64,000 nt of DNA from Microgenomates group bacterium (lineage in GTDB: Bacteria; Patescibacteriota; Microgenomatia; UBA1406; GWC2-37-13). The notes below the pieces were generated by a model. The model saw only the letters and a list, made by a program, of their open reading frames with translations, searched no databases and was not told where the DNA came from. Of the stretch, positions 1 through 64,000 are shown one piece after another (the stretch's first letter is position 1; each line of letters opens with the position of its first letter). The translations under genes and the position numbers were made by a program. The stretch spans positions 16,058 through 80,057 of the forward strand of contig JARYMT010000003.1 in assembly GCA_029906985.1 (NCBI GenBank). The letters run 5' to 3'.

Positions 1-51
1 AAAAAAATGTCAAGAATATTTTTAAAAAAATATTAAAATTTATATCAAATT

Positions 52-660
52 ATGAAAAAATTATTAATTGCTACCCATAACCAGGATAAACTGAAAGAAT
101 TAACAAAAGAAATAAAAAAATTGACAAAAAATAAACTAAAAATTTATAACCTGAATGATTTGGGAATTAAAATTGCCCCGGAAGAAACTGGAAAAACCTT
201 TGAAGAAAATGCTAAAATTAAAGCCAAATTTTACGGCGATTTAACTGGAATGCTCACTTTGGCTGATGATGGAGGATTAATTATTCCTTATTTAAAAAAT
301 GAGCCAGGCGTTAAATCAAGGCGTTGGCCAGGATACGAGGCAGATGATCAGGAACTAATTGACTTTACCCTGGCCCAGCTTCGAGAATTGAAAAAAAATC
401 AACGATGTGCTTTTTTACAAACCTGTGTTTGTTTATATAATCCGTTAACTAAAAAATTTTTCTGCCGTCAGGAAAAAATAAAGGGCTACATTGCGGAAAA
501 ATCAAGCGGAAAACCAACTCAAGGCTATCCTTTTAGAAGTTTGTTTGTTGTCGACGGACTAAATAAATATTATGATTCTCTGACAAAAAAAGAGCATCAA
601 AATATTAACCACCGCCTCAAAGCAATAAAAAAATTAAACCCACTACAATTAATTAATTAA
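52..660 (+). CDS. Ham1/RdgB-family nucleotide pyrophosphatase, divergent
   Basis: The family hydrolyses non-canonical purine NTPs (ITP, XTP) to monophosphates and so cleans the nucleotide pool. The N-terminal ATHNQDKLKE matches the family's T/SxNxxK phosphate-binding motif, and TFEENAKIKAKFY is the usual second motif. Two conserved sites deviate: the ADDSGL motif reads ADDGGL, and the GFGYDP region reads TQGYPFRSLF. The C-terminal NHRLKA corresponds to SHR. At 202 residues the length is normal. Family membership is secure, but substrate preference may have changed. The start codon is the first ATG; no Shine-Dalgarno sequence is visible. Confidence 0.8.
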   Translation: MKKLLIATHNQDKLKELTKEIKKLTKNKLKIYNLNDLGIKIAPEETGKTFEENAKIKAKFYGDLTGMLTLADDGGLIIPYLKNEPGVKSRRWPGYEADDQELIDFTLAQLRELKKNQRCAFLQTCVCLYNPLTKKFFCRQEKIKGYIAEKSSGKPTQGYPFRSLFVVDGLNKYYDSLTKKEHQNINHRLKAIKKLNPLQLIN

Positions 661-669
661 TTGTAGTGG
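640..669. repeat. 30-bp perfect palindrome over the Ham1-family stop codon
   Basis: The half-site CCACTACAATTAATT is followed by its exact reverse complement, and the TAA stop lies inside it. It could form a hairpin at the mRNA 3' end. No T-run follows, so it is not a classical intrinsic terminator; it may stabilise the 3' end or act as a weak terminator. Confidence 0.7.
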
Positions 670-742
670 AATATGGTGGAAGATTATTTTAAAATTGATT
701 TTTATCAATTTTTCTTGGCTAAAATTTATTTGAAAATTAATG

Positions 743-748
743 TATAAT
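743..748 (+). promoter_or_regulatory. -10 box of serS
   Basis: A perfect TATAAT ends 10 bases before the serS ATG. Transcription would start about 4 bases before the start codon. No convincing -35 box is seen at 16-18 bp. Confidence 0.55.
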
Positions 749-758
749 AAATAAAAAT

Positions 759-1997
759 ATGTTATCGATCGATTATCTTCGTCAAAATAAGGAAAAAGTT
801 ATTAAAGCAGCCAAAAATAAAAGAAGACCAATCGAATTAGAAAAAATTTTTTCTTTAGATGATCAAAGGAAAAAACTAATTTTTAAAATACAAAAATTAA
901 GAGAGGAAAGAAATAAATTATCAAAAATAAAGCCCAGCGAAGAACAAATTAAACAAGTCCAAACTATTAAACAAGAGCTTAAAAGTTTGGAAAATCAATT
1001 AAAAGATATCGAAAAAGAATTGAATTTCCTCCTTTTGCAGATCCCTAATGTTCCTCTTGATCAAGTACCAAGCGATAATAATAAAGAAATCAAGCATTGG
1101 GGAAAAATTCCTCATTTCAATTTTCCTTTTCAATCACATATTCAATTAGGCAAAGCATTAGACATCATTGATTTAGACCGGGGAAGCAAAATCTCTGGCT
1201 ATCGCGGTTATTTTTTAAAAAAACAGGGGGCACAGCTTCATTTGGCAGTATTAACTTATGCTTTTAATAAGTTAATTAAAAAAGGCTATATTCCTTTAAT
1301 TGCCCCGGCTATAGTTAAAGAATTTACCCTTGTTGGTTCGGGACAATTCCCTTGGGGAAAAACCGATGTTTACAAAATCGATGAAGACGATTCTTATTTA
1401 GCAGGAACAGCTGAAGTACCTGTTACTGCTTATTTTGCCAATGAAATTTTAGCAGAAAAAGATTTGCCTTTGAAATTTGTTGCTCTTTCTCCTTGTTTTC
1501 GAAAAGAAGCAGGCGCCTATGGGAAAGACACGCGGGGTTTGTATCGCCTTCACGAATTTTGGAAAGTAGAACAAGTGGTTATTGCTAATAATAATTTGGA
1601 AGAGGCCTTAAAAATTCATCAAGAGCTTCAAAAAAATTCCGAAGAAATCATAGAAGAATTAGGCTTGCCATACCGAGTAATGTTAATGTCTATTGCCGAC
1701 CTTGGTGAACCACAGGTAATTAAATACGATTTGGAAGCCTGGATGCCTTCGAGAAATAATTATGGTGAAATTGGCTCTAATTCTTTAATGGCTGATTTTC
1801 AAACTCGTCGATTAAATATTAAATTCCGAAAAAAGAATGGTCAGAAAGAATACTGTTTTTCTTTAAATAATACCGCTTTAGCCTCGCCGAGGATTTTAAT
1901 TCCTCTTCTGGAAATTAATCAGCAAAAAGATGGTTCAGTCTTAATTCCTGAAGTTCTAACTGATTATTTAGGTTTTAAAAAAATCTCTCTTACTTAA
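759..1997 (+). CDS. serS: Seryl-tRNA synthetase
   Basis: This cytoplasmic class II aminoacyl-tRNA synthetase charges tRNA-Ser. An N-terminal lysine/glutamate-rich coiled coil (about residues 25-100) forms the tRNA-binding arm. Motif 2 is visible as FRKEAGAYGKDTRGLYR followed by LHEFWKVEQ, and motif 3 as NNTALASPRIL with the following LLEINQQKDGSVLIPEVL. Length 412 is typical. The gene is tail-to-tail with the penicillin-binding protein gene and overlaps it by 4 bp at the stop codons. The start is supported by a TATAAT box just upstream. Confidence 0.96.
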   Translation: MLSIDYLRQNKEKVIKAAKNKRRPIELEKIFSLDDQRKKLIFKIQKLREERNKLSKIKPSEEQIKQVQTIKQELKSLENQLKDIEKELNFLLLQIPNVPLDQVPSDNNKEIKHWGKIPHFNFPFQSHIQLGKALDIIDLDRGSKISGYRGYFLKKQGAQLHLAVLTYAFNKLIKKGYIPLIAPAIVKEFTLVGSGQFPWGKTDVYKIDEDDSYLAGTAEVPVTAYFANEILAEKDLPLKFVALSPCFRKEAGAYGKDTRGLYRLHEFWKVEQVVIANNNLEEALKIHQELQKNSEEIIEELGLPYRVMLMSIADLGEPQVIKYDLEAWMPSRNNYGEIGSNSLMADFQTRRLNIKFRKKNGQKEYCFSLNNTALASPRILIPLLEINQQKDGSVLIPEVLTDYLGFKKISLT

Positions 1998-4366
1998 TTA
2001 ATAGGTGTTGGAGTCTGATTAAAAGTGGCGTTACCGCAATATGCTTTATTCTCCGTCCCTTTTAAAAAGAACTCTGTCCGACCAAAGAAACATTTTTTTT
2101 CGACCACATTAGGTGGTTTTTCAAAAACATTTTTATCATTGCCGTATTTCCTTAAAACATAACTCATCACTCGATTCCAAATTGGCGCCGCTCCGGTAAC
2201 TCCCGATGTTAATAAGGGGTTCATCGGTGAATTATCATTATTGCCAACCCATACCGCCACTAAAAATTCTGGAGTATAACCGATTGTCCAGTTGTCTTTT
2301 TTATCGTTAGTTGTCCCGGTTTTTACCGCCACTTTGAAACCAGGGATTTCTAATGCTGATTTTGGTCCAAAAGCCCATTGACGAGCAAAATTATCAGAAA
2401 GAATATCAGAGATAATAAAAGCTACTCCGCTATCTAAAACTTTAGTTTTTAGTGGATAATGGGTCAAAATTTTTTGACCTAAGGTATCCTCAATTGATAA
2501 AGTACTAGTTAAATCAACTCGATAACCTTGATTGGCAAAAACACCATAAGCACGGGCCATATCAATCATTGTTACTTCTCCTCCACCTAAAGTTAAAGAT
2601 AAACCAAATCGCGAAGAATCATTCCAAGTACTAATTCCCATTTTTTTGGCGTGATTGACAAAACTTTCAATCCCTAAAGTATTTAATACTTTTACAGCCG
2701 GCACATTGTAAGAATTAGCTAAAGCATAGCGCAAAGGAACTCGGCCATGAAATACTCCGTCATAATTTACCGGTCGGTATGGTTCTGCTCCTTGAGCCAC
2801 AAAAACTACCGGCGAATCATCAATAACTGTCGCCGCTGTATAATTACGACTTAAGGCTAAAGAATACATTAAAGGTTTTATTGCTGATCCTGGTTGTCTT
2901 AAAGCGGTTGTGACATTAAATGCTCCGAAGGTATCTTTAAAATAATCATAAGATCCAACCATGGCTAAGATTTCTCCAGTTGATGGACGGGTGATTAAAA
3001 TTGCCCCATTGGTAACATTTAAATTTTTTATTTTGTCTAATTCTTCTTTAAGAATTTTTTCCGCTTCATTTTGTAAATCTAAATCTAAAGTTGTAATCAC
3101 TCTTAAACCTCCTTCTTCGACTTTTTTGATACCATATTCTTTTTCTAATTGAGCTTTAACATAAAAGACAAAATGAGGTGCTTTGATGATCGTTCGTGGT
3201 GGATAAACTTCCAAGGGCGACTGAATTGCTTTATTTTTGGTTGCTTCGTCGATATACCCTAATTTTTTCATATTGTTTAAAACATCTCTCCGGCGGGCGA
3301 TTGCTAAATCTGGGTTATTATAAGGAGAATACAAAGAAGGTGACATTGGCAATCCCGCCAAAAGAGCGGCTTCTGGTAAGCTTAGCTCATTGGCGTGTTT
3401 GTTAAAATAAGTGATTGCTGCCTCTTCTATTCCATAAGTAGAGCCTCCATAGGGGACTTGGTTTAAATACATTTCTAAAATTTGCTCTTTTGTATAAATC
3501 TGTTCTGTCCAAAGAGCTAAAATTATTTCTTTAACCTTTCTTTCAATCGTCCTTTCCGAACTTAATAAAGCCGTTTTAACTAATTGCTGGGTGATCGTTG
3601 AACCGCCTTGTAACTGTCCAGTAAAGATCCATTCTTTAATAGCTCTTAATACCCCTCCAACAATCGAAATACCATTGTGTCGGTAAAAATCTTTGTCTTC
3701 GATGGCGATTGTTGCTTGATACACATATGGCGGCAAATCATTAATTTTTATCGGTGTCCGATTTTGCTCGCGATAAATTTCATAAAGCAGCTTTCCATTA
3801 CGATCGAAGATATGACTAGAAAGCGAATAATTAATTTTGCCAATATTGTTGGGAGAAGGTAAATTTTTAGCAAAAAAATAAATTTGGGTAAAAAAAATTA
3901 CTAATAAACAAATTAAAAAACCTAAAATAAAATAACGAATTTTAATTGAGACAGCATTGAAAAAGAAAATAATACCTGAAATGATATTTTTAAAAACTAT
4001 ATAAATGCTTAAAAAAAAGTTTTTTGAGATTAACCAAATCAGCAAAATCAATTGATTGATAAGCCAAAGTATTGATTTGCCTAATATGATTAGAGTTTGT
4101 TTAACTATTTCGGTTAAAAATGGCACTAATTTTATTCCTGTCAAACGCCAAATGTAGAATTTAGTTAATCTAACTTTGGTTAAACGAACTTTTTGTTTTT
4201 TAAAAGAATAAATCGTTTGATTAACTTTGTTTCGTAAAAAAATTATTGTTTTATAGGGCAAAAAAAAGATAGATTTGGTTATCTCACCAATTCTAACAAA
4301 AAAAATAACTACTAAATAAAATAGATAAAATATAAAATTAGAGATCGTTTTTACCCTTTTAGCCAT
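1994..4366 (-). CDS. Class A penicillin-binding protein (PBP1A type)
   Basis: A bifunctional peptidoglycan synthase with a glycosyltransferase that polymerises lipid II and a transpeptidase that cross-links it. The GT51 domain shows EDKDFYRHNG (about residue 223), GGSTITQQLVK and EMYLNQVPYGG. The transpeptidase shows SAIK (about 492, catalytic Ser), SYN (about 551) and KTGTT (about 678). The N-terminus is odd: about 150 residues with several hydrophobic stretches precede the usual single membrane anchor. I chose the ATG beginning MAKRVK rather than an upstream TTG because an extended -10 box lies 7 bases before that ATG. The length is then 790 residues. Confidence 0.93.
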   Translation of the reverse strand: MAKRVKTISNFIFYLFYLVVIFFVRIGEITKSIFFLPYKTIIFLRNKVNQTIYSFKKQKVRLTKVRLTKFYIWRLTGIKLVPFLTEIVKQTLIILGKSILWLINQLILLIWLISKNFFLSIYIVFKNIISGIIFFFNAVSIKIRYFILGFLICLLVIFFTQIYFFAKNLPSPNNIGKINYSLSSHIFDRNGKLLYEIYREQNRTPIKINDLPPYVYQATIAIEDKDFYRHNGISIVGGVLRAIKEWIFTGQLQGGSTITQQLVKTALLSSERTIERKVKEIILALWTEQIYTKEQILEMYLNQVPYGGSTYGIEEAAITYFNKHANELSLPEAALLAGLPMSPSLYSPYNNPDLAIARRRDVLNNMKKLGYIDEATKNKAIQSPLEVYPPRTIIKAPHFVFYVKAQLEKEYGIKKVEEGGLRVITTLDLDLQNEAEKILKEELDKIKNLNVTNGAILITRPSTGEILAMVGSYDYFKDTFGAFNVTTALRQPGSAIKPLMYSLALSRNYTAATVIDDSPVVFVAQGAEPYRPVNYDGVFHGRVPLRYALANSYNVPAVKVLNTLGIESFVNHAKKMGISTWNDSSRFGLSLTLGGGEVTMIDMARAYGVFANQGYRVDLTSTLSIEDTLGQKILTHYPLKTKVLDSGVAFIISDILSDNFARQWAFGPKSALEIPGFKVAVKTGTTNDKKDNWTIGYTPEFLVAVWVGNNDNSPMNPLLTSGVTGAAPIWNRVMSYVLRKYGNDKNVFEKPPNVVEKKCFFGRTEFFLKGTENKAYCGNATFNQTPTPIN

Positions 4367-4373
4367 GACGATT

Positions 4374-4382
4374 ATTTTATCA
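4374..4382 (-). promoter_or_regulatory. Extended -10 promoter of the PBP gene
   Basis: TGATAAAAT (TGn plus TAAAAT) ends 7 bases before the PBP ATG. This places the transcript start at about the A of ATG and argues against the upstream TTG start. Confidence 0.6.
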
Positions 4383-4403
4383 TATATTATAGGATAAAGC
4401 AAC

Positions 4404-5144
4404 TCAAGGTAGTTTTGATAGCCGCGCCCGGATAATTAATCTTTTCCAATAAGTTCCTGGAGGGACACAAGTAATCAATGTCAAATATGAAGCGTCTGTC
4501 CGCTGATCTAAAACAGACACCTGATCTGGATCAATGACAAACATTTCATAAACCTCATATTCATACTCGTTGTTTTCTAAATTGACAATAATTTTATCAC
4601 CTTTTTCTAAAGAAGGTAAATAGGTAAAAATAGTTTTATAATCTTTGGGATTATAAAGTTGAGGTAAAGTTGAATGACCAAAAATAACGACATTGCCATA
4701 TTCACCAGGTAAAGAATTGGGTAAATAATGAATCAGGCTTTTGGTCAAGTCTGTCCCTCCGACAACCACTTTAGCATCTTTTATATTGAGCTTTGGAATA
4801 GTTAGAAAGTAGTTTTTAACACTCAATTGATTAATTACTTTGCCCTGCGGTTTGGCAGGAAACCAAAGATTAACATCAGTAAAATCCCTAAGGTTGGAAG
4901 AAAAAACATGATGAGTCCCCAAAATCGAATTAGCCGCTTCTAAAGAAGAGGCTATCTCTGATCGAGGAACTGGAGTATTAATTTTTTTTTGAATAAATAA
5001 TCTGGAATAGATTTCAAAAGAAATGATTGGATAAAACGCCCAAAATAAAAGCATTGAACCAGCAGCTAAGGAAACATAAGAGAAATAATTAATCATTTTT
5101 TTCTTTACTGAATTATCTTTTTTTAAATAAATATAAATTGACAT
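4404..5144 (-). CDS. Sortase family transpeptidase
   Basis: Sortases cut a C-terminal sorting signal and attach the protein to the cell surface. One N-terminal membrane segment (about residues 22-42) is followed by a sortase fold. The catalytic His is in VIFGHST (about 155), the Cys in LTLITCVPPG (about 225) and the Arg in WKRLIIRA (about 234). At 247 residues it resembles class D/E housekeeping sortases. Likely substrates lie about 10 kb away (proteins ending LPESG-TM and PPVTG-TM). The start is uncertain: I use the ATG beginning MSIYIY, 18 bases after the upstream stop; a TTG directly after that stop is also possible. Confidence 0.9.
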   Translation of the reverse strand: MSIYIYLKKDNSVKKKMINYFSYVSLAAGSMLLFWAFYPIISFEIYSRLFIQKKINTPVPRSEIASSLEAANSILGTHHVFSSNLRDFTDVNLWFPAKPQGKVINQLSVKNYFLTIPKLNIKDAKVVVGGTDLTKSLIHYLPNSLPGEYGNVVIFGHSTLPQLYNPKDYKTIFTYLPSLEKGDKIIVNLENNEYEYEVYEMFVIDPDQVSVLDQRTDASYLTLITCVPPGTYWKRLIIRARLSKLP

Positions 5145-5162
5145 ATTAAAAAATTTAATCAA

Positions 5163-7217
5163 TCAAAGATTAGAAAATTTGAGATTGATATTTTTTTTAA
5201 AAAAGGGTAAGTAATTTTTGATTAACACCCATTGTGGATCAATATTTATTTCATAACCTAAAGCGCCGAAATCGCTTTTTAAAAGCTTATCTAAAAGAGC
5301 AACATTTTTTCCTATTAATGAATTTAAAATTCTTTTTTCATCGACTTTTTTCATAAGAGTTGCCGATACATCGGCTTCTAAGGTAATTTTATTGTCTTTG
5401 AGACTAGCTTTTTTCCATTGATAATTTATTTTTTTCCTATCTAAAGAAAAATCGGTATCAATGTTTTTACTTAAAGATTTGGTTAAAAAAGTCAACCACT
5501 CGTCTTGATTGTAATAGTAGTAGCTACCAGTGATTTTAGCTTTAAGATTTATTTCGCTCGCCTCTTCTCCTATTTCTTTTGAATAATTAGTTTCTTTAAA
5601 CTGATAATTGGTTAGCTCTTTTATATATTTCTCTTTATTGTTAAGTTGCGAAACAATTTTTTCATCTAGTTGTTTTTTTGCTAAAGATAAAATAGATTTT
5701 TCTAAATCTTCTAAATCTGCTTTGGCAACCGTTTTAACTTCTTTTTTATTTCCGCCGCCAAAAGAATTCTCGTTGATAGCAAAATAGGTATTCGGGCTTA
5801 AATTATCGATGGTAAATTTTTGGCCCTTTAGCAAATTGCCTTCTGGACCAATTTCGTTAGCAGTCACTTTTCCTTTAGCTTTTCCTGGTATTTTGGCCGA
5901 ATTATCGGAAAGAACACTGGCGCTAGCAACTTTTACATCTTCTTCTAAAACAAATTTAATTCCCTTAGTTTCTAAAATTGTGCCACGATTAAAAGTTTTT
6001 TCCAAGTCGGAAAAATTATGAAAAACTACTTCTCCTTTAGCTTTTTCGCCAATTTCTTTTTTTCCGGTAACCGTCTTGTTTTGATCAAATTCTCCTGAAA
6101 TTGTCGCTACTTGAATTCTAAACTCCTCCCCTTTTGGAGATGATAAATCAAAATCATAATTAATTGTCTGACTTATTTTTTTTGTCGGTAAATATACGAC
6201 TAAATTGGCCCGGTGAAAATAAAATTCAGTTAAAAACAAAGAAAAAGCAATCAGTCCAAGTCCAATAAACCAAAATAGTTTTTGAAATTTTGGCAAATTA
6301 ATTTTTATTTTTTTTATAGAAAAAAAATTTAATTTATTCATTAATAAACCAAAATTAATTGGTATTTTGAACTTTGGCTTTTGGGAAACAATCTCGGCCA
6401 CTTCTTCTTTTTGTTTGTCAGTAATATCACCACCGACAACAAAACCAAGAACTTCTTTTTTAGGTTCTATGGAAACGCTATCCGGTTCTTCCTCTTGTTT
6501 AATTTGATCTTCAAAAACAGAAATTAAACTTTGACAAAGTTTTTCTTCAGAAATTATTTCTACCCTTGGAAGGTGTAAAAAAAGGTCATTGGGCCATCGA
6601 TAAGCCAGAATTTCTGTTGAAGCAGAATCAAGATCGGTTGAGTTGTATAAAATTATTCTTGATGGTAAAAGAATTGTCCCTTTAATTTTTTCAAAAACCT
6701 CAAGCAAATCTTCAATTAATTGATCAGTTCTTCCAACGCTTTGAGAAAAAACTTTTTTCCCTACTTTATAAATGAAAACTGAAAGATTAGTTTTATCTAA
6801 CTCAATTACAATCGCAGTTAGTGCCATTTTTTCTTCTTTTTCTAAATAATCAACTACGCCTTGATATGTTTCTATATATCCTAATGGTTTAAGTTCAAGA
6901 TTTTTAAACAAATCTTTAATAATATTTAAATAAGGTCTTTTAATTTCCTTAGTTTTGTCGTCAACTAAATGTGAATAAATAAAAATAATGGTTTTTTCTA
7001 AATGAGTTTTTGTTTCTTTTTCCATTCTAAAAATTACTTCATCAACATCATCAATTAGATTTTCCCAACCATTCGAATATCTAAATTTTTCTTTATTTAA
7101 GATGTTTAATCGACCGCCCTTTTCTTCAAAAATAAAAGCAATCCCCTGATCTTCTTTAAGAAATAGGCCGAAATATAATTCTTGTCTTTTTTTTAGGGAA
7201 AAAAGTGGTAATGGCAT
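5163..7217 (-). CDS. Membrane protein: N-terminal actin-fold-like region, TM, baseplate J-like exterior
   Basis: Function unknown. Residues 1-250 are soluble, with alternating strands and helices (for example TAIVIELDKTNLSVFIYKVG) resembling the ATPase-type fold of PilM/FtsA; this is a weak inference. A low-complexity acidic linker precedes one membrane segment near residue 320 (KLFWFIGLGLIAFSLFLTEF). The remaining 350 residues are beta-rich and predicted to be extracellular, with GKAKGKVTANEIGPEGNLLK, a pattern like baseplate J-like domains. It lies between the solute-binding protein gene (5-base gap) and the sortase gene, so one surface operon is likely. Confidence 0.6.
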   Translation of the reverse strand: MPLPLFSLKKRQELYFGLFLKEDQGIAFIFEEKGGRLNILNKEKFRYSNGWENLIDDVDEVIFRMEKETKTHLEKTIIFIYSHLVDDKTKEIKRPYLNIIKDLFKNLELKPLGYIETYQGVVDYLEKEEKMALTAIVIELDKTNLSVFIYKVGKKVFSQSVGRTDQLIEDLLEVFEKIKGTILLPSRIILYNSTDLDSASTEILAYRWPNDLFLHLPRVEIISEEKLCQSLISVFEDQIKQEEEPDSVSIEPKKEVLGFVVGGDITDKQKEEVAEIVSQKPKFKIPINFGLLMNKLNFFSIKKIKINLPKFQKLFWFIGLGLIAFSLFLTEFYFHRANLVVYLPTKKISQTINYDFDLSSPKGEEFRIQVATISGEFDQNKTVTGKKEIGEKAKGEVVFHNFSDLEKTFNRGTILETKGIKFVLEEDVKVASASVLSDNSAKIPGKAKGKVTANEIGPEGNLLKGQKFTIDNLSPNTYFAINENSFGGGNKKEVKTVAKADLEDLEKSILSLAKKQLDEKIVSQLNNKEKYIKELTNYQFKETNYSKEIGEEASEINLKAKITGSYYYYNQDEWLTFLTKSLSKNIDTDFSLDRKKINYQWKKASLKDNKITLEADVSATLMKKVDEKRILNSLIGKNVALLDKLLKSDFGALGYEINIDPQWVLIKNYLPFFKKNINLKFSNL

Positions 7218-7222
7218 ATTTT

Positions 7223-8719
7223 TTATTCAATTTGATATTGAGCAAAAATTTGGTCTATCCCCTGTTTAGTTGTTTTTAAAGCTTCACTATAAGAAACTCC
7301 TTCAATCGTTGAATTAACTGCATTTTCCAGGTATTGAATTATATTATCATTAATACCGTTGTCAAAAGTTCGTGAACTTAAAGGTAAAGAAACATAGCTT
7401 TCTGCTTGTTTAACTACCGGACCTATATACTCATTTTGCATTAAAAGTTCTCTCAAATCAACCCGCGGATAAGGTTCGCCAAATAAACGATATTTACTTT
7501 CATTTTCATAAAGTTTGGTTAAATTTTCTTTTGAAGCAAGATATTTTAAAAATTTCCAAGCTTCGGTTTGGTTTTTGCTATAACGAGAAACCCCTTCAAC
7601 CCAATAACTGGCGAGAGAAATTGGTGATGTCCCTGGTACAGCCGGTACGGGAGCCACTTTTAAATCGATATCGGGGTTGTTGTTCTTAATTACTAAAATT
7701 TCCCATGAGGGAGCAAAAATCATCGCCACTTTTTCTTGAATAAAAGCGGTAATAGAATTAGGCATTGACTCATCCCAAAAATTATTAGGCGGTTCGGCAA
7801 ACTTTCTAAAAGCTTCAAGGGCTTGAGCCGCTTCATTGGTATTCAGATTTTTTAAATCAGCGCCGTTTTGAACCAGCATCATCCCTAAAATATCAGAAAA
7901 ATGTTCCAAATTAGACGCCGTGCCAATTGCTATTCCTGAAGTAATTAATTGACCACTTTGATCTTTAACAGTAAGTTTGGCGGCGAAATCCATGATATCT
8001 TCCCAAGTATTTGGAATACTATTAATTCCAACTTTTTTAAATAGGCTATCATTGTAAATTAAAACTAAACCATCAATCATTAAGGGAAGACCATAATAAT
8101 ATTGACCGGCTTTTAAATCTTTTTGAATAATCGGATAAAATGTTTTTTCAAATTCTGTTTTTGACATAATTGATTCTGGTAATGGAGAAACAATTTCTTT
8201 TATTTCTGGTAACCAAGTATTATGAAATCGAAAAATATCAGGACCCTGCCCGTTTTTGCTTCGGGCAATTAATTTCTCCCGATATTGGTCCGGTGACATT
8301 TTTTGATAATCAATTTTGATATTTTTATGCTCAGCTTGATATTGATTAATAAGTGGATCAAAAATCTCTTTTTCCTCCCAAAGTCCCCAATATACAAGTT
8401 TGACCTCTTTTTGAGGTGTTTTAAAGGCTTTTAAAATTAAGGATAAAATAAAAAAGAAAATCAGAAAAAAAACGATGATTCCGGCACCGAACATTAAATA
8501 GCGATTTTTATTATCTTCATAAACCGGTGGGGGCGCAGATTCAAAATCGGCCGGAGGAACAGAAACATCTTCCGGAGAAGTAACATCAGGCGATATCTCT
8601 TCTGGCTTAAGATCCCCTTCAGACGACGGTGGTGGACTTTCTTCTACCGCTTCAAAAATAGGCGTTGGTTGTTCGGGAACCGGTTGATTTTCCTCGGGTT
8701 TTGTTTTATTATCATCCAT
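7223..8719 (-). CDS. Extracellular solute-binding protein, family 1, membrane-anchored
   Basis: The C-terminal 400 residues match sugar-type ABC substrate-binding proteins: KLVYWGLWEEKEIFDPLI at the start, then KNGQGPDIFRFHNTWLPEI and SYWVEGVSRYSKNQTEAWKFLKYL. The protein lacks a lipobox. It begins with about 70 Pro/Glu-rich cytoplasmic residues and a membrane helix (about 74-98). No ABC permease or ATPase gene is in the window, so it may act with a distant transporter or only as a receptor. It heads the minus-strand surface operon and starts 6 bases from the divergent VanW gene. Confidence 0.88.
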   Translation of the reverse strand: MDDNKTKPEENQPVPEQPTPIFEAVEESPPPSSEGDLKPEEISPDVTSPEDVSVPPADFESAPPPVYEDNKNRYLMFGAGIIVFFLIFFFILSLILKAFKTPQKEVKLVYWGLWEEKEIFDPLINQYQAEHKNIKIDYQKMSPDQYREKLIARSKNGQGPDIFRFHNTWLPEIKEIVSPLPESIMSKTEFEKTFYPIIQKDLKAGQYYYGLPLMIDGLVLIYNDSLFKKVGINSIPNTWEDIMDFAAKLTVKDQSGQLITSGIAIGTASNLEHFSDILGMMLVQNGADLKNLNTNEAAQALEAFRKFAEPPNNFWDESMPNSITAFIQEKVAMIFAPSWEILVIKNNNPDIDLKVAPVPAVPGTSPISLASYWVEGVSRYSKNQTEAWKFLKYLASKENLTKLYENESKYRLFGEPYPRVDLRELLMQNEYIGPVVKQAESYVSLPLSSRTFDNGINDNIIQYLENAVNSTIEGVSYSEALKTTKQGIDQIFAQYQIE

Positions 8720-8725
8720 AAGATT

Positions 8726-8734
8726 ATGATATCA
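8726..8734 (-). promoter_or_regulatory. Extended -10 promoter of the solute-binding protein gene
   Basis: TGATATCAT on the minus strand ends 6 bases before the ATG. The box overlaps the first codons of the divergent VanW gene. Confidence 0.5.
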
Positions 8735-10135
8735 AAAAAACACGCTAACCGGCAAATAATTTTTAGGATTTTGGTAGCTGTCTTTTTTTTAATCTTAATT
8801 TTATCTTTTCTTTATTTTTTTATTCAAAAAAATCATCAATCTTTATCAAACAAATTTTATCCCAATATATATATCGACAACATTAATTTTAGTAAAAAAA
8901 ACCTTAACGATGCCAAAGATTTTTTTCAAGAAAAAGACAAAAAACTTCAACAAGTGAAAATTAATATTCTTTATCACAATAAACCAATCGCCACCCTTTC
9001 CGCTCAAAAAATAAATTTAAGGACCGATGGTAGTTTTATTATAACTAAAGCTTATCAAGTTGGTCGATCGCCAAAATTAATAGAACGTTTTTACCAGCAA
9101 TTGACTTGCCTTTTAAATTTAAAAAAATACTATTTTAATTCAGAAATTTATTTTGATCAGCCGGTAATCAATGAAATTGTTTCACAAATTAAAGAAGATT
9201 ATGAAAAACCAGCAAAAAATGCTCTTTTTAAATTTGAAAACAACCGAGTAATCAGTTTTCGACCGGAAGAAAAAGGTCTAAAAATCCTTGATCAAGATTT
9301 AATAAATCAAATCACTCAAGTTATCAAAGAATTGAAAAATCAACCAACTTCAAAAAATGTCACTCTTTATGATCGGGTAATTGAACCAGAAATTACTTTA
9401 TCTAAAGCTAATCAATTTGGTATTGAGGAATTGATCGCCGAAGGAAAATCAAATTTCACTCATTCAATTCCTGAAAGAATCCATAACATCATTTTGGCCT
9501 CGTCTAAATTTCATGGTGTTTTGATACCCAAAAATAAAATTTTTTCTTTTAATGAAACTGTCGGCGATATTTCTTCCCTTTCTGGCTATAAACCAGCTTA
9601 TATTATTAAACAAGGAAAAACTGTCTTAGGCGATGGCGGTGGAGTCTGTCAAGTATCAACCACTTTTTTTCGGGCGGCTCTTAATGCTGGCCTACCAATC
9701 ATTGAAAGACATGCCCACGCTTATCGAGTTTCCTACTACGAAAACGACTCTCAACCAGGTTTTGACGCCACTGTGTTTGCACCGACCGCCGATGTAAAAA
9801 TAATTAATGATACACCAGCCTACATTTTAATCCAAACAGAAGTCGATAAGGAAAATAATTTACTCTTTTTCCGTTTTTACGGCAAAAGGGATAATCGTCA
9901 AGTAATGATTTCTAAAGCGTCAATTTACGATGTTCAACCGCCGCCTCCACCTTTATATCAAGAAGACCCGACTTTGAAAAAAGGCATTGTTAAACAAATA
10001 GATTTTCCCGCCTGGGGGGCCAAAACCAATTTTACTTACCAAGTTATAAAAAGTGATGGTCAAACTTTGGTAAAAAACTTTTTTTCCAATTATCGACCTT
10101 GGCAAGCGGTATTTTTGGTTGGAACAGGAGAATAA
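8726..10135 (+). CDS. VanW family protein
   Basis: One N-terminal membrane helix (about residues 13-33) anchors an extracellular protein. The middle resembles the putative peptidoglycan-binding domain found before VanW. The VanW domain (about 255-400) shows FSFNETVGDISSLSGYK, GDGGGVCQVSTTFFRAAL and RHAHAYRVSYY. VanW is linked to vancomycin clusters and cell-wall proteins, but its biochemistry is unknown. The start is the ATG giving MISKKHANR; an upstream ATG in the same frame would lie inside the divergent gene. A TATCAT box ends 10 bases before this ATG. Confidence 0.88.
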   Translation: MISKKHANRQIIFRILVAVFFLILILSFLYFFIQKNHQSLSNKFYPNIYIDNINFSKKNLNDAKDFFQEKDKKLQQVKINILYHNKPIATLSAQKINLRTDGSFIITKAYQVGRSPKLIERFYQQLTCLLNLKKYYFNSEIYFDQPVINEIVSQIKEDYEKPAKNALFKFENNRVISFRPEEKGLKILDQDLINQITQVIKELKNQPTSKNVTLYDRVIEPEITLSKANQFGIEELIAEGKSNFTHSIPERIHNIILASSKFHGVLIPKNKIFSFNETVGDISSLSGYKPAYIIKQGKTVLGDGGGVCQVSTTFFRAALNAGLPIIERHAHAYRVSYYENDSQPGFDATVFAPTADVKIINDTPAYILIQTEVDKENNLLFFRFYGKRDNRQVMISKASIYDVQPPPPPLYQEDPTLKKGIVKQIDFPAWGAKTNFTYQVIKSDGQTLVKNFFSNYRPWQAVFLVGTGE

Positions 10136-10213
10136 ATTTTTTATTGTTTGTTATTTAAGAATCTAGGTGACTACAAAATCATTAGTGTTTGTTAAAAACC
10201 AGAAAATAATAGT

Positions 10214-10807
10214 TTATCGAAATAATCTGGCTCGACCTAACCGATAAGAAAGATTTTTTAGCCGGCGTTCGCCAATAATTTTTGCCGGCACACCACCAAC
10301 GATCGCAAATGGAGGAACATCTTTGTTAACAACAGCGCCAGCAGCCACAATCGCCCCTTTTCCGATCGTCACGCCGGGAAGAATAATTGCCCGTGGTCCA
10401 ATAAAAACATAATCTTCAATTATGACTTTAGCGGTTGTTGGTTTAAAAAACGGATCATTTATATCATGTTCAGAATTATAAATCATGACTTCGGAAGCTA
10501 AGGCAACATGATTACCAATTATCAGCTTGTCTCGACCATCTAAGACCGCTTTTTCACCAATAATCGAATCATCGCCAATTAAAATGTCTTTTGGATCATA
10601 GAATCGAGCTCCCATATGAATAGTTGAGCCCTTTCCAATCTTAATACCTGCCAACCGATAAAAAAAACGGCGCAAAGAATGTGATGGAAAACAACCAATT
10701 AAGTGAAGTAAAAAAACTTCAAATTCCTGAAAGATATTTTTAATTCTTTCTATAACTTTGATTACCACCTCACTTAATGACAAAATTTTTCCTGTCCGAT
10801 CTCTCAT
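10214..10807 (-). CDS. Hexapeptide-repeat (left-handed beta-helix) O-acetyltransferase
   Basis: Hexapeptide repeats run through residues 50-185, including [27 protein letters not shown] and the family C-terminal [17 protein letters not shown]. The internal [10 protein letters not shown] resembles the catalytic-His loop of galactoside/maltose/colanic acid acetyltransferases. It probably acetylates a surface sugar with acetyl-CoA. About 45 N-terminal residues precede the repeats. It is transcribed divergently from the FAD enzyme gene and has its own extended -10 box. Confidence 0.85.
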
Positions 10808-10815
10808 ATACGAAG

Positions 10816-10824
10816 ATTATAACA
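10816..10824 (-). promoter_or_regulatory. Extended -10 promoter of the acetyltransferase gene
   Basis: TGTTATAAT on the minus strand ends 8 bases before the ATG, predicting a leaderless or near-leaderless transcript. Confidence 0.6.
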
Positions 10825-10864
10825 AAAAAATCATTATTAATTTATGGTAAATTTTTATTTAGAT

Positions 10865-10873
10865 TGTTATAAT
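10865..10873 (+). promoter_or_regulatory. Extended -10 promoter of the FAD oxidoreductase gene
   Basis: TGTTATAAT ends 8 bases before the ATG. It is the same nonamer as in the divergent promoter of the neighbouring acetyltransferase gene. Confidence 0.6.
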
Positions 10874-10881
10874 AATCTATT

Positions 10882-12210
10882 ATGATTGAGGGCCAACCGA
10901 TTCCCGAAAGGGTTTTACCTTCTTCAACCGAAGTAGTCATTGTCGGGGCTGGTTTATCTGGTTTGTTTTTAGCTTGTTGTTTGGCCGATTGTGGGATTAA
11001 TTTTGTGATTATTGACTCAAAAATAGAACCCGATTTTAAAAATGCGTATTATTTGTTATCTTTGCCAATCGCTAAATCTTGGGGAATAAATTGGCCGTCG
11101 GGGTCTCAAAATACAATCACCGGCGCCACTATTTTTGATCCAACAGGCAATCCAATTCAGGTGGTTCCACCTAATCCAGAAGTTGAAGGTTTTTCCCCCG
11201 TCTCCCAATTAGTATTGGAAAAATTTTTGAAAACAAAATTAATAAGAAGTAAACAACAACCACCTTATTATCAAACTTGTTTTCGCGGCGCAAAAGAAAC
11301 TGACAAGGGAATAGTTGTTAACACAAGCCTAGGTTTGATTAATGCCGAATTAGTGATCGATGCGACTGGTTGGCCAGGCGTAGTCTTTCATTCTCAATAT
11401 CCGCCTGAAGATTTTTTAATGACCGGTTTATGGGGAAGCAATTATCAAACTCCAAACATTGACCCAAGAATTCTTTATTTCATTTTTGGCCTACCTGAAA
11501 CCAACACTAATTGGGCAATGCCTATTGGAGAAAACAAATCTCAAATATTGGCCGGTCAATATGGCCCAATATCATCGATTGAGCAATGGTGGGGAAAAAA
11601 TGCCGAGCAAGCACTTCAAACAATTATTGGAATTTATAAACTAGCCGGATTTAAAATTGAAGCGATCAATGAACAAACACCAAGAAGGATGGGCTTTCGC
11701 CAACAACCAGCTGCCAGAAGATATTTTCGGGGAAGAATCATTCCTTTTGGAGAAGCCGCCGGGCTTAATAATCCTCTTCATGGTCAGTTAATTGACGGGT
11801 TGCCTTATTATGGCAAAAAACTGGCGGAAATTATCAAGGAGGCTAAAGAATCCAATCGATGGGATTCGGTGGGAGAAAAATTTTTCCAGTTTTTTATCCA
11901 GTTTCCGCCTTTTATTTATTTTTTACATATGGTTTTAAGACAAAATCAAGTTAGATCGTCGGAACAAGGTCAAGCAAAACCATCAACCATAATTAAATTA
12001 GCTTCTCAAAACTTTGGAGACCAAGTAATTGGGTTGCTACAAGCCAATGGGTTTTCTCCGGATCAAATTAGGATTTTAATAACCCACCATCCGTTTGAAA
12101 TAATTAGTTGGTTTTTCCAATCGGTGCCTTCTTTTATTTTTGTCGCTGCCAGATGCCCTTTTCTTTTGTTACAACTGATTGATGGTTTAAGAAGATCTTA
12201 TCGTAGATAA
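10882..12210 (+). CDS. FAD-dependent oxidoreductase, lycopene cyclase / geranylgeranyl reductase-like
   Basis: The N-terminal dinucleotide-binding motif is VVIVGAGLSGLFLACCLADCG followed by an acidic strand end (VIIDSK). IDATGWPG (about residue 160) is the GD/DATG motif of the flavin monooxygenase superfamily, and PFGEAAGLNNPLHGQLIDG (about 290) is the second FAD-contact motif. The layout fits lycopene cyclases or geranylgeranyl reductases, and the C-terminal 40 residues are hydrophobic. The substrate is unknown; no isoprenoid gene is nearby. The gene stands alone, convergent with the helicase gene. Confidence 0.75.
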   Translation: MIEGQPIPERVLPSSTEVVIVGAGLSGLFLACCLADCGINFVIIDSKIEPDFKNAYYLLSLPIAKSWGINWPSGSQNTITGATIFDPTGNPIQVVPPNPEVEGFSPVSQLVLEKFLKTKLIRSKQQPPYYQTCFRGAKETDKGIVVNTSLGLINAELVIDATGWPGVVFHSQYPPEDFLMTGLWGSNYQTPNIDPRILYFIFGLPETNTNWAMPIGENKSQILAGQYGPISSIEQWWGKNAEQALQTIIGIYKLAGFKIEAINEQTPRRMGFRQQPAARRYFRGRIIPFGEAAGLNNPLHGQLIDGLPYYGKKLAEIIKEAKESNRWDSVGEKFFQFFIQFPPFIYFLHMVLRQNQVRSSEQGQAKPSTIIKLASQNFGDQVIGLLQANGFSPDQIRILITHHPFEIISWFFQSVPSFIFVAARCPFLLLQLIDGLRRSYRR

Positions 12211-12216
12211 TAGGTC

Positions 12217-14028
12217 TTATTGTCCGGCAAAAGGATTCTCTTCGGTTAAAAATCTTGACTTTACTGCCACTCCACGGTAACCAAAAATAAACCGACGGCG
12301 TGCCCAAGTAATATAAAGTTTATCTTTAGCTCGAGTAATCCCAACATAAAAAAGCCGACGTTCTTCTTCAAGCTGATAAAAATCCTCTATCGACCGGCCG
12401 TGAGGTAAAAGCCCCTCTTCCACCCCAACAATAAAAACGACAGGAAATTCCAGGCCTTTTGCCTGATGTAAAGTCATTAGTTTGACTCTTTCCTCATTTT
12501 TTTGCTTTGAAGGATTTTTTTGTTGTTTTAATTTTTTTTCATCCTCAAAGTATTCTGATTCAACTAAGGCCACCTGTTGAAGGAAATCATTAATGTTTGG
12601 ATAATTGATCGCCACTGATTTTAGTTCTTTGATATTCTCTAAACGACTATAATCTTCGTCGTTATCCGGATGATAAAGTTTTAAATAATCTGTTTTTTCA
12701 AAAATCATTTCCATTAATTTAAGGCTTGTAAATTGATCAAGCTGGTTTTTAATTTGATTAGTTAAACTGATAAATTTTTGCCATCGCTTTTTGCCCAATT
12801 TTAGTAGTCTCTCTTTGGCGACGGTATCCAGCGGATTAACCAAAAGACGTAAGTATGATAGAATGTCTTTGATCTCTTTTCTTTCATAGAATCTTGTTCC
12901 ACCGATTAAAATATAAGGTAAGGCAAAATGCAAAAAGGCTTCTTCAATCGCTCTTGATTGGGCGTTGGTACGATATAATACGGCAACTTCCGAAAGGGAG
13001 AATTTATTTTTTAGTCTTTCTATCTCATTGGCAACAAAAATCGCCTCTTCTTCTTCATTAGCCGCTTCGTAAAAATTGATTGCTTCTCCTTTTCCTTTAT
13101 TAGTGAATAAATTTAAAATTGGATGGGTTTGGTTTTTTGAAATTACCTGATAGGCAAAATTCAATATCGATTGGGTGGATCGATAATTTTGTTCTAAATA
13201 AAATATTTTTGTTTGGGGAAAATCTTTCTGAAACCGTTCTAAATTTTTGATTTCTGCCCCCCGCCAAGAATAAATACTCTGGGAAAAATCACCAACTACA
13301 GTAATTTGGCGATTTTTCTTACCTAAGAGCCAGGTTAGCCGATATTGAACAAAATTGGTATCTTGAAATTCATCAACCAATATATATTGGTAAAGATTTT
13401 GATATTTTTCCAAAATCGGTTTATTTTTTTCAAATATTTGGACAACAAAAACTAATAAATCGTCAAAATCAACGGCTTTATTTTTTTTTAGCTCTTTTTG
13501 ATAATGATAATATATGTCGGCCACTTTGGCTGCTTTAAAATCGGAAAAACTTTCTAAGTATTTTTCCGGCATAATTAATTGATTTTTGGCGGCGGAAATC
13601 CGATTGAGATAGTAATTTGGCCGATAATCATTAATTTTTTTACGCTCAATAATTTTTTTTATTAATTTAAGCTGATCTTCCTCATCATAAATAATAAAAT
13701 TTTTTGTTAATCCGATAATTCTTCCTTCCTGACGAAGAATCCGGGCGGCTAAAGAATGGAAAGTGCCAATAAAACCTAATTGGTTATTGCTTTTTGACGG
13801 CTCTCGGCCAATTCTTTCTTTCATTTCATTAGCCGCCTTATTGGTAAAGGTAATCATTATAATTGATGAAGGATCTACTTTATAATTTTGAATTAAATTG
13901 ATTACTTTAAAGACTAGAACCCTAGTTTTGCCTGAACCAGCCCCGGCTAAAATAATTGATGGACCAGAGTTGTATGATACCGCCTTCTGCTGTTGGGGAT
14001 TTAAATGTTTGAAGAATTCTTGTTGCAT
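12217..14028 (-). CDS. UvrD/PcrA-type DNA helicase
   Basis: A superfamily 1A 3'-5' helicase for repair and replication. In order: Q motif NPQQQKAV, Walker A AGAGSGKT, TFTNKAANEMKER (Ia), VDEFQDTN (II), VVGDFSQSIYSWRGA (III), NYRST (IV), TLHQAKGLEFPVVFIVG (V) and ERRLFYVGITRAKDKL (VI). At 603 residues it is 100 or more shorter than PcrA or UvrD, mainly at the C-terminus, where the RNA polymerase-contacting tail is absent. A TATAAT box lies 8 bases before the ATG on the minus strand. Confidence 0.93.
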   Translation of the reverse strand: MQQEFFKHLNPQQQKAVSYNSGPSIILAGAGSGKTRVLVFKVINLIQNYKVDPSSIIMITFTNKAANEMKERIGREPSKSNNQLGFIGTFHSLAARILRQEGRIIGLTKNFIIYDEEDQLKLIKKIIERKKINDYRPNYYLNRISAAKNQLIMPEKYLESFSDFKAAKVADIYYHYQKELKKNKAVDFDDLLVFVVQIFEKNKPILEKYQNLYQYILVDEFQDTNFVQYRLTWLLGKKNRQITVVGDFSQSIYSWRGAEIKNLERFQKDFPQTKIFYLEQNYRSTQSILNFAYQVISKNQTHPILNLFTNKGKGEAINFYEAANEEEEAIFVANEIERLKNKFSLSEVAVLYRTNAQSRAIEEAFLHFALPYILIGGTRFYERKEIKDILSYLRLLVNPLDTVAKERLLKLGKKRWQKFISLTNQIKNQLDQFTSLKLMEMIFEKTDYLKLYHPDNDEDYSRLENIKELKSVAINYPNINDFLQQVALVESEYFEDEKKLKQQKNPSKQKNEERVKLMTLHQAKGLEFPVVFIVGVEEGLLPHGRSIEDFYQLEEERRLFYVGITRAKDKLYITWARRRFIFGYRGVAVKSRFLTEENPFAGQ

Positions 14029-14063
14029 AAATTATAATTATATAGTTAATTCAAAAAAAAAAT

Positions 14064-14711
14064 ATGAAATATTTAATTGCCAACTGGAAAGCTAATAAAA
14101 ATTTAACCGAGACTAATCATTGGCTTGATGAATTTTGTCAAAATAAATTAACTCAAATAAAAAATCAAGTGATTATTTGCCCGCCATTTCCTTTGATTGT
14201 CCCGGTATATGAGAAATTAAAATACTTTCCAAATTTTAGTTTAGGCGCCCAAGATATTTCTTCTTTTGATATCGGTAGTTATACCGGTGAAGTCTGTGGT
14301 AAAAATCTTGAGGAAATAATCAAATATGTCATCATCGGCCATAGTGAACGAAGAAAATATTTTCAAGAGACAGAAACGGTATTAATGAAAAAAACTGCCT
14401 TGGCTTTAAAATATCATTTTCAGCCTTTGTATTGTATCCGGAATGAAAAAGATGCTATCTCTGAAAAGGTCAATTTTGTTGTCTACGAACCAACTTGGGC
14501 TATTGGCACAGGAAAAAATGAGAGTCTGGACCAGGTGCTTTTATTAAGAAAAAGGTTGAATCTTAAACCGGGAATTAAATTTCTCTACGGAGGCAGTGTA
14601 AATGAAGATAATGCTTCTTTATATCTTAAATCTGATAAAATTGATGGATTGTTAATTGGAGGGACTTCTCTTAATCCTAAAAGTTTTTGGGAAATAATTA
14701 AACAAGCTTAA
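14064..14711 (+). CDS. tpiA: Triosephosphate isomerase, shortened
   Basis: Interconverts dihydroxyacetone phosphate and glyceraldehyde 3-phosphate in glycolysis. Active-site residues are present: Asn7 and Lys9 in ANWKANK, His93 in IGHSERR, Glu142 in YEPTWAIGTGK and the phosphate loop YGGSVN. Only 49 residues separate the catalytic His and Glu instead of about 70, so one helix-loop segment of the barrel is trimmed. Total length is 215 against about 250. A TATAAT box lies 25 bases upstream. It is followed after 16 bases by the LCP gene. Confidence 0.94.
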   Translation: MKYLIANWKANKNLTETNHWLDEFCQNKLTQIKNQVIICPPFPLIVPVYEKLKYFPNFSLGAQDISSFDIGSYTGEVCGKNLEEIIKYVIIGHSERRKYFQETETVLMKKTALALKYHFQPLYCIRNEKDAISEKVNFVVYEPTWAIGTGKNESLDQVLLLRKRLNLKPGIKFLYGGSVNEDNASLYLKSDKIDGLLIGGTSLNPKSFWEIIKQA

Positions 14712-14727
14712 TTAAGGCAATTTGATT

Positions 14728-15771
14728 ATGTTAAAAATAACAAAAAAGTCATTAATTATCTTTATTTTTTTTATTTTTATTGGGTTCATCCTTGTCCTTT
14801 CGCCATGGTATTATTTGATTACCAAGACTTTTAGGGTCTCTCTCCTGAAAACATTGTTTTCCTGGAATGGGCTTAAAAAAAACAATAACCAAATTAATTT
14901 TCTTATTTTAGGTATACCTGGTGGTAATCACGACGGCCCCAACCTTTCTGATTCAATTCTTTTTGCTAATTATAATTTAAGCAATAATAAAATTACTTTT
15001 ATTAGTATTCCTCGGGATATTTGGAGTCCAACCCTTAGGGATAAAATTAATTCTGCTTATGCCTATGGAGAATATAAAAAAAAGGGCGGTGGTTTTGATT
15101 TGGCTAAAGCGGAGATCGAAGCAGTTGTCGGTCAACCCATTCATTATACCTTGGTAATTGATTTTGAAGAATTTAAAAAATTAATTAATTTTTTAGGAGG
15201 AATCGATGTTTGGGTAACGAACGGTTTTGTCGACCCAAAATTTCCAATTCCAGGAAAAGAAAAAGATCCTTGTAATGGTGATCCCGAATATAAATGTCGA
15301 TATGAAACAGTAAGATTTAATAAAGGCTTAAATCATATGGATGGAGAAACTGCTTTAAAATTTGTCCGTTCTCGAAATGCTCAAGGAGAAGAAGGCAATG
15401 ATTTTGCCCGCGGCAAACGCCAGCTTCAAGTGATCGAAGCAATTAAAAATAAAATTTATGAAATCATTAAAACTTTTGATATTAAAAAAATTACCAATTT
15501 ATATAAAAATGTGGATCAATCTATTAAAAAAGATATTAATAATCAACAATTGGCAATTCTTGGCAAAAATATCTTTTTAAAAGGCAAAATTTCTATCGCT
15601 AACGTATCTTTACCAGAAGATTTGTTTATAATACCATTATATTCGTCGGAATACGATTTTAAATATGTATTAATTCCTAAAAATAACGATTTTTCAAAGA
15701 TTCACCAAGTCGTTGACTGTTTTATAAACACAGAAGAAAATAATGCCTGCCTTAATATAAAAATGAAATAA
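14728..15771 (+). CDS. LytR-CpsA-Psr (LCP) family glycopolymer transferase
   Basis: LCP enzymes move glycopolymers from a lipid carrier onto peptidoglycan outside the membrane. A membrane helix (about residues 10-30) is followed by the LCP domain: LSDSILFANYNL, ITFISIPRDIW with DKINSAYAYG, FLGGIDV, LNHMDGETALKFVRSR and DFARGKRQLQ. The Arg/Asp residues that hold the pyrophosphate are visible. I start at the ATG beginning MLKITKK; AAGG lies about 11 bases upstream, a weak Shine-Dalgarno. It overlaps the convergent LPESG gene by 20 bp. Confidence 0.92.
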   Translation: MLKITKKSLIIFIFFIFIGFILVLSPWYYLITKTFRVSLLKTLFSWNGLKKNNNQINFLILGIPGGNHDGPNLSDSILFANYNLSNNKITFISIPRDIWSPTLRDKINSAYAYGEYKKKGGGFDLAKAEIEAVVGQPIHYTLVIDFEEFKKLINFLGGIDVWVTNGFVDPKFPIPGKEKDPCNGDPEYKCRYETVRFNKGLNHMDGETALKFVRSRNAQGEEGNDFARGKRQLQVIEAIKNKIYEIIKTFDIKKITNLYKNVDQSIKKDINNQQLAILGKNIFLKGKISIANVSLPEDLFIIPLYSSEYDFKYVLIPKNNDFSKIHQVVDCFINTEENNACLNIKMK

Positions 15772-16213
15772 ATATAATTAAGGTAGCGGCGGCAAAAATC
15801 GCTAGTGATGATTGAATCCAGCCCGATTCTGGCAATGACGTTATCCCTGTTGGTGAAGGAGAAGCATTTTTTTCATCAATATTATCATTATAGGCTAAAA
15901 TAATTTCCGTGGGTGAAATTGGTAAAGAAGGATTGGGCGTTAAACTTATTTTGGTAGTTGGAGAAGCAACGATAATTTCAGTTGGGGTCGGTGTTGGTAA
16001 ATTAGCTGTCGATTCCAAACCTTGTTCGCTACCCTGTCCGGTATTAATATCTAAATAGCGCGTATAAGTCTGGGATTGGGCTTTAATTTTTTTGACGGTC
16101 ATCGCTGCCCTAGGCGAAGGTGATTCTTTAAGAAGAGAAGAAACATAAATAATGGCAAAAACCATAAAAATAGTAATCAGGATTAAACCAAAGTATATTA
16201 AGTTTTTTTTCAT
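15752..16213 (-). CDS. Predicted sortase-anchored surface protein (LPESG)
   Basis: A 153-residue secreted protein. It has an N-terminal membrane segment (about residues 5-27), a Thr/Pro-rich stalk (NLPTPTPTEIIVASPTTK), then LPESG followed by a hydrophobic segment ending ISFLY. LPESG is a close variant of the LPxTG sortase signal, but the usual positively charged tail after the hydrophobic stretch is missing. It is last in an operon and starts 1 base after the upstream stop. The start MKKNLIYFG fits this spacing. It has no recognised domain. Confidence 0.72.
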   Translation of the reverse strand: MKKNLIYFGLILITIFMVFAIIYVSSLLKESPSPRAAMTVKKIKAQSQTYTRYLDINTGQGSEQGLESTANLPTPTPTEIIVASPTTKISLTPNPSLPISPTEIILAYNDNIDEKNASPSPTGITSLPESGWIQSSLAIFAAATLIIFISFLY

Positions 16214-16214
16214 A

Positions 16215-16919
16215 TTAATCTCCCAACCAACCATCTTTAACTGAATGTAGTTGGGCCTCTATTTTAAATTTAGCGGTTCCTGTCGCTAGTTGGTAATCTT
16301 TATAAAAAACTTTGTAATCTTTATTAAAAAGGGTGGTTATATTATCGGCTGACCATTTTTCTTGATTAACTCTTATCCGGGCTCGATCAATATCTAAACC
16401 GTTGATTGTTTCTAGCCCTATGATTATTCTATCACCAAATTTAAGACGATTGATATCTTCAGAAGATTTTAACTCTTGCCAATCCTGATTAAAAATCCTT
16501 ATTCCATTAGAAGACACAAATTGGATTTCCGTCTGTTTTTTTTCAGGTGCGACTTGGGGTTGGACTTCCTGTAGATTGGCAATACCAAAAAAAGAAAGCC
16601 AACCAAAAAAAACTACTAAAACTAAAGCAATAACAATCGGTAAAAAATTAGGTGATTTTTTTTCTTCTTTAGTTTGGGTAATAATTTGGGTAGCGGTATT
16701 AATGTTGCTAAAAGCAGTTTCATTAAAGTTGGGTACATTGGGTTTAGATTTTTTTTTCAAATCTTTTTTAAACAAAATTATTTCATAAATTAAAAAAATT
16801 AAAGTAATGAAAAAGGCTAGTAGACTTAATTTATTAATCGAAAACAAAAGATTAATTAAGTTTTTAAAAAATCCCGATGACATATCCATATAAATCATTT
16901 TAGCTAAAAAACAAATCAA
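16215..16919 (-). CDS. Two-TM membrane protein with extracytoplasmic C-terminal domain
   Basis: No family recognised. One membrane segment lies near residues 30-50 and a second near 92-115 (NFLPIVIALVLVVFFGWLSFF). The C-terminal 110 residues are predicted to be outside, with a strand-rich pattern reminiscent of a small sugar- or protein-binding module. The ATG overlaps the stop of the FN3 protein (ATGA), so the two are translationally coupled. Position between two predicted sortase substrates suggests a surface or secretion role. Confidence 0.7.
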   Translation of the reverse strand: MICFLAKMIYMDMSSGFFKNLINLLFSINKLSLLAFFITLIFLIYEIILFKKDLKKKSKPNVPNFNETAFSNINTATQIITQTKEEKKSPNFLPIVIALVLVVFFGWLSFFGIANLQEVQPQVAPEKKQTEIQFVSSNGIRIFNQDWQELKSSEDINRLKFGDRIIIGLETINGLDIDRARIRVNQEKWSADNITTLFNKDYKVFYKDYQLATGTAKFKIEAQLHSVKDGWLGD

Positions 16920-18217
16920 AATGCAAGTAATAATCCTATGCCCAGGATTATAATGGAGGTGCTGGTAATAATAAGAAAATTATTAGTTTCCCCTGTTACT
17001 GGTGGCACTGGTGTATTGGTCAATAAAATTGGCGTTGGTGTTGATTGAGGAATTTCTGTTGGGCTGGTTGTGATAATCTCTGTTGGGGTGGGCTCTGCTG
17101 TCGCCTCTCCCATCACTTGTTCACCACTTTTGGCGATAGTAAAAAATCTGGTTAATTTTACTTCTTTACCGTCTGAATCTTTAGTTAAGACAACAATCTT
17201 TTGCGATCCAGCTTTTAAAGAGGTGGGCAAAGTGACTTTCCAAATACCGTCTTTGTCGGCGGTCACTTTTGAAGAGATGTTTTCTTTAATTCCAGCTAAA
17301 ACTATCAATTGAGATCCGGGAAGAGCCGTCCCCTTAATTAATGGATTACCAGCAGGAATTATGGCATTTTCTTTGGGAAAAACAATATCAATTGGGTTAA
17401 TTTTATTAATGTTATTTTTATTATCTAATTGAGATTGAGATGTACCCAAAACTTGCTCTGCCTGAAAAAAATCATAATTATTGCCAATAATTAAAGGTTG
17501 AACCACTGGCGAAAGATTTTCTAAGTAACCATTGACTATCGTCTGATTGTTCTCTTCATCGAAAAACTCTAATTTAATTTTTTGATCTTTAGCTAAATTT
17601 ATTATCCTTGATTCCTCTGGATCAATTAAATTATTAAGAGTGATTAACCAACCGCCGCTACTCTGGGTTAAGGTTGCCAAAGGACATTTGTTTTCCAAAC
17701 AAAATATCACAATACTATTTACCAACGGCTGACCATTTCTTTTTAAAATCTTGCCATAAATAGGATTAGAATTACCAACCTCGGTAATTATTGGTGAAGT
17801 TTTAAAACTAAAGGCTTTGCCTTCTAAACTTTGAACTAATTTATCATCAACAACAATTTTAAAATAATAAGTTGTTGTTGGCTGCAAATTCCGAATCACC
17901 ACATAGTGATGAAAGTATTTTTTCTTATTTTCAGATAAGTCCCTTTCATCTAAAACTATATCATTTAATCTATCTTCTTTAGGTCCATAAATTAACCAAC
18001 CGGTGGTTTTTTTATCGGTTTGCCAATAAATAGTGGCTTGGTTGCTGGTTAGGTTGGTAATTTCAATTCTTCTTAGACCAGAAACACTAGCTCGGGAAGG
18101 AAAATAAAAGGAAAAAAAAATTCTGTTTAAGAAAACTGTCACAATCAATAAAATCAATAAAACAAGATAGGTAGGAACCTTGAATTTTTCTTTTAAATAA
18201 AGCCTTGAATAAATCAT
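16916..18217 (-). CDS. FN3-domain surface protein with C-terminal PPVTG sorting-like signal
   Basis: A 433-residue surface protein. After an N-terminal membrane helix (about 16-36), a fibronectin type III-like domain shows TSNQATIYWQTDKKTTGWLI and LQPTTTYYFKI. A carboxypeptidase-regulatory-like segment (GQPLVNSIVIFCLENKCPL) and an Ig-like repeat (AIIPAGNPLIKGTALPG) follow. A Thr/Pro stalk precedes VPPVTGE and a final hydrophobic helix ending LLLAF. The PPVTG-helix end resembles a sortase signal without the basic tail. It overlaps both neighbours by 1-4 bases. Confidence 0.8.
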   Translation of the reverse strand: MIYSRLYLKEKFKVPTYLVLLILLIVTVFLNRIFFSFYFPSRASVSGLRRIEITNLTSNQATIYWQTDKKTTGWLIYGPKEDRLNDIVLDERDLSENKKKYFHHYVVIRNLQPTTTYYFKIVVDDKLVQSLEGKAFSFKTSPIITEVGNSNPIYGKILKRNGQPLVNSIVIFCLENKCPLATLTQSSGGWLITLNNLIDPEESRIINLAKDQKIKLEFFDEENNQTIVNGYLENLSPVVQPLIIGNNYDFFQAEQVLGTSQSQLDNKNNINKINPIDIVFPKENAIIPAGNPLIKGTALPGSQLIVLAGIKENISSKVTADKDGIWKVTLPTSLKAGSQKIVVLTKDSDGKEVKLTRFFTIAKSGEQVMGEATAEPTPTEIITTSPTEIPQSTPTPILLTNTPVPPVTGETNNFLIITSTSIIILGIGLLLAF

Positions 18218-18402
18218 TATTGATTTTTTTGCTCTAAAATTTTAAAAATTTCCGTATCGATATCATATTTATTGACTACTGGCAAATTAATTTTTGGCTT
18301 AATTCTTTCTATGGTGCTAGCATGATAAATATCGGCTACCAGCCAAGCTACGGCAGTCATAAAAATGCCTAGGGTTAATAAAAATAATTCTTTTTTTTTC
18401 AT
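18217..18402 (-). CDS. Small single-TM protein, pilus-operon context
   Basis: A 61-residue protein with one membrane helix (about residues 5-24) and a short polar tail. No family recognised. It overlaps the PilO-like gene by 4 bases and the FN3 gene by 1 base, so it is a real operon member. Its size and place after PilN/PilO-like genes would fit a small pilus accessory protein, but this is inference only. Confidence 0.65.
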   Translation of the reverse strand: MKKKELFLLTLGIFMTAVAWLVADIYHASTIERIKPKINLPVVNKYDIDTEIFKILEQKNQ

Positions 18403-18980
18403 AAATAGTATCCTTCTAATTCAAAATTAATTTTTAATTGAGCGCTTTCTGTCGAAATAACTTCTTTTTCTTTATTAATAATTAATTTATTAATTGACTT
18501 TAGACGTCGCTGTTGCAATAAATTTTTTACAAAAGCCAGCAAGTTATCAAAATAAGCACTGGCTTCTAGATTGACGCGCACTGTCCTAAGAACATTTTCT
18601 TTTTTATTTTTGGTCAACTCAATCTCGTCAATGTTTAATTTATCAATTTGTAAATTGTTTTGTTCTGCTATTATTCTAATATCTCCAGCTATTTTATTAA
18701 CTTGGGGCATATCGGGAATGGCTTCGTTTAAAAGGTATAATCGATCACGATTGATCTCTAACAGGGCCTGTGCTTGAACAATTCCACCAATAATTTTTTC
18801 ATAATAAGAATTAACTTTTTGTAAATCTTCCGCCTCTTTTTTCAGGGAAAAAGCCGTCGATAAAGAAGGTTTAATGGCAAAAATAACAAAAATGGTAAAA
18901 ATAATGAAAAATAAAGAAAAATAACTATAATCTCTAGACTTGTCTGAAAATAATTTATTTAATAACTGGTTTTTTTTCAT
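18399..18980 (-). CDS. PilO-like protein
   Basis: A 193-residue bitopic protein with a short cytoplasmic N-terminus, a TM helix (about 20-38), a coiled coil (FSLKKEAEDLQKVNSYYEKI) and a ferredoxin-like C-terminal domain with VRVNLEASAYFDNLLAFVKNLL. This order is that of PilO, which forms the type IV pilus alignment complex with PilM and PilN. It starts 1 base after the PilN-like gene. No pilus ATPase or pilin gene is in the window. Confidence 0.72.
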   Translation of the reverse strand: MKKNQLLNKLFSDKSRDYSYFSLFFIIFTIFVIFAIKPSLSTAFSLKKEAEDLQKVNSYYEKIIGGIVQAQALLEINRDRLYLLNEAIPDMPQVNKIAGDIRIIAEQNNLQIDKLNIDEIELTKNKKENVLRTVRVNLEASAYFDNLLAFVKNLLQQRRLKSINKLIINKEKEVISTESAQLKINFELEGYYL

Positions 18981-18981
18981 A

Positions 18982-19509
18982 TTAACTATCTTGATAGTCT
19001 AATAAAGTTAAAGTGAAACTATAACCTAAATCAATTTTTTTTAAATTGGATAAGTTAACTAAGGCAAATTTTTTTTCTTTTTTGAGCAGATAATAAAACG
19101 ATTGTAATTGACTGATATCAAAAGTAACCCCTTCCATTTTGGCTGAATTTTTTTCTATATTTAGGTTATTTAAATAAATTTTTTCGGGGAAACGAGAAAT
19201 AAGATAATCAAAAATCTGTTCAGTTTTTCTTTGTTGAAATAAAATTTTTCTCACCTCTTTTGTTCGTTGATCAATTTTTGCCACCTCTTGAATTAAAGGA
19301 GAAACCACTTGAACAATTTCTTGTTTTTGATCAATTGATTCTTTTAAATCAATGATTTCTTGATCAATTCTAAAACGATAAAAAAAGACAGTAATAATAA
19401 TAAGTTGGGTAAAAACAAAAATGTATCTTAGATAATTCAAAAAAAAATAAACAATTTCATCAAGAATATTAGTCTCTTTTTTAGTGATTAAATTAATGCG
19501 GTATTTCAT
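18982..19509 (-). CDS. PilN-like protein
   Basis: The N-terminal YRINLITKKE corresponds to the INLLP motif by which PilN binds PilM. A TM helix (about residues 28-45), a coiled coil (DLKESIDQKQEIVQVVSPLI) and a C-terminal domain with KIYLNNLNIEKNSAKMEGV and FDISQLQSFYYLLKK follow; this domain arrangement is that of PilN. It is directly followed by the PilO-like gene and preceded by rpsT after 5 bases. Assignment rests on architecture and gene order. Confidence 0.72.
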   Translation of the reverse strand: MKYRINLITKKETNILDEIVYFFLNYLRYIFVFTQLIIITVFFYRFRIDQEIIDLKESIDQKQEIVQVVSPLIQEVAKIDQRTKEVRKILFQQRKTEQIFDYLISRFPEKIYLNNLNIEKNSAKMEGVTFDISQLQSFYYLLKKEKKFALVNLSNLKKIDLGYSFTLTLLDYQDS

Positions 19510-19514
19510 AATCT

Positions 19515-19754
19515 TTATTTTTTAGCAAACAGTTTACTAATACGACTTTTTAATCTATTAGCTTTGTTTTTATGAATAACGCCTTTTTTGGCCGCTTTAT
19601 CGATTTTTGAAAAAACTTTTTTTAAAAATTCTTTTTCTTTTTTTTGGTACATTTTTTTGATGGCTTTTTTATATTCTTCTTTATAAATCAAATTTTCTTT
19701 TATTCTTTTTTTATCTTGTCTTAACTTTTTTTTTGCTGATTTAATAATCGGCAT
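19515..19754 (-). CDS. rpsT: 30S ribosomal protein S20
   Basis: A 79-residue very basic helical protein that binds 16S rRNA. MPIIKSAKKKLRQDKKR and the C-terminal KKGVIHKNKANRLKSRISKLF match S20. This gene has an unusually good Shine-Dalgarno for this window: GGGGGTG about 5 bases before the ATG. It precedes the pilus-like and surface genes with only 5 bases between, so they probably share a transcript. Confidence 0.9.
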   Translation of the reverse strand: MPIIKSAKKKLRQDKKRIKENLIYKEEYKKAIKKMYQKKEKEFLKKVFSKIDKAAKKGVIHKNKANRLKSRISKLFAKK

Positions 19755-19793
19755 AATTACACCCCCTTTTTTATTTTGTTAAAAATTAAAATT

Positions 19794-20246
19794 TTATAAT
19801 TGATAGTCTTTCTCAAATAAACTTTGACCATATGTCCCATTAAATCTTAAAGTGACCTTAATTGGTCCGCTAACTTGGTGATAGACACATGTTCCTGAAG
19901 AACAAGTTCCTAAAGTTAAAGTTTTTTTGTATTCATTTTCATTGTCAATTTGAATCGTCCCAATTATTCCTTGTAATCCCTGACTTTTAGTTGCGTACGA
20001 AAGCTCGTAATCAATGCTCTGTGTCCCTTTTGGAATATTGTTTATTGTTAAAACAACTTCTTTATTACCACTAACAGATTCTAAATCGACTTTAACCGAA
20101 CTATCAACCGTGGGAATGATTGATTGAGGAGTAGGAGAAATCATCTCGGCTGATTTATCTGGTTGTTTTGGCCGAACAATCATAAAAAGCACTAAGATTA
20201 TTAATATAACCAAGCCGGCGAGGATTAAAATTTTTCTGTTTTTCAT
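19794..20246 (-). CDS. Membrane-anchored protein with small beta-rich exterior
   Basis: No family recognised. An N-terminal TM helix (about residues 5-25) and a short Ser/Pro linker lead to a domain of about 100 residues with many strands (KEVVLTINNIPKGTQSIDYEL). Two cysteines in LGTCSSGTCVYHQ could form a disulfide, consistent with an extracytoplasmic location. It lies between glycyl-tRNA synthetase (33-base gap) and rpsT. Confidence 0.7.
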   Translation of the reverse strand: MKNRKILILAGLVILIILVLFMIVRPKQPDKSAEMISPTPQSIIPTVDSSVKVDLESVSGNKEVVLTINNIPKGTQSIDYELSYATKSQGLQGIIGTIQIDNENEYKKTLTLGTCSSGTCVYHQVSGPIKVTLRFNGTYGQSLFEKDYQL

Positions 20247-20279
20247 TTTTTTTATTTATTAACTAAATTAATAATATAA

Positions 20280-21647
20280 TTAATTTATTTGTTTTTTTAA
20301 GTAATTTTTAATTTTATCAATTTTTACCCGCTCTTGTTTTGTACTATCGCGATCCCTAACGGTAACCGCTTTGTCTTCCAAAGATAAATAATCGATCGTC
20401 AAACAAAATGGTGTCCCAATTTCATCTTGACGGCGATACATCTGCCCGATATTGCCTGTATCGTCAAATTCTACCACCATTTCTTTTTTTAACTCTTGAT
20501 AAATTTTTCTTGCCAACTCTACTAGCTTTTTATCTTTTTGTAAAGGAAAAACGGCTGCTTTTACTGGGGCCACGTGAGGGTTAAATTTTAAATAAATCCG
20601 CTTTTTTCCTTTTATTTCATCTTCTCGATAAGCATCAAAAATTATAATCCCCGTTAGTCTGGAAAGACCAAAGGTGGGTTCAATCACATGAGGAAAAAAT
20701 CTTTCTCCAGTTTTTTGATCAAAATATCTCAAATCAATGCCGGAAAATTTTGCGTGATTTTTTAAATCAAAATCTGTCCGATAAGCAATACCAAACATTT
20801 CTTTCCAACCAAATGGGTATTTATATTCAATGTCCATGGTTTTTTGGGAATAATGAGCTCTTTCATGAGCTTCATGTTCGCGCCAACGCAAATTTTCTGG
20901 TCTTAAACCTAACTCTAAAGCCCATTGCCACATGGCTTTTTGCCAGTATTCAAAAGTTTTTTCCCAATCTTGGGGATAAATAAAATACTCAAATTCCATC
21001 AGATCAAATTCCAGTGTCCGATGAATAAACTGACCTAGAGTTATTTCATTTCTAAAAGCCTTACCTTGTTGAGCAATACCAAAAGGTAATTTAACTCTTA
21101 AGCTATTAATTATATTTTTAAAATTTAAAAATATTCCCTGAGCCAATTCTCCCCGAAAATAGATTTTTGACCCTTCGCCCTCAATAACGCCAATTTTACT
21201 TTCAAAAAGTAAATTAAATTTCCTCACCTCGGTAAAATCACTTTTTCCACATCGGGGGCATTTTAAATGATTATTTTTTATAATTTTTGTTAATTCCTCA
21301 ATCGGTAATCCCTCAACTTTTTTTTCTGGTAGTTGGTCTTCAATTAAATGATCAGCCCGAATACGAAATTTACAATTACGACAATCAACTAACGCATCAT
21401 TAAAATTGACAACATGACCAGAAGCTTGCCAAACTTTGGAGTTTAAAATTGTGTTAGCATCTAAAGCCACCATATCTTCCCGATCTAAAACAAATTTTTT
21501 CCACCATAAATCTCGAAGGTTGTTTTTTAAAAGAATTCCATAATGACCAAAGTCCCAAGAATTGGCTATTCCTCCATATATTTCTGAGGAGGGATAAATA
21601 AACCCTCTTCTTTTACATAAAGCAACGACGTTATTCATTATGTTCAT
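20280..21647 (-). CDS. glyS: Glycyl-tRNA synthetase, dimeric type
   Basis: A class II synthetase of the alpha2 (eukaryote/archaea/Gram-positive) type, not the bacterial alpha-beta type. The N-terminus VALCKRRGFIYPSSEIYGG with SWDFGHYG is diagnostic. A zinc-binding insert shows CRNC and CPRC. Motif 2 is FRNEITLGQFIHR and motif 3 is EPTFGLSR. The anticodon-binding domain begins about residue 360. At 455 residues the length is normal. Two in-frame ATGs lie at the start (MNIMNN); either is possible. Confidence 0.94.
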   Translation of the reverse strand: MNIMNNVVALCKRRGFIYPSSEIYGGIANSWDFGHYGILLKNNLRDLWWKKFVLDREDMVALDANTILNSKVWQASGHVVNFNDALVDCRNCKFRIRADHLIEDQLPEKKVEGLPIEELTKIIKNNHLKCPRCGKSDFTEVRKFNLLFESKIGVIEGEGSKIYFRGELAQGIFLNFKNIINSLRVKLPFGIAQQGKAFRNEITLGQFIHRTLEFDLMEFEYFIYPQDWEKTFEYWQKAMWQWALELGLRPENLRWREHEAHERAHYSQKTMDIEYKYPFGWKEMFGIAYRTDFDLKNHAKFSGIDLRYFDQKTGERFFPHVIEPTFGLSRLTGIIIFDAYREDEIKGKKRIYLKFNPHVAPVKAAVFPLQKDKKLVELARKIYQELKKEMVVEFDDTGNIGQMYRRQDEIGTPFCLTIDYLSLEDKAVTVRDRDSTKQERVKIDKIKNYLKKQIN

Positions 21648-21685
21648 TATTTCTTAATTTTAATTTATTAATGATTTATATTTCA

Positions 21686-22213
21686 TTATATAATAAATGT
21701 CGGAAGTTTTTGATTAATGATTTCCTCGATTGTCTTTTTAATTTCACTAAAAGATAGGTTCTTATCAATATAACCTAATAAACGAAGAACTTTGTTTAAA
21801 TAAAAAGTTAGATTTTCCAAATTACTATTTTTTTTTGCTAATTGAATAAGAAATTTTTTACTTAAATTATAAATTTTTAATTCTTTATCATTCTCTGGCA
21901 AAAGCCGGTCAAGAATAAAAAAATAAAAATAAAACCAGGGCAATTTTTTACTTTGTTTTTTAATTTCGGAAAAATGAGATATGAGCTCTGTTTCTTGAAG
22001 ATAAAAAAAACTTCCTCTTCTGATAATAATTCCTTTAATTAAATTTCCTGTCTGATTATGGGGAAGGCGACGACTGGTGAGCTTTTTGATCCCTTTGGCA
22101 ATGACGGTAATTTTTCCGTGTTTTTCCGTAAATAAAGTAATTAAACTGTCTTTATTTAATAAATTATTATTTTTTTTAAGAACAATCGCCTCTGTTTTAA
22201 TTGTTCGAGACAT
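21686..22213 (-). CDS. recO: DNA repair protein RecO, short form
   Basis: RecO helps load RecA at gaps. The N-terminal OB fold is clear: KTEAIVLKKNNNLLNKDSLITLFTEKHGKITVIAKG, with HNQTGNLIKGIIIRRGSFFYL. A helical domain follows. At 175 residues it is well below the usual 230-250 and lacks the C-terminal cysteine cluster that binds zinc in many RecO proteins. It is downstream of the DUF167 gene with a 6-base gap. Confidence 0.85.
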   Translation of the reverse strand: MSRTIKTEAIVLKKNNNLLNKDSLITLFTEKHGKITVIAKGIKKLTSRRLPHNQTGNLIKGIIIRRGSFFYLQETELISHFSEIKKQSKKLPWFYFYFFILDRLLPENDKELKIYNLSKKFLIQLAKKNSNLENLTFYLNKVLRLLGYIDKNLSFSEIKKTIEEIINQKLPTFII

Positions 22214-22219
22214 ATTTTT

Positions 22220-22441
22220 TTATAATTTTATTTCAAATATTTTATTTTGTTTTTTACCACCTTTAAGAAGAATAATTTTACCTAAGTCAACTTTAAAATA
22301 CGAACTTAAAATTTTTTTTACTTTTTGATTAGCTTTGCCCTTTTCTGCCTTTTCTTTAACTTTTATAATATAAGAATTGGTTGATTTTAAAATTATTGCC
22401 TCTTTTTTTGCTTGAGGATAAACTTTAACTTTAATAAGCAT
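22220..22441 (-). CDS. DUF167 (YggU) family protein
   Basis: The 73-residue protein matches the DUF167 pattern: an N-terminal KVKVYPQAKKEAI, then KVKEKAEKGKANQKVKKIL (usual form APxxGKAN) and a C-terminal strand. Function is unknown. It starts the unit leading into recO; a TATAAT box lies 6 bases upstream of the ATG. Confidence 0.85.
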   Translation of the reverse strand: MLIKVKVYPQAKKEAIILKSTNSYIIKVKEKAEKGKANQKVKKILSSYFKVDLGKIILLKGGKKQNKIFEIKL

Positions 22442-22447
22442 AATTTA

Positions 22448-22453
22448 ATTATA
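22448..22453 (-). promoter_or_regulatory. -10 box of the DUF167-recO unit
   Basis: TATAAT on the minus strand ends 6 bases before the ATG, predicting a leaderless transcript. Confidence 0.5.
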
Positions 22454-22524
22454 AATTTTTGATAAAAAGATTGGCAAATAAAAGACAATAATATACCACA
22501 ATACATCTCGTCGAGAGGTTCTAA

Positions 22525-24156
22525 TTAATCCATTACTTTATAAATGGTGACTAAAGGATTAGTATAAACAGGTTTTAAATTATCAATAATTAATTCTTTT
22601 TGTCGATAAGCTCTTTCTTGAGGCCCAAAGAAAATATATTTGATTCTATTTTTAATTAAAAAATTTTTTTGGTTAATCGGGTCATTGGATGAAAAAAAAT
22701 TAATTACTGCTTGTTTTTTAACAGCTGAATTATAGGTTTCTATTTCATGACCATAAAAAACTGTGTTTCCAGCATAGGCGGGAATAAAATTCCCGGCAGT
22801 AAAATCTGAAAGGACTATTTCGTCGCTTTTTGTATTATCTTTTAACCAAAAAATTCCTTTCATCCAATCTAAAGGAGGATAATCAATAACCGGAGGATAA
22901 GGAATATAAGACAAAGAAGTTTTGGCAAAATATATTGTATAATCTAGTTGATCATAATATAAATAAATCAATGTCGGTAAAACCGCTAAAAAAATTAAAA
23001 TCATTATAAATTTTAAAACAAGGGTTTTAATTTTAAGGACATTTTTTTCTTTGTTTCTAAAAACTAAGAAAACAAAATATGCCGTTAGAATTGCCCCTGG
23101 AATATGGAATCCTACTTGTAAAAATCTTGCTTGAGAAAAGCTTTCACCAGGAAATTTAATAAAAGTTAGCAGAACAGTAGTTAATAACCAGCTGGCAGTA
23201 AGATTTAAAACAACTTCTTTTCGCCTTGGCGATAATAAAATATAAATTGACATTAATAGGCCGATAATAAATGCTGGCCCAGCGGCTAAAGCAAAATTGA
23301 TTAATCCCCCATCTAAAGGATAAACTGCTTGACGACTAAGATTCCAAGGAAAAATACTGGTTGCCCAAAAAAGATAAAAAACAAAAGGCAAAGTTGCTAA
23401 AAAAATAATTATAATTTTTTTCATTAATGAAGTTTCGAGAATCTTTTTTTTTAAACCAACAATAAAAAATAACCCGATAACCGGATAAAATAATAACAAA
23501 GAGCTTGGATGGTCTAATCCTGCTAAACCTAAAAATATACCCATCAAAACAGCTTTTAGTAAATTATTTTTTTCCTCAAAAGAAATAGCCAAAAGAGTAG
23601 TAATAAAAGCAATTTGACCTAAGAGAAAGTGGGGTAAAAAAGTAATTCTTCTTATAGGGTCGAGTTGCGTCATCGACCAGAGTCTGGGAATCAAACGACA
23701 TTTTTGATGACAATCGATAGTTGGATAACCAGCGCAAAAAAGTGAAAGCAAAAATGCCAACACAATTATTTTTTTAAATTTATTTTCGTAAAAATTTGTT
23801 TTTATAAATAAATAAGTAAGATAAACAAAAATTGTTCCAAGTACAACTCTAGCAATGTGATAAACTATAGTCTCATCAAGATTGAAAATACGGGCTAAGT
23901 GACCAATAATGATATATCCGATCCTTAAAAACTTGCCCGATTGATTCTCTGAAGTATATTTATCTAAAGTTGTTAATCGACCACTTTTACCCTGGACAAT
24001 AATTGAACGATAATAATTAAAATCATATGGCCAATTATCCCAATGAGGATTAACTCTACCGGGGACGACTGGCAATAGATAATTAAGAAAAAAAGGAATT
24101 AGTGATAAAAATATCGCCAACGAGCCTAAAATAAAAATAGTTTTCTCCGGTTTCAT
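22525..24156 (-). CDS. Polytopic membrane protein, GT-C-like
   Basis: About ten or more membrane helices occupy residues 1-400, and a soluble domain of about 140 residues ends the protein (IFWLKDNTKSDEIVLSDFTAGNFIPAY, then IKYIFFGPQE). This arrangement is common in GT-C membrane glycosyltransferases. The first loop carries acidic and aromatic residues (NPHWDNWPYDFNYY), a plausible active-site position. It follows the DUF4012 gene by 19 bases in the glycan cluster. No exact family is recognised. Confidence 0.7.
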   Translation of the reverse strand: MKPEKTIFILGSLAIFLSLIPFFLNYLLPVVPGRVNPHWDNWPYDFNYYRSIIVQGKSGRLTTLDKYTSENQSGKFLRIGYIIIGHLARIFNLDETIVYHIARVVLGTIFVYLTYLFIKTNFYENKFKKIIVLAFLLSLFCAGYPTIDCHQKCRLIPRLWSMTQLDPIRRITFLPHFLLGQIAFITTLLAISFEEKNNLLKAVLMGIFLGLAGLDHPSSLLLFYPVIGLFFIVGLKKKILETSLMKKIIIIFLATLPFVFYLFWATSIFPWNLSRQAVYPLDGGLINFALAAGPAFIIGLLMSIYILLSPRRKEVVLNLTASWLLTTVLLTFIKFPGESFSQARFLQVGFHIPGAILTAYFVFLVFRNKEKNVLKIKTLVLKFIMILIFLAVLPTLIYLYYDQLDYTIYFAKTSLSYIPYPPVIDYPPLDWMKGIFWLKDNTKSDEIVLSDFTAGNFIPAYAGNTVFYGHEIETYNSAVKKQAVINFFSSNDPINQKNFLIKNRIKYIFFGPQERAYRQKELIIDNLKPVYTNPLVTIYKVMD

Positions 24157-24175
24157 GAAGATAAAGTATTTTACC

Positions 24176-25996
24176 TTATTTTATTTTTAGATCTTTATCT
24201 AAAACTCCCTCATAAAGAGTTTTTCCATTAAAAAAGGCGCTTAATTTAACTCCGTCTGTCCCCGGCTGCTTCTGAATATAAAGAGAATAATTTTTAGAGT
24301 CTATATCACTGGGCAAAACATAATTAACTTCAACTTTAGCCATCCCTTGTGTAGGCACTTCCAAATATCCTTCAAAGACGGTTTTTCCTAAATCTTCATA
24401 AACGTTGACTTTTTTTTGTGATCCCTTAAATTCTATCAACTGTGAACCGTGAGGAACATAAACTCTGATCCAGTTTCTTAGCGTGGCATTAATACATAAT
24501 CCTCCTCTTTCTAAATTACAGTCAGAGTGAGGATAGGGATTTCGGAAATTAATAGTGACTTCTCGGTTAACTTTTCCAGAAGAAACATTGGTTTTTGAAA
24601 CAATTGATTCGGAAACAAATAAATTGGCTTTCGCGCCGGCAAAGTTAACATTATTAATATGCAAATAATCTTGACCGGGCAATGCTTGATTAATTCGGCC
24701 GGCATAATTAAGTTTTTCCACTGATTGTTGTATTTCTTTGTCGGTAAAATATAAAAGGATATGTTTTTCATCGAGATTTTTAAACATCATCTCTACCAAA
24801 GTTCCCCAATATTTTGAAGGGGAAAAACCAATCGCTTTGTAAAAAAGAGCATACATTAAATCACCCAAAATTCCTTTACGATCTTCTTTTATGTAGGCCA
24901 CCGGCCGATCAATTTCGTCTAAAAGTCGATAAATAACTTGGGGACAATTACAGCGTTTATCAATATTGGCTGAAAAACGAATACCTCTCACTTCGGTATC
25001 GCCAAAAATTTTTAACATATCAACTAAAATTTTGGTATCAATGGCAATTATGCCATCATACTTAATCTTAAGGCTACTTTTTTGGAAGAGTTGATCAAAA
25101 AGTTGTATAGATTGATAAAAGTCGGGTGAAAGATTGCTATCACGAATATAAAATTTATTTACTTTTAAATGATAAGTTTGAATTTCCCGGGGAGCTGGTG
25201 GGTGATTGGCTATTGAATCATCTAGAGAATAGATGTCGGCCGACCGCTCAATCCGCATTTTCCCATCTTTAATTTTAAAAATAGCATAAGCAGTGATAAA
25301 GCCACCGGTGGCTCTTTTCTCTTTGTCGTTTTGAAACAAAATTAAATAAGTTTTTTCCTGACCTTTGCCTAAAATTTCCGGTAGTTTTTTTAAAAAAGGT
25401 TTCGCATCAACAAAAAGAGAAGATAAGCCCATAAATTGTTCCTGGGCTTGAATAATTTTGCTTCTTATTAAAACTTTACCAATTTTTTCCGGATAACGAT
25501 TGGGGTTAATTTTAGTTATCAATTCTTCGGCTGATTGAATATCTTTGGAAATTGGCTCAATTTTTAGTAAAACTTTGTCTAAGGTTAAAACCGCTGTTTG
25601 CAAACGATCTTCAGCGGACTTTTCAACAAAAGAAGTTTCTCCTTTGCGAAATCCAATTAAATCTGCATAAGGCGAAATTGCTTTTACTGATTCTTGGCCA
25701 GCGTTGATAAGATAGGTTCCCGCTTCGACACCATTTTTAAAATCGGCAATATAAGGAATAAAACTTAGCCAATAAATGGTTTTTGCTTCCTGTTCAAAAT
25801 CTTTGTATTTTTCTGCTAATATGGTTAGTTTTTTATCAACTAAATCGATATTGTTAGATTTAAAAGCAGTTTTTAATTCATTGGCAGAGGCGAAAACAGA
25901 ATTGGCTTTAACTTTTATATTTCGAAAAGCAAAATAAAAATATACCGTCAAAGAAATTAAAATAGCGCCGAAAATTAAAAGAATTTTTTTTATCAT
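24176..25996 (-). CDS. DUF4012 domain protein
   Basis: A 606-residue protein anchored by one N-terminal TM helix, with the rest predicted outside. The central KTYLILFQNDKEKRATGGFI and the following YAIFKIKDGKMRI are characteristic of DUF4012, found beside exopolysaccharide genes in Gram-positive and CPR bacteria. Function is unknown. It starts its own unit with an extended -10 box 8 bases before the ATG, downstream of the sugar transferase gene. Confidence 0.82.
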   Translation of the reverse strand: MIKKILLIFGAILISLTVYFYFAFRNIKVKANSVFASANELKTAFKSNNIDLVDKKLTILAEKYKDFEQEAKTIYWLSFIPYIADFKNGVEAGTYLINAGQESVKAISPYADLIGFRKGETSFVEKSAEDRLQTAVLTLDKVLLKIEPISKDIQSAEELITKINPNRYPEKIGKVLIRSKIIQAQEQFMGLSSLFVDAKPFLKKLPEILGKGQEKTYLILFQNDKEKRATGGFITAYAIFKIKDGKMRIERSADIYSLDDSIANHPPAPREIQTYHLKVNKFYIRDSNLSPDFYQSIQLFDQLFQKSSLKIKYDGIIAIDTKILVDMLKIFGDTEVRGIRFSANIDKRCNCPQVIYRLLDEIDRPVAYIKEDRKGILGDLMYALFYKAIGFSPSKYWGTLVEMMFKNLDEKHILLYFTDKEIQQSVEKLNYAGRINQALPGQDYLHINNVNFAGAKANLFVSESIVSKTNVSSGKVNREVTINFRNPYPHSDCNLERGGLCINATLRNWIRVYVPHGSQLIEFKGSQKKVNVYEDLGKTVFEGYLEVPTQGMAKVEVNYVLPSDIDSKNYSLYIQKQPGTDGVKLSAFFNGKTLYEGVLDKDLKIK

Positions 25997-26004
25997 ATTT
26001 AATT

Positions 26005-26013
26005 ATTTTAACA
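26005..26013 (-). promoter_or_regulatory. Extended -10 promoter of the DUF4012 gene
   Basis: TGTTAAAAT on the minus strand ends 8 bases before the ATG. Confidence 0.55.
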
Positions 26014-26095
26014 GATTATTTAATAAAAAAGTATTTTTTGTAATTATTAACTTGATATTTTCACAACCATAGAATTGTTAACTCTCTGTTTTGCC

Positions 26096-26120
26096 AAAAA
26101 CGGTTGACCGCGGGGGTCAA
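26096..26120 (-). terminator. Hairpin after the sugar transferase gene
   Basis: On the minus strand TTGACC and GGTCAA form a 6-bp stem with loop CCCGC, then CCG and five T residues. It sits just after the sugar transferase stop and fits an intrinsic terminator of the glycan unit. A related sequence lies at 48315-48334. Confidence 0.5.
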
Positions 26121-26125
26121 AATAT

Positions 26126-26794
26126 TTAAACCGCTCCTTTGCCAGAAATCATTATCAAAGGAGTTTTTAAAATGATTTTTAAATCCTCAAAAAAAGAAAT
26201 ATTATCAACATATTTGGCATCGATAGCAATTCTTTTATCAAAATTAATTTCTGACCGGCCGGTCACTTGCCACAAACCAGTAATCCCAGGCTTTACCGAA
26301 AGAACTTTTTTCACCAAAGACCGGGTTTGCGGATACTCTTTTTGCTGATTAACTAACTCATCTGGATAATAAGCTCGCGGCCCGACGAGACTCATCTCTC
26401 CTTTAAGTACATTAATTAATTGAGGTATTTCGTCAATTGAATGTTTTCGGAGAAATCTACCTATTTTAGTAATCCTTGGGTCTTTTTTTAATTTATAACT
26501 GCTTTTTTTATATTCTTGGAAAAGTTTTTTAAAACGCTGGTCTGTCCTTAATAAATAATGAGCGTTCACTATCATTGAGCGAAACTTATACATAGTAAAA
26601 AGCTTTCCCTTTTCTCCAACCCGCTTTGGGACATCTGCCAAAATCGGTCCTTGAGAGTCTAATTTAATAGCTAAAGCAGTCAATAAACAAATTGGGAAAA
26701 AAAGAATGAAAAGAACACTCGCTAAAAAAAAATCAAACCATCTTTTTAAGGTGCGATTATATGTTTTTCCAAAAAACAAATTGCCTTGCTTCAT
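26126..26794 (-). CDS. Bacterial sugar transferase (undecaprenyl-phosphate hexose-1-P transferase)
   Basis: A monotopic phosphoglycosyl transferase that starts a lipid-linked glycan. One membrane helix (RWFDFFLASVLFILFFPICLL) precedes the catalytic domain, with KLFTMYKFRSM, the acidic region DPRITKIGRFLRKHSIDEIPQL, NVLKGEMSLVGPR and VKPGITGLWQVTGRS. This is the short WbaP/PglC-type C-terminal form (222 residues), without the polytopic N-terminal part. It is followed by a terminator hairpin. Confidence 0.93.
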   Translation of the reverse strand: MKQGNLFFGKTYNRTLKRWFDFFLASVLFILFFPICLLTALAIKLDSQGPILADVPKRVGEKGKLFTMYKFRSMIVNAHYLLRTDQRFKKLFQEYKKSSYKLKKDPRITKIGRFLRKHSIDEIPQLINVLKGEMSLVGPRAYYPDELVNQQKEYPQTRSLVKKVLSVKPGITGLWQVTGRSEINFDKRIAIDAKYVDNISFFEDLKIILKTPLIMISGKGAV

Positions 26795-26817
26795 AAATTT
26801 TTAAATAATGAAATAGA

Positions 26818-27903
26818 TTAAGTTAATTTTTCGTTTTCTGTCCCTTCAAAGCTTTCTACTAATTTTTTAATTTTGGAGACGGAGCTTTTTTTTGCAATTA
26901 AAATTACATCATTGGTGTTAACTACTATTTGTTCATCTAGGTCGATACCAACAATCAGTTTTTTGTCTTCGTAATTATAAATCAGGCTGTCCCGAACGTG
27001 TTCTAAATAGACCTTGCCACGAATGACATTTTCATAAGCATGAGATTCTAAAGCTTCTTTTAAAGCATCCCAAGCACCGATATCACTCCAACCAAGGTCT
27101 TCAACAATTACCAAAGCATCTTTTTTATCGAGTTTTTCTAAAATCGCATTATCAAAGTTAATACTTTTCATTTGTGGATAAGTTTTAGTCAAAATTTTAT
27201 TATAAGAAGGCTTTCCTAAATATTGGTTAATTTTTTCAGCTTTTTGGTAAATATCAGGGGCCAATTTTTTGAAGGCTTGGTAAATAAACTTGGCTGTGGT
27301 AACAAAATAACCTAAATTCCAAGCGTAGTTACCTGATTTGAAAAATTTTTCCGCTGTTTTTTTATCTGGTTTATAAAGAAAGCCTTTGAATTTAAAAAAA
27401 TTTATTCCACTAATCTTTTTTATTAATCCACCTAAATGGATATAGCCTAAATTAGTACTGGGAAAACGGGCTTTATTGGCTATAAAAATAATTTTTTCCG
27501 GGTTTTTTTTAATATAATCACCACTAATTTTTATAATTTTTTTAAAAAGGGTCACTTCTTTGACTAAATGATCGCTCCATAAAATTACAATGGGTTCTTG
27601 AGGATTATTCTGAAAAAACCTGCCCATTGTAAGAGCAATTGCCGGACCAACATCTTTTTTTTCTGGCTCAAAAATAAAATTTTCCTTAGGCAGTTTAGGT
27701 AATTGATCAACAATCAAATTTTTGTAAGCAATATTGGTTGATATATAAATATCTTTATATTGAAATTCTGGTATAAGCCGCTCAACCGCCAGTTGAAGAG
27801 TTGATTTGTCACCAATAATTTTTTCAAATTGTTTGGGCGATTTTTTTCGAGAAAGTGGCCAAAGTCTTGTCCCTGCCCCTCCTGCAAATATGATTGCTTT
27901 CAT
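26818..27903 (-). CDS. manC: Mannose-1-phosphate guanylyltransferase
   Basis: Makes GDP-mannose from mannose-1-P and GTP for glycan synthesis. The nucleotidyltransferase signature FAGGAGTRLWPLSRKKSPKQF is at the N-terminus, and EDLGWSDIGAWDAL is the conserved mannose-binding region. At 361 residues it is the monofunctional type without the C-terminal isomerase domain. It neighbours mannosyl-type GT4 and sugar transferase genes. Confidence 0.92.
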   Translation of the reverse strand: MKAIIFAGGAGTRLWPLSRKKSPKQFEKIIGDKSTLQLAVERLIPEFQYKDIYISTNIAYKNLIVDQLPKLPKENFIFEPEKKDVGPAIALTMGRFFQNNPQEPIVILWSDHLVKEVTLFKKIIKISGDYIKKNPEKIIFIANKARFPSTNLGYIHLGGLIKKISGINFFKFKGFLYKPDKKTAEKFFKSGNYAWNLGYFVTTAKFIYQAFKKLAPDIYQKAEKINQYLGKPSYNKILTKTYPQMKSINFDNAILEKLDKKDALVIVEDLGWSDIGAWDALKEALESHAYENVIRGKVYLEHVRDSLIYNYEDKKLIVGIDLDEQIVVNTNDVILIAKKSSVSKIKKLVESFEGTENEKLT

Positions 27904-27958
27904 AGATTAATATCAAACAGAAATTGAAAATCCAAAAATCAATTAACAATCACAAATA

Positions 27959-27993
27959 ATAAATAACAAAACTTTTAATAATTTGTTATTTAT
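27959..27993. terminator. AT-rich hairpin at the GT4 gene end
   Basis: A 12-bp inverted repeat (ATAAATAACAAA and its complement, 11-base loop) overlaps the GT4 stop codon. It may end the transcript or insulate manC. The AAATAACAAA core recurs near 60575. Confidence 0.4.
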
Positions 27994-29105
27994 GATTTGG
28001 CGTTTTTCAAAAAATCCAAAAATCTTTTTTTAAATATACTTGTCGCAAAATTTTCGGTATTTTCCCTTCCTGTTTTAACCGTCTGGTATCTTAAATTGTA
28101 TGACATTGTCTTAAATCTTTCAAGAGCTTGAGAAAGAGATTTTTCATTTTGATGGTCAAAGAATATTCCTGTTTTGCCTTCGCTGACAGTTTCCACCGCT
28201 CCCCCCTTCTTAAAGGCAATCACCGGACAGCCGAAGAACTGGGCCTCAAGCGCCACATAACCAAAATCCTCTTCTTGCGGCATAATCAGTGCCTCTGCTT
28301 CTGAATATAATTTGGCTAATTCTTCATTGGTCGCCTTCCCTAAAAACTTAATGTTTTCTCCAGCTATCTGTTTTAATTTTTCTTTCTCTGTTCCTTCTCC
28401 AACAATAATTAAATTCAAGTCTTTACGTTTATTAAAAACATTAACCGCTAAATCAACTTTTTTATAAGGCTCAAGCCGAGAAACAATTAAGTAATATTTA
28501 AATGTCAAGCGTTTTAGGTTAAATTTTGAATGTTGAACTCTTTCCCAATAATATTTATCAAATGGCGGATATAAAACTTCTGCTTCTCTTTTATAATATT
28601 TTTTACAACGGTCGGCCACTGTCTTTGATATGGCAATAATTCTGTCCGGCCTCTGTCCAGCAACAAAATCCCATTTTCTTAGATAATTAAAATACCATGA
28701 ACCTATCCTCTGGATCAGCCGACTTAAATAAAGCTCCGGATAGAGCCAGAGAAATCTTGTCGGGGTTAATAAATAACAGATATGTAATGTCCCGGGTTTG
28801 GTAATGACTGATTTGGCGAATGACGAGCTAACCGAGATGACCAGATTATAGCTATTAAAGTTAAATGACTCAAAAGCAAAGGGATAAAAAGGGAGAGACA
28901 GGGTTCGTCGCCTTCTGATAAACTTTGGTAGTTTTTGGATAAATGACGTTTTGATATTGAGATTTTTTGCCCAAGACGCTTTTTTCTCATCATAATAAGA
29001 AGTATAAAAATCTGCTTGAGGAAATAATTTTGATAATTCAAGAAGTACTCTCTCCACCCCTCCCCATTTATCAATCCAATCATAAACAATGGCTATTTTG
29101 AGCAT
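27990..29105 (-). CDS. Glycosyltransferase family 4 (GT4)
   Basis: A GT-B fold retaining glycosyltransferase. WGGVERVLLELSKLFP is the N-terminal acceptor-side motif. The donor side shows YLIVSRLEPYKKVDLAVNVF, LIIVGEGTEKEKL and the EX7E region EEDFGYVALEAQFFGCPVIA. It resembles WbaZ-like mannosyltransferases. I use the ATG beginning MLKIAIVYDW, because a TATAAT box sits 7 bases upstream; an earlier in-frame start adds only a hydrophobic stretch. Confidence 0.9.
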   Translation of the reverse strand: MLKIAIVYDWIDKWGGVERVLLELSKLFPQADFYTSYYDEKKASWAKNLNIKTSFIQKLPKFIRRRRTLSLPFYPFAFESFNFNSYNLVISVSSSFAKSVITKPGTLHICYLLTPTRFLWLYPELYLSRLIQRIGSWYFNYLRKWDFVAGQRPDRIIAISKTVADRCKKYYKREAEVLYPPFDKYYWERVQHSKFNLKRLTFKYYLIVSRLEPYKKVDLAVNVFNKRKDLNLIIVGEGTEKEKLKQIAGENIKFLGKATNEELAKLYSEAEALIMPQEEDFGYVALEAQFFGCPVIAFKKGGAVETVSEGKTGIFFDHQNEKSLSQALERFKTMSYNLRYQTVKTGRENTENFATSIFKKRFLDFLKNAKS

Positions 29106-29112
29106 AAAGAAG

Positions 29113-29118
29113 ATTATA
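29113..29118 (-). promoter_or_regulatory. -10 box of the GT4 gene
   Basis: TATAAT on the minus strand ends 7 bases before the chosen ATG and supports that start. Confidence 0.5.
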
Positions 29119-29217
29119 TAACAAAATACAATACCATCTATAAAATTAATCAAATGGGACTAATTAAATTTATTTAATATTTATTTAACTGATAAAACTA
29201 ATTTAAGAATAATTAAT

Positions 29218-29964
29218 TTATTTTTTGGCCACTTGACTTATATATCGACAGTAATCACATTTTTCATTAATCGCCGGCAGTGAACCGGTCAGACATTCTT
29301 TTATTTTGAATATTATTGGCTCAACCCAAGAATCATCACCTTTGTAAGTAATTATTAATAATTCAAATTCCAACCTGCCGTCAAAACGAGGACGATTTTT
29401 ACCAGCATTGGCAAAAACAAAGTAGGCAATATCAGAAACTGAAAAACCGCTTTTACGAAAAATCCATTGGTAAACCTCAACTTGTTTTTTATAACTTTGT
29501 TTATATTCATCATCCAAAGAAATAATCTTTGAAGTACTAGTTGATTTATAATCAACAATGTTTAATCTTCCCTTCTCATCTTGCCAAATATCATCGATAA
29601 TTCCGGAAATAATTAAATTAGTTTCTTTATGATAATAAGTTTTTCCTTCAAATTTATTAAAATCATCTCGCCAGATAAATAAATCCGGGTGATTATAAGG
29701 AACGGCTTTAATGTTATATCGGTTCATAAGAGCGTGGGGTTTTTTATCCCGCCGAAGAAGGTCAAATTCTTTTTTAAGCAAAAAATCAACGGTGCTATTT
29801 AAGGGAAAACCTGGCATTCCCGGCCGACTAATTCCTAGTCTTCGATCAAGATAAAAACATCTCGGACACTCCAAAAAAAGATCTATTTTTGATCGACTGA
29901 TCCGAAAGGGTAATTTTGACCTTGGATCAAATAAATGATTTTTTCTTTGATAATTGGATCTCAT
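29218..29964 (-). CDS. PD-(D/E)XK nuclease, Cas4/RecB-like
   Basis: The 248-residue protein has the RecB/Cas4 nuclease order: ISRSKIDLFLECPRCFYLDRR at the N-terminus, the catalytic GIIDDIW (Asp) and LNIVDYKST (Asp, Lys), then QVEVYQW. Two N-terminal cysteines (CPRC) and two C-terminal ones (CDYC) could hold an iron-sulfur cluster, as in Cas4 and AddB. There is no CRISPR array or cas gene in the window, and the gene sits between glycosyltransferase genes. Role unknown, probably DNA repair. Confidence 0.75.
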   Translation of the reverse strand: MRSNYQRKNHLFDPRSKLPFRISRSKIDLFLECPRCFYLDRRLGISRPGMPGFPLNSTVDFLLKKEFDLLRRDKKPHALMNRYNIKAVPYNHPDLFIWRDDFNKFEGKTYYHKETNLIISGIIDDIWQDEKGRLNIVDYKSTSTSKIISLDDEYKQSYKKQVEVYQWIFRKSGFSVSDIAYFVFANAGKNRPRFDGRLEFELLIITYKGDDSWVEPIIFKIKECLTGSLPAINEKCDYCRYISQVAKK

Positions 29965-29969
29965 ATTTT

Positions 29970-31058
29970 TTAAATAATTTTATAAAGTTTGATTATTTCT
30001 TGGGTCATTTTTTTAAAAGAATATCTCGGTAAAATTTTTTGATAATCAAAGGATAAGGGCTTGACTAAAAATTGTTCTATTTTTTTTTGAATATCTTTTT
30101 CATCTAAAGGATCAAGGGCTAAAAATTGATCACCGAGAATTTCATGAAATATTTCAATATCTGAAGCAATAATTGGTAGATTAAAATGTGCTGCTTCGAT
30201 CAAAGGCAAGCCAAAACCTTCGGCTAAAGAAGGATGAATTAATGCCTTAGCGTTTTTGTAAAAGAAAAGCAAATCCTCGATTTTGGGATTCTTGAAGACA
30301 AAGACCTTTTTTCTAAAATCTAATTGATTAATTAATTGAATAATTTTCTGGCAAAAAAAATCTTCCGGACCAATTAATAATAAAAAATTATTTGTTTTAA
30401 TCCTTACATAAGCCTTAATTAGTCTTTCCAAATTTTTGTGAGGATAAAAATTCCCAATATATATAAAAAAGGGGTTTTTGAATTTGGTCGATAAATCTTT
30501 ATTGATATTGGTTTTTTCTAATTCAAAATTAATTCCTTCATAGATGGGAAAAATTTTATCAGTCAGTTTCTTTCCAAAAAGACTTATAATCTGTTTTTTA
30601 ACTGTAAAAGACGGTGTAATAATCGCTTTGGCATTTTTTATTTGAGTAGCAATAACTTTTTTAAAGAAAAAAAATTTCATTTCGTAATAAATACGGTTTT
30701 TAGTTGAGGCTCTGCCGGTTTTAAAAAATAAAGGGGTTAAATCATGAATTGTAGCGATAAACTTTTTCCGGTAAAAAATTGGGTAACTGAAGTAGGTAAA
30801 ATGCATTAGATCGAGCTTGTCTTTTATTAATTCTTGATAAAAGCCAATTTGTTCTTTAATTGTGTGCCAATAAAATGGTACCGGTTTTAAAATAAATTTT
30901 TTTTGATTTAATTTAATTTTTTTTTGATCTTTTTCAAGAACATAAATAATAAATTTATCTTCAGAAGGCTCTTTTTCTAACCAATAAAGAAAATTCCTTA
31001 AATATACTCCTACACCGGTTTGAAAATAAAGTCGAGCGTCAATGCCAATTTTTTTCAT
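29970..31058 (-). CDS. Glycosyltransferase family 4
   Basis: GT-B fold. The N-terminus shows IGIDARLYFQTGVGVYLRNFL, and the middle MHFTYFSYP then FIATIHDLTPLF. The donor domain has FIYIGNFYPHKNLERLIKAY and the EX7E motif HPSLAEGFGLPLIEAAHFNLPIIAS in parts. It probably adds mannose or a related sugar. It overlaps the upstream GT2 gene by 20 bp and is followed by the nuclease gene after 5 bases. Confidence 0.9.
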   Translation of the reverse strand: MKKIGIDARLYFQTGVGVYLRNFLYWLEKEPSEDKFIIYVLEKDQKKIKLNQKKFILKPVPFYWHTIKEQIGFYQELIKDKLDLMHFTYFSYPIFYRKKFIATIHDLTPLFFKTGRASTKNRIYYEMKFFFFKKVIATQIKNAKAIITPSFTVKKQIISLFGKKLTDKIFPIYEGINFELEKTNINKDLSTKFKNPFFIYIGNFYPHKNLERLIKAYVRIKTNNFLLLIGPEDFFCQKIIQLINQLDFRKKVFVFKNPKIEDLLFFYKNAKALIHPSLAEGFGLPLIEAAHFNLPIIASDIEIFHEILGDQFLALDPLDEKDIQKKIEQFLVKPLSFDYQKILPRYSFKKMTQEIIKLYKII

Positions 31059-31935
31059 ACTTTTTTATTTTAAATTCAATCAGGGCATAAACAATTTTGT
31101 TCACCAAAAAACAGTTTCTTTGGTGATAGTGTTTTTGATAAAAAATTTTCATCGCTTGATAAAAATTACGTTTAGTCCTAGCTTTTTCTTGACCATTTCT
31201 TTTAAGTCCACTAGCGTATTTCAAATGAACCACCTGAAATTTAGGGTAATAAAATATTTTAAAACCTAATTTTTTTATTCGGTAGGATAAATCTAAATCC
31301 TCACCATACATAAAAAAATCTTCATCAAATCCACCAACTTTATCAAAAACGTTTTTTTTGATTAAATAAAAGGCACCGCTCGGCGAATCAATTGGATGTG
31401 ATTGATCAATATTTAAGTGTTTTAAATGATAGCCACCGAAGAGACGATTTAAAAAAGGCCAGTTGCCAAAAAATTTTTCCAAACCAGAAAAATAACAGAA
31501 AGAGCGCCATAAAGTTGGAAAACCTCGATGACTAGCCGGATCTAATTGCCCGTTAGACAAAACAATTTTTACAGTCAAAGCGCCGACATCTGAATGTTGG
31601 TCAAGAAAATTAATTAACTCTTGAAAATCAAGTTGATTAATAATAATATCAGAGTTCAAAAAAAGCAAATAATTTCCACTAGCTAGTCTGGCTCCTTGGT
31701 TATTGGCTTTGGAATAACCAAGGTTTTTTTTATTATAAATAGTTTTTATAAAAGAATTTTTTTTTGCTAGCTCTCTAATCATGTTTTTCGAACCGTCTTG
31801 AGAAGCATTATCAACAATAATTATTTCTTTGTCTAGATGTTTGTTTTGTTCAAAAACTTTTAATAAATGGTTAAGACAATTTTGAGTAATTTTTTTGGTG
31901 TTATAAGATAACACAATAACCGATAATTTATTCAT
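31039..31935 (-). CDS. Glycosyltransferase family 2, rhamnosyltransferase-like
   Basis: A GT-A fold inverting enzyme. KLSVIVLSYNTKK starts the domain, EIIIVDNASQDGS holds the nucleotide-binding Asp, and YLLFLNSDI is the DxD position (NSD). Later motifs are GGFDEDFFMYGEDLDLSYR and an HLKYASG tail as in WbbL-like rhamnosyltransferases. It begins the glycan unit 20 bases after rpsI and has its own extended -10 box. Confidence 0.92.
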   Translation of the reverse strand: MNKLSVIVLSYNTKKITQNCLNHLLKVFEQNKHLDKEIIIVDNASQDGSKNMIRELAKKNSFIKTIYNKKNLGYSKANNQGARLASGNYLLFLNSDIIINQLDFQELINFLDQHSDVGALTVKIVLSNGQLDPASHRGFPTLWRSFCYFSGLEKFFGNWPFLNRLFGGYHLKHLNIDQSHPIDSPSGAFYLIKKNVFDKVGGFDEDFFMYGEDLDLSYRIKKLGFKIFYYPKFQVVHLKYASGLKRNGQEKARTKRNFYQAMKIFYQKHYHQRNCFLVNKIVYALIEFKIKKYEKNWH

Positions 31936-31941
31936 AAATTA

Positions 31942-31950
31942 ATTATATCA
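31942..31950 (-). promoter_or_regulatory. Extended -10 promoter of the GT2 gene
   Basis: TGATATAAT on the minus strand ends 6 bases before the ATG. It lies within the 20 bases between rpsI and this gene. Confidence 0.6.
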
Positions 31951-31955
31951 GGAGG

Positions 31956-32411
31956 TTAACGTTTTGGAGATTGTTTGGCTCTTCTAGCTTTACCACCAGT
32001 ACCGACCTTGCGCCGTTCGCGTGTCCTGGCATCCCGGGTAAGCAAACCTTCTTTTTTAAGAATTGGTCGGTAAGTGGCTTTATCTGCTTTTTCTATCGCT
32101 CTTGATAAACCAAGAATTATTGCCTCAAGCTGACCCTTTTTACCACCACCTTTAACTAAAATAGAAATGGCAAATCGATCTTGATTATTAGTCAATTCGA
32201 GTGGTTTTAAAAGAAGTTTTTGCTCAATTAAAGATGGAAAAATTTCTTGATAGGGTTTTTTATTAATAAAAATTTCCCCAACCTTAATTTTAATACCGTT
32301 AACTTCGGCCATTTTTTCTTTGCCACCGATATATAACCTTACTTGGGCAACTGCTTCTTTTCGCCTGCCTAATCCTTGATAATATTTAAGATTTTTAGTT
32401 TTTTTGGCCAT
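31956..32411 (-). CDS. rpsI: 30S ribosomal protein S9
   Basis: Its C-terminal tail reaches the ribosomal P site. YYQGLGRRKEAVAQVRLY and GGGKKGQLEAIILGLSRAI are typical, and the conserved end GGKARRAKQSPKR is present. At 151 residues it is slightly long, with an N-terminal KKTKNL extension. It is the last gene of the supercluster and pairs with rplM as in most bacteria. Confidence 0.96.
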   Translation of the reverse strand: MAKKTKNLKYYQGLGRRKEAVAQVRLYIGGKEKMAEVNGIKIKVGEIFINKKPYQEIFPSLIEQKLLLKPLELTNNQDRFAISILVKGGGKKGQLEAIILGLSRAIEKADKATYRPILKKEGLLTRDARTRERRKVGTGGKARRAKQSPKR

Positions 32412-32425
32412 ATTTTTAAAAATTT

Positions 32426-32881
32426 TTACCTCTTATTTTTTGTCGGAGGCAAATTTTTAAATTTTTCCTGATATGGATGTCTCTCATCGGGAAAAACAAA
32501 TAAACGAGTAAGCCGGGTGTCTCTTAATTTGTTTTTAGGCAACATTCCTGATACGGCATGCCGGATAATTTCTTGAGGTTTTTCCTGAATCATTTTTTCA
32601 AAAAATATCTTTTTTAATCCGCCTGGATAACCAGAATAATAAGTATAAATCTTATTTTTAGATTTTTTACCAGTAACTGCTATTTTTTGAGCATTAATCA
32701 CCACGACATAATCACCCATATCAAGATAGGGGACATAATTAGATTTATGCTTCCCCTGAAGCCAAATAGCTATTTGGGGAACAACTCTTCCTAAAATTTT
32801 TCCTTTGACATCGATTAAATGCCAATCCCGGACAACTTCCTTTTCTTTTATTGGTTTAGTGATAAGATTTAATTTGTTCAT
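32426..32881 (-). CDS. rplM: 50S ribosomal protein L13
   Basis: An early-assembly 23S rRNA-binding protein. WHLIDVKGKILGRVVPQIAIWL and VVVINAQKIAVTGKK match L13, and the HAVSGMLPKNKLRD segment is intact. At 151 residues the length is normal. It follows rplQ by 2 bases and precedes rpsI. Confidence 0.96.
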   Translation of the reverse strand: MNKLNLITKPIKEKEVVRDWHLIDVKGKILGRVVPQIAIWLQGKHKSNYVPYLDMGDYVVVINAQKIAVTGKKSKNKIYTYYSGYPGGLKKIFFEKMIQEKPQEIIRHAVSGMLPKNKLRDTRLTRLFVFPDERHPYQEKFKNLPPTKNKR

Positions 32882-32883
32882 AA

Positions 32884-33315
32884 TTATTTGGCAACCTTTT
32901 CAACTTTTTTATCTTTTTTTGGTTTGGTTCTTTCTGGCTCTTTTTTTTCGATAATAATTGGTTCTGACCAGACAATTTTAGCCATTTTTGCCCCATCTGA
33001 AATTCTGTCGTTTAATTTTATCAGTCGCAGATAGCCACCTGATTTATTAGCTAATGATTGACCTATTTTATTAAATAAATGTTCCACTAATTTTTTATCG
33101 GCTAATTTTCTTAAAAGATAATTTTTGTTTGCCTCGGTCCTTTTTTTTGTTTTTTCGACTAAATGTTCGATAATCGGTTTAATCGCTTTAGCTTTTTTTT
33201 CTGTCGTCGTTAATCGATTATTAATAAAAAAATTTTTTATCAATTGGCGGGCAATCATTTGATTGCTATCTTGACCTTTCTTAAATTTTATTTTTTTTGA
33301 TTGATGGCGCATCAT
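32884..33315 (-). CDS. rplQ: 50S ribosomal protein L17
   Basis: Binds 23S rRNA near the exit tunnel. The start MMRHQSKKIKFKKGQDSNQM parallels the usual MRHRxxxxKLgRxxxHR; the second Met is the likely true first residue. GGYLRLIKLNDRISDGAKMAKI is the conserved C-terminal part. A basic PERTKPKKDKKVEK tail of about 20 residues is extra. It directly follows rpoA, as usual. Confidence 0.92.
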   Translation of the reverse strand: MMRHQSKKIKFKKGQDSNQMIARQLIKNFFINNRLTTTEKKAKAIKPIIEHLVEKTKKRTEANKNYLLRKLADKKLVEHLFNKIGQSLANKSGGYLRLIKLNDRISDGAKMAKIVWSEPIIIEKKEPERTKPKKDKKVEKVAK

Positions 33316-33335
33316 AAAATTAATAAAAACTTCCT

Positions 33336-34262
33336 TTAATGTAATTCTATACCCATTCTTTTTAACTCTTCCTCAATTAAATTAATTGATTTTTTACCTA
33401 ATCCTTTAAAACCAATTAATTTTTCTTTCCCCGCTTTTATCAAATCAGCCACTGTCTCGATATGCTCTCTTAATAAAGAATTGACCACTCTGGAGGGCAA
33501 ATTTAATTCATCGATAATAATATCGTAATATTTTTTCTCTATTTCTTCTTGTTTGGTTTCTTCAAGAGTTTTTTCTGGTTTACTTTCAGGTTTGTCATTG
33601 CCAGATAAAACCCAATTTAAATGTTCGGATAAAATTATAGCCGAATCTCTCAGGGCTTTATCTGGTTTAATTGATCCATCTGTCCAAATTTCAATAATTA
33701 AACGGTCATAATTGGTTTTTCTACCAACCCGGGCTTGTTCTACTTTAAAATTAACTTTTTTTACCGGAGAAAAAAAAGTGTCAACGGCAATAAAATCTGA
33801 TTCTTTCTCTTCTTTTTCTTCAGCGCTTGTATAACCGATTCCTTTTTCTACAATCGCTTCGATGTTCAATTCTGTTTTTTTATCAGTTATTTCTGCTAAA
33901 TAAATGTCTTTATTAACTACCTCTGCTTCGCCTTCAACATCTTTTCCAGTAATTTGTCCCGCCCCCTTTTTTTCTATTTTAACTTTGAATTTTTCGCCTT
34001 CTCCAACTTTAAACCGCAATTGTTTTAAATTAAGAATAATTTCCAAAGCTGATTCTTTTACCCCCTTGATCGTAGAAAACATATGAGGAACGCCATTAAT
34101 TTTAACTTGGGTAATAGCGGCTCCCTCAAGCGAAGAAAGCAGGGTTCTTCGTAAAGCGTTTCCCAAACTATTGGCAAAACTAAATGGTAACGGCTCTAAA
34201 ATAAAACAACCATAATCGGGGGTAAGATCGGTGGTTTTTGTATAAAAATTTGGATGCAACAT
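33336..34262 (-). CDS. rpoA: RNA polymerase alpha subunit
   Basis: Dimerises to start RNA polymerase assembly. The N-terminal domain shows FVLEPLPF-like FILEPLPFSFANSLGNALRR and LSSLEGAAITQVKINGV. The C-terminal helix-hairpin-helix domain is present (LPSRVVNSLLREHIETVADL, then IGFKGLGKKSINLIEEEL), joined by a Lys/Glu linker. At 308 residues the protein is complete. The canonical order rpsD-rpoA-rplQ is kept. Confidence 0.97.
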   Translation of the reverse strand: MLHPNFYTKTTDLTPDYGCFILEPLPFSFANSLGNALRRTLLSSLEGAAITQVKINGVPHMFSTIKGVKESALEIILNLKQLRFKVGEGEKFKVKIEKKGAGQITGKDVEGEAEVVNKDIYLAEITDKKTELNIEAIVEKGIGYTSAEEKEEKESDFIAVDTFFSPVKKVNFKVEQARVGRKTNYDRLIIEIWTDGSIKPDKALRDSAIILSEHLNWVLSGNDKPESKPEKTLEETKQEEIEKKYYDIIIDELNLPSRVVNSLLREHIETVADLIKAGKEKLIGFKGLGKKSINLIEEELKRMGIELH

Positions 34263-34282
34263 AATATTTTTTTAACTTTTAA

Positions 34283-34903
34283 TTAACGGGAATAATATTC
34301 AATAACGTCCCTTATATTAATTTGTTTTTCAATATCTTTTTGATCGGGTAAACTAATTACTTTTCCAATTAAACCTTTTTTTTCCAACCAACGAGGTATA
34401 ATGATATTTTTATTATTTAAATGACTTTCAATATAGGGAATTTTTGTTACCATTTGACTAGCAAAAGAAACTACATCACCAATTTTTACTTGATAAGAAG
34501 GGATGCTAATTTTTTTATCGTTAACTTTAATATGACCATGGCTAATTAACTGACGGGCGGCAGCTCTGGTTGGTGCCAAGGCTAAACGATAAACAACATT
34601 ATCTAACCGCCTTTCTAAAAATTGAAATAAATATAAGGCTGTATTGCCTTTTTTTATAACCGCTTGCTGAAAGTATTTTTTTAATTGTTTTTCAGTTAAA
34701 CCGAAAAGAAATCTTAATTTTTGTTTTTCTCTTAATTGCTTACCTCTTTCAGAATATTTTCGGTGAGCTTTGATTCCGTGTTGACCAGGTAAAATATTGA
34801 TTTTTTTCAAAAGAGCAGCGTGAGCCTTTGTCCCGGGTGTCTTCAACCCGAGATCAAGACCTTCTCTTCTGGCAATTTTGTTTCTGGGTCCTCGATATCT
34901 CAT
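34283..34903 (-). CDS. rpsD: 30S ribosomal protein S4
   Basis: A primary 16S rRNA-binding protein. The S4 RNA-binding domain is clear at ERRLDNVVYRLALAPTRAAA and RQLISHGHIKVNDKKI. The N-terminus MRYRGPRNKIARREGLDLGL is typical; no cysteine zinc cluster is present. At 206 residues the length is normal. Confidence 0.97.
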   Translation of the reverse strand: MRYRGPRNKIARREGLDLGLKTPGTKAHAALLKKINILPGQHGIKAHRKYSERGKQLREKQKLRFLFGLTEKQLKKYFQQAVIKKGNTALYLFQFLERRLDNVVYRLALAPTRAAARQLISHGHIKVNDKKISIPSYQVKIGDVVSFASQMVTKIPYIESHLNNKNIIIPRWLEKKGLIGKVISLPDQKDIEKQINIRDVIEYYSR

Positions 34904-34925
34904 TTTGATATAAAAATAAAATAAT

Positions 34926-35306
34926 TTATACCCTCCTTAATTTTGGCGGTCTAACTCCGTTATGAGGGATGGGTGTGATATCAACTATCTTTTCGACATC
35001 TAGATCTGAATTTTTAATCGCCCTTAATGCGGCTTCCCGCCCGGGTCCAATTCCTTTAACAAAAATATTTGCCTTGGTTAAACCATAATTATTAATTGCT
35101 TTTTTTATTGTCGCTTCAACCGTGGTTGTCGCTGCATAGGGAGTAGATTTTCTTGTTCCGGAAAAACCATACATTCCTGTTGAACCAACAACAATTGGTT
35201 GTCCTTTTTCGTCGGTAATGGTAATTAATGTGTTGTTAAAGGTGGCAACGATATAAATTCTACCGTTTTCGACAATTCTTGACTTTTTTTTAATATTTTT
35301 TTTCAT
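34926..35306 (-). CDS. rpsK: 30S ribosomal protein S11
   Basis: A platform protein of the 30S subunit. GRIYIVATFNNTLITITDEKG, FSGTRKSTPYAATTTVE and the C-terminal ITPIPHNGVRPPKLRRV are conserved. At 126 residues the length is normal. It lies between rpsM and rpsD. No Shine-Dalgarno is visible; the start is preceded by an A/T-only stretch. Confidence 0.97.
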   Translation of the reverse strand: MKKNIKKKSRIVENGRIYIVATFNNTLITITDEKGQPIVVGSTGMYGFSGTRKSTPYAATTTVEATIKKAINNYGLTKANIFVKGIGPGREAALRAIKNSDLDVEKIVDITPIPHNGVRPPKLRRV

Positions 35307-35340
35307 ATTTTTTTAATTTTTTTGTCAATAATTTATATGA

Positions 35341-35778
35341 TTATTTTTTTTCAGCGGTTTTTTCTTTATCTGCTCCTGGCGCACCACCGGATTGCATTTT
35401 GGCCCAAACTTCTTTCTTTAAGGCTCCAACTGTTTTTCTTTTACCTCTTTTTGTCCGGGCGTTAGAACGAGTCCTCTGGCCTCGAACAGGTAAACTTCTT
35501 GCATGTCTTAATGCTCGATAACAATTAATTTCTTTAAGTCTTTTTAAATTTTCGCTAATTTCTTCTCTTAAATCACCCTCTACCTTATATTTTTTTTCAA
35601 TTACTGAGGCAATTTGCTTCAGCTCATTTTCTGTCAATTGACCAACTTTTTTATTTTTATCAATCCCCACCGTCTTTAAAACCTCTTGGGAAGCGTGCCA
35701 ACCGATACCATAAAGTAAAGTTAAAGCATATTCTATCCTTTTATCGTCTGGTAAATTAACACCTAATAATCTTGCCAT
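35341..35778 (-). CDS. rpsM: 30S ribosomal protein S13
   Basis: A 30S head protein that contacts S19 and the P-site tRNA. MARLLGVNLPDDKRIEYALT and RGLRHxxxLPVRGQRT in the form RHARSLPVRGQRTRSNART are clear. At 145 residues it has about 20 extra C-terminal residues (MQSGGAPGADKEKTAEKK). It follows rpmJ, the canonical order. Confidence 0.96.
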   Translation of the reverse strand: MARLLGVNLPDDKRIEYALTLLYGIGWHASQEVLKTVGIDKNKKVGQLTENELKQIASVIEKKYKVEGDLREEISENLKRLKEINCYRALRHARSLPVRGQRTRSNARTKRGKRKTVGALKKEVWAKMQSGGAPGADKEKTAEKK

Positions 35779-35809
35779 TTTTTTTAATAAAAATTTTTAT
35801 TAATAATTT

Positions 35810-35923
35810 TTATCCCTGCCTTTGTTTATGCTTGGGATTAGGGCAAATAACATATAATTTACCCTTTCTTTTAACCATTTTGCACTTTTTACAAATTTTT
35901 TTAATCGATGACTGGACATGCAT
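35810..35923 (-). CDS. rpmJ: 50S ribosomal protein L36
   Basis: A 37-residue zinc-ribbon protein. The translation reads [20 protein letters not shown] and ends with NPKHKQRQG. The zinc ligands (two Cys in CKKC, a third Cys in VICPN, and His in KHKQ) are intact. It lies between infA (5 bases away) and rpsM, its canonical position. Confidence 0.93.
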
Positions 35924-35928
35924 AGTTT

Positions 35929-36144
35929 TTAAAGCCGATAAATAATTCTCCCCCGATTTAAATCATAGGGGGTTAATTCTAACCTAACCTTATCACCGGG
36001 TAAAATTTTTATATAATTTTTTCTCATTTTCCCTGATAAATAACATAAAACTACCTTTTCTGAATTAAAGATTTTCACCCGAAAAAGGGTATTAGGTAAA
36101 TTTTCGATTACTTCTCCTTCCAAAACTATTACATTATCTTTCAT
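35929..36144 (-). CDS. infA: Translation initiation factor IF-1
   Basis: A 71-residue OB-fold protein that binds the ribosomal A site during initiation. [41 protein letters not shown] and the closing [12 protein letters not shown] match IF-1 well. It is in its usual place between map and rpmJ. Confidence 0.96.
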
Positions 36145-36203
36145 AAACCTAATATTTTAACATAAAATTTTAAGAAAAGAAATCGAAAAAAAATTAACTT
36201 TAT

Positions 36204-36950
36204 TTATGTTAAAATAATGGTTTCTTTCTCTAAAATAGCAATCGTGTGTTCAAAACAAGCCGATAAGCTACCATCGGCGGTAACAATTGACCATTGAGAA
36301 TTTTTTTGATAACTCATTTTATTTGTCCCCATCGAATAAATTATTTCTATCGCCAAAGTCATTCCTGGCTTTAGTTTTGGGGTCTTTGATATTGGCCTAT
36401 CTAAAAATCCCGGAATCAAAGGATCTTCATGAAGGCTTCGACCAATTCCATGGCCACTTAATTCTCTAATGACATAATATCCTTGACCAGAAATTTCCTG
36501 ATCTATTGTCTGAGAAATCTCTCCGAGATAATGCCCGACTCTAGCTTTTTTTATGGCCTTATATAATGTTCTTCTACCTATTTCTAAAAAGGAACTGATT
36601 TTCTTATCTTCACCAATTAATAAAGTGGTAGCAAAATCGCTACAATAATCTTTATAAGTTAAGCCGATATCCAAACAAACCACATCTCCCTTTTTAATCA
36701 CTCGCTGGCTGGGAGGCGTGTGAACAATTTGTTCATTGATTGGAATACAAGTGGCCCAATGGTATCCTGGCACCTTCTTGAACGCCGGTTCTCCTCCGAT
36801 TTCGTGAATTAATTTTTCTGCTTTTTGATCGATTTCAGCAGTGGTTAATCCCGGTCGAATCTCATGAATTAATTTTTTAACAACTGCTTTTAATTTTTGA
36901 CCACTTTGTTTCATTAATTCAATCTCTTCTGGTTTTTTTATGATTATCAT
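36204..36950 (-). CDS. map: Methionine aminopeptidase type I
   Basis: Removes the N-terminal Met from nascent proteins. The five metal ligands are present: Asp in LDIGLTY, Asp in SDFATT, His in GHGIGRSLHE, Glu in AIEIIYS and Glu in FEHTIAI. The substrate-contact loop reads NEQIVHTPP rather than the common NEVVCHGIP. At 248 residues it is type Ia without an N-terminal extension. It overlaps the adk stop by one base. Confidence 0.96.
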   Translation of the reverse strand: MIIIKKPEEIELMKQSGQKLKAVVKKLIHEIRPGLTTAEIDQKAEKLIHEIGGEPAFKKVPGYHWATCIPINEQIVHTPPSQRVIKKGDVVCLDIGLTYKDYCSDFATTLLIGEDKKISSFLEIGRRTLYKAIKKARVGHYLGEISQTIDQEISGQGYYVIRELSGHGIGRSLHEDPLIPGFLDRPISKTPKLKPGMTLAIEIIYSMGTNKMSYQKNSQWSIVTADGSLSACFEHTIAILEKETIILT

Positions 36951-38077
36951 CAGGAAAAATAAACTATACGATAAACTTCTTCTAGTTTGTCGTAAAATTG
37001 TTCTAATGAAAAATTATTCTTTATAAAAAAATCGGCAAAGGCAATTGTTGGACCCATATTGATACCAATTAGTTCATTAATGTCTCGTTGTTCACCATAA
37101 AGATGATAACGATCTTTTCTTTTTGCGGTTCTTTGATAACGTAATTCTTTATCAGCGTAGATAGCTAAAATATAAATTTTTACTTTTGAAAATTTATTTT
37201 TTAAATATATATATTCTTCCCAAGATCTCATTCCATCAATAACCACGATCATATTTTTCTTTAAGGCTTCTTGAATTTTTTTTTCATTGAGAATTGCCAA
37301 AGCCGCCTGTCCATATTTTTTCCGAAAACTCTCTCTAATTTTTTTATGAATTGTTTCCGTATGTTCTAATTTAAGATTGTCGATGTAGTCGTTAATAATT
37401 TTGCCAAAGCTTATCACCGGCAAACCTTTTTTCGCATAATATTCTGCGGCCACTGTTTTACCAACGCCAGGCAATCCAACAATAGCAATAATTGCTTTTT
37501 GTTTTCTTTGCCAAGCTTTAATTTGATTTTTGATTAATTGCTTGCCGATATTTTTTAATATTTCTTGATTAACTTCTTTGATAGATTTTTTACCGTCGAT
37601 AATCGCAAGTTTACCTTGTTTTTGATAATAATTTAAGATGTCATCGGCGTATTTGTGAAAAAGTTCGATTCTTTTTTTAATGGCAGGTAGAGTTTCGTCT
37701 TGACGATCTTTGCTCTCTCGATGAACCAATCTCCAAATTGCTTCTCGGTCACTCAATTTTAAATAAATTACTTTATCAACATTATTTTTAAATTCTTTTG
37801 CCTGCTTTAGAGTTCTGGGAAAACCGTCGAGAATATATCCTCGTCGATATTCTGGTCGGGATAAATAATCGTTAACAATCTCAATAACTTTGCCATCGGG
37901 AATTAAAATGCCGGCGTTCATTGTCTCCTTGACATAACGACCTAGTTTGGTTTTTTCTTTGGCGATCTCCCTAAAAATATGACCGGTTGATAGATAGGGA
38001 AGATTTAACTGCCTTGATAAAAGATTTCCCTGGGTAGACTTTCCCGCTCCCTGAATTCCAATTAAAACTAATTTCAT
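36950..38077 (-). CDS. adk: Adenylate kinase fused to an archaeal UPF0200-like kinase domain
   Basis: Residues 1-185 are an adenylate kinase: Walker A GIQGAGKST, LSTGHIFREI, DGFPRTLKQA and RLVHRESKDRQDE, with the LID reduced to a few residues. Residues 190-375 hold a second P-loop kinase (GLPGVGKTVAAEYYAKKG), then FGKIINDYI, VVIDGMRSWEEYIYL and RDINELIGINMGPTIAFAD. The second domain resembles archaeal UPF0200 (dephospho-CoA kinase-like) proteins. The first domain equilibrates AMP/ATP/ADP; the second has an unknown substrate. Position after secY is canonical for adk. Confidence is high for the first domain and moderate for the second. Confidence 0.85.
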   Translation of the reverse strand: MKLVLIGIQGAGKSTQGNLLSRQLNLPYLSTGHIFREIAKEKTKLGRYVKETMNAGILIPDGKVIEIVNDYLSRPEYRRGYILDGFPRTLKQAKEFKNNVDKVIYLKLSDREAIWRLVHRESKDRQDETLPAIKKRIELFHKYADDILNYYQKQGKLAIIDGKKSIKEVNQEILKNIGKQLIKNQIKAWQRKQKAIIAIVGLPGVGKTVAAEYYAKKGLPVISFGKIINDYIDNLKLEHTETIHKKIRESFRKKYGQAALAILNEKKIQEALKKNMIVVIDGMRSWEEYIYLKNKFSKVKIYILAIYADKELRYQRTAKRKDRYHLYGEQRDINELIGINMGPTIAFADFFIKNNFSLEQFYDKLEEVYRIVYFS

Positions 38078-38098
38078 AAAAAATAAAAAAACTAATAA

Positions 38099-38273
38099 TT
38101 AATCAAGTTTTTTTCTTTCTTTGTGAACCGTATGTTTTTTACATTTAGGACAATATTTTTTTAACTTTAAACTCGCCGTAGTTTGAACTTTGTTTTTTTC
38201 TGTGACATAATTCTGCCTATTGCAATCGCTACAGACTAACCCAATTAATACCCTCGAACCTTTTTTTGCCATA
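38099..38273 (-). pseudogene. rpmG: 50S ribosomal protein L33 with a one-base frameshift
   Basis: Frame 1 encodes MAKKGSRVLIGLVCSDC, and the rest, in another frame, encodes RQNYVTEKNKVQTTASLKLK then KYCPKCKKHTVHKERKKLD and a stop. Together these give a 57-residue L33 with both zinc CxxC pairs. The join is in TGCAAATAGG near 38220, where one extra A gives an early TAG. It may be an assembly error, a real pseudogene with another copy elsewhere, or translational frameshifting. It lies between secY and adk, 16 bases after secY. Confidence 0.8.
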
Positions 38274-38289
38274 ATAAAATTTAAAAAAA

Positions 38290-39576
38290 TTAATAACTAA
38301 AACGGTCATAATTTCTCATCACTAGTTGGGCTTCGATTGTTTTAAAAGTCTCTAAAATCACCGAAACAACAATTAAAATACCTGTTCCACCGATGACTAA
38401 GTTTGTCATCCCGGTAATTTTCGAAATAATCGCCGGAAGAATGGCAATTATGCCCAAAAAAATTGCTCCAACGCTGGTAATCCGGTAAAGAATTTTTTCT
38501 AAATATTGCTTGGTAGCCAATCCCGGCCTGATACCGGGAATAAATCCGCCATGTTTTTGAATTTCTTCAGCAATTTTTTGCGGATTGAATACAATTACTG
38601 TATAAAAAAAAGTAAAACCAATTACTAAAAGGAAATAAAAGAAATTATAAAAAAATCCCGATGGATTAAATAATTTGACCAAAAATTTAGCCAAACCGGC
38701 TATTAAAGGCGTTTTGGAATACATTAAAAAATTTCCTACCAGTTGTGGAAAAAGAACAAAAGAAACCGCAAAAATTATTGGAATTACCCCTGCTTGATTT
38801 AGTTTAAGTGGTAAATAATTAGAGGCTTGTTGAAAAATCCGATTGCCTTTTATTCTTTTGGCATAAAAGACGGGAATTTTTCTTATCGCTTCATTAACAT
38901 AGACTACGGCGGCAATAACTAAGACAGCCAGAATTAAAAAAATTATCACATTAAAAATTAGTTCTTGATTAATAATAGAAATTGTTCGACCAAAACCTAC
39001 CGGCAAACGGCTGATAATACCAACAAAAATTAATAAGGAAATTCCATTACCTAAACCGAATTCTGAAATTAATTCGCCAAACCAAACCAAAATAAAAGTT
39101 CCTGCCACCAGAGTAAAAATAAAGGAAAAAAATTCTAAGGGAGAAAGAAAACCAATGATTTTTTGATTCTTAAGAAGCACATAAATTCCAATCGACTGAA
39201 TTATTGTTAAAGGAACCGTCAAAAATCTCGTATATTGATTTATCTTATAACGACCATATTCTCCTTCTTTAGTCAACTGTTCTAACTGAGGAAAAATCAT
39301 TGTTAATAATTGAAGAATAATTGAGGCATTAATATAAGGATTTAAACCCAGAGCCATTACGGAAAAATTAATTAAAGTTCCACCAGAAAAAATGTCTAAC
39401 AGTGATAAAAATTGACTTTTTGAAAAAAGAATTCTTAATCGATCAAGATTAATTACCGGCACAGGAATAAAGGCAAAAATCCTAAAAGCTAAAAAAATAA
39501 ATAAAGTAAAAATTGTCTTTCTTTTTAATTCTGGATCGGTGATTAAAAGTCTGATTTTCTCTTTTATTTCTTTCAT
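38290..39576 (-). CDS. secY: Preprotein translocase subunit SecY
   Basis: The channel of the Sec translocon, with about ten membrane helices over 428 residues. The N-terminal segment [13 protein letters not shown], the plug region [20 protein letters not shown] and [11 protein letters not shown] are typical, as is [18 protein letters not shown] in the cytoplasmic loop. It overlaps rplO by 4 bases. Confidence 0.97.
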
Positions 39577-40019
39577 AGGATAATTTGACCTCCAGCTTTT
39601 TCAATTGCTTGTTTGGCCGATTTGCTTGCTGCTAGTTTTACTCTTAATTTCTTTTTAATTTCGCCATGGCCGATTAATTTACTATCTTCATAAGAAGCTT
39701 TCTTGTCAATTATTTTTTTCTCTTTTAACTTAATCAAATCAACTATTTCTCCATCTTTAAAAATGTTTAGCTTGCTTAATTTAACCAGATATTTTTTTTT
39801 CTTAAGCGGTTTGTTTCTTCCTTTGCCCCTTAATAAAGGAAATTTTTTTATAATCCTTCCTTGTCCTCCTTCAAAATGTAAAGGAATTGATTCGCGTGCT
39901 TTTTGATGACGGGTAATTCCTCGACCGGATTTGGCTCCTTTACCACTACTTAAACCACGGCCCAATCGTTTCTTTTTTCGGTAAATAAGTTTTGGCAAAT
40001 TAGCTAAAATTTTACTCAT
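39573..40019 (-). CDS. rplO: 50S ribosomal protein L15
   Basis: [21 protein letters not shown] is the conserved N-terminal glycine-rich part, and [20 protein letters not shown] the middle. At 148 residues the length is normal. It overlaps rpsE by 8 bases and secY by 4. The rpmD gene normally found between rpsE and rplO is absent, as is usual in CPR bacteria. Confidence 0.96.
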
Positions 40020-40485
40020 TTTTTTTCTTAACTTGTCTAACTTTTAATTTTTTCAATGCCTCCATTACTGCGTATGCATTAACTATTTGATTTCGAGAGC
40101 CAATAATCTTCCCTGAAGCGTTATAAATACCAGCCAAACCTAAAATCACTCTTGCGACGCTTCCAATCTTTAAACCAGTTCCTTCAGGAGCTGGTTTCAA
40201 TAAAATTTTAGCTGCTTTGTATTTTAATTTGATCTCATGAGGAAGACTATTTTTATAAATAGAAACTTTAATCATGTGATTCTTTGCGTAATTAATGGCT
40301 TTTTTTATTGCTGGCGGCACTTCAAGAGAACGACCCAATCCGATACCAACTTTTCCCCGACCATCGCCAACAGCCACTAAAGCGGAAAAAGTAACATAAT
40401 TTCCTCCGGGAATTTTTTTTGACACTCTTTTAATCAAGAGAACTTTTTCTTCTAATTTTTTTTCTTCTTTTTTTTCTTCTGCCAT
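40012..40485 (-). CDS. rpsE: 30S ribosomal protein S5
   Basis: A 30S protein important for decoding fidelity. VLLIKRVSKKIPGGNYVTFSALV, GDGRGKVGIGLGRS and PAPEGTGLKIGSVARVIL are conserved. A Lys/Glu-rich N-terminal extension of about 12 residues is present. At 157 residues the length is normal. Confidence 0.96.
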   Translation of the reverse strand: MAEEKKEEKKLEEKVLLIKRVSKKIPGGNYVTFSALVAVGDGRGKVGIGLGRSLEVPPAIKKAINYAKNHMIKVSIYKNSLPHEIKLKYKAAKILLKPAPEGTGLKIGSVARVILGLAGIYNASGKIIGSRNQIVNAYAVMEALKKLKVRQVKKKNE

Positions 40486-40511
40486 ATTTTTTTAAAATTA
40501 ATTAAATTTAA

Positions 40512-40868
40512 TTAAATTTTTATTCCTCCTGCTCTCATTCCTTCAGCCAGAGCTTTTACTCGGCCTAAATAACTATAACGACCCCTGTCAAAAACTGCTG
40601 TTAATATCCCTTTTTTAATTAATAGTTTAGCCATTGCTTGACCGGTTAATTTTGCTTCCTCGACTTTGGTCTTTTTTTTATCGGTTTTTTCTAAGTTTAA
40701 ACTAGAAAAGCTTGCTAAAGTTATTTTTCTTTCATCATTAATTGCCTGAACGTAAATATATCGATTTGAACGAAAAACGGATAAACGGGGCTTTTTAGCA
40801 GTCCCTTTTATTATTGAACTAACGCGTTTTTTACGTCTTAAGGTTCTTTCTCGGTTAATATTTTTCAT
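40512..40868 (-). CDS. rplR: 50S ribosomal protein L18
   Basis: Binds 5S rRNA in the central protuberance. RKKRVSSIIKGTAKKPRLSVF then RSNRYIYVQAI, and the C-terminal FDRGRYSYLGRVKALAEG, match L18. At 118 residues it is complete. It lies between rplF and rpsE as usual. Confidence 0.96.
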   Translation of the reverse strand: MKNINRERTLRRKKRVSSIIKGTAKKPRLSVFRSNRYIYVQAINDERKITLASFSSLNLEKTDKKKTKVEEAKLTGQAMAKLLIKKGILTAVFDRGRYSYLGRVKALAEGMRAGGIKI

Positions 40869-40882
40869 AAATTTAAATTAAT

Positions 40883-41437
40883 TTAAGCCGGAGCTCCGGT
40901 GGTTTTTACTTTTTTGCCCGGCTTAATTCTTAATTTTTCTCCTAAATATCTAATGCCTTTACCTTTATAAACATCGGGTTTTTTTAACATTTTTATCTGA
41001 AAAGCTATTTCCCCAACCAATTGCTTATCGATTCCAATAACCGATAATTTATTATTTCCTTCGGTTTTAAAAGTAATACCAGGAACTTTTTTAAAAACAA
41101 CTGGATGAGAATAGCCTAGTTTAAAAACTAAGTCTTCTCCTTGGAGCTTGACATTGTATCCGGTGCCAACAATTTCTAGTTTTTTCTCCCATGGTTTTTC
41201 TACTCCAATTACCGCATTGTTAATTAAAGTCCGATAAAGACCGTGCCATGATTTAACTTTTTTGGTTTCTGATAATCGATTGATAATTAGATTGTCTTTT
41301 TCTTGCTTTATGCTTAATTCTTTCGGTAATTCTAAAGCCATCTGGCCTTCTTTTCCTTTGATGGTAACTTTTTGTCCATCGAGGAAAATTGTCACTCCAG
41401 CGGGAATCGTAATTGGTTTTTGACCGATTTTAGACAT
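40883..41437 (-). CDS. rplF: 50S ribosomal protein L6
   Basis: Binds near the sarcin-ricin loop. MSKIGQKPITIPAGVTI is the standard N-terminus and the reason for choosing this ATG over a TTG 12 bases upstream. The C-terminal KPDVYKGKGIRYLGEKLRIK and KPGKK are conserved. The length is 184 residues. Confidence 0.96.
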   Translation of the reverse strand: MSKIGQKPITIPAGVTIFLDGQKVTIKGKEGQMALELPKELSIKQEKDNLIINRLSETKKVKSWHGLYRTLINNAVIGVEKPWEKKLEIVGTGYNVKLQGEDLVFKLGYSHPVVFKKVPGITFKTEGNNKLSVIGIDKQLVGEIAFQIKMLKKPDVYKGKGIRYLGEKLRIKPGKKVKTTGAPA

Positions 41438-41442
41438 ATTTT

Positions 41443-41829
41443 TTACCAAATTTGAAATAATAATTCACCACCTGTTTTTAATTTTTTTGCTTCTTTTTCA
41501 GTAATAATCCCTTTTGGCGAGGTTAAAATCGAATAACCCAATCCGTTTAATACTGGCTTTAGGTGTTTGACAGAGACATACCAACGTCTTCCCGGCTTTG
41601 AAAAAATCTTTACATCAGTTAAAGCTGGTGCGCCTTCTTTATATAAAAGCTCGATTTCGATTTTTTTTATTTTTTCTCCTTTTATTTGAAAATTTTTAAT
41701 AAAGTTTAATTCCTGAAGCTTTTTTAACACCGCTTCTCGTATTTTGGAATAAGGCGATATAATTATCTCCTTTTTTGCCAGATAACCATTTTTTATTCTT
41801 ATTATTAAATCGATAATTGAATTGTCCAT
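41443..41829 (-). CDS. rpsH: 30S ribosomal protein S8
   Basis: IDLIIRIKNGYLAKKEIIIS is the N-terminal RNA-binding part. The C-terminal ILTSPKGIITEKEAKKLKTG then GELLFQIW corresponds to the usual STSKG...GGEvLCyvW. At 128 residues it is normal. The gene before it in transcription is the displaced rpsS rather than rpsN directly. Confidence 0.95.
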   Translation of the reverse strand: MDNSIIDLIIRIKNGYLAKKEIIISPYSKIREAVLKKLQELNFIKNFQIKGEKIKKIEIELLYKEGAPALTDVKIFSKPGRRWYVSVKHLKPVLNGLGYSILTSPKGIITEKEAKKLKTGGELLFQIW

Positions 41830-41848
41830 AAAAATTAAATTTTAAATA

Positions 41849-42133
41849 TTAAGTTTTTTCTAAAATTTTCTTGGTCACTTTTCCATGGCCTCGGAAAGTC
41901 CTGGTTGGGGAAAATTCTCCCAACCGATGACCAACCATGGCTTCGGTAACTAATATTTCAATAAATTTTCTACCATTATGAATAGCTAGGCGATGACCAA
42001 CAAATTCCGGAGCGATTTGAGAATCTCTCGCCCATGTTTTTATTGGGCTATGTTCGCCTGTTTTTTTCTGCTTCATTACCTTTTTCATCAGATTTTGATC
42101 AATATATGGTCCTTTTTTCAGTGAACGAGACAT
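41849..42133 (-). CDS. rpsS: 30S ribosomal protein S19, displaced position
   Basis: [39 protein letters not shown] and [14 protein letters not shown] identify S19 without doubt (94 residues). Its usual place is between rplB and rplV in the S10 operon. Here it lies between rpsN and rpsH in the spc part, while rplB is followed directly by rplV. The protein itself looks fully conserved. Confidence 0.97.
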
Positions 42134-42158
42134 AAAAACTTTTTAAAAATTAATAATA

Positions 42159-42344
42159 CTACCAAGAAATTTTTCTTAAACCGGGTATTTCGCCCGCCAG
42201 AGCTTTTTCACGAAAACAGATTCGACAAATTCCAAATCTTCTCATATAACTACGCGCTCGACCACATAAGGCACAACGGTTTTTATATCTAACTTGATAT
42301 TTTTGCTTTTTTTTAAATTTTACTTCGTCTGACTTTTTTGCCAT
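42159..42344 (-). CDS. rpsN: 30S ribosomal protein S14, zinc type
   Basis: A 61-residue type Z S14 with a CxxC-x12-CxxC zinc ribbon: RCALCGRARSYMRRFGICRI then CFREKALAGEIPGLRKISW. It follows rplE by 5 bases, the canonical order. Confidence 0.96.
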   Translation of the reverse strand: MAKKSDEVKFKKKQKYQVRYKNRCALCGRARSYMRRFGICRICFREKALAGEIPGLRKISW

Positions 42345-42349
42345 AGTTT

Positions 42350-42895
42350 TTATTTTTTAAATGGAATTCCTAATAGTTCAAAAAATTTTTTTGCCCTGTT
42401 TCGATTTTGGGCAGTGGTGACAATCGTCACTTGCAAACCTCTTATTTTATCAATTTTGTCAAAATCTATCTCTGGGAAAATAGTTTGTTCATAAAAACCA
42501 AGATTAAGATTGCCATGATCATCTATATTTTTCTCAGGAATGCCCCGAAAGTCTTTAATTCTTGGAATAATTATTTTAATCAATTTGTCTAAAAAATGCT
42601 TCATTTTTTTTCCTCTTAAAGTCACCTTAGCACCTATCGGAATTCCTTTTCTGATTTTAAAAGCGGAAACTGATTTCCTTGCTTTGGTAATTATCGCTTT
42701 TTGACCACTAATCAACGCCAACTGCTCTTTAATTTTTTCCAGAACATCAGCTTTAGTGGCAGCTTCACCGGCACCGACATTAAGAACAATCTTAACCACT
42801 TTAGGCAAAGCCATAATATTGGTTTCTTTAAGTTCCTCCATCAACCTCTTTTTTAAGTCTTGCTCGGTGTTGTTTTGATAATCAGCTTTTGTCAT
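42350..42895 (-). CDS. rplE: 50S ribosomal protein L5
   Basis: Binds 5S rRNA and contacts the P-site tRNA. KVVKIVLNVGAGEAATKADVL, SVSAFKIRKGIPIGAKVTLR and the C-terminal VTIVTTAQNRNRAKKFFELLG are diagnostic. At 181 residues the length is normal. Confidence 0.96.
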   Translation of the reverse strand: MTKADYQNNTEQDLKKRLMEELKETNIMALPKVVKIVLNVGAGEAATKADVLEKIKEQLALISGQKAIITKARKSVSAFKIRKGIPIGAKVTLRGKKMKHFLDKLIKIIIPRIKDFRGIPEKNIDDHGNLNLGFYEQTIFPEIDFDKIDKIRGLQVTIVTTAQNRNRAKKFFELLGIPFKK

Positions 42896-42914
42896 ATTAA
42901 TAAAATCTTAAATT

Positions 42915-43220
42915 TTAAATTTTATTTTGGCATTTTTTACAAATTCTGTTTTTTTCCCCTTTAATATTCTCGATTTTAATTTTTGTCGGTTTTTGGCAAT
43001 GAGGACAAATAATCATCACTTTTGATAACGCCAGAGGTCGAGGAATTTCCACCACTCCTCCCTGAGGCATTTTCTCATTTTTCTTAATATGTTTTTTATA
43101 AAGATTAATTCCGGGAATTAAAACTTTTCCCTGTTTTTTATAAACTTTTTCCACCTTGCCTTCTCTTCCTTTATCTTTACCGTAAATGATTTTTACCTTA
43201 TCTCCTTTTTTAATTTTCAT
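42915..43220 (-). CDS. rplX: 50S ribosomal protein L24
   Basis: The KOW motif GDKVKIIYGKDKGREGKVEKV is at the N-terminus, and KKNEKMPQGGVVEIPRPLALS follows. A zinc-ribbon-like end (ICPHCQKPTKIKI, then CKKCQNKI) has four cysteines. Length is 101. It begins 2 bases after rplN. Confidence 0.95.
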   Translation of the reverse strand: MKIKKGDKVKIIYGKDKGREGKVEKVYKKQGKVLIPGINLYKKHIKKNEKMPQGGVVEIPRPLALSKVMIICPHCQKPTKIKIENIKGEKNRICKKCQNKI

Positions 43221-43222
43221 AG

Positions 43223-43597
43223 TTAATAAATTTCCTCTGCTAAACTGGCAATTTTGTTAAAACCATTATCTTTAATTTCCTTGGCAATTGGACCAAAAAT
43301 TCTTGTCCCTTTAGGATCTTTTGTATCTTTAGCCAAAAGGATAACACAAGCATTATCATCAAAGCGGATATAACTGCCGTCTGACCGCCGAGTTTCCTTT
43401 TTTGCCCTGACGATCACCGCCGGATGAATTTCTCCTTTTTTCACCTGACCAAAAGGAATTGCTTCTTTAATAACTACATTAACAACATCTCCTAAATAAG
43501 CAAATCTTCGATTCCCTTTTTTAGGTAATCCAATTAAGGAAACTTTTTTAGCGCCGGTATTATCGGCAACCATTAAAATTGATCTCATCTGTAACAT
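43223..43597 (-). CDS. rplN: 50S ribosomal protein L14
   Basis: MLQMRSILMVADNTGAKKV, KKGEIHPAVIVRAKKETRRS and RFDDNACVILLAKDTKDPKG match L14 closely, including GTRIFGPIAKE. At 124 residues it is complete. Confidence 0.97.
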   Translation of the reverse strand: MLQMRSILMVADNTGAKKVSLIGLPKKGNRRFAYLGDVVNVVIKEAIPFGQVKKGEIHPAVIVRAKKETRRSDGSYIRFDDNACVILLAKDTKDPKGTRIFGPIAKEIKDNGFNKIASLAEEIY

Positions 43598-43619
43598 AGT
43601 TATTGGAAAAAATTATGAT

Positions 43620-43850
43620 TTAAATTTTTTTTATCACTTTAAAATATTTTTCTTTTGATAAAGGTCTAGTTTCTTCGATAACAACTTTGTCTCCGTTTTT
43701 TAAATCAAGATTTTCGTTATGAGCCTTATATTTTTTATGTATCGTGATTACTTTTTTATATAATGGGTGACGGAATTTTCTTTCTGTCCGAACAACAACA
43801 GTCTTTTGCATTTTTGTCGAAATAACAATTCCGGTTAATTTTTTAGCCAT
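43620..43850 (-). CDS. rpsQ: 30S ribosomal protein S17
   Basis: An OB-fold 16S rRNA-binding protein. [20 protein letters not shown] and [19 protein letters not shown] are typical. At 76 residues it is the short bacterial form. It lies between rpmC and rplN as usual. Confidence 0.96.
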
Positions 43851-43859
43851 AAATTTAAA

Positions 43860-44075
43860 TTAATTTTTATTTTCTAATTTTAGACTATCTTTTTTTTCTT
43901 TTAATATAGTCAAAATTACTGACAAACGTTTTCTCTTTTTTGTTAATAGATTAGTGTCTTTCGCCGGATTAATTTTAAATTCGATATTTAATTTACCAAT
44001 CTCCTCTCTTAAAATTCTACTCTCGTTTTCTAATTCTTTAATGGTTTTTTGTCTTAATTCTTTTATCCCTTTCAT
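43860..44075 (-). CDS. rpmC: 50S ribosomal protein L29
   Basis: A two-helix protein near the tunnel exit. The N-terminal GIKELRQKTIKELENESRIL and the central NPAKDTNLLTKKRKRLSVIL fit L29. At 71 residues it is normal. The ATG overlaps the rplP stop by 4 bases. Confidence 0.94.
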   Translation of the reverse strand: MKGIKELRQKTIKELENESRILREEIGKLNIEFKINPAKDTNLLTKKRKRLSVILTILKEKKDSLKLENKN

Positions 44076-44482
44076 ATCTCTTTACTGACAATTTTTGTCT
44101 TAACTGATAACTTAGAGGCGATGTTTTTAAGGACTGTTTTAGCTTCATTTTCAGGTAAACCATCGACTTCAAATAAAATTCTCCCAGGTGATACTGAGGC
44201 AACAAAAAAATTAACCTCTCCTTTGCCTGCTCCCATTGTCACTTCTGGTGGTTTTTTTGTATATGGTTTATCAGGAAAAATCCTTATCCAGTATTTGCCA
44301 CTTTTTCTTGTGGCTCGGGCAAAAATTATTCTTGCCGCTTCGATTTCTCTGTCTTTAATCCATCCGGAAGTCATTGCCTTTAATCCATACTTACCAAAAT
44401 TCATTTCATTACCTTTAATTGCCAATCGTCTCCAAACACCTCTAAATTGTTTTCGATATTTTTGTCTTTTTGGGGCTAACAT
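44072..44482 (-). CDS. rplP: 50S ribosomal protein L16
   Basis: MLAPKRQKYRKQFRGVWRR, YGLKAMTSGWIKDREIEAAR and VTMGAGKGEVNFFVASVSPG identify L16. At 136 residues it is complete. It follows rpsC by 2 bases. Confidence 0.97.
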   Translation of the reverse strand: MLAPKRQKYRKQFRGVWRRLAIKGNEMNFGKYGLKAMTSGWIKDREIEAARIIFARATRKSGKYWIRIFPDKPYTKKPPEVTMGAGKGEVNFFVASVSPGRILFEVDGLPENEAKTVLKNIASKLSVKTKIVSKEI

Positions 44483-44484
44483 AA

Positions 44485-45123
44485 TTATTTACAAATCCAA
44501 ACTTTTACTCCAATATAACCTGATCTAGTTAAAGCGGGAAAACGGGCAAAATCAATATCTTCCCTAATAGTTGACGTAGGGATTGTCCCTTGGAAATACT
44601 TCTCCCGGCGAGAAATTTCCGCGCCGGCAATTCGGCCACCCAGTTGGACTTTAACTCCTTTGGCTCCAGCTTCCATCACTCGACTCATCGCGTTGTGAAC
44701 TACTGATCGATGGGGAAAATTTCTTACTAATTTCTCGGCAATTGTTTGGGCGACATAATAAGCATTAAGATAAGGTCTTTTTACCGGTTCGATTTTTAAA
44801 TCAATTTTTATATCTTTATTTTTTTTAGTTATGTTTAATATTTTGGTCACATAATTTTTTATTTCTTCAAGACCTTTTCCTCCTCTACCAATAATCATTC
44901 CTGGTTTTACGGAATAAATAATAATTGTTATTTTTTTTATCGCTCTCTCTATATCTACCTGAGTAACCGAAGCAAAGCTAAATTTTTTCATTAAACCACT
45001 TCTGATTTTTACATCAGATAAAAAAGCCTCACGAAAAGATTTTTTATTAGAAAAAAACCAACGCGAGTTCCAATTGTATAATATTCCCAATCTTAGACCT
45101 TTGGGATTAACTTTTTGACCCAT
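44485..45123 (-). CDS. rpsC: 30S ribosomal protein S3
   Basis: A 30S head protein at the mRNA entry. MGQKVNPKGLRLGILYNWNS and the KH domain VKPGMIIGRGGKGLEEIKNY are clear, with VMEAGAKGVKVQLGGRIAGAE near the C-terminus. At 212 residues it is normal. It overlaps the rplV end by 17 bases. Confidence 0.97.
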   Translation of the reverse strand: MGQKVNPKGLRLGILYNWNSRWFFSNKKSFREAFLSDVKIRSGLMKKFSFASVTQVDIERAIKKITIIIYSVKPGMIIGRGGKGLEEIKNYVTKILNITKKNKDIKIDLKIEPVKRPYLNAYYVAQTIAEKLVRNFPHRSVVHNAMSRVMEAGAKGVKVQLGGRIAGAEISRREKYFQGTIPTSTIREDIDFARFPALTRSGYIGVKVWICK

Positions 45124-45547
45124 GTTTTTTATTTTTCGGTAATTTAATTTCTAATTTTTTATTAGCCTTTGCTACTTTGGTTTGAATTGCTTTGTCTTGA
45201 TTAGTCTTCGGTGTCTCTTCGCCTTCTAAAATTACTCTTATATGAGACAACCGATGAACAAAGGGCTTGACCCCTCCTCTTCCTCCTGCTCGATATCTTT
45301 TTAATCGACTTCCTTCTTCTATTGTCAAAAGTTTAAATTTTAATAAATTTTCATTTATTTTAGAATTGTTTTTAGCATTGTCAACTGCTGATTTAATAGC
45401 TTTATATAAAAACTGAGCACTTTTTTTATTGGAATAATAAAGCTTTGTCAATGCTTCAACTGGTTTTAGTTTTTTTATTTCTGGCAATAAAAACCTTAGT
45501 TTTTTTGGCGATATTTTTAAATTTTTGATATAAGCTTTGAATTCCAT
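45107..45547 (-). CDS. rplV: 50S ribosomal protein L22
   Basis: Lines the exit tunnel. YIKNLKISPKKLRFLLPEIK and RYRAGGRGGVKPFVHRLSHI (the tunnel loop) with VILEGEE are diagnostic. A charged C-terminal extension of about 30 residues (TNQDKAIQTKVAKANKKLEI) overlaps rpsC. It directly follows rplB because rpsS has moved away. Confidence 0.96.
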   Translation of the reverse strand: MEFKAYIKNLKISPKKLRFLLPEIKKLKPVEALTKLYYSNKKSAQFLYKAIKSAVDNAKNNSKINENLLKFKLLTIEEGSRLKRYRAGGRGGVKPFVHRLSHIRVILEGEETPKTNQDKAIQTKVAKANKKLEIKLPKNKKHGSKS

Positions 45548-45549
45548 AA

Positions 45550-46323
45550 TTATTTTCTTCTTTTAACAATTAATTTATTGCTCCATTTCTTGTGTTTTCT
45601 TGTTTTTTTCCCACGGGCCGGCTTTCCCCAAGGAGTTTTTGGATGCATCCCCTCTCCTACCCGTCCCTCTCCTCCACCATGAGGGTGGCTGCGGGGATTT
45701 TGGGCCGTCCCCCTGACGGTCGGTCGAATTCCCATCAAAATTTTTCGACCAGCCTTCCCTATAATTTTTTCTTTATATTCAACATTGCCAACCATACCAA
45801 TAGTAGCATAACAATCACCCAAAAATCTTCTTGTTTCACCTGACGGCAGTTTTAAAAGGACATATTTATCTTCTTTACCGATAATTGTCGCCGCCGAACC
45901 GGCGCCTCTGATTATTTTTCCTCCTTGACCGGGATAAATTTCAACATTATGGACTTGAATCCCGATGGGAATATTCTTTAAAGGCAAAGCATTACCAACT
46001 TTAATATCAACATTATCACCGGAAATAATTTTACTGCCTATTTTTAAATCTTTCGGATGAATAATATATCTTTTTTCTTTGTCTTTATATTCAATTAAAG
46101 CAATATTGGCGTTTCTGTTTGGATCGTACTCCACCCTGATTACTTTTCCTTCGATCCCTTTTTTGTCTCTTTTGAAATCAATAATTCGATAATATCTTTT
46201 TTGCCTTCCTCCTTGATGACGAACGCTCACTTTGCCTTGATTATCTCTGCCTGAATGTTTTTTTAAAATTTTTATCAGGCTTTTCTCCGGTTCTTGTGAT
46301 GGATTTAAGAAAACTTTTTTCAT
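45550..46323 (-). CDS. rplB: 50S ribosomal protein L2
   Basis: Core 50S protein near the peptidyl transferase centre. [40 protein letters not shown] and [14 protein letters not shown] are conserved, including the functional His of HPHGGGEG. At 257 residues it is about 18 shorter than usual at the N-terminus, which starts [16 protein letters not shown] instead of the longer GIKxxxPTTPGRR form. Confidence 0.97.
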
Positions 46324-46329
46324 AAAATT

Positions 46330-46617
46330 TTAAGCTTGAGGGAATAAATCAATTTTCCCTTCTTTAACTTTTACATATGCGATTCTTTTATCTGGTAATT
46401 TTCTAACTACCATTCGCCTACCTACTTTTCTTCTTTTGCCGAAATGACGAGCGATTCGTACTTTTTCAATTTTAATTTTATATAAAGTTTCTAGGGCTTT
46501 GGTTATTTGGTTTTTATTAGCTTGGGGATTAACTTCAAAAGTATAAATTCCCTTCTTGGTTAAATTAGTGGCTTTTTCTGTCATTACAGCCCCTAAAATT
46601 ATGTTATTTATTTTCAT
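46330..46617 (-). CDS. rplW: 50S ribosomal protein L23
   Basis: The tunnel-exit docking site for trigger factor and SRP. NIILGAVMTEKATNLTKKGI, FEVNPQANKNQITKALETLY and VRIARHFGKRRKVGRRMVVR match L23. At 95 residues it is normal. It overlaps rplD by 14 bases. Confidence 0.96.
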   Translation of the reverse strand: MKINNIILGAVMTEKATNLTKKGIYTFEVNPQANKNQITKALETLYKIKIEKVRIARHFGKRRKVGRRMVVRKLPDKRIAYVKVKEGKIDLFPQA

Positions 46618-47335
46618 TGCTTTTTTTTAATTTATCGATTAAATTATTAATGGCGGTTTTTAAAAACAAAATTTTATCAGCCGCCAAAACTTGATAACTA
46701 TTTAAAGTCTGAACATCGGTTATTTTGACACCGGGAATATTTCTTGAAGCTAAAATTAAATTATTTTTTTCTAATTTTGGCAAAACCAAAAGATTTTTTT
46801 TATCGGCAATTCCGACTTTATCAAAAAAATTAACCATATTTTTTGTTTTGGGTTTAATTTTCAAAAAATCATCAGCCAAGCAAATAATCGCTCCTTCTTC
46901 TAACTTTAAAGTCAATGATCCCAAAAAAACTTTTCTTTTTTGTTTTTTATTGATTTTCAACAAAAAATCTCTTGGTTTTGGTCCGCCGACAACACCACCA
47001 CCTACAAAAATTGGCGCTTTAATGCTGCCGTGTCTAGCTTTACCTGTTCCTTTTTGGCGATAAATTTTTCGAGTTGAACCTGCTACTTCTCCTCTGGTTT
47101 TGGTGGAAACCGTGCCTTGTCGTTGATTGGTTAAATAAACTCTAATATATTGGGCTAAAAGTTTTGGATTAACCTTAATAGAAAAAATTTCCTTTGGTAA
47201 AGATATTTCTTCTAATTCTTCTCCTTGATAATTATAGACTTTAGCTAGTAAAGTTGATTTTTTTTCTTTTTTAACTATTCTTCTTGTTTTTTTAACCACT
47301 TTTTTATTTTTTTGACTTACTCTTGGCATAATCAT
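46604..47335 (-). CDS. rplD: 50S ribosomal protein L4
   Basis: Tunnel protein; in E. coli it also represses its own operon. GTVSTKTRGEVAGSTRKIYR then QKGTGKARHGSIKAPIFVGGG is the conserved loop. A basic N-terminal extension of about 28 residues (SQKNKKVVKKTRRIVKKEKK) precedes the normal start AKVYNYQGEEL. It overlaps the rplC end by 32 bases; a second ATG two codons later is an alternative start. Given the attenuator before rplC, L4 is a candidate regulator. Confidence 0.95.
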   Translation of the reverse strand: MIMPRVSQKNKKVVKKTRRIVKKEKKSTLLAKVYNYQGEELEEISLPKEIFSIKVNPKLLAQYIRVYLTNQRQGTVSTKTRGEVAGSTRKIYRQKGTGKARHGSIKAPIFVGGGVVGGPKPRDFLLKINKKQKRKVFLGSLTLKLEEGAIICLADDFLKIKPKTKNMVNFFDKVGIADKKNLLVLPKLEKNNLILASRNIPGVKITDVQTLNSYQVLAADKILFLKTAINNLIDKLKKSNENK

Positions 47336-48005
47336 TGGTATAAATTTTTAATAAATCACCTTTGGCTCCTGGCAATAGGCCGACAACTGAAAAACCATCT
47401 TCTTTCATATCAAATATCTCTAGGTTTTTAATCATAACCTGGCTCTGACCCATTCTGCCAGCCATTCTTTTTCCTCGATAAACGCGGCCGGGAGTGGTGG
47501 TTTGACCGATCGAACCCGGAGCTCTTTCCCGATCTGATTGTCCATGGGTTCGAGGACCGCCAGCAAAGCGATGTCGTTTGACTACTCCTTGAAAACCTTT
47601 TCCTTTTGATTTACCAACAACGTTGATTCTTTCTCCTTTTTTAAAAATCAACGTCGGCTTAATTTCTTCTCCAACAAAAATTTTCTGTTCACCAAATTGT
47701 AATCCTTGTTTTCCTTTTTCTTCGATAAGTTTTATTTCATCAGAAAATTTATCTAATCTAAATTCTTTTAAAAAACGAAGCGGGGTTTTTATCCCCGCTT
47801 TGTTTATTTTTCCTAAAATTGGTTTTTTAATATTTTTAATTTGCCCAAAACCAACTACCGCTGAAAAATAGCCATTTAATTCAGGCTTTTTGATTTCGAC
47901 AAGGTAACAAGGCGAAGTTTTAATAAAAGAGAGGACGATCCTATCGCCTTGAGAGTTATATCCTTGCCTTTGATCTATTTTTTGTCCTAAAATAAAACCG
48001 CTCAT
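47304..48005 (-). CDS. rplC: 50S ribosomal protein L3
   Basis: One of the first proteins in 50S assembly. MSGFILGQKIDQRQGYNSQG starts the protein; GKGFQGVVKRHRFAGGPRTHG, GSIGQTTTPGRVYRGKRMAG and GVLLP-like VVGLLPGAKGDLL follow. I use this ATG because the in-frame extension upstream runs through the terminator hairpin. It is the first gene after the strong promoter and leader. Confidence 0.96.
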   Translation of the reverse strand: MSGFILGQKIDQRQGYNSQGDRIVLSFIKTSPCYLVEIKKPELNGYFSAVVGFGQIKNIKKPILGKINKAGIKTPLRFLKEFRLDKFSDEIKLIEEKGKQGLQFGEQKIFVGEEIKPTLIFKKGERINVVGKSKGKGFQGVVKRHRFAGGPRTHGQSDRERAPGSIGQTTTPGRVYRGKRMAGRMGQSQVMIKNLEIFDMKEDGFSVVGLLPGAKGDLLKIYTNDYAKSKSKK

Positions 48006-48013
48006 AAATTTTT

Positions 48014-48063
48014 CGAAAAAAATAAGCCCCGGATTGGGGCTTTTTAAAGTCAACCAATCAGGG
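48014..48063 (-). promoter_or_regulatory. Putative transcription attenuator in the rplC leader
   Basis: On the minus strand AAGCCCC, loop AATCC, GGGGCTT and then ATTTTTTT form an intrinsic terminator at 48042-48014, just before the rplC ATG. Upstream, CCCTGATTGG (48063-48054) can pair with CCAATCCGGG (48037-48028) at nine of ten positions, which would destroy the terminator. A further hairpin lies at 48103-48078. This is the arrangement of a terminator/antiterminator switch. Confidence 0.6.
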
Positions 48064-48117
48064 TTTTATTAACTAAAGATTTTTTCCCAAACAAGGAAAA
48101 ATCAACATGTGGATTAC

Positions 48118-48146
48118 ATTATATAATAATGATTTCATTCGGTCAA
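48118..48146 (-). promoter_or_regulatory. Strong promoter of the S10 supercluster
   Basis: On the minus strand TTGACC, a 17-bp spacer and TATAAT form a near-consensus sigma-70 promoter. Transcription would start near 48111 and give a leader of about 105 bases before rplC. Confidence 0.75.
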
Positions 48147-48361
48147 GGAGAAAAAAATTATTAATAATCCTATTTTGATATTTTGCAAAGTTTATAAAAT
48201 TAGTAAATTTTCGCAATGTCTTCGATGCCTATTTTTTAAATTAATAATTATTTTATAAATCATACAATTAAATTATTTAAATCCATTTAATTAGACTGTC
48301 AAATCGGCCGACATTTAACCGCCGCGGTCAACCCTTATGGCGATTGAAAGAAAGAAAATAA
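48147..48361. other. Intergenic region between rpsJ and the S10 promoter
   Basis: 215 bases with no gene seen. Just after the rpsJ stop it holds a GC-rich hairpin (TTAACC, loop GCCGC, GGTCAA at 48315-48331) and the palindrome TCGGCCGA (48304-48311). The hairpin matches the one at 26101-26120 in 17 of 20 positions. It may terminate the tuf-rpsJ transcript, though no T-run follows. Confidence 0.5.
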
Positions 48362-48670
48362 TTACATTTTTACTTCGACCTCAACACCGGCTGGGAGCTC
48401 CAAATGCATAAGAGAATCAATTGTCTGATTAGTAGGATTAATTATATCCAAAAGCCTTTTATGAATTTTTAAGCCAAAATGTTCACGAGCGTCTTTGTCA
48501 GTAAAAGGAGATTTGTTAACAACATAAACTTCTTTTTTTGTCGGCAAAGGAATTGGACCAATGATTGAAGCACCTGTCCTTATTGCCGTATCAGCTAATT
48601 TTTGACAGGTTTCATCAATTAAACGATGATCATAAGACTTTAATCTAATTCTTATTCGACCCTTCGGCAT
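48362..48670 (-). CDS. rpsJ: 30S ribosomal protein S10
   Basis: RIRLKSYDHRLIDETCQKL, GPIPLPTKKEVYVVNKSPF and LMHLELPAGVEVEVKM identify S10 (102 residues); it also corresponds to NusE of antitermination complexes. Here it is separated from rplC by 356 bases with a new promoter, so it belongs to a tuf-rpsJ unit. Confidence 0.97.
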   Translation of the reverse strand: MPKGRIRIRLKSYDHRLIDETCQKLADTAIRTGASIIGPIPLPTKKEVYVVNKSPFTDKDAREHFGLKIHKRLLDIINPTNQTIDSLMHLELPAGVEVEVKM

Positions 48671-48724
48671 ATTAAAGTGCTAAAAAATATATAACAGTTA
48701 TAATCGTTATAATAGTTATAACAA
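48671..48724. repeat. Short 9-bp tandem repeat between tuf and rpsJ
   Basis: Three near-copies of GTTATAAT plus one base (GTTATAATC, GTTATAATA, GTTATAACA) lie just after the tuf stop. They could provide -10-like boxes on either strand or a weak hairpin. No Shine-Dalgarno for rpsJ is seen. Confidence 0.4.
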
Positions 48725-49909
48725 TTATTTTATTATCTTAGTGACAACGCCGGCGCCAACAGTATGACCACCTTCTCGAATTGCGAACTTTAATCCTTCC
48801 TCTAAAGCGACAGGATAAATTAATTTGGCGGTAATTTTAACATTATCGCCCGGCATAACCATTTCTACTCCAGCTGGTAAATTAAGTTCGCCAGTGACAT
48901 CGGTTGTTCTAATATAAAATTGAGGCCGATATCCATTAAAAAATGGCGTGTGCCTTCCTCCTTCTTCTTTGGTTAAGACATAAATCTCTGCTTCAAATTC
49001 GGTATGGGGAGTAACCGAACCAGGTTTAGCCACTACCTGGCCTCTTTCGACATCGGTTTTTTCTATGCCTCTAAGAAGCAAACCGACATTGTCACCAGCT
49101 CTTGCTTCGTCTAAAGTCTTACGGAACATTTCTATTCCAGTAACAACAGTTTTTTTGGTCGGTTTGAGTCCAACTAATTCTACTTCTTCATTGAGTTTTA
49201 AAATTCCTCGACTAACTCTACCAGTAACAACTGTTCCTCTTCCTTGGATGGTAAACACATCCTCGATCGGCATCAAAAAAGGCTGATCAATTGGCCGGAC
49301 TGGTTCGGGAATATATTCGTCAACTGCTTTTAACAATTCTTCAATTGATTTAATTGCTTCTGGATCATCTTGGAGTGCTTTTAAGGCAGAACCCTTAATC
49401 ACTGGGATTTTATCACCGGGAAAATGATATTTTTTTAAAAGATCTCTTACTTCCATTTCCACCAAGTCAAGAATTTCTTTGTCTTGAACCATATCGGTTT
49501 TGTTTAAAAACACAACGATTGCTGGTACATTAACTTGTCCGGCTAAAAGAATATGTTCTCTTGTCTGAGGCATCGGTCCATCTGGTGCAGAAACAACCAA
49601 AATGGCTCCGTCCATTTGAGCTGCTCCAGTAATCATATTCTTGATGTAATCAGCATGCCCCGGAGCGTCGATATGAGCATAATGTCTTTTTTCCGTTTCA
49701 TATTCTGAATGATGAAGATTAATAGTCACTCCTCTTGCTTTTTCTTCAGGAGCTTTATCAATTTCTTCATATTTTAAAAATTTGGCTAAGCCTTTTTTTG
49801 ATAAAACATAATGAATCGCTGAAGTTAAAGTAGTTTTGCCATGATCAACATGACCAATTGTCCCAATATTAAGATGCGGTTTGGTTCTTTTAAAAACACC
49901 TTCTGCCAT
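48725..49909 (-). CDS. tuf: Elongation factor Tu
   Basis: Carries aminoacyl-tRNA to the ribosome. G1 [14 protein letters not shown]3 [12 protein letters not shown]4 NKTD and the switch I region [14 protein letters not shown] are present. Domains 2 and 3 follow ([13 protein letters not shown], and the C-terminal [18 protein letters not shown]). At 394 residues it is complete. rpsL, rpsG and fusA are not upstream, so it is split from the str operon. Confidence 0.98.
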
Positions 49910-49954
49910 AAGAAAAAAAATAAACTTTTAAATTTAGACTAATTACCTAAATTA

Positions 49955-49982
49955 ATTATAGTCTAAAAAGAAAAAATTACAA
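49955..49982 (-). promoter_or_regulatory. Probable tuf promoter
   Basis: On the minus strand TTGTAA, a 16-bp spacer and TATAAT give a plausible promoter. The leader would be about 40 bases, unlike the leaderless pattern of many other genes here. Confidence 0.5.
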
Positions 49983-50039
49983 CAGTAGAAAAAATCGTAG
50001 TTGATTTTTTTTCTTTAGTTATCTATCATAAATCTTGGA

Positions 50040-50912
50040 ATGAAAAAAGTCAAGACCTTTTTTTATGTGTTAAAGAATAGTATCTTTCCACAGTCTTCTT
50101 ACTATCATAAATTAAAAAAAACCCCTTTTGTTTTTTCATTAAAATATTTTTTTGCTTTAATGCTTTTTTTAAATTTTGTTTTTTTATTCTTAATTCTACT
50201 TCAAATCAATCTTCAAGCTTTATTGTCATTTAAAAATAGTTTAATTAATAATTTAAATGAATTTCCCAACGACCTAACAATTTCAATTAATCGTGGATCA
50301 TTAATAACGACTTTAAATCGGCCCTATTTTCTTTGGCTTGATAATTTTGGCAAAAAAAATCTTTTTTTGGTGATCGATGAAAGCGCTACCCCAGACAGAA
50401 TTAAGGAATATGGCGCAAATTTTATGCTGACAAAAAAATATTTGGTGATTAATAAAAAGTATTTTTTTTCTTCGACTCCTTTAAGTAATATTAATTTTTC
50501 TATTAATATAAATCGTCAGATGATTCTTTGGTCTTTAGATTTAATCAAAAAATATTGGTTTAAATTGCTAATAACCTTTTTTGTTTTTTCGTTTTTTTTA
50601 TTTTTGTTTATAAGTTTTCTTGTTGGTTTTTTTTATTTAATATTAGCAAGTTTGATCGTCTATTTAACTTTTTTATTAATCTCGATAAAATTGCCCTTTA
50701 AAAAAATATTCCAATTATCTTTACATTCCTCATCCTTGCCTTTGTTAATAAATTATTTTTTTGGTTGGTTGATTTTATTTCCCGGGCTGTTAAAATTTCA
50801 ATTAATCAAAGTTAATCTTTCTCATAGCTTCTTAATCCTGGTTATCATTTTCCTATTAGGATCTGTCTATACTACTTTTTTTGAGAAAAGGCATGCTAAA
50901 ATTAGGAAATGA
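50040..50912 (+). CDS. DUF1189-like polytopic membrane protein
   Basis: The N-terminal FYVLKNSIFPQSSYYHKLKK followed by a TM helix resembles DUF1189 proteins. A soluble, strand-rich loop (about residues 65-165) separates the first TM helix from four or five C-terminal helices. Function unknown. Its stop overlaps the ATG of the helicase-nuclease gene (ATGA). No good Shine-Dalgarno or -10 is seen before the ATG; TATCAT lies 10 bases upstream. Confidence 0.6.
   Translation: MKKVKTFFYVLKNSIFPQSSYYHKLKKTPFVFSLKYFFALMLFLNFVFLFLILLQINLQALLSFKNSLINNLNEFPNDLTISINRGSLITTLNRPYFLWLDNFGKKNLFLVIDESATPDRIKEYGANFMLTKKYLVINKKYFFSSTPLSNINFSININRQMILWSLDLIKKYWFKLLITFFVFSFFLFLFISFLVGFFYLILASLIVYLTFLLISIKLPFKKIFQLSLHSSSLPLLINYFFGWLILFPGLLKFQLIKVNLSHSFLILVIIFLLGSVYTTFFEKRHAKIRK
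50894..50902 (+). promoter_or_regulatory. Extended -10 promoter inside the preceding gene
   Basis: TGCTAAAAT ends 6 bases before the ATG of the helicase-nuclease gene and lies in the last codons of the DUF1189-like gene. Confidence 0.5.
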
Positions 50913-53851
50913 TACTTAATGACGATCAAAAAAAAGCAATCGAATATAATCAGGGGCCACTTTTAATAATCGCTGGTGCAGGAACCGGTAAAACGACAGT
51001 GATTGTCGAAAAAATTAAATATCTGATAAAAAAAAAGTTGGCCAAACCGGAAGAAATTCTGGCTTTAACTTTTACCGAAAAAGCTGCCTCTGAAATGGAA
51101 GAAAGAGTCGATCAGGCTATCCCTTATGGCTATTTTCAAATGTCTATCGCTACCTTTCACTCTTTTGCTGATCAAATATTAAGAGAAGAAGCCAATCACA
51201 TTGGTTTATCGACAGATTATAAGCTTCTTAATGAAGCTGAAAATCTGATTTTTCTTCGCGACAATCTTTTTTTATTTAATCTTAGATACTTTCGGCCTTT
51301 GGGAAATCCAAATAAGTTTTTAGAAGGCTTGATTCAACATTTTTCTCGATTAAAAGACGAAGATATTGATCCACAACAATATCTAGCTTGGGTAAAATCA
51401 AAAATTAAAAATAAAGAGTTTAATCTAGAAGAAAAAGAAAAATACCAAGAGTTAGCTCAAATTTATCAAAATTATCAAATTTTAAAAATCAAAAAAAATT
51501 ATCTCGATTTTTCTGACCTAATTTTCTATCTGCTTAAACTTTTTCGAACAAGAAAAAACCTCCTCTTAAAATATCAAAAACGCTTTAAATATGTTTTAAT
51601 CGATGAATTTCAAGACACTAATATTGCTCAATATCTTTTAATAAGAATTCTTTGTCCGGCAAAAAAAAATCCCTATTTGACTGTTGTCGGCGACGACTCT
51701 CAAGCAATCTATAAATTCCGAGGAGCGTCGGTTTCTAATATCCTTTCATTTAGAAAAGATTATCCTCAAGCTAAACAAATTACTTTAATAAAAAACTACC
51801 GTTCAAATCAAAATATTTTAGATGTCGCCTATCGTTTGATTAAAAATAATGATCCTGATACTTTGGAAGTAAAGCTTGGCATCTCTAAAAAATTAATTGC
51901 TTTTGGGTCGGAAAAAACATCCGACAATCAAACAGTCGATTTTTATTTAGCCGAAAGAGTAGAAAATGAAGCTGAATTTGTCAGTAAAAAAATTATTGAA
52001 CTTCATAAAAATTATCGCTATTCAGACTTTGCCATATTAGTAAGGGCCAACAACCATACCAATGCTTTTATAAAAAGTTTAGCTCGCCGCGGCATTCCCT
52101 ATCAATTTTTAGGACCGGGAATGCTTTTTAAGCAAGGGGAAATTAAAGATTTAATCGCCTATCTTAATTTTTTGGCCGATCCCAATGATACTGTCTCTTT
52201 TTATCGGGTATTATCAATGGATATTTTAAAGATTGACAGTAAAGATATTAGTCTTCTTCTTTCTTTTGCTAAAAAAACTAACCTTTCTCTTTTTCAGGCA
52301 GTAGAAATTTATCTTTCATTTTTTTTCCCGAAAATTTATCAAAAAGAGTTTGCTATTTACAAACAATATTTACCACTGATTAATGAAAACAGCCGTCAAT
52401 CGCTCTTTCGGATTTATCAGATGGTCAATCGTCATTTAAATTTGGTAAAAAAAGAAACCGCTGGCCAAATCCTTTATTATTTTTTAGAAGATTCTGGTTA
52501 TTTAAACAAACTTGTTTCTTACAATACAGAAAAAGAGGAAAAAATTGCCTTAAATATTTCCAAATTTTTTGACTTATTAAAAAATTACGAAACCGAACAT
52601 GAAGACGCCTCTGTCCAAGCAGTCACTGATTTTATAAAAATCAGTTTAGAATTAAAAGAATCGCCATTAGTAGCAGAAACAGATCTTATAAAATATGATG
52701 CGGTTAACATTTTAACTGTTCATTCGGCTAAAGGATTGGAATTTCCGGTGGTTTTTTTGGTTAATCTTAGCGAACAAAGATTCCCCACCCGAGAAAGACG
52801 AGAAACTATTCCTATTCCTGATGAATTGATTAAAGAAATTTTACCTACAGGGAATTATCATTTACAGGAAGAAAGACGCCTTTTTTATGTCGGATTAACT
52901 AGAGCCCAAGAAAAACTTTTTCTTTCCGCTTCGCTCTATTATGGTGAGGGAAAAAGAATAAGAAAAATTTCGCCTTTTGTTTATGAATCTTTAGGAGAAA
53001 AAGCCGTCTTTGCCGAAAAAGATAAAAGAGAAGAAGAAAAAAAACAGCTATCAATTTTCGAATTTAAAAAATCACCAGAAATAATCACCAAAGTAAACCA
53101 TCTGCCATCAAATTTTTCTTATTCGCAATTGGAAACTTTTTTAGCTTGTCCGCTACAATATAAATACTTATATATACTAAAAATCCCCACCTCTCCCTCG
53201 GCGGCCACCTCTTTTGGAACAACAATCCACAACGCCTTGAAAAAATTTTATCAGTGGTTTTTAAAAGAAGGCCGGCGTCGAACAAAAAAAGAAAAATTAA
53301 ATCAATTATTAAATTTTTTTGATGATTCATGGATTCCCTTAGGTTATGCTTCGGTTGATCACCAAAAAAGAATGAAAATCGAGGGAAAAACAATGCTTAC
53401 CAATTTTTTCAAAAAATTTCATCATGATGAAGTACAAATTATTGGTTTAGAAAAGCCGTTTCGGCTGAAAATTGACCGTGATATTTTTATTTCCGGTTAT
53501 ATTGACCGCATAGATTTGTTAAAAGATAAAATAATAGAAATAATTGATTATAAAACGGGACGGATGCCAAGTAAAAAAGAATTGGAACAAAGTCTTCAGC
53601 TTTCAATTTATGCCTTAGCCGGAAAAGACAAAAATTTTATTGGAAGATCGGTAAAAGAAATAAATTTGGTTTTTTATTTTTTACAAAATCAAACAAAATT
53701 TTCTTTAAAAAGAAGTCAACAAGAACTAACTGAATTGAAAGAAAAAATTATATCAATTGTTGCTGAAATAAGAAAAAGTCATTTCGCTCCCAATGTGTCT
53801 TTAAAATGTGATTTTTGTCCATTTAGAATGATTTGCGAAGCTTGGCAATGA
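50909..53851 (+). CDS. UvrD-family helicase fused to a PD-(D/E)XK nuclease (AddA/RecB-like)
   Basis: A 980-residue DNA end-processing enzyme. The helicase part has NDDQKKAIEYNQGPLLI, Walker A AGAGTGKT, LTFTEKAASEMEERV, VLIDEFQDTN, VVGDDSQAIYKFRGA, KNYRSNQNIL, TVHSAKGLEFPVVFLV and ERRLFYVGLTRAQEKL. The nuclease part (about residues 730-980) has SYSQLETFLACPLQYKY, FGTTIHNALKKFY, GYIDRIDLL with IEIIDYKTG (catalytic Asp and Lys) and CDFCPFRMIC. The cysteines suggest an iron-sulfur cluster as in AddB. It likely serves in double-strand-break repair. Confidence 0.92.
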   Translation: MILNDDQKKAIEYNQGPLLIIAGAGTGKTTVIVEKIKYLIKKKLAKPEEILALTFTEKAASEMEERVDQAIPYGYFQMSIATFHSFADQILREEANHIGLSTDYKLLNEAENLIFLRDNLFLFNLRYFRPLGNPNKFLEGLIQHFSRLKDEDIDPQQYLAWVKSKIKNKEFNLEEKEKYQELAQIYQNYQILKIKKNYLDFSDLIFYLLKLFRTRKNLLLKYQKRFKYVLIDEFQDTNIAQYLLIRILCPAKKNPYLTVVGDDSQAIYKFRGASVSNILSFRKDYPQAKQITLIKNYRSNQNILDVAYRLIKNNDPDTLEVKLGISKKLIAFGSEKTSDNQTVDFYLAERVENEAEFVSKKIIELHKNYRYSDFAILVRANNHTNAFIKSLARRGIPYQFLGPGMLFKQGEIKDLIAYLNFLADPNDTVSFYRVLSMDILKIDSKDISLLLSFAKKTNLSLFQAVEIYLSFFFPKIYQKEFAIYKQYLPLINENSRQSLFRIYQMVNRHLNLVKKETAGQILYYFLEDSGYLNKLVSYNTEKEEKIALNISKFFDLLKNYETEHEDASVQAVTDFIKISLELKESPLVAETDLIKYDAVNILTVHSAKGLEFPVVFLVNLSEQRFPTRERRETIPIPDELIKEILPTGNYHLQEERRLFYVGLTRAQEKLFLSASLYYGEGKRIRKISPFVYESLGEKAVFAEKDKREEEKKQLSIFEFKKSPEIITKVNHLPSNFSYSQLETFLACPLQYKYLYILKIPTSPSAATSFGTTIHNALKKFYQWFLKEGRRRTKKEKLNQLLNFFDDSWIPLGYASVDHQKRMKIEGKTMLTNFFKKFHHDEVQIIGLEKPFRLKIDRDIFISGYIDRIDLLKDKIIEIIDYKTGRMPSKKELEQSLQLSIYALAGKDKNFIGRSVKEINLVFYFLQNQTKFSLKRSQQELTELKEKIISIVAEIRKSHFAPNVSLKCDFCPFRMICEAWQ

Positions 53852-53855
53852 TAAA

Positions 53856-53864
53856 TGGTATAAT
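53856..53864 (+). promoter_or_regulatory. Extended -10 promoter of the GT2 membrane gene
   Basis: TGGTATAAT ends exactly 6 bases before the ATG, so the predicted start site coincides with the A of ATG. Confidence 0.65.
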
Positions 53865-53870
53865 TTTTCC

Positions 53871-55352
53871 ATGGGCAAAAAAATTGTCACATCAACTTAT
53901 TTTAATTACTTATCGGATATTTTTATTCCGGCAATTAGTTGGGCGTTAATTACCCTGCCCCTTTGGCTTTCACCTTTTCATCCGGCGCTTGTCGCTTATT
54001 TTATCATCGCCTTTGATTTGTATTTTTTTTATAAGGGATTGACCAATGTTTATTATGCTTCAAAATCTTATAAAGAAATTTTTAATAAAGAAAAAGTCAA
54101 GTTTTACCAAAAGAAAACCTTAATTCATGGCGGAAAAAAAATTTATCATGTTGTTATTATCCCCAATTATAAAGAGCCTGTATATAAATTAGAAGCAACA
54201 ATAAAATCTCTTCTTAATAATGATTATCCTTATAAAGATAAAATTTATTTGGTACTAGCTTTTGAAAAAAGAGAAAAAGAGGCAAAAATCAAAGCAAAAA
54301 TTTTGACAAAAAAATTTAATCAATATTTTTCAAAGATTTTTACCACCTTTCATGAGGTTTTAGAAAATGAAATCCCAGGTAAAGCTAGCAATCAAACTTT
54401 TGCCACTAAAATTATTTACCAATTTATAAAAGATGCCTCTATTTCATCTAAAAATACTTTAATTACTATCTGTGACGCTGATAGCCATTTACCGAAAAAT
54501 TATTTTTCTTATTTAACTTACGAGTATTTAAAGGACAAAAACCGTAATTATCATTTTTATTGGGCACCGGTGCTTTTATACAATAATTTTTGGCAATTAC
54601 CGATTGTTGTCCGTATTCAAGCAACGATTTCATCGATTTTAAGATTAGCTTTTCTTTCCGATAAAGAAAATTTAATTCAAATCTCTACTTATTCAACTAG
54701 CCTTTGGCTTTTAAATGATTTGGGCTATTGGGATGTGGATATTATTCCAGAAGATTGGCATGTTTATCTTCAAGCTTTTTTTAAATATGGGGCAAAGGTC
54801 AAAACCCAACCTTTATTTACCATTATCAGTGGTGATGCTGTTTACGCCGGAAGTGTTTTTAAAACTTTAATTAACCGATATGAACAAGAAAAACGCTGGG
54901 CTTGGGGAGTAAGCGATGTTGGTTATGCGATTAAAAAATTTTTTTCTACTCCACAAATTAACCCTTTTTTAAAAATAAAAAAAATTCTTTATTTAGCTGA
55001 AACTCATTTGTTTTGGCCAACTTCTTTTTTTATTTTAACTTTAAGTTCCTCTATTCCACCTCTTATTAATCCGGTTTTTAAAAGAACAGTCATGGGTTTT
55101 CTACTTCCCAAACTCTCCGGGTTAATTCTTACCTTAACTTCATTTATGTTGGTTTTTTATGTTTATTTAGACATTCAACTTAGAAAAAAAATTAAAGTAA
55201 AAACAACTTTTTCTACTCTACCAATGTTAATAATTCAATGGTATTTTTTGCCGATTGTCTCCTTTCTTTTTTCCTCCCTACCTGCTCTTGAATCTCATAC
55301 GAGAATTTTATTTAGAAAAAAATTAAAATATAAAGTCACTGAAAAAGTTTAA
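53871..55352 (+). CDS. Membrane glycosyltransferase family 2 (processive type)
   Basis: Two N-terminal helices lead to a GT-A domain with VVIIPNYKEP, the DxD-like CDADSH (about residue 200), IPEDWHVYLQAFF and the QxxRW-like RYEQEKRWAWGV. Several C-terminal membrane helices follow. The motif set is that of cellulose/hyaluronan synthase-like enzymes that make and export a polymer. It is followed after 22 bases by a GT-C gene. Confidence 0.87.
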   Translation: MGKKIVTSTYFNYLSDIFIPAISWALITLPLWLSPFHPALVAYFIIAFDLYFFYKGLTNVYYASKSYKEIFNKEKVKFYQKKTLIHGGKKIYHVVIIPNYKEPVYKLEATIKSLLNNDYPYKDKIYLVLAFEKREKEAKIKAKILTKKFNQYFSKIFTTFHEVLENEIPGKASNQTFATKIIYQFIKDASISSKNTLITICDADSHLPKNYFSYLTYEYLKDKNRNYHFYWAPVLLYNNFWQLPIVVRIQATISSILRLAFLSDKENLIQISTYSTSLWLLNDLGYWDVDIIPEDWHVYLQAFFKYGAKVKTQPLFTIISGDAVYAGSVFKTLINRYEQEKRWAWGVSDVGYAIKKFFSTPQINPFLKIKKILYLAETHLFWPTSFFILTLSSSIPPLINPVFKRTVMGFLLPKLSGLILTLTSFMLVFYVYLDIQLRKKIKVKTTFSTLPMLIIQWYFLPIVSFLFSSLPALESHTRILFRKKLKYKVTEKV

Positions 55353-55374
55353 AAAATTTTTATTATAAAAATAT

Positions 55375-56676
55375 ATGATTTATTGGCTATTTAATAATAC
55401 CCCCCTATTGTTTTTTATCCAAAGTTTTTGGCGCGATGAAGCGTTTTCATTTCTTTTAGCAAAAAAAAGGGTGGTGGAAATTATCTTTTTGACCGCCAAA
55501 GATTTTAATCCTCCCTTGTATTATTTAATTCTCCATTTTTGGATTAAAATCTTTGGTCCAGGCGAGATAGCCGTCCGGGCTCTGTCTTTAATTTTTTTTA
55601 TTGCTTCTTTTTATATTTTTTTTCTTTTTTTACAAAAAATTTTATTAGTTAAAAAAGGTTGGATTTTTTTATACTCGATTTTATTTCTTATTAATCCCCT
55701 TTTAATTTATTATGCTTTTGAAGGAAGAATGTATTCTTTATTGCTTTTTTTTGCCTCTCTTTCTTTTTATTGCCTTTTAAGAAAAAATTCTTTTGGCTAT
55801 TTTTGGTCAATCTTGCTAGGTTTATTTACTCATTATTTTATGATCTTGGTAGTTGGTGGCCAATTTTTATATATAGTATTATCAACAAAAAAAAACTATA
55901 AAATTTTTAGGGAAAAAATAATCAAGGCCGGTCTGATTTTTTTTACTTGGGTTATTTTTTTAATTTTAAATAAAAATAATATTGGCAAGACTTTTTGGAT
56001 AAAAAAACCAAAAATCACTGATTTTTTCAGCCTCCCTTTTACTTTATATACCGGCTATGATTTTGATTTTAATTTTTATCAGAATTCTTTTCATTGGCTT
56101 TTTGCTTTTTGGCTAATATTGATTTGTGTTTCGATAATTTATTGGGTCTTAAAAGGGGGGCAAAATAAATTGTTTTTTTTGATATTTGTTTGGGCAATAT
56201 TGATTCCTTGGTTGGTGTTTTTATTATCCTTTTTAAAACCCATCTTTTTGTCGCGCTACCTAATTTTTTCTACTTTTGGGTTGCTGATTCTTTTGGTTTA
56301 TATCTTAGAAAAAACACCTCCCAAGATTAGGTTGTTTATATTAGTCGTTTTAATTTTTTTAACTTATCATTATAATTTGGTTCAAATAAAATATCGAAGA
56401 AAGGCCGATATAAGAAAAGTAATTAGAGAGATAAAAAAATTAGCCAATGAAAATGATTTTCTATTTGTCACCAATGAATTAGATTTTCATACAGCCGAAT
56501 ATTATTTTGGCGAAAAAAATGTTTTTATCTATGGAAAAACTTTTGAGGAAATTCCGGATTATGTTGGTAAAATTTTGATTCCTAAGAATAAAATTGTTTA
56601 TTCTTTACCAATTTATCCACAAAAAGCGTTTGTTTTAAAAGATGACTTAACTTATAGCATCCAAGCTTTATACTAG
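55375..56676 (+). CDS. GT-C membrane glycosyltransferase (GT39/ArnT-like)
   Basis: A polytopic protein of 433 residues. The first loop holds SFWRDEAFSFLLAKK, in which the Asp-Glu pair is the catalytic signature of PMT/ArnT-like enzymes that use a polyprenyl-phosphate sugar, and FNPPLYYLILHFW is the second conserved motif. About ten helices and a short soluble C-terminus follow. Acceptor unknown; likely adds a sugar to a surface glycan or protein. Confidence 0.83.
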   Translation: MIYWLFNNTPLLFFIQSFWRDEAFSFLLAKKRVVEIIFLTAKDFNPPLYYLILHFWIKIFGPGEIAVRALSLIFFIASFYIFFLFLQKILLVKKGWIFLYSILFLINPLLIYYAFEGRMYSLLLFFASLSFYCLLRKNSFGYFWSILLGLFTHYFMILVVGGQFLYIVLSTKKNYKIFREKIIKAGLIFFTWVIFLILNKNNIGKTFWIKKPKITDFFSLPFTLYTGYDFDFNFYQNSFHWLFAFWLILICVSIIYWVLKGGQNKLFFLIFVWAILIPWLVFLLSFLKPIFLSRYLIFSTFGLLILLVYILEKTPPKIRLFILVVLIFLTYHYNLVQIKYRRKADIRKVIREIKKLANENDFLFVTNELDFHTAEYYFGEKNVFIYGKTFEEIPDYVGKILIPKNKIVYSLPIYPQKAFVLKDDLTYSIQALY

Positions 56677-56735
56677 AATTTTTTTATTAAAGAAAATTAG
56701 GTTTTTTCAAATTAATCTGCAAAAAATTTCAAGGT

Positions 56736-58073
56736 TTAAAAAATAGGAAATTTAATTGCCAATTTTTTTATTTTGTCTCTGAAAAAAATTAATTGTTGAT
56801 TGGTTTTAATTTCGGCGCTAAATTTTTTAAGATATTGAAGCCTATCGGCTTTTTCCCGAGGTAAACGATAGGGTTTTAAAATTTTGAAAATAACCTGATT
56901 AATTACTTCACCTATTTCTTTCATTTCTTTCTCTTTCATGCCTCTTGTCGTGGCGGCTGGCGTCCCCAACCGAATACCTGAAGGGTAAAAAGGTGAGGCT
57001 TTTTCTTCGGGAATGGTGTTTTTATTTACTGTGAGACCAACAAGATCGAGGGCTTTTTGGACAAAAATTCCCGATCCTGGTCCCAAGACTGGAGTTAAAT
57101 CAATCAAAATTAAATGATTTTCTGTGCCTCCAGCGACTAATTTAAGACCAGCCTTTTTGAAAACTTCAGCTAAAATCTTGGCATTTTTGACTACTTGCCG
57201 GGCATATTTTTTAAAGGATGGTTGACTGGCTTCATATAAAGCAACTGCTATCGCGGCTGTTTGGTTGTCATGAGGCCCTCCCTGAAGACCAGGAAAAACT
57301 GCCCGGTTAATTTTTTCTGGCAATTCTTTGTCTTTTTTTATTCCCTTTTCCGTTACCATAATCATTGCTCCTCTTGGTCCGCGCAATGTTTTATGAGTGG
57401 TAGTAGTAATAATATGAGCGTCAGAAGCCGGTGAAGGATGAACACCACCAGCAATTAAACCAGCAACATGGGCAATGTCTGCCGCTAAGTAAGCACCAAT
57501 TTCATCGGCGATTTGCGCAAATTTTTCATAATGAAATTTTAAGGGATAAGCTGTTCCGCCGACCCAAATTAATTTGGGTTTATGTTTAATGGCCATTTGA
57601 CGGATCTGATCGTAATCAAATAGATCTTTTTCTTCTGATTTTTTATGATCATTTTTTTTTAATCCATATTGAACGCTTTTAAAAAAAATTCCAGTGGCGG
57701 AAACATGATGTCCGTGAGTCAAATGTCCTCCAGCGACTAGAGCTTGACCCATGATTACGTCATTAGGTTTACAGGTGGCTAAATAAACCGCTAAGTTTGC
57801 TGGCGATCCAGAATAAGGCTGAATGTTGACAAAAGGAACATTAAAAAGTTTTTTTGCCCTTTCTTGGGCTAAAAGCTCTATTTCATCTACATTTTCATTG
57901 CCTCCATAATAGCGTTTGTTAGGATAACCTTCGGAATACTTATTGACAAAAACCGAACCTAAAGCTTGACGGACAGCTAACGAAGTATAATTTTCCGACG
58001 GAATCAGTTCGATTCCTTCTTGTTGGCGTTTTTCCTCTTTTTTGATAATTTCTGCTACTTTTTTATCTACCAT
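56736..58073 (-). CDS. glyA: Serine hydroxymethyltransferase
   Basis: A PLP enzyme that converts serine and tetrahydrofolate to glycine and methylene-tetrahydrofolate. IELIPSENYTS, NKYSEGYPNKRYYGG and NVQPxSGSxAN-like NIQPYSGSPANLAVY are conserved. The PLP lysine is in ITTTTHKTLRGPRGAMI (about residue 228), and PGLQGGPHDNQTAA and GIRLGTPAATTRGM follow. At 445 residues it is complete. It stands alone on the minus strand. Confidence 0.96.
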   Translation of the reverse strand: MVDKKVAEIIKKEEKRQQEGIELIPSENYTSLAVRQALGSVFVNKYSEGYPNKRYYGGNENVDEIELLAQERAKKLFNVPFVNIQPYSGSPANLAVYLATCKPNDVIMGQALVAGGHLTHGHHVSATGIFFKSVQYGLKKNDHKKSEEKDLFDYDQIRQMAIKHKPKLIWVGGTAYPLKFHYEKFAQIADEIGAYLAADIAHVAGLIAGGVHPSPASDAHIITTTTHKTLRGPRGAMIMVTEKGIKKDKELPEKINRAVFPGLQGGPHDNQTAAIAVALYEASQPSFKKYARQVVKNAKILAEVFKKAGLKLVAGGTENHLILIDLTPVLGPGSGIFVQKALDLVGLTVNKNTIPEEKASPFYPSGIRLGTPAATTRGMKEKEMKEIGEVINQVIFKILKPYRLPREKADRLQYLKKFSAEIKTNQQLIFFRDKIKKLAIKFPIF

Positions 58074-58143
58074 TTTTTTATTTTAATTTTTTTAAAAATT
58101 ATATATCAATTCTTAAATTATTTTAATAAGAATCACATTAAAG

Positions 58144-58149
58144 TATAAT
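58144..58149 (+). promoter_or_regulatory. -10 box of the small membrane protein / WecA-like unit
   Basis: TATAAT ends 9 bases before the ATG. No -35 box is recognised. Confidence 0.5.
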
Positions 58150-58158
58150 ATATTAATC

Positions 58159-58464
58159 ATGTTTTATTTGCTAATTTTTGTGAATATTTTGTTGCTGATG
58201 ATTTTTTTCTTAAGCTTACCTCATTTGCCGCCTCAAATTCCTCTTTTTTATTCAAAGCCTTGGGGAGAAGATCAATTGGGAGAGAATTGGATGATTTTTT
58301 TATTAATTTTTTTACTCGATTTATTTTATTTGACAAATATTTTTATTGTTAAAAAATTTTTTTCTGATAATTTGTTTGTCAAAAAAGTTGTCTCATATTT
58401 TAATTTATTCTTAATTATTAGCCTTAGTTTAATTTTTATAAAAATTATTTCTTTAGTTATTTGA
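58159..58464 (+). CDS. Small three-TM membrane protein
   Basis: A 101-residue protein with three hydrophobic helices (about residues 3-20, 44-64, 80-100). The loop LPHLPPQIPLFYSKPWGEDQ resembles the conserved loop of DUF1648-type small membrane proteins; this is a weak similarity. Its TGA overlaps the start of the WecA-like gene (TGATG), so the two are coupled. Confidence 0.6.
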   Translation: MFYLLIFVNILLLMIFFLSLPHLPPQIPLFYSKPWGEDQLGENWMIFLLIFLLDLFYLTNIFIVKKFFSDNLFVKKVVSYFNLFLIISLSLIFIKIISLVI

Positions 58465-59528
58465 TGATGAATTTTTTTGTTTTATTGACCGCTTTTATTT
58501 TTTCATTTGTCTTGACAGTTCCGACTATTTTTTTAGCAAAAAAAGTCGGCTTGGTAACTAACAAAAAAACCCGATATCATCCAGCTCACACTCATGTTGG
58601 GTTAATTCCCCGAGGAGGCGGTTTACCAATTTATTTATCTTTTTTATTAACTTCGTTAATTTTTCTTTCTCTGAATAAAATAGTTTTCGGAGTGCTTTTT
58701 TCTAGTTTTTTTTTGGTGTTTATTGGTTTACTGGACGACTATTTTGATTTATCTCCTTATTTAAGATTTGTCGCTAACTTAATTATCGCCGCTATTGTGG
58801 TTGGTTTTGGTTTGGGTATTCCTTATATTTCTAATCCATTTGGCGGAATTATAAGATTGGATCAATGGCGATTGACTTTTGATTTCTTTGGCCAGCGTTC
58901 GATATTAATTTTGGCTGATCTTCTAGCCATTATTTGGTTGGCTTGGACAACTAATATGATTAATTGGAGTAAAGGGGTTGATGGTCAATTGCCAGGTTTT
59001 GTTGCCGTGACCGCCTTTTTTTTAGGCTTACTATCGCAAAGATTTACTATCCACGATATTTCCACCCAGACAGTCACTCTCCTTTCTTTTATTGTCTGCG
59101 GGGCTTTTTTAGGCTTTCTTCCTTTTAATTTCTATCCACAAAAAATTATGCCTGGCTATGGCGGTGGCGCTTTTGCCGGCTTTATCTTAGGGATTTTATC
59201 TATTCTCTCTTTTGGTAAACTGGGGACGGCCATTTTAATTTTGGCAATACCAATTATCGATGCTATTTATACAATTCTGCGCCGAATGATTAAGAAAAAA
59301 TCTCCTTTTCGTGCCGATTGGGGACACTTTCATCATAAACTTTTGGAAATTGGCTGGGGCAGACGAAGAATTGCAGTTTTTTATTGGCTAGTCTCTTTTA
59401 TTCTTGGTATTGCCTCACTTTTTTTAAAAGGCCCGGAAAAACTAATTGCTTTTTTAAGTTTTTTTGTGATTTTAATTGTCTTTATTTTGATAATTGAGAA
59501 GGTAAAGAAAATAAAAAAAATAAATTAA
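58464..59528 (+). CDS. WecA/TagO-type polyprenyl-phosphate GlcNAc-1-P transferase
   Basis: An integral enzyme that moves a sugar-1-phosphate onto the undecaprenyl carrier. IPRGGGLPIYL starts the conserved region, GLLDDYFDLSPYLRF has the catalytic Asp pair, TNMINWSKGVDGQLPG the magnesium-binding Asn/Asp, and DWGHFHHKLLEIGWGRR the cytoplasmic His motif of the WecA branch rather than MraY. About ten helices, 354 residues. The ATG overlapping the upstream TGA is chosen over a TTG three bases earlier. Confidence 0.92.
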   Translation: MMNFFVLLTAFIFSFVLTVPTIFLAKKVGLVTNKKTRYHPAHTHVGLIPRGGGLPIYLSFLLTSLIFLSLNKIVFGVLFSSFFLVFIGLLDDYFDLSPYLRFVANLIIAAIVVGFGLGIPYISNPFGGIIRLDQWRLTFDFFGQRSILILADLLAIIWLAWTTNMINWSKGVDGQLPGFVAVTAFFLGLLSQRFTIHDISTQTVTLLSFIVCGAFLGFLPFNFYPQKIMPGYGGGAFAGFILGILSILSFGKLGTAILILAIPIIDAIYTILRRMIKKKSPFRADWGHFHHKLLEIGWGRRRIAVFYWLVSFILGIASLFLKGPEKLIAFLSFFVILIVFILIIEKVKKIKKIN

Positions 59529-60067
59529 AGAAATTTCTTTTTATATATTTCTTTCCATAAAAGAATATCTTTTTCTTCAGTTATAGATCCGCCACTTTTA
59601 ATAATAATCTTTAATTTATCAAAAATAATTTTGTCTTTTAGTTTTAAACTTTTAATAATTTTCATCTTATCTTCTTCTTTCATTTTATTTTTATAAACAA
59701 GACTTAAATGAGGATTTAAACTGTATAAAGAATATTTTTTAAAAACATTTAAAAATCTTTCATAAAGTAGAATAAGATCTTTATTTTTTTCAAATTGAAT
59801 GAATAAAGTTTTAGTAAAGATATCAGAATAGTCAATTTTTAAAACTTTAAGTGAAAAAGATTTTTGTTTTTCAAGAAGTTTATCAGTTTCTTCTTTAATA
59901 TTTTTTAAATCAGATTGATTTAGTTCATAATTAAAGTGGAAAATTGTCACATGGGGAATAAAAGGAAAGCTTTTAAATTTATCAGCTAACTCATCAATTA
60001 TTTCTTGTAATTTTCTTTTTTGTTCTTCAACCGGTATTAACCAAAAAGAAATATCAATTTTTTTCAT
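59525..60067 (-). CDS. 2H phosphoesterase (2'-5' RNA ligase / cyclic phosphodiesterase-like)
   Basis: Two HxT/S motifs define the 2H fold: FIPHVTIFHFNY (about residue 40) and LNPHLSLVYKNK (about 122). The 180-residue spacing and size fit the bacterial and plant-type RNA cyclic phosphodiesterases. The substrate is probably a 2',3'-cyclic phosphate of RNA or a nucleotide. It converges with the WecA-like gene with a 4-bp overlap. Confidence 0.82.
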   Translation of the reverse strand: MKKIDISFWLIPVEEQKRKLQEIIDELADKFKSFPFIPHVTIFHFNYELNQSDLKNIKEETDKLLEKQKSFSLKVLKIDYSDIFTKTLFIQFEKNKDLILLYERFLNVFKKYSLYSLNPHLSLVYKNKMKEEDKMKIIKSLKLKDKIIFDKLKIIIKSGGSITEEKDILLWKEIYKKKFL

Positions 60068-60166
60068 TTATTGCCCTAAATTTTTAATTTACAATATGGT
60101 AATTATAAAATTTTTTTTGCTTGACAAGTTAATTAAAATTGCAAATTGGTAGGTTGGCTCTAATAA
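60068..60166. other. AT-rich intergenic stretch
   Basis: No gene is seen here. It begins after the minus-strand 2H phosphoesterase start and contains a lone TTGACA (60121-60126) without a matching -10 box. A TATAAT on the minus strand near 60102-60107 could serve the phosphoesterase gene with a leader of about 35 bases. Confidence 0.4.
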
Positions 60167-60416
60167 TTAGTTAATTTTCAATATTTTCTTTAATGTTGGA
60201 TTGGAAAAATAAACGCGGACATTAAAATTTGGATCTGTTAATTCTACCATCTCCATTTCTTGTCTTTTTATTAATTTAAAACCTTGTTTTCCTAAATATT
60301 TTTTTTAAATTCAAAAAATCATTAATAGTAAAATCAGCGTCGCCTAATTCTGGTCTGGTTTTATCCGGTGGCCTAATTTTTAATAATTTTGAAATATCCA
60401 CCAATAATACAAACAT
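60167..60416 (-). pseudogene. Frameshifted small gene, unknown family
   Basis: The first part reads MFVLLVDISKLLKIRPPDKT, then RPELGDADFTINDFLNLKK. After a run of eight A (minus strand; T8 at 60299-60306) the frame shifts, and the coding pattern continues as YLGKQGFKLIKRQEMEMVEL, then TDPNFNVRVYFSNPTLKKIL. Joined, it would be about 83 residues. It may be a decayed gene, a homopolymer sequencing error, or slippage. Family not recognised. Confidence 0.5.
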
Positions 60417-60599
60417 AAGAATTTTGCCATTTTGGCATACTTTAAACTTTTTTATATAAACTTAATTTTTTTCTTTATTCGAATTTACAATCGTTAGTTT
60501 TTGAAAAGTTGTTTTGCTATGAATATAAAATAAAAATGTTTTTTGCATTTTATTTATATTATAAAAAAGCTCATAAATAACAAATAATCAATAATATTT
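60417..60599. other. Intergenic region upstream of miaB
   Basis: No gene is seen. The last part (CATAAATAACAAATAATCAA near 60571) resembles AT-rich sequence at 27954-27970, possibly one dispersed repeat. Confidence 0.35.
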
Positions 60600-60608
60600 T
60601 GATAAAAT
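60600..60608 (+). promoter_or_regulatory. Extended -10 promoter of miaB
   Basis: TGATAAAAT ends 7 bases before the ATG. The same nonamer at the same distance precedes rfbB and the PBP gene. Confidence 0.6.
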
Positions 60609-60615
60609 TTAAGCC

Positions 60616-61893
60616 ATGGGCCTACGTTATTACATTAAAACATTCGGCTGTCAACAAAATAAAGCTGATTCAGAAAGAATTGCTGCTTCATTTGAGGCTC
60701 GTGGAATGAAACCAGCCAAAGGTTATATTGATGCAGACTACATCGTTATTAATACTTGTATGGTTCGTCAATCAGCTGAAGATAGAGTCTATGGACTAGT
60801 AAGAAATTTAGGAAAATTGAAACTAAAACCCCGCCGTTCGCGAACGGCGGGGTTAAAAATCATTATTACCGGCTGTATGGTTGGTATCGCCCATCGGGAC
60901 AAAACCGGAAAAATGCTTCAAAAATTAAAAGAAAGAATGCCTGAAGTTGATGAATTTTTACCAATTGAAGAGGTTGGTTTTGACAATGAACCAATCAGGA
61001 CAAGTAAAATTCATGCCTGGATACCAATATCAAATGGCTGTAATAATTTTTGTACTTATTGCGTGGTTCCTTTTACCCGTGGACGGGAAATTAGCCGGCC
61101 GTTTGAAGATATTTTAAACGAAGCAAAAAAACTCAAAGAAAAGGGTTATAAAGAGATAACCCTTCTTGGACAAAATGTTAATTCATATGGCGCTGATTTA
61201 ATTTTAGGTAAAAAAAATATTCAAGTGATGGAAGATCTTAATAAAAAATACTTTGAAAATTCAAAAGTTAATCCGCCAATTGGCGGACAAAAATCAAAAT
61301 TACAATTAAAAATTAAAAAATTAAAATTTAATGAAAATTTAAAATTGAAAATTGAAAATTGCAAACCAGTATATGTAAAACATTTAGGCAGATACCGGAT
61401 TCCTACTCTTTTCCCCCATCTTTTAGAAGAAGTGGCAAAACTGGGTTTTGAAAAAGTTGATTTTATCTCTTCAAACCCTTGGGATTTTTCAGATGAATTA
61501 ATTGATGTAATTGCTAAATATCTAAATATAACAAAAACAATTCACCTTCCAGTCCAATCAGGTGATGATAATGTTTTAAAAAGAATGAATCGTTGGTACA
61601 CTAGCGACGAGTATTTAAGACTCGTCGCAAATTTAAAATTAAAAATTAAAAATTTAAAATTAACTACAGATATTATTGTTGGTTTTTGTGGAGAAACTGA
61701 TGAAGAATTTGAAAATACAGTAAAACTTTGTAAAAAAGTTGGTTTTGAAAAAGCTTATATCGCCATGTACTCTCCCCGACCAATGACCGCCGCTACCAAA
61801 GTAATGAAAGATGATGTCCCTTATGAGGTAAAGAAAAAAAGGTGGTTAATTTTGGAAAATCTGATCAATAAACCACCTCTAAAAAAAAATTAA
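60616..61893 (+). CDS. miaB: tRNA methylthiotransferase MiaB, lacking TRAM
   Basis: A radical-SAM enzyme that methylthiolates i6A37 of tRNA. The UPF0004 domain has its three cluster cysteines (KTFGCQQNKADSER, VINTCMVRQSAED, IITGCMVG). The radical-SAM CxxxCxxC is in NGCNNFCTYCVVPFTRGREI. The C-terminal TRAM domain (about 60 residues) is missing; the protein ends ENLINKPPLKKN. An extra segment of about 40-60 residues follows LLGQNVNSYGADL and is encoded by repeat-like DNA. Three palindromes lie in the coding sequence. Related families (MtaB, RimO) fit less well. Confidence 0.88.
   Translation: MGLRYYIKTFGCQQNKADSERIAASFEARGMKPAKGYIDADYIVINTCMVRQSAEDRVYGLVRNLGKLKLKPRRSRTAGLKIIITGCMVGIAHRDKTGKMLQKLKERMPEVDEFLPIEEVGFDNEPIRTSKIHAWIPISNGCNNFCTYCVVPFTRGREISRPFEDILNEAKKLKEKGYKEITLLGQNVNSYGADLILGKKNIQVMEDLNKKYFENSKVNPPIGGQKSKLQLKIKKLKFNENLKLKIENCKPVYVKHLGRYRIPTLFPHLLEEVAKLGFEKVDFISSNPWDFSDELIDVIAKYLNITKTIHLPVQSGDDNVLKRMNRWYTSDEYLRLVANLKLKIKNLKLTTDIIVGFCGETDEEFENTVKLCKKVGFEKAYIAMYSPRPMTAATKVMKDDVPYEVKKKRWLILENLINKPPLKKN
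60827..60854 (+). repeat. GC-rich palindrome 1 inside miaB
   Basis: A 28-bp perfect palindrome with half-site AACCCCGCCGTTCG. It encodes KPRRSRTAG in frame, between the second and third cluster cysteines of MiaB. Confidence 0.8.
61260..61366 (+). repeat. Palindrome 2 with A/T-repeat tail inside miaB
   Basis: The 16-bp palindrome TCCGCCAATTGGCGGA (61272-61287) is followed by about 75 bases of AAATT/AAAATTG-type repeats. The segment stays in frame and encodes a Lys/Leu/Asn-rich stretch that ordinary MiaB proteins lack. Confidence 0.7.
61604..61664 (+). repeat. Hairpin 3 with A/T-repeat tail inside miaB
   Basis: GCGACGAGT, a 7-base loop and ACTCGTCGC form a 9-bp stem, followed by about 35 bases of AAATTT/AAAATT repeats. 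The encoded LKLKIKNLKLTTD keeps the normal spacing before TDIIVGF. Confidence 0.65.
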
Positions 61894-61899
61894 TATTAA

Positions 61900-61908
61900 T
61901 GATAAAAT
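61900..61908 (+). promoter_or_regulatory. Extended -10 promoter of rfbB
   Basis: TGATAAAAT ends 7 bases before the ATG, just after the miaB stop. Confidence 0.6.
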
Positions 61909-61915
61909 TATAGTT

Positions 61916-64000
61916 ATGAAATTACTTGTTACAGGCGGAGCTGGATTTATTGGGTCAAACTTTATTCTTTACTGGTTAAAAAAATACCCTCAAGATAAAA
62001 TTATTAATCTAGATAAGCTCACTTATGCTGGTAACCTTGAAAATCTAAAATCTGTTGAGAAAAATCCAAATTATAAATTTGTACAAGGCGATATTTGCGA
62101 CTCAAAACTCGTTAACTCATTAACACGCGATATTGATGTTATCGTTCACTTTGCCGCTGAAAGTCATGTTGACAGATCAATCTTAGATCCAACCCCATTT
62201 ATAAAAACTAATGTTGAAGGAACTTATGTTTTACTTGAGGCAGCTTTAAAAAATGGAAAAATTAGATTTCATCACATATCTTGTTATGATGATAAAACTC
62301 GAACTTTTACTGATAAAGGTTTAAAAAAATATAATGAAATCAAAAAAGGAGACCTTGTTTTAAGTCTTAACCCTAATACTAATCAAATCGAATGGAAGCC
62401 TGTTGAAAAAGTAATCATACAAGAATATCAAGGCAAAATGATTCAAGTAAAAACTAAAACATCAAATTTTTTAGTCACTCCAAACCATAGAATGTTAATT
62501 CAAAATAAAAAAACTAAAAAACTTTTTTTCAGAGAAGCATCTCTATTAAAACAATATTCAATTAATAAATTGCCAAAGTTTTATCAATGGTATGGCGAAA
62601 CAAACAATAATTTTCCAGGAATATTAAAAAAAATAGTTAAAAAAGAAAATTATAAAGACTTTTTTTATTTACTAGGAATTTTCATCGGAGATGGATTTTT
62701 ATCATATCAAGAAAAAATTTCCGAAAATAAAACTGGTCTAAAGAAACAAGATTATATTCGTTTATGTAGAGATGCTTTAGGAAAATTCACCAGCATCGGA
62801 AAATTGGGTTCAATAAAAAAAACAGCAATGAAATCGTGGAGAATTTTTTTAGGTATTCCAGAAAGTGATCAATGCAGAAAAAAATGTGAACAAGCATTAA
62901 CAAATTTAAAAATTAATTGGCATGCTCATAAAGGAAAAGCAGGCACTCATTTATATTTTACATCAAGAGAATATTTTCAAATATTTAGTCAATGTAAAAA
63001 TGGTGCTAAAAATAAAGAAATTCCTCAATGGGCATTAAATACTAATAAAGAGCTTTTAACAGAGCTTTTTTTTGGACTTTTAGATTCTGATGGAAGTAAG
63101 AGAAGAGTGTTTTTTACTGCATCAGAGAAATTAGCTTATCAATTTATGGAATTATGTGTTAAGCTTAACTTAAATCCATCATTAAAAAAAAGACAAAGTC
63201 TATCTTTTATCAACAAAAGAAAAATTGAGGGCTCTTCTTATGTAATTTCTTTTGGAAAACAATGGCGAGATGTAAGAAAAAACAACATTAAAGAAATTGA
63301 ATATAAAGGAAAGATTTGGTGTTTAACAGTGAAAGATAATAAAAACTTCTTAATTGAAAGAGAAGGAAAAACAATGTTTTGTGGTAATACTGATGAAGTT
63401 TTTGGCGCTTTACCTTTAGGCACAAAAGAAAAATTTAATGAAAAAACTCCCTATAATCCCCGCAGTCCCTACTCTGCATCAAAAGCTGCTTCTGATCATT
63501 TAGTTCGCGCTTACCACATCACTTATGGATTGCCGGTAACATTATCTAACTGCTCAAACAATTATGGACCATATCATTTTCCTGAAAAGCTTATCCCCTT
63601 AGCAATTACTAACATCATTGAAGGAAAAAAAGTGCCGATTTATGGCGATGGCCTTTATGTTCGTGATTGGCTTTATGTTGAAGATCATTGTCGGGCAATT
63701 GATTTGATTTTACATAAAGGAAAAATTGGAGAAACTTATTTTATCGGTGGACTAACTAAGGATATATCTAATCTTGAAATAATAAAAAAAATTTTGAAAT
63801 TAATGGGTAAAGATGAAAGTTGTATTGAATTTATCAAAGATAGACCGGGCCACGATCGACGTTATGCAATAGACTGGTCAAAAATCAATAAAGAATTAGG
63901 TTGGAAGCCTCAAGTTGTTTTGGATACAGGCCTCAAATTAACAATTGATTGGTATCTGAAAAATCAAGACTGGTGGAAAAAGGTCAAATCAGGAAAATAC
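61916..64000 (+). CDS. rfbB: dTDP-glucose 4,6-dehydratase interrupted by an intein (partial, runs off the window)
   Basis: The enzyme makes dTDP-4-keto-6-deoxyglucose, the precursor of dTDP-rhamnose and related sugars. The N-extein (residues 1-122) has the NAD motif VTGGAGFIGSNF, DKLTYAGNLENL, FAAESHVDRSI and FHHIS. The C-extein (from residue 492) resumes at TDEVFGALP, with catalytic Thr492, Asp493 and Glu494, then YSASK (Tyr519, Lys523), NNYGPYHFPEKLIPLAI and RDWLYVEDHCRAI. Joined exteins give 326 residues up to the window edge, close to the usual 330-360. The frame is open throughout with no stop; the end is cut by the window. Confidence 0.95.
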   Translation, partial: MKLLVTGGAGFIGSNFILYWLKKYPQDKIINLDKLTYAGNLENLKSVEKNPNYKFVQGDICDSKLVNSLTRDIDVIVHFAAESHVDRSILDPTPFIKTNVEGTYVLLEAALKNGKIRFHHISCYDDKTRTFTDKGLKKYNEIKKGDLVLSLNPNTNQIEWKPVEKVIIQEYQGKMIQVKTKTSNFLVTPNHRMLIQNKKTKKLFFREASLLKQYSINKLPKFYQWYGETNNNFPGILKKIVKKENYKDFFYLLGIFIGDGFLSYQEKISENKTGLKKQDYIRLCRDALGKFTSIGKLGSIKKTAMKSWRIFLGIPESDQCRKKCEQALTNLKINWHAHKGKAGTHLYFTSREYFQIFSQCKNGAKNKEIPQWALNTNKELLTELFFGLLDSDGSKRRVFFTASEKLAYQFMELCVKLNLNPSLKKRQSLSFINKRKIEGSSYVISFGKQWRDVRKNNIKEIEYKGKIWCLTVKDNKNFLIEREGKTMFCGNTDEVFGALPLGTKEKFNEKTPYNPRSPYSASKAASDHLVRAYHITYGLPVTLSNCSNNYGPYHFPEKLIPLAITNIIEGKKVPIYGDGLYVRDWLYVEDHCRAIDLILHKGKIGETYFIGGLTKDISNLEIIKKILKLMGKDESCIEFIKDRPGHDRRYAIDWSKINKELGWKPQVVLDTGLKLTIDWYLKNQDWWKKVKSGKY
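62282..63388 (+). mobile_element. Intein with LAGLIDADG homing endonuclease in RfbB
   Basis: A 369-residue self-splicing element. Block A starts at Cys1 (CYDDKTRTFTDKGLKKYNEI then KKGDLVLSLN). Block B is VTPNHRM with Thr66 and His69. The two LAGLIDADG helices are LLGIFIGDG (130-138) and FFGLLDSDG (263-271). Blocks F and G are IWCLTVKDNKNFLI and the end FCGN, followed by Thr as the +1 residue. The penultimate residue is Gly instead of the usual His. The element sits between Ser122 and the catalytic Thr of the host enzyme. The intact endonuclease motifs suggest it may still be mobile. Confidence 0.93.

Follow-up and report, generated by a model that had tools for sequence, protein, structure and literature searches.

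A nearly leaderless leader ORF in a putative ribosome-mediated transcription attenuator before the rplC operon of Microgenomates bacteria

The rplC operon in the 64,000-nt stretch of DNA analysed here (the window) is preceded by an element that we read as a ribosome-mediated, trp-like transcription attenuator, in which a leaderless or nearly leaderless leader ORF would sense translation itself; we put the probability of this reading at about two in three. It starts from features that were observed directly, namely the anatomy of the element, its conservation, the selection on its reading frame and its potential for pairing. The DNA is from an ultra-small CPR bacterium, and Candidatus Roizmanbacteria (Microgenomates) are the named relatives nearest to it. 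Here rplC stands upstream of S10 genes in the order tuf, rpsJ, a 356-base gap and rplC, all on the minus strand, and the gap contains the attenuator element. In the S10 operon of E. coli, rpsJ is the first gene and the leader precedes it. In the window rpsJ (48362-48670) lies upstream of the promoter of the element, so that an E. coli-type leader before rpsJ is not what is found, and rpsJ falls outside the controlled unit, as the earlier note had said. The first gene of the controlled run is rplC itself (encoding L3; 47307..48005, minus strand), whose ATG lies 10 nt past the T tract and has no Shine-Dalgarno sequence. In addition, the gene rpsS (encoding S19) is missing between rplB and rplV (45547-45550), its usual place in the S10 cluster, and the coding region of rplC holds a strong GC-rich hairpin at 47773-47805 (GAAGCGGGG-loop-CCCCGCTT), which looks like a terminator on both strands.

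All parts of the element are on the minus strand. The promoter scan placed a -35 element TTGACC at 48141..48146 and a -10 element TATAAT at 48118..48123, with a spacing of 17 nt, 11 of 12 consensus matches and the joint best score in 8 kb, and the near-consensus promoter of the earlier note is thus present. Transcription is predicted to start at about 48111, and 9 nt past the -10 follows the ATG of a leader ORF (48108-48073; ATG TTG ATT TTT CCT TGT TTG GGA AAA AAT CTT TAG). This ORF of 12 codons (MLIFPCLGKNL*), which has no Shine-Dalgarno sequence, was absent from the earlier account and is the central part of the element. Hairpin 1 (48103-48078) lies within the ORF, the left arm of the antiterminator, CCCTGATTGG (48063-48054), lies 9 nt past the leader stop, and then comes an intrinsic terminator (48042-48016) with a 7-bp stem, a 5-nt loop, an A and T7, whose stem-loop (48042-48024) reads AAGCCCC-AATCC-GGGGCTT. 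The right arm of the antiterminator, CCAATCCGGG (48037-48028), covers the end of the terminator 5' arm, the loop and the start of the 3' arm, and it pairs with the left arm at nine of ten positions, exactly as had been claimed. Hairpin 1 and the terminator, both described before, are also present in the minimum-energy fold of the leader (-22.8 kcal/mol, z -1.6), which 9 of 200 shuffles equal, and the antiterminator duplex has a z of -2.2 (p 0.025). Folding and pairing in the window alone are therefore only moderately above chance.

About 130 distinct loci within the class supplied rplC upstream regions, and 36 members from the order of the window (families f1 to f3) were aligned. Four blocks are conserved in this alignment, that is the -10 (which is invariant), the ATG, the arm C(A/G)GATTGG and the terminator CCCCAATCTGGGG with its T tract, while length and sequence between the blocks vary. 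Because the arm and the terminator core are kept among members whose intervening sequence is variable, we regard the reality of the described element as settled, and the earlier proposal of a terminator and an antiterminator that exclude each other is supported. The antiterminator pairs are formed in 93.5% of the cells of the alignment, and the value drops to about 50–56% when the partner is slid by one column. Covariation, which had been suggested as proof, did not serve as such, since the arms are almost invariant within the order and antiterminator covariation there is not significant; compensated arm differences do occur between families. In a test for a contiguous antiterminator helix at single loci, 17 of 53 order loci reached p <= 0.05, and the pairing is significant only when combined over families (family-level Fisher p 4e-5). 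Furthermore, the arm and the terminator loop are conserved beyond what pairing alone requires. The model R1, which was built from the alignment, has matches in 38 of the 57 sampled genomes of relatives, one copy in each and always before rplC. The element is not general to the operons within these genomes, since rplJ carries a different region (presumably one resembling the known L10 leader) and rpsB has a plain leaderless-looking start.

The reading frame of the leader was followed across the class. Of 59 order loci, 49 have an ATG 6–11 nt past the -10, in most of them at 7–10 nt, and ATG is the commonest trinucleotide at this place; the other 10 have none at this spacing. In other families the distance from the -10 to the start codon reaches 13–19 nt, and the leader start is GTG in some distant families. 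Loci that combine a terminator with a start codon close to the -10 number 44 of 61 in the order and 54 of 67 elsewhere in the class (those with terminator and promoter), and the frame tests took in 98 loci. In 42 of 44 order loci the first in-frame stop is reached 5–35 nt ahead of the terminator core, compared with 7 and 8 in the +1 and +2 frames and 11.9 +/- 2.9 (maximum 22) in dinucleotide shuffles, and early in-frame stops number 1 where 20.9 are expected. Outside the order the leader sequences are unrelated, and the stop is placed before the terminator in 48 of 54 loci, compared with 15 and 25 in the other frames and 20.6 +/- 3.5 in shuffles. After removal of similar leaders the placement is kept in 29/30 loci of the order and 34/39 outside it, and the longer leaders stay open in frame (L004, L012, L016, L045, L057). 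Judged by these comparisons, the reading frame is shown to be under selection, with a conserved geometry and with peptide sequence and codons that are not conserved. Comparison of 96 leader peptides revealed no residue or codon run in common, only two runs of three; amino-acid-specific sensing was rejected on the lack of common codons, and a functional leader peptide was rejected on the lack of peptide conservation.

Starts at or near the end of the transcript look normal in these genomes, because rpsB of the same relatives starts 5–9 nt past a -10 and Shine-Dalgarno sequences are nearly missing from the window (4 of 52 gene starts). Among these 52 genes many start in an AU-rich context, and some appear to be leaderless. 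At the other end of the leader ORF, the antiterminator arm begins at most 10 nt past the stop in most relatives (34 of 39), and family f18, which is Levybacteria-like, has the stop codon within the arm itself, with TTGGCTACATAG pairing with CTATGTGGTCGC. Two variants of the leader were also seen. In families f9 and f42 (L145, L147, L152, L160, L185) the leader start lies within a GATATG/CATATC stem, where hairpin 1 would cover the start codon, and the promoter is TACTTTGGTATACT, partly complementary to a later ACCAAAAGT. Five Roizmanbacteria loci (L041, L044, L045, L049, L052) have lost the terminator and the antiterminator arm, and in all five the leader ORF continues into rplC, with an overlap of 50 nt in a different frame; this overlap may mark a switch to translational coupling or competition in that clade.

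Considering this geometry, we propose that transcription starts at the ATG of the 12-codon leader ORF or a few bases from it. Hairpin 1 would form within the ORF as long as this is untranslated, and it may pause RNA polymerase or slow ribosome loading. When the end of the ORF is free of ribosomes, CCCTGATTGG would pair with the emerging 5' flank and loop of the terminator before the 3' arm is made, and the antiterminator so formed would block the terminator and let the operon be transcribed. The leader ORF is probably translated, and a ribosome reaching its stop would hinder the antiterminator pairing, so that the terminator would form and transcription would end. This polarity (ribosome at the stop, terminator, operon off) is what we infer from the geometry. 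Free ribosomes would in this way repress the operon, giving negative feedback on ribosomal-protein synthesis. The ribosome is taken as the sensor because the conserved upstream feature is a start codon at the predicted transcript start plus an in-frame stop before the antiterminator, and translation capacity itself (free ribosomes) is most likely the quantity sensed, since the 96 peptides share neither residue nor codon.

Modelled pairing is consistent with this polarity in most relatives, but the model does not show masking in the window. The stretch covered by a ribosome at the stop codon was set at about 26 nt, following M. tuberculosis ilvB1, where masking by a ribosome at the leader stop has been proposed (PMC13236596). 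With only the 5' part of the terminator transcribed, the median probability of the antiterminator is 0.93 when ribosome-free versus 0.45 with a ribosome at the stop. In this crude footprint model the window, with its gap of 9 nt between stop and arm, gives 0.84 when free and 0.87 with a ribosome at the stop, so that the window itself seems a marginal case for masking. The completed terminator exceeds the antiterminator in stability (median P 0.99), and therefore the antiterminator can win only kinetically; the choice between the two structures is likewise kinetic in classical attenuators. A wider reading, in which the element is a class-wide and sequence-independent ribosome counter, and ribosomes rather than a ribosomal protein repress the largest ribosomal-protein operon in most sampled Microgenomates, is more tentative, and we hold it somewhat less probable than its opposite.

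The best surviving alternative, which we consider unlikely, is an autogenous leader, where L3, L4 or another product of the operon would bind hairpin 1 and favour the terminator, the ORF being incidental, on the model of L4 in E. coli and, in B. subtilis, of L10(L12)4 at rplJL. Ribosomal-protein operons are as a rule controlled in this way (PMC10931766), and most leaders do have a hairpin: the hairpins at the position of the ORF beat shuffles with a mean z of -1.37 in the order and -1.26 in the others (combined p 3e-11 and 3e-9, values that ignore relatedness). Moreover, TTGTTCGGGAA occurs in the hairpin in part of the family in three different reading frames and is kept even in loci without a terminator. 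Protein-binding sites that mimic rRNA are normally conserved in sequence, but the sequence of the hairpin already varies among the aligned members of the order and is wholly different between families. Conservation in relatives, which the earlier note had made a condition, is seen in the terminator core and the antiterminator arm, and in place of a binding site for L3, L4 or L23, which the note had implied, it is a start codon and an in-frame stop that are conserved. An autogenous leader also leaves the signal of the in-frame stop unexplained, and it has no match among the Rfam leader families: searches at gathering and permissive thresholds matched no family, the best permissive E being 0.23, with Phe_leader at 0.52. 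The earlier idea of an undescribed leader is supported as far as Rfam goes, and the ribosomal-protein ligand that it implied is not.

Marginally less probable still is a translated ORF with another signal or polarity, in which ribosomes stalling early, owing to uncharged tRNA or an inhibitor of translation, would leave the arm free and turn the operon on, comparable to the antibiotic-responsive attenuators. The same geometry would yield such a response, over the whole order the modelled antiterminator stays high with a ribosome near the beginning of the ORF (median 0.87), and several order peptides begin with MLxFL. Across the class, however, neither peptides nor codons are conserved, more ribosomal-protein synthesis during amino acid shortage makes little sense, and the start-stalled model lowers the antiterminator of the window to 0.21. 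A simple, unregulated terminator of fixed efficiency, which would only determine how strongly tuf-rpsJ is expressed relative to the rplC operon, is very improbable, for although there is a strong terminator after rpsJ and the completed terminator is thermodynamically preferred, the conserved arm, the dedicated promoter and the conserved reading frame would have no explanation.

The proposed ribosome-mediated attenuator resembles the trp/his/ilv type in having a leader ORF whose stop lies just before the left arm of the antiterminator, and an intrinsic terminator that excludes the antiterminator and precedes the first structural gene. It differs in that the operon encodes ribosomal proteins, there is no regulatory codon run or common residue, and the ORF lies at or near the predicted transcript start, without a Shine-Dalgarno sequence and with an unconserved peptide. 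Leaderless leader-peptide attenuators are known in Actinobacteria, such as the C. diphtheriae ilvB leader (PMC5784534), and the mycobacterial polycysteine ORFs are leaderless as well, the cysteine case being described as translation attenuation (PMC13236596). Their start codon is the transcript start, as is predicted here or nearly so, but each of those attenuators responds to a single amino acid by way of its codons and governs the biosynthesis of that amino acid. In E. coli this gene cluster is likewise attenuated by an intrinsic terminator within a leader, the S10 leader, on which L4 acts with NusA (PMC10931766), whereas the present element is short, lies between rpsJ and rplC, contains an ORF and has no conserved protein-binding hairpin. 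In B. subtilis there are L10 and L20 attenuators (PMC10931766); at rplJL, L10(L12)4 acts via an anti-antiterminator, and a leader peptide raises expression, presumably by blocking Rho (PMC4538822). The rplJL leader thus also combines terminator, antiterminator and leader peptide in a ribosomal-protein operon, but its peptide is encoded downstream of the terminator, while the ORF here is upstream.

Ribosomal-protein operons are the textbook case of autogenous control, in which a ribosomal protein binds the mRNA that encodes it. With a leader ORF in place of such control, ribosome homeostasis would follow another logic, and this in a large and mostly uncultured lineage. A literature search found no report on ribosome regulation in Microgenomates or CPR, and, with most subscription journals outside its reach, none of an S10-type operon with a leader ORF ahead of its terminator. 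The element seems to be specific to the Microgenomates class, since the rplC upstream regions of other Patescibacteria classes, compared by eye, look different and do not have this anatomy. Several families of these other classes carry a different motif before rplC, roughly AGTCC ... GGAAACT ... GTCC (L202, L206, L207, L209, L210, L211, L212, L217, L219, L220 and L222), which is possibly another undescribed ribosomal-protein leader.
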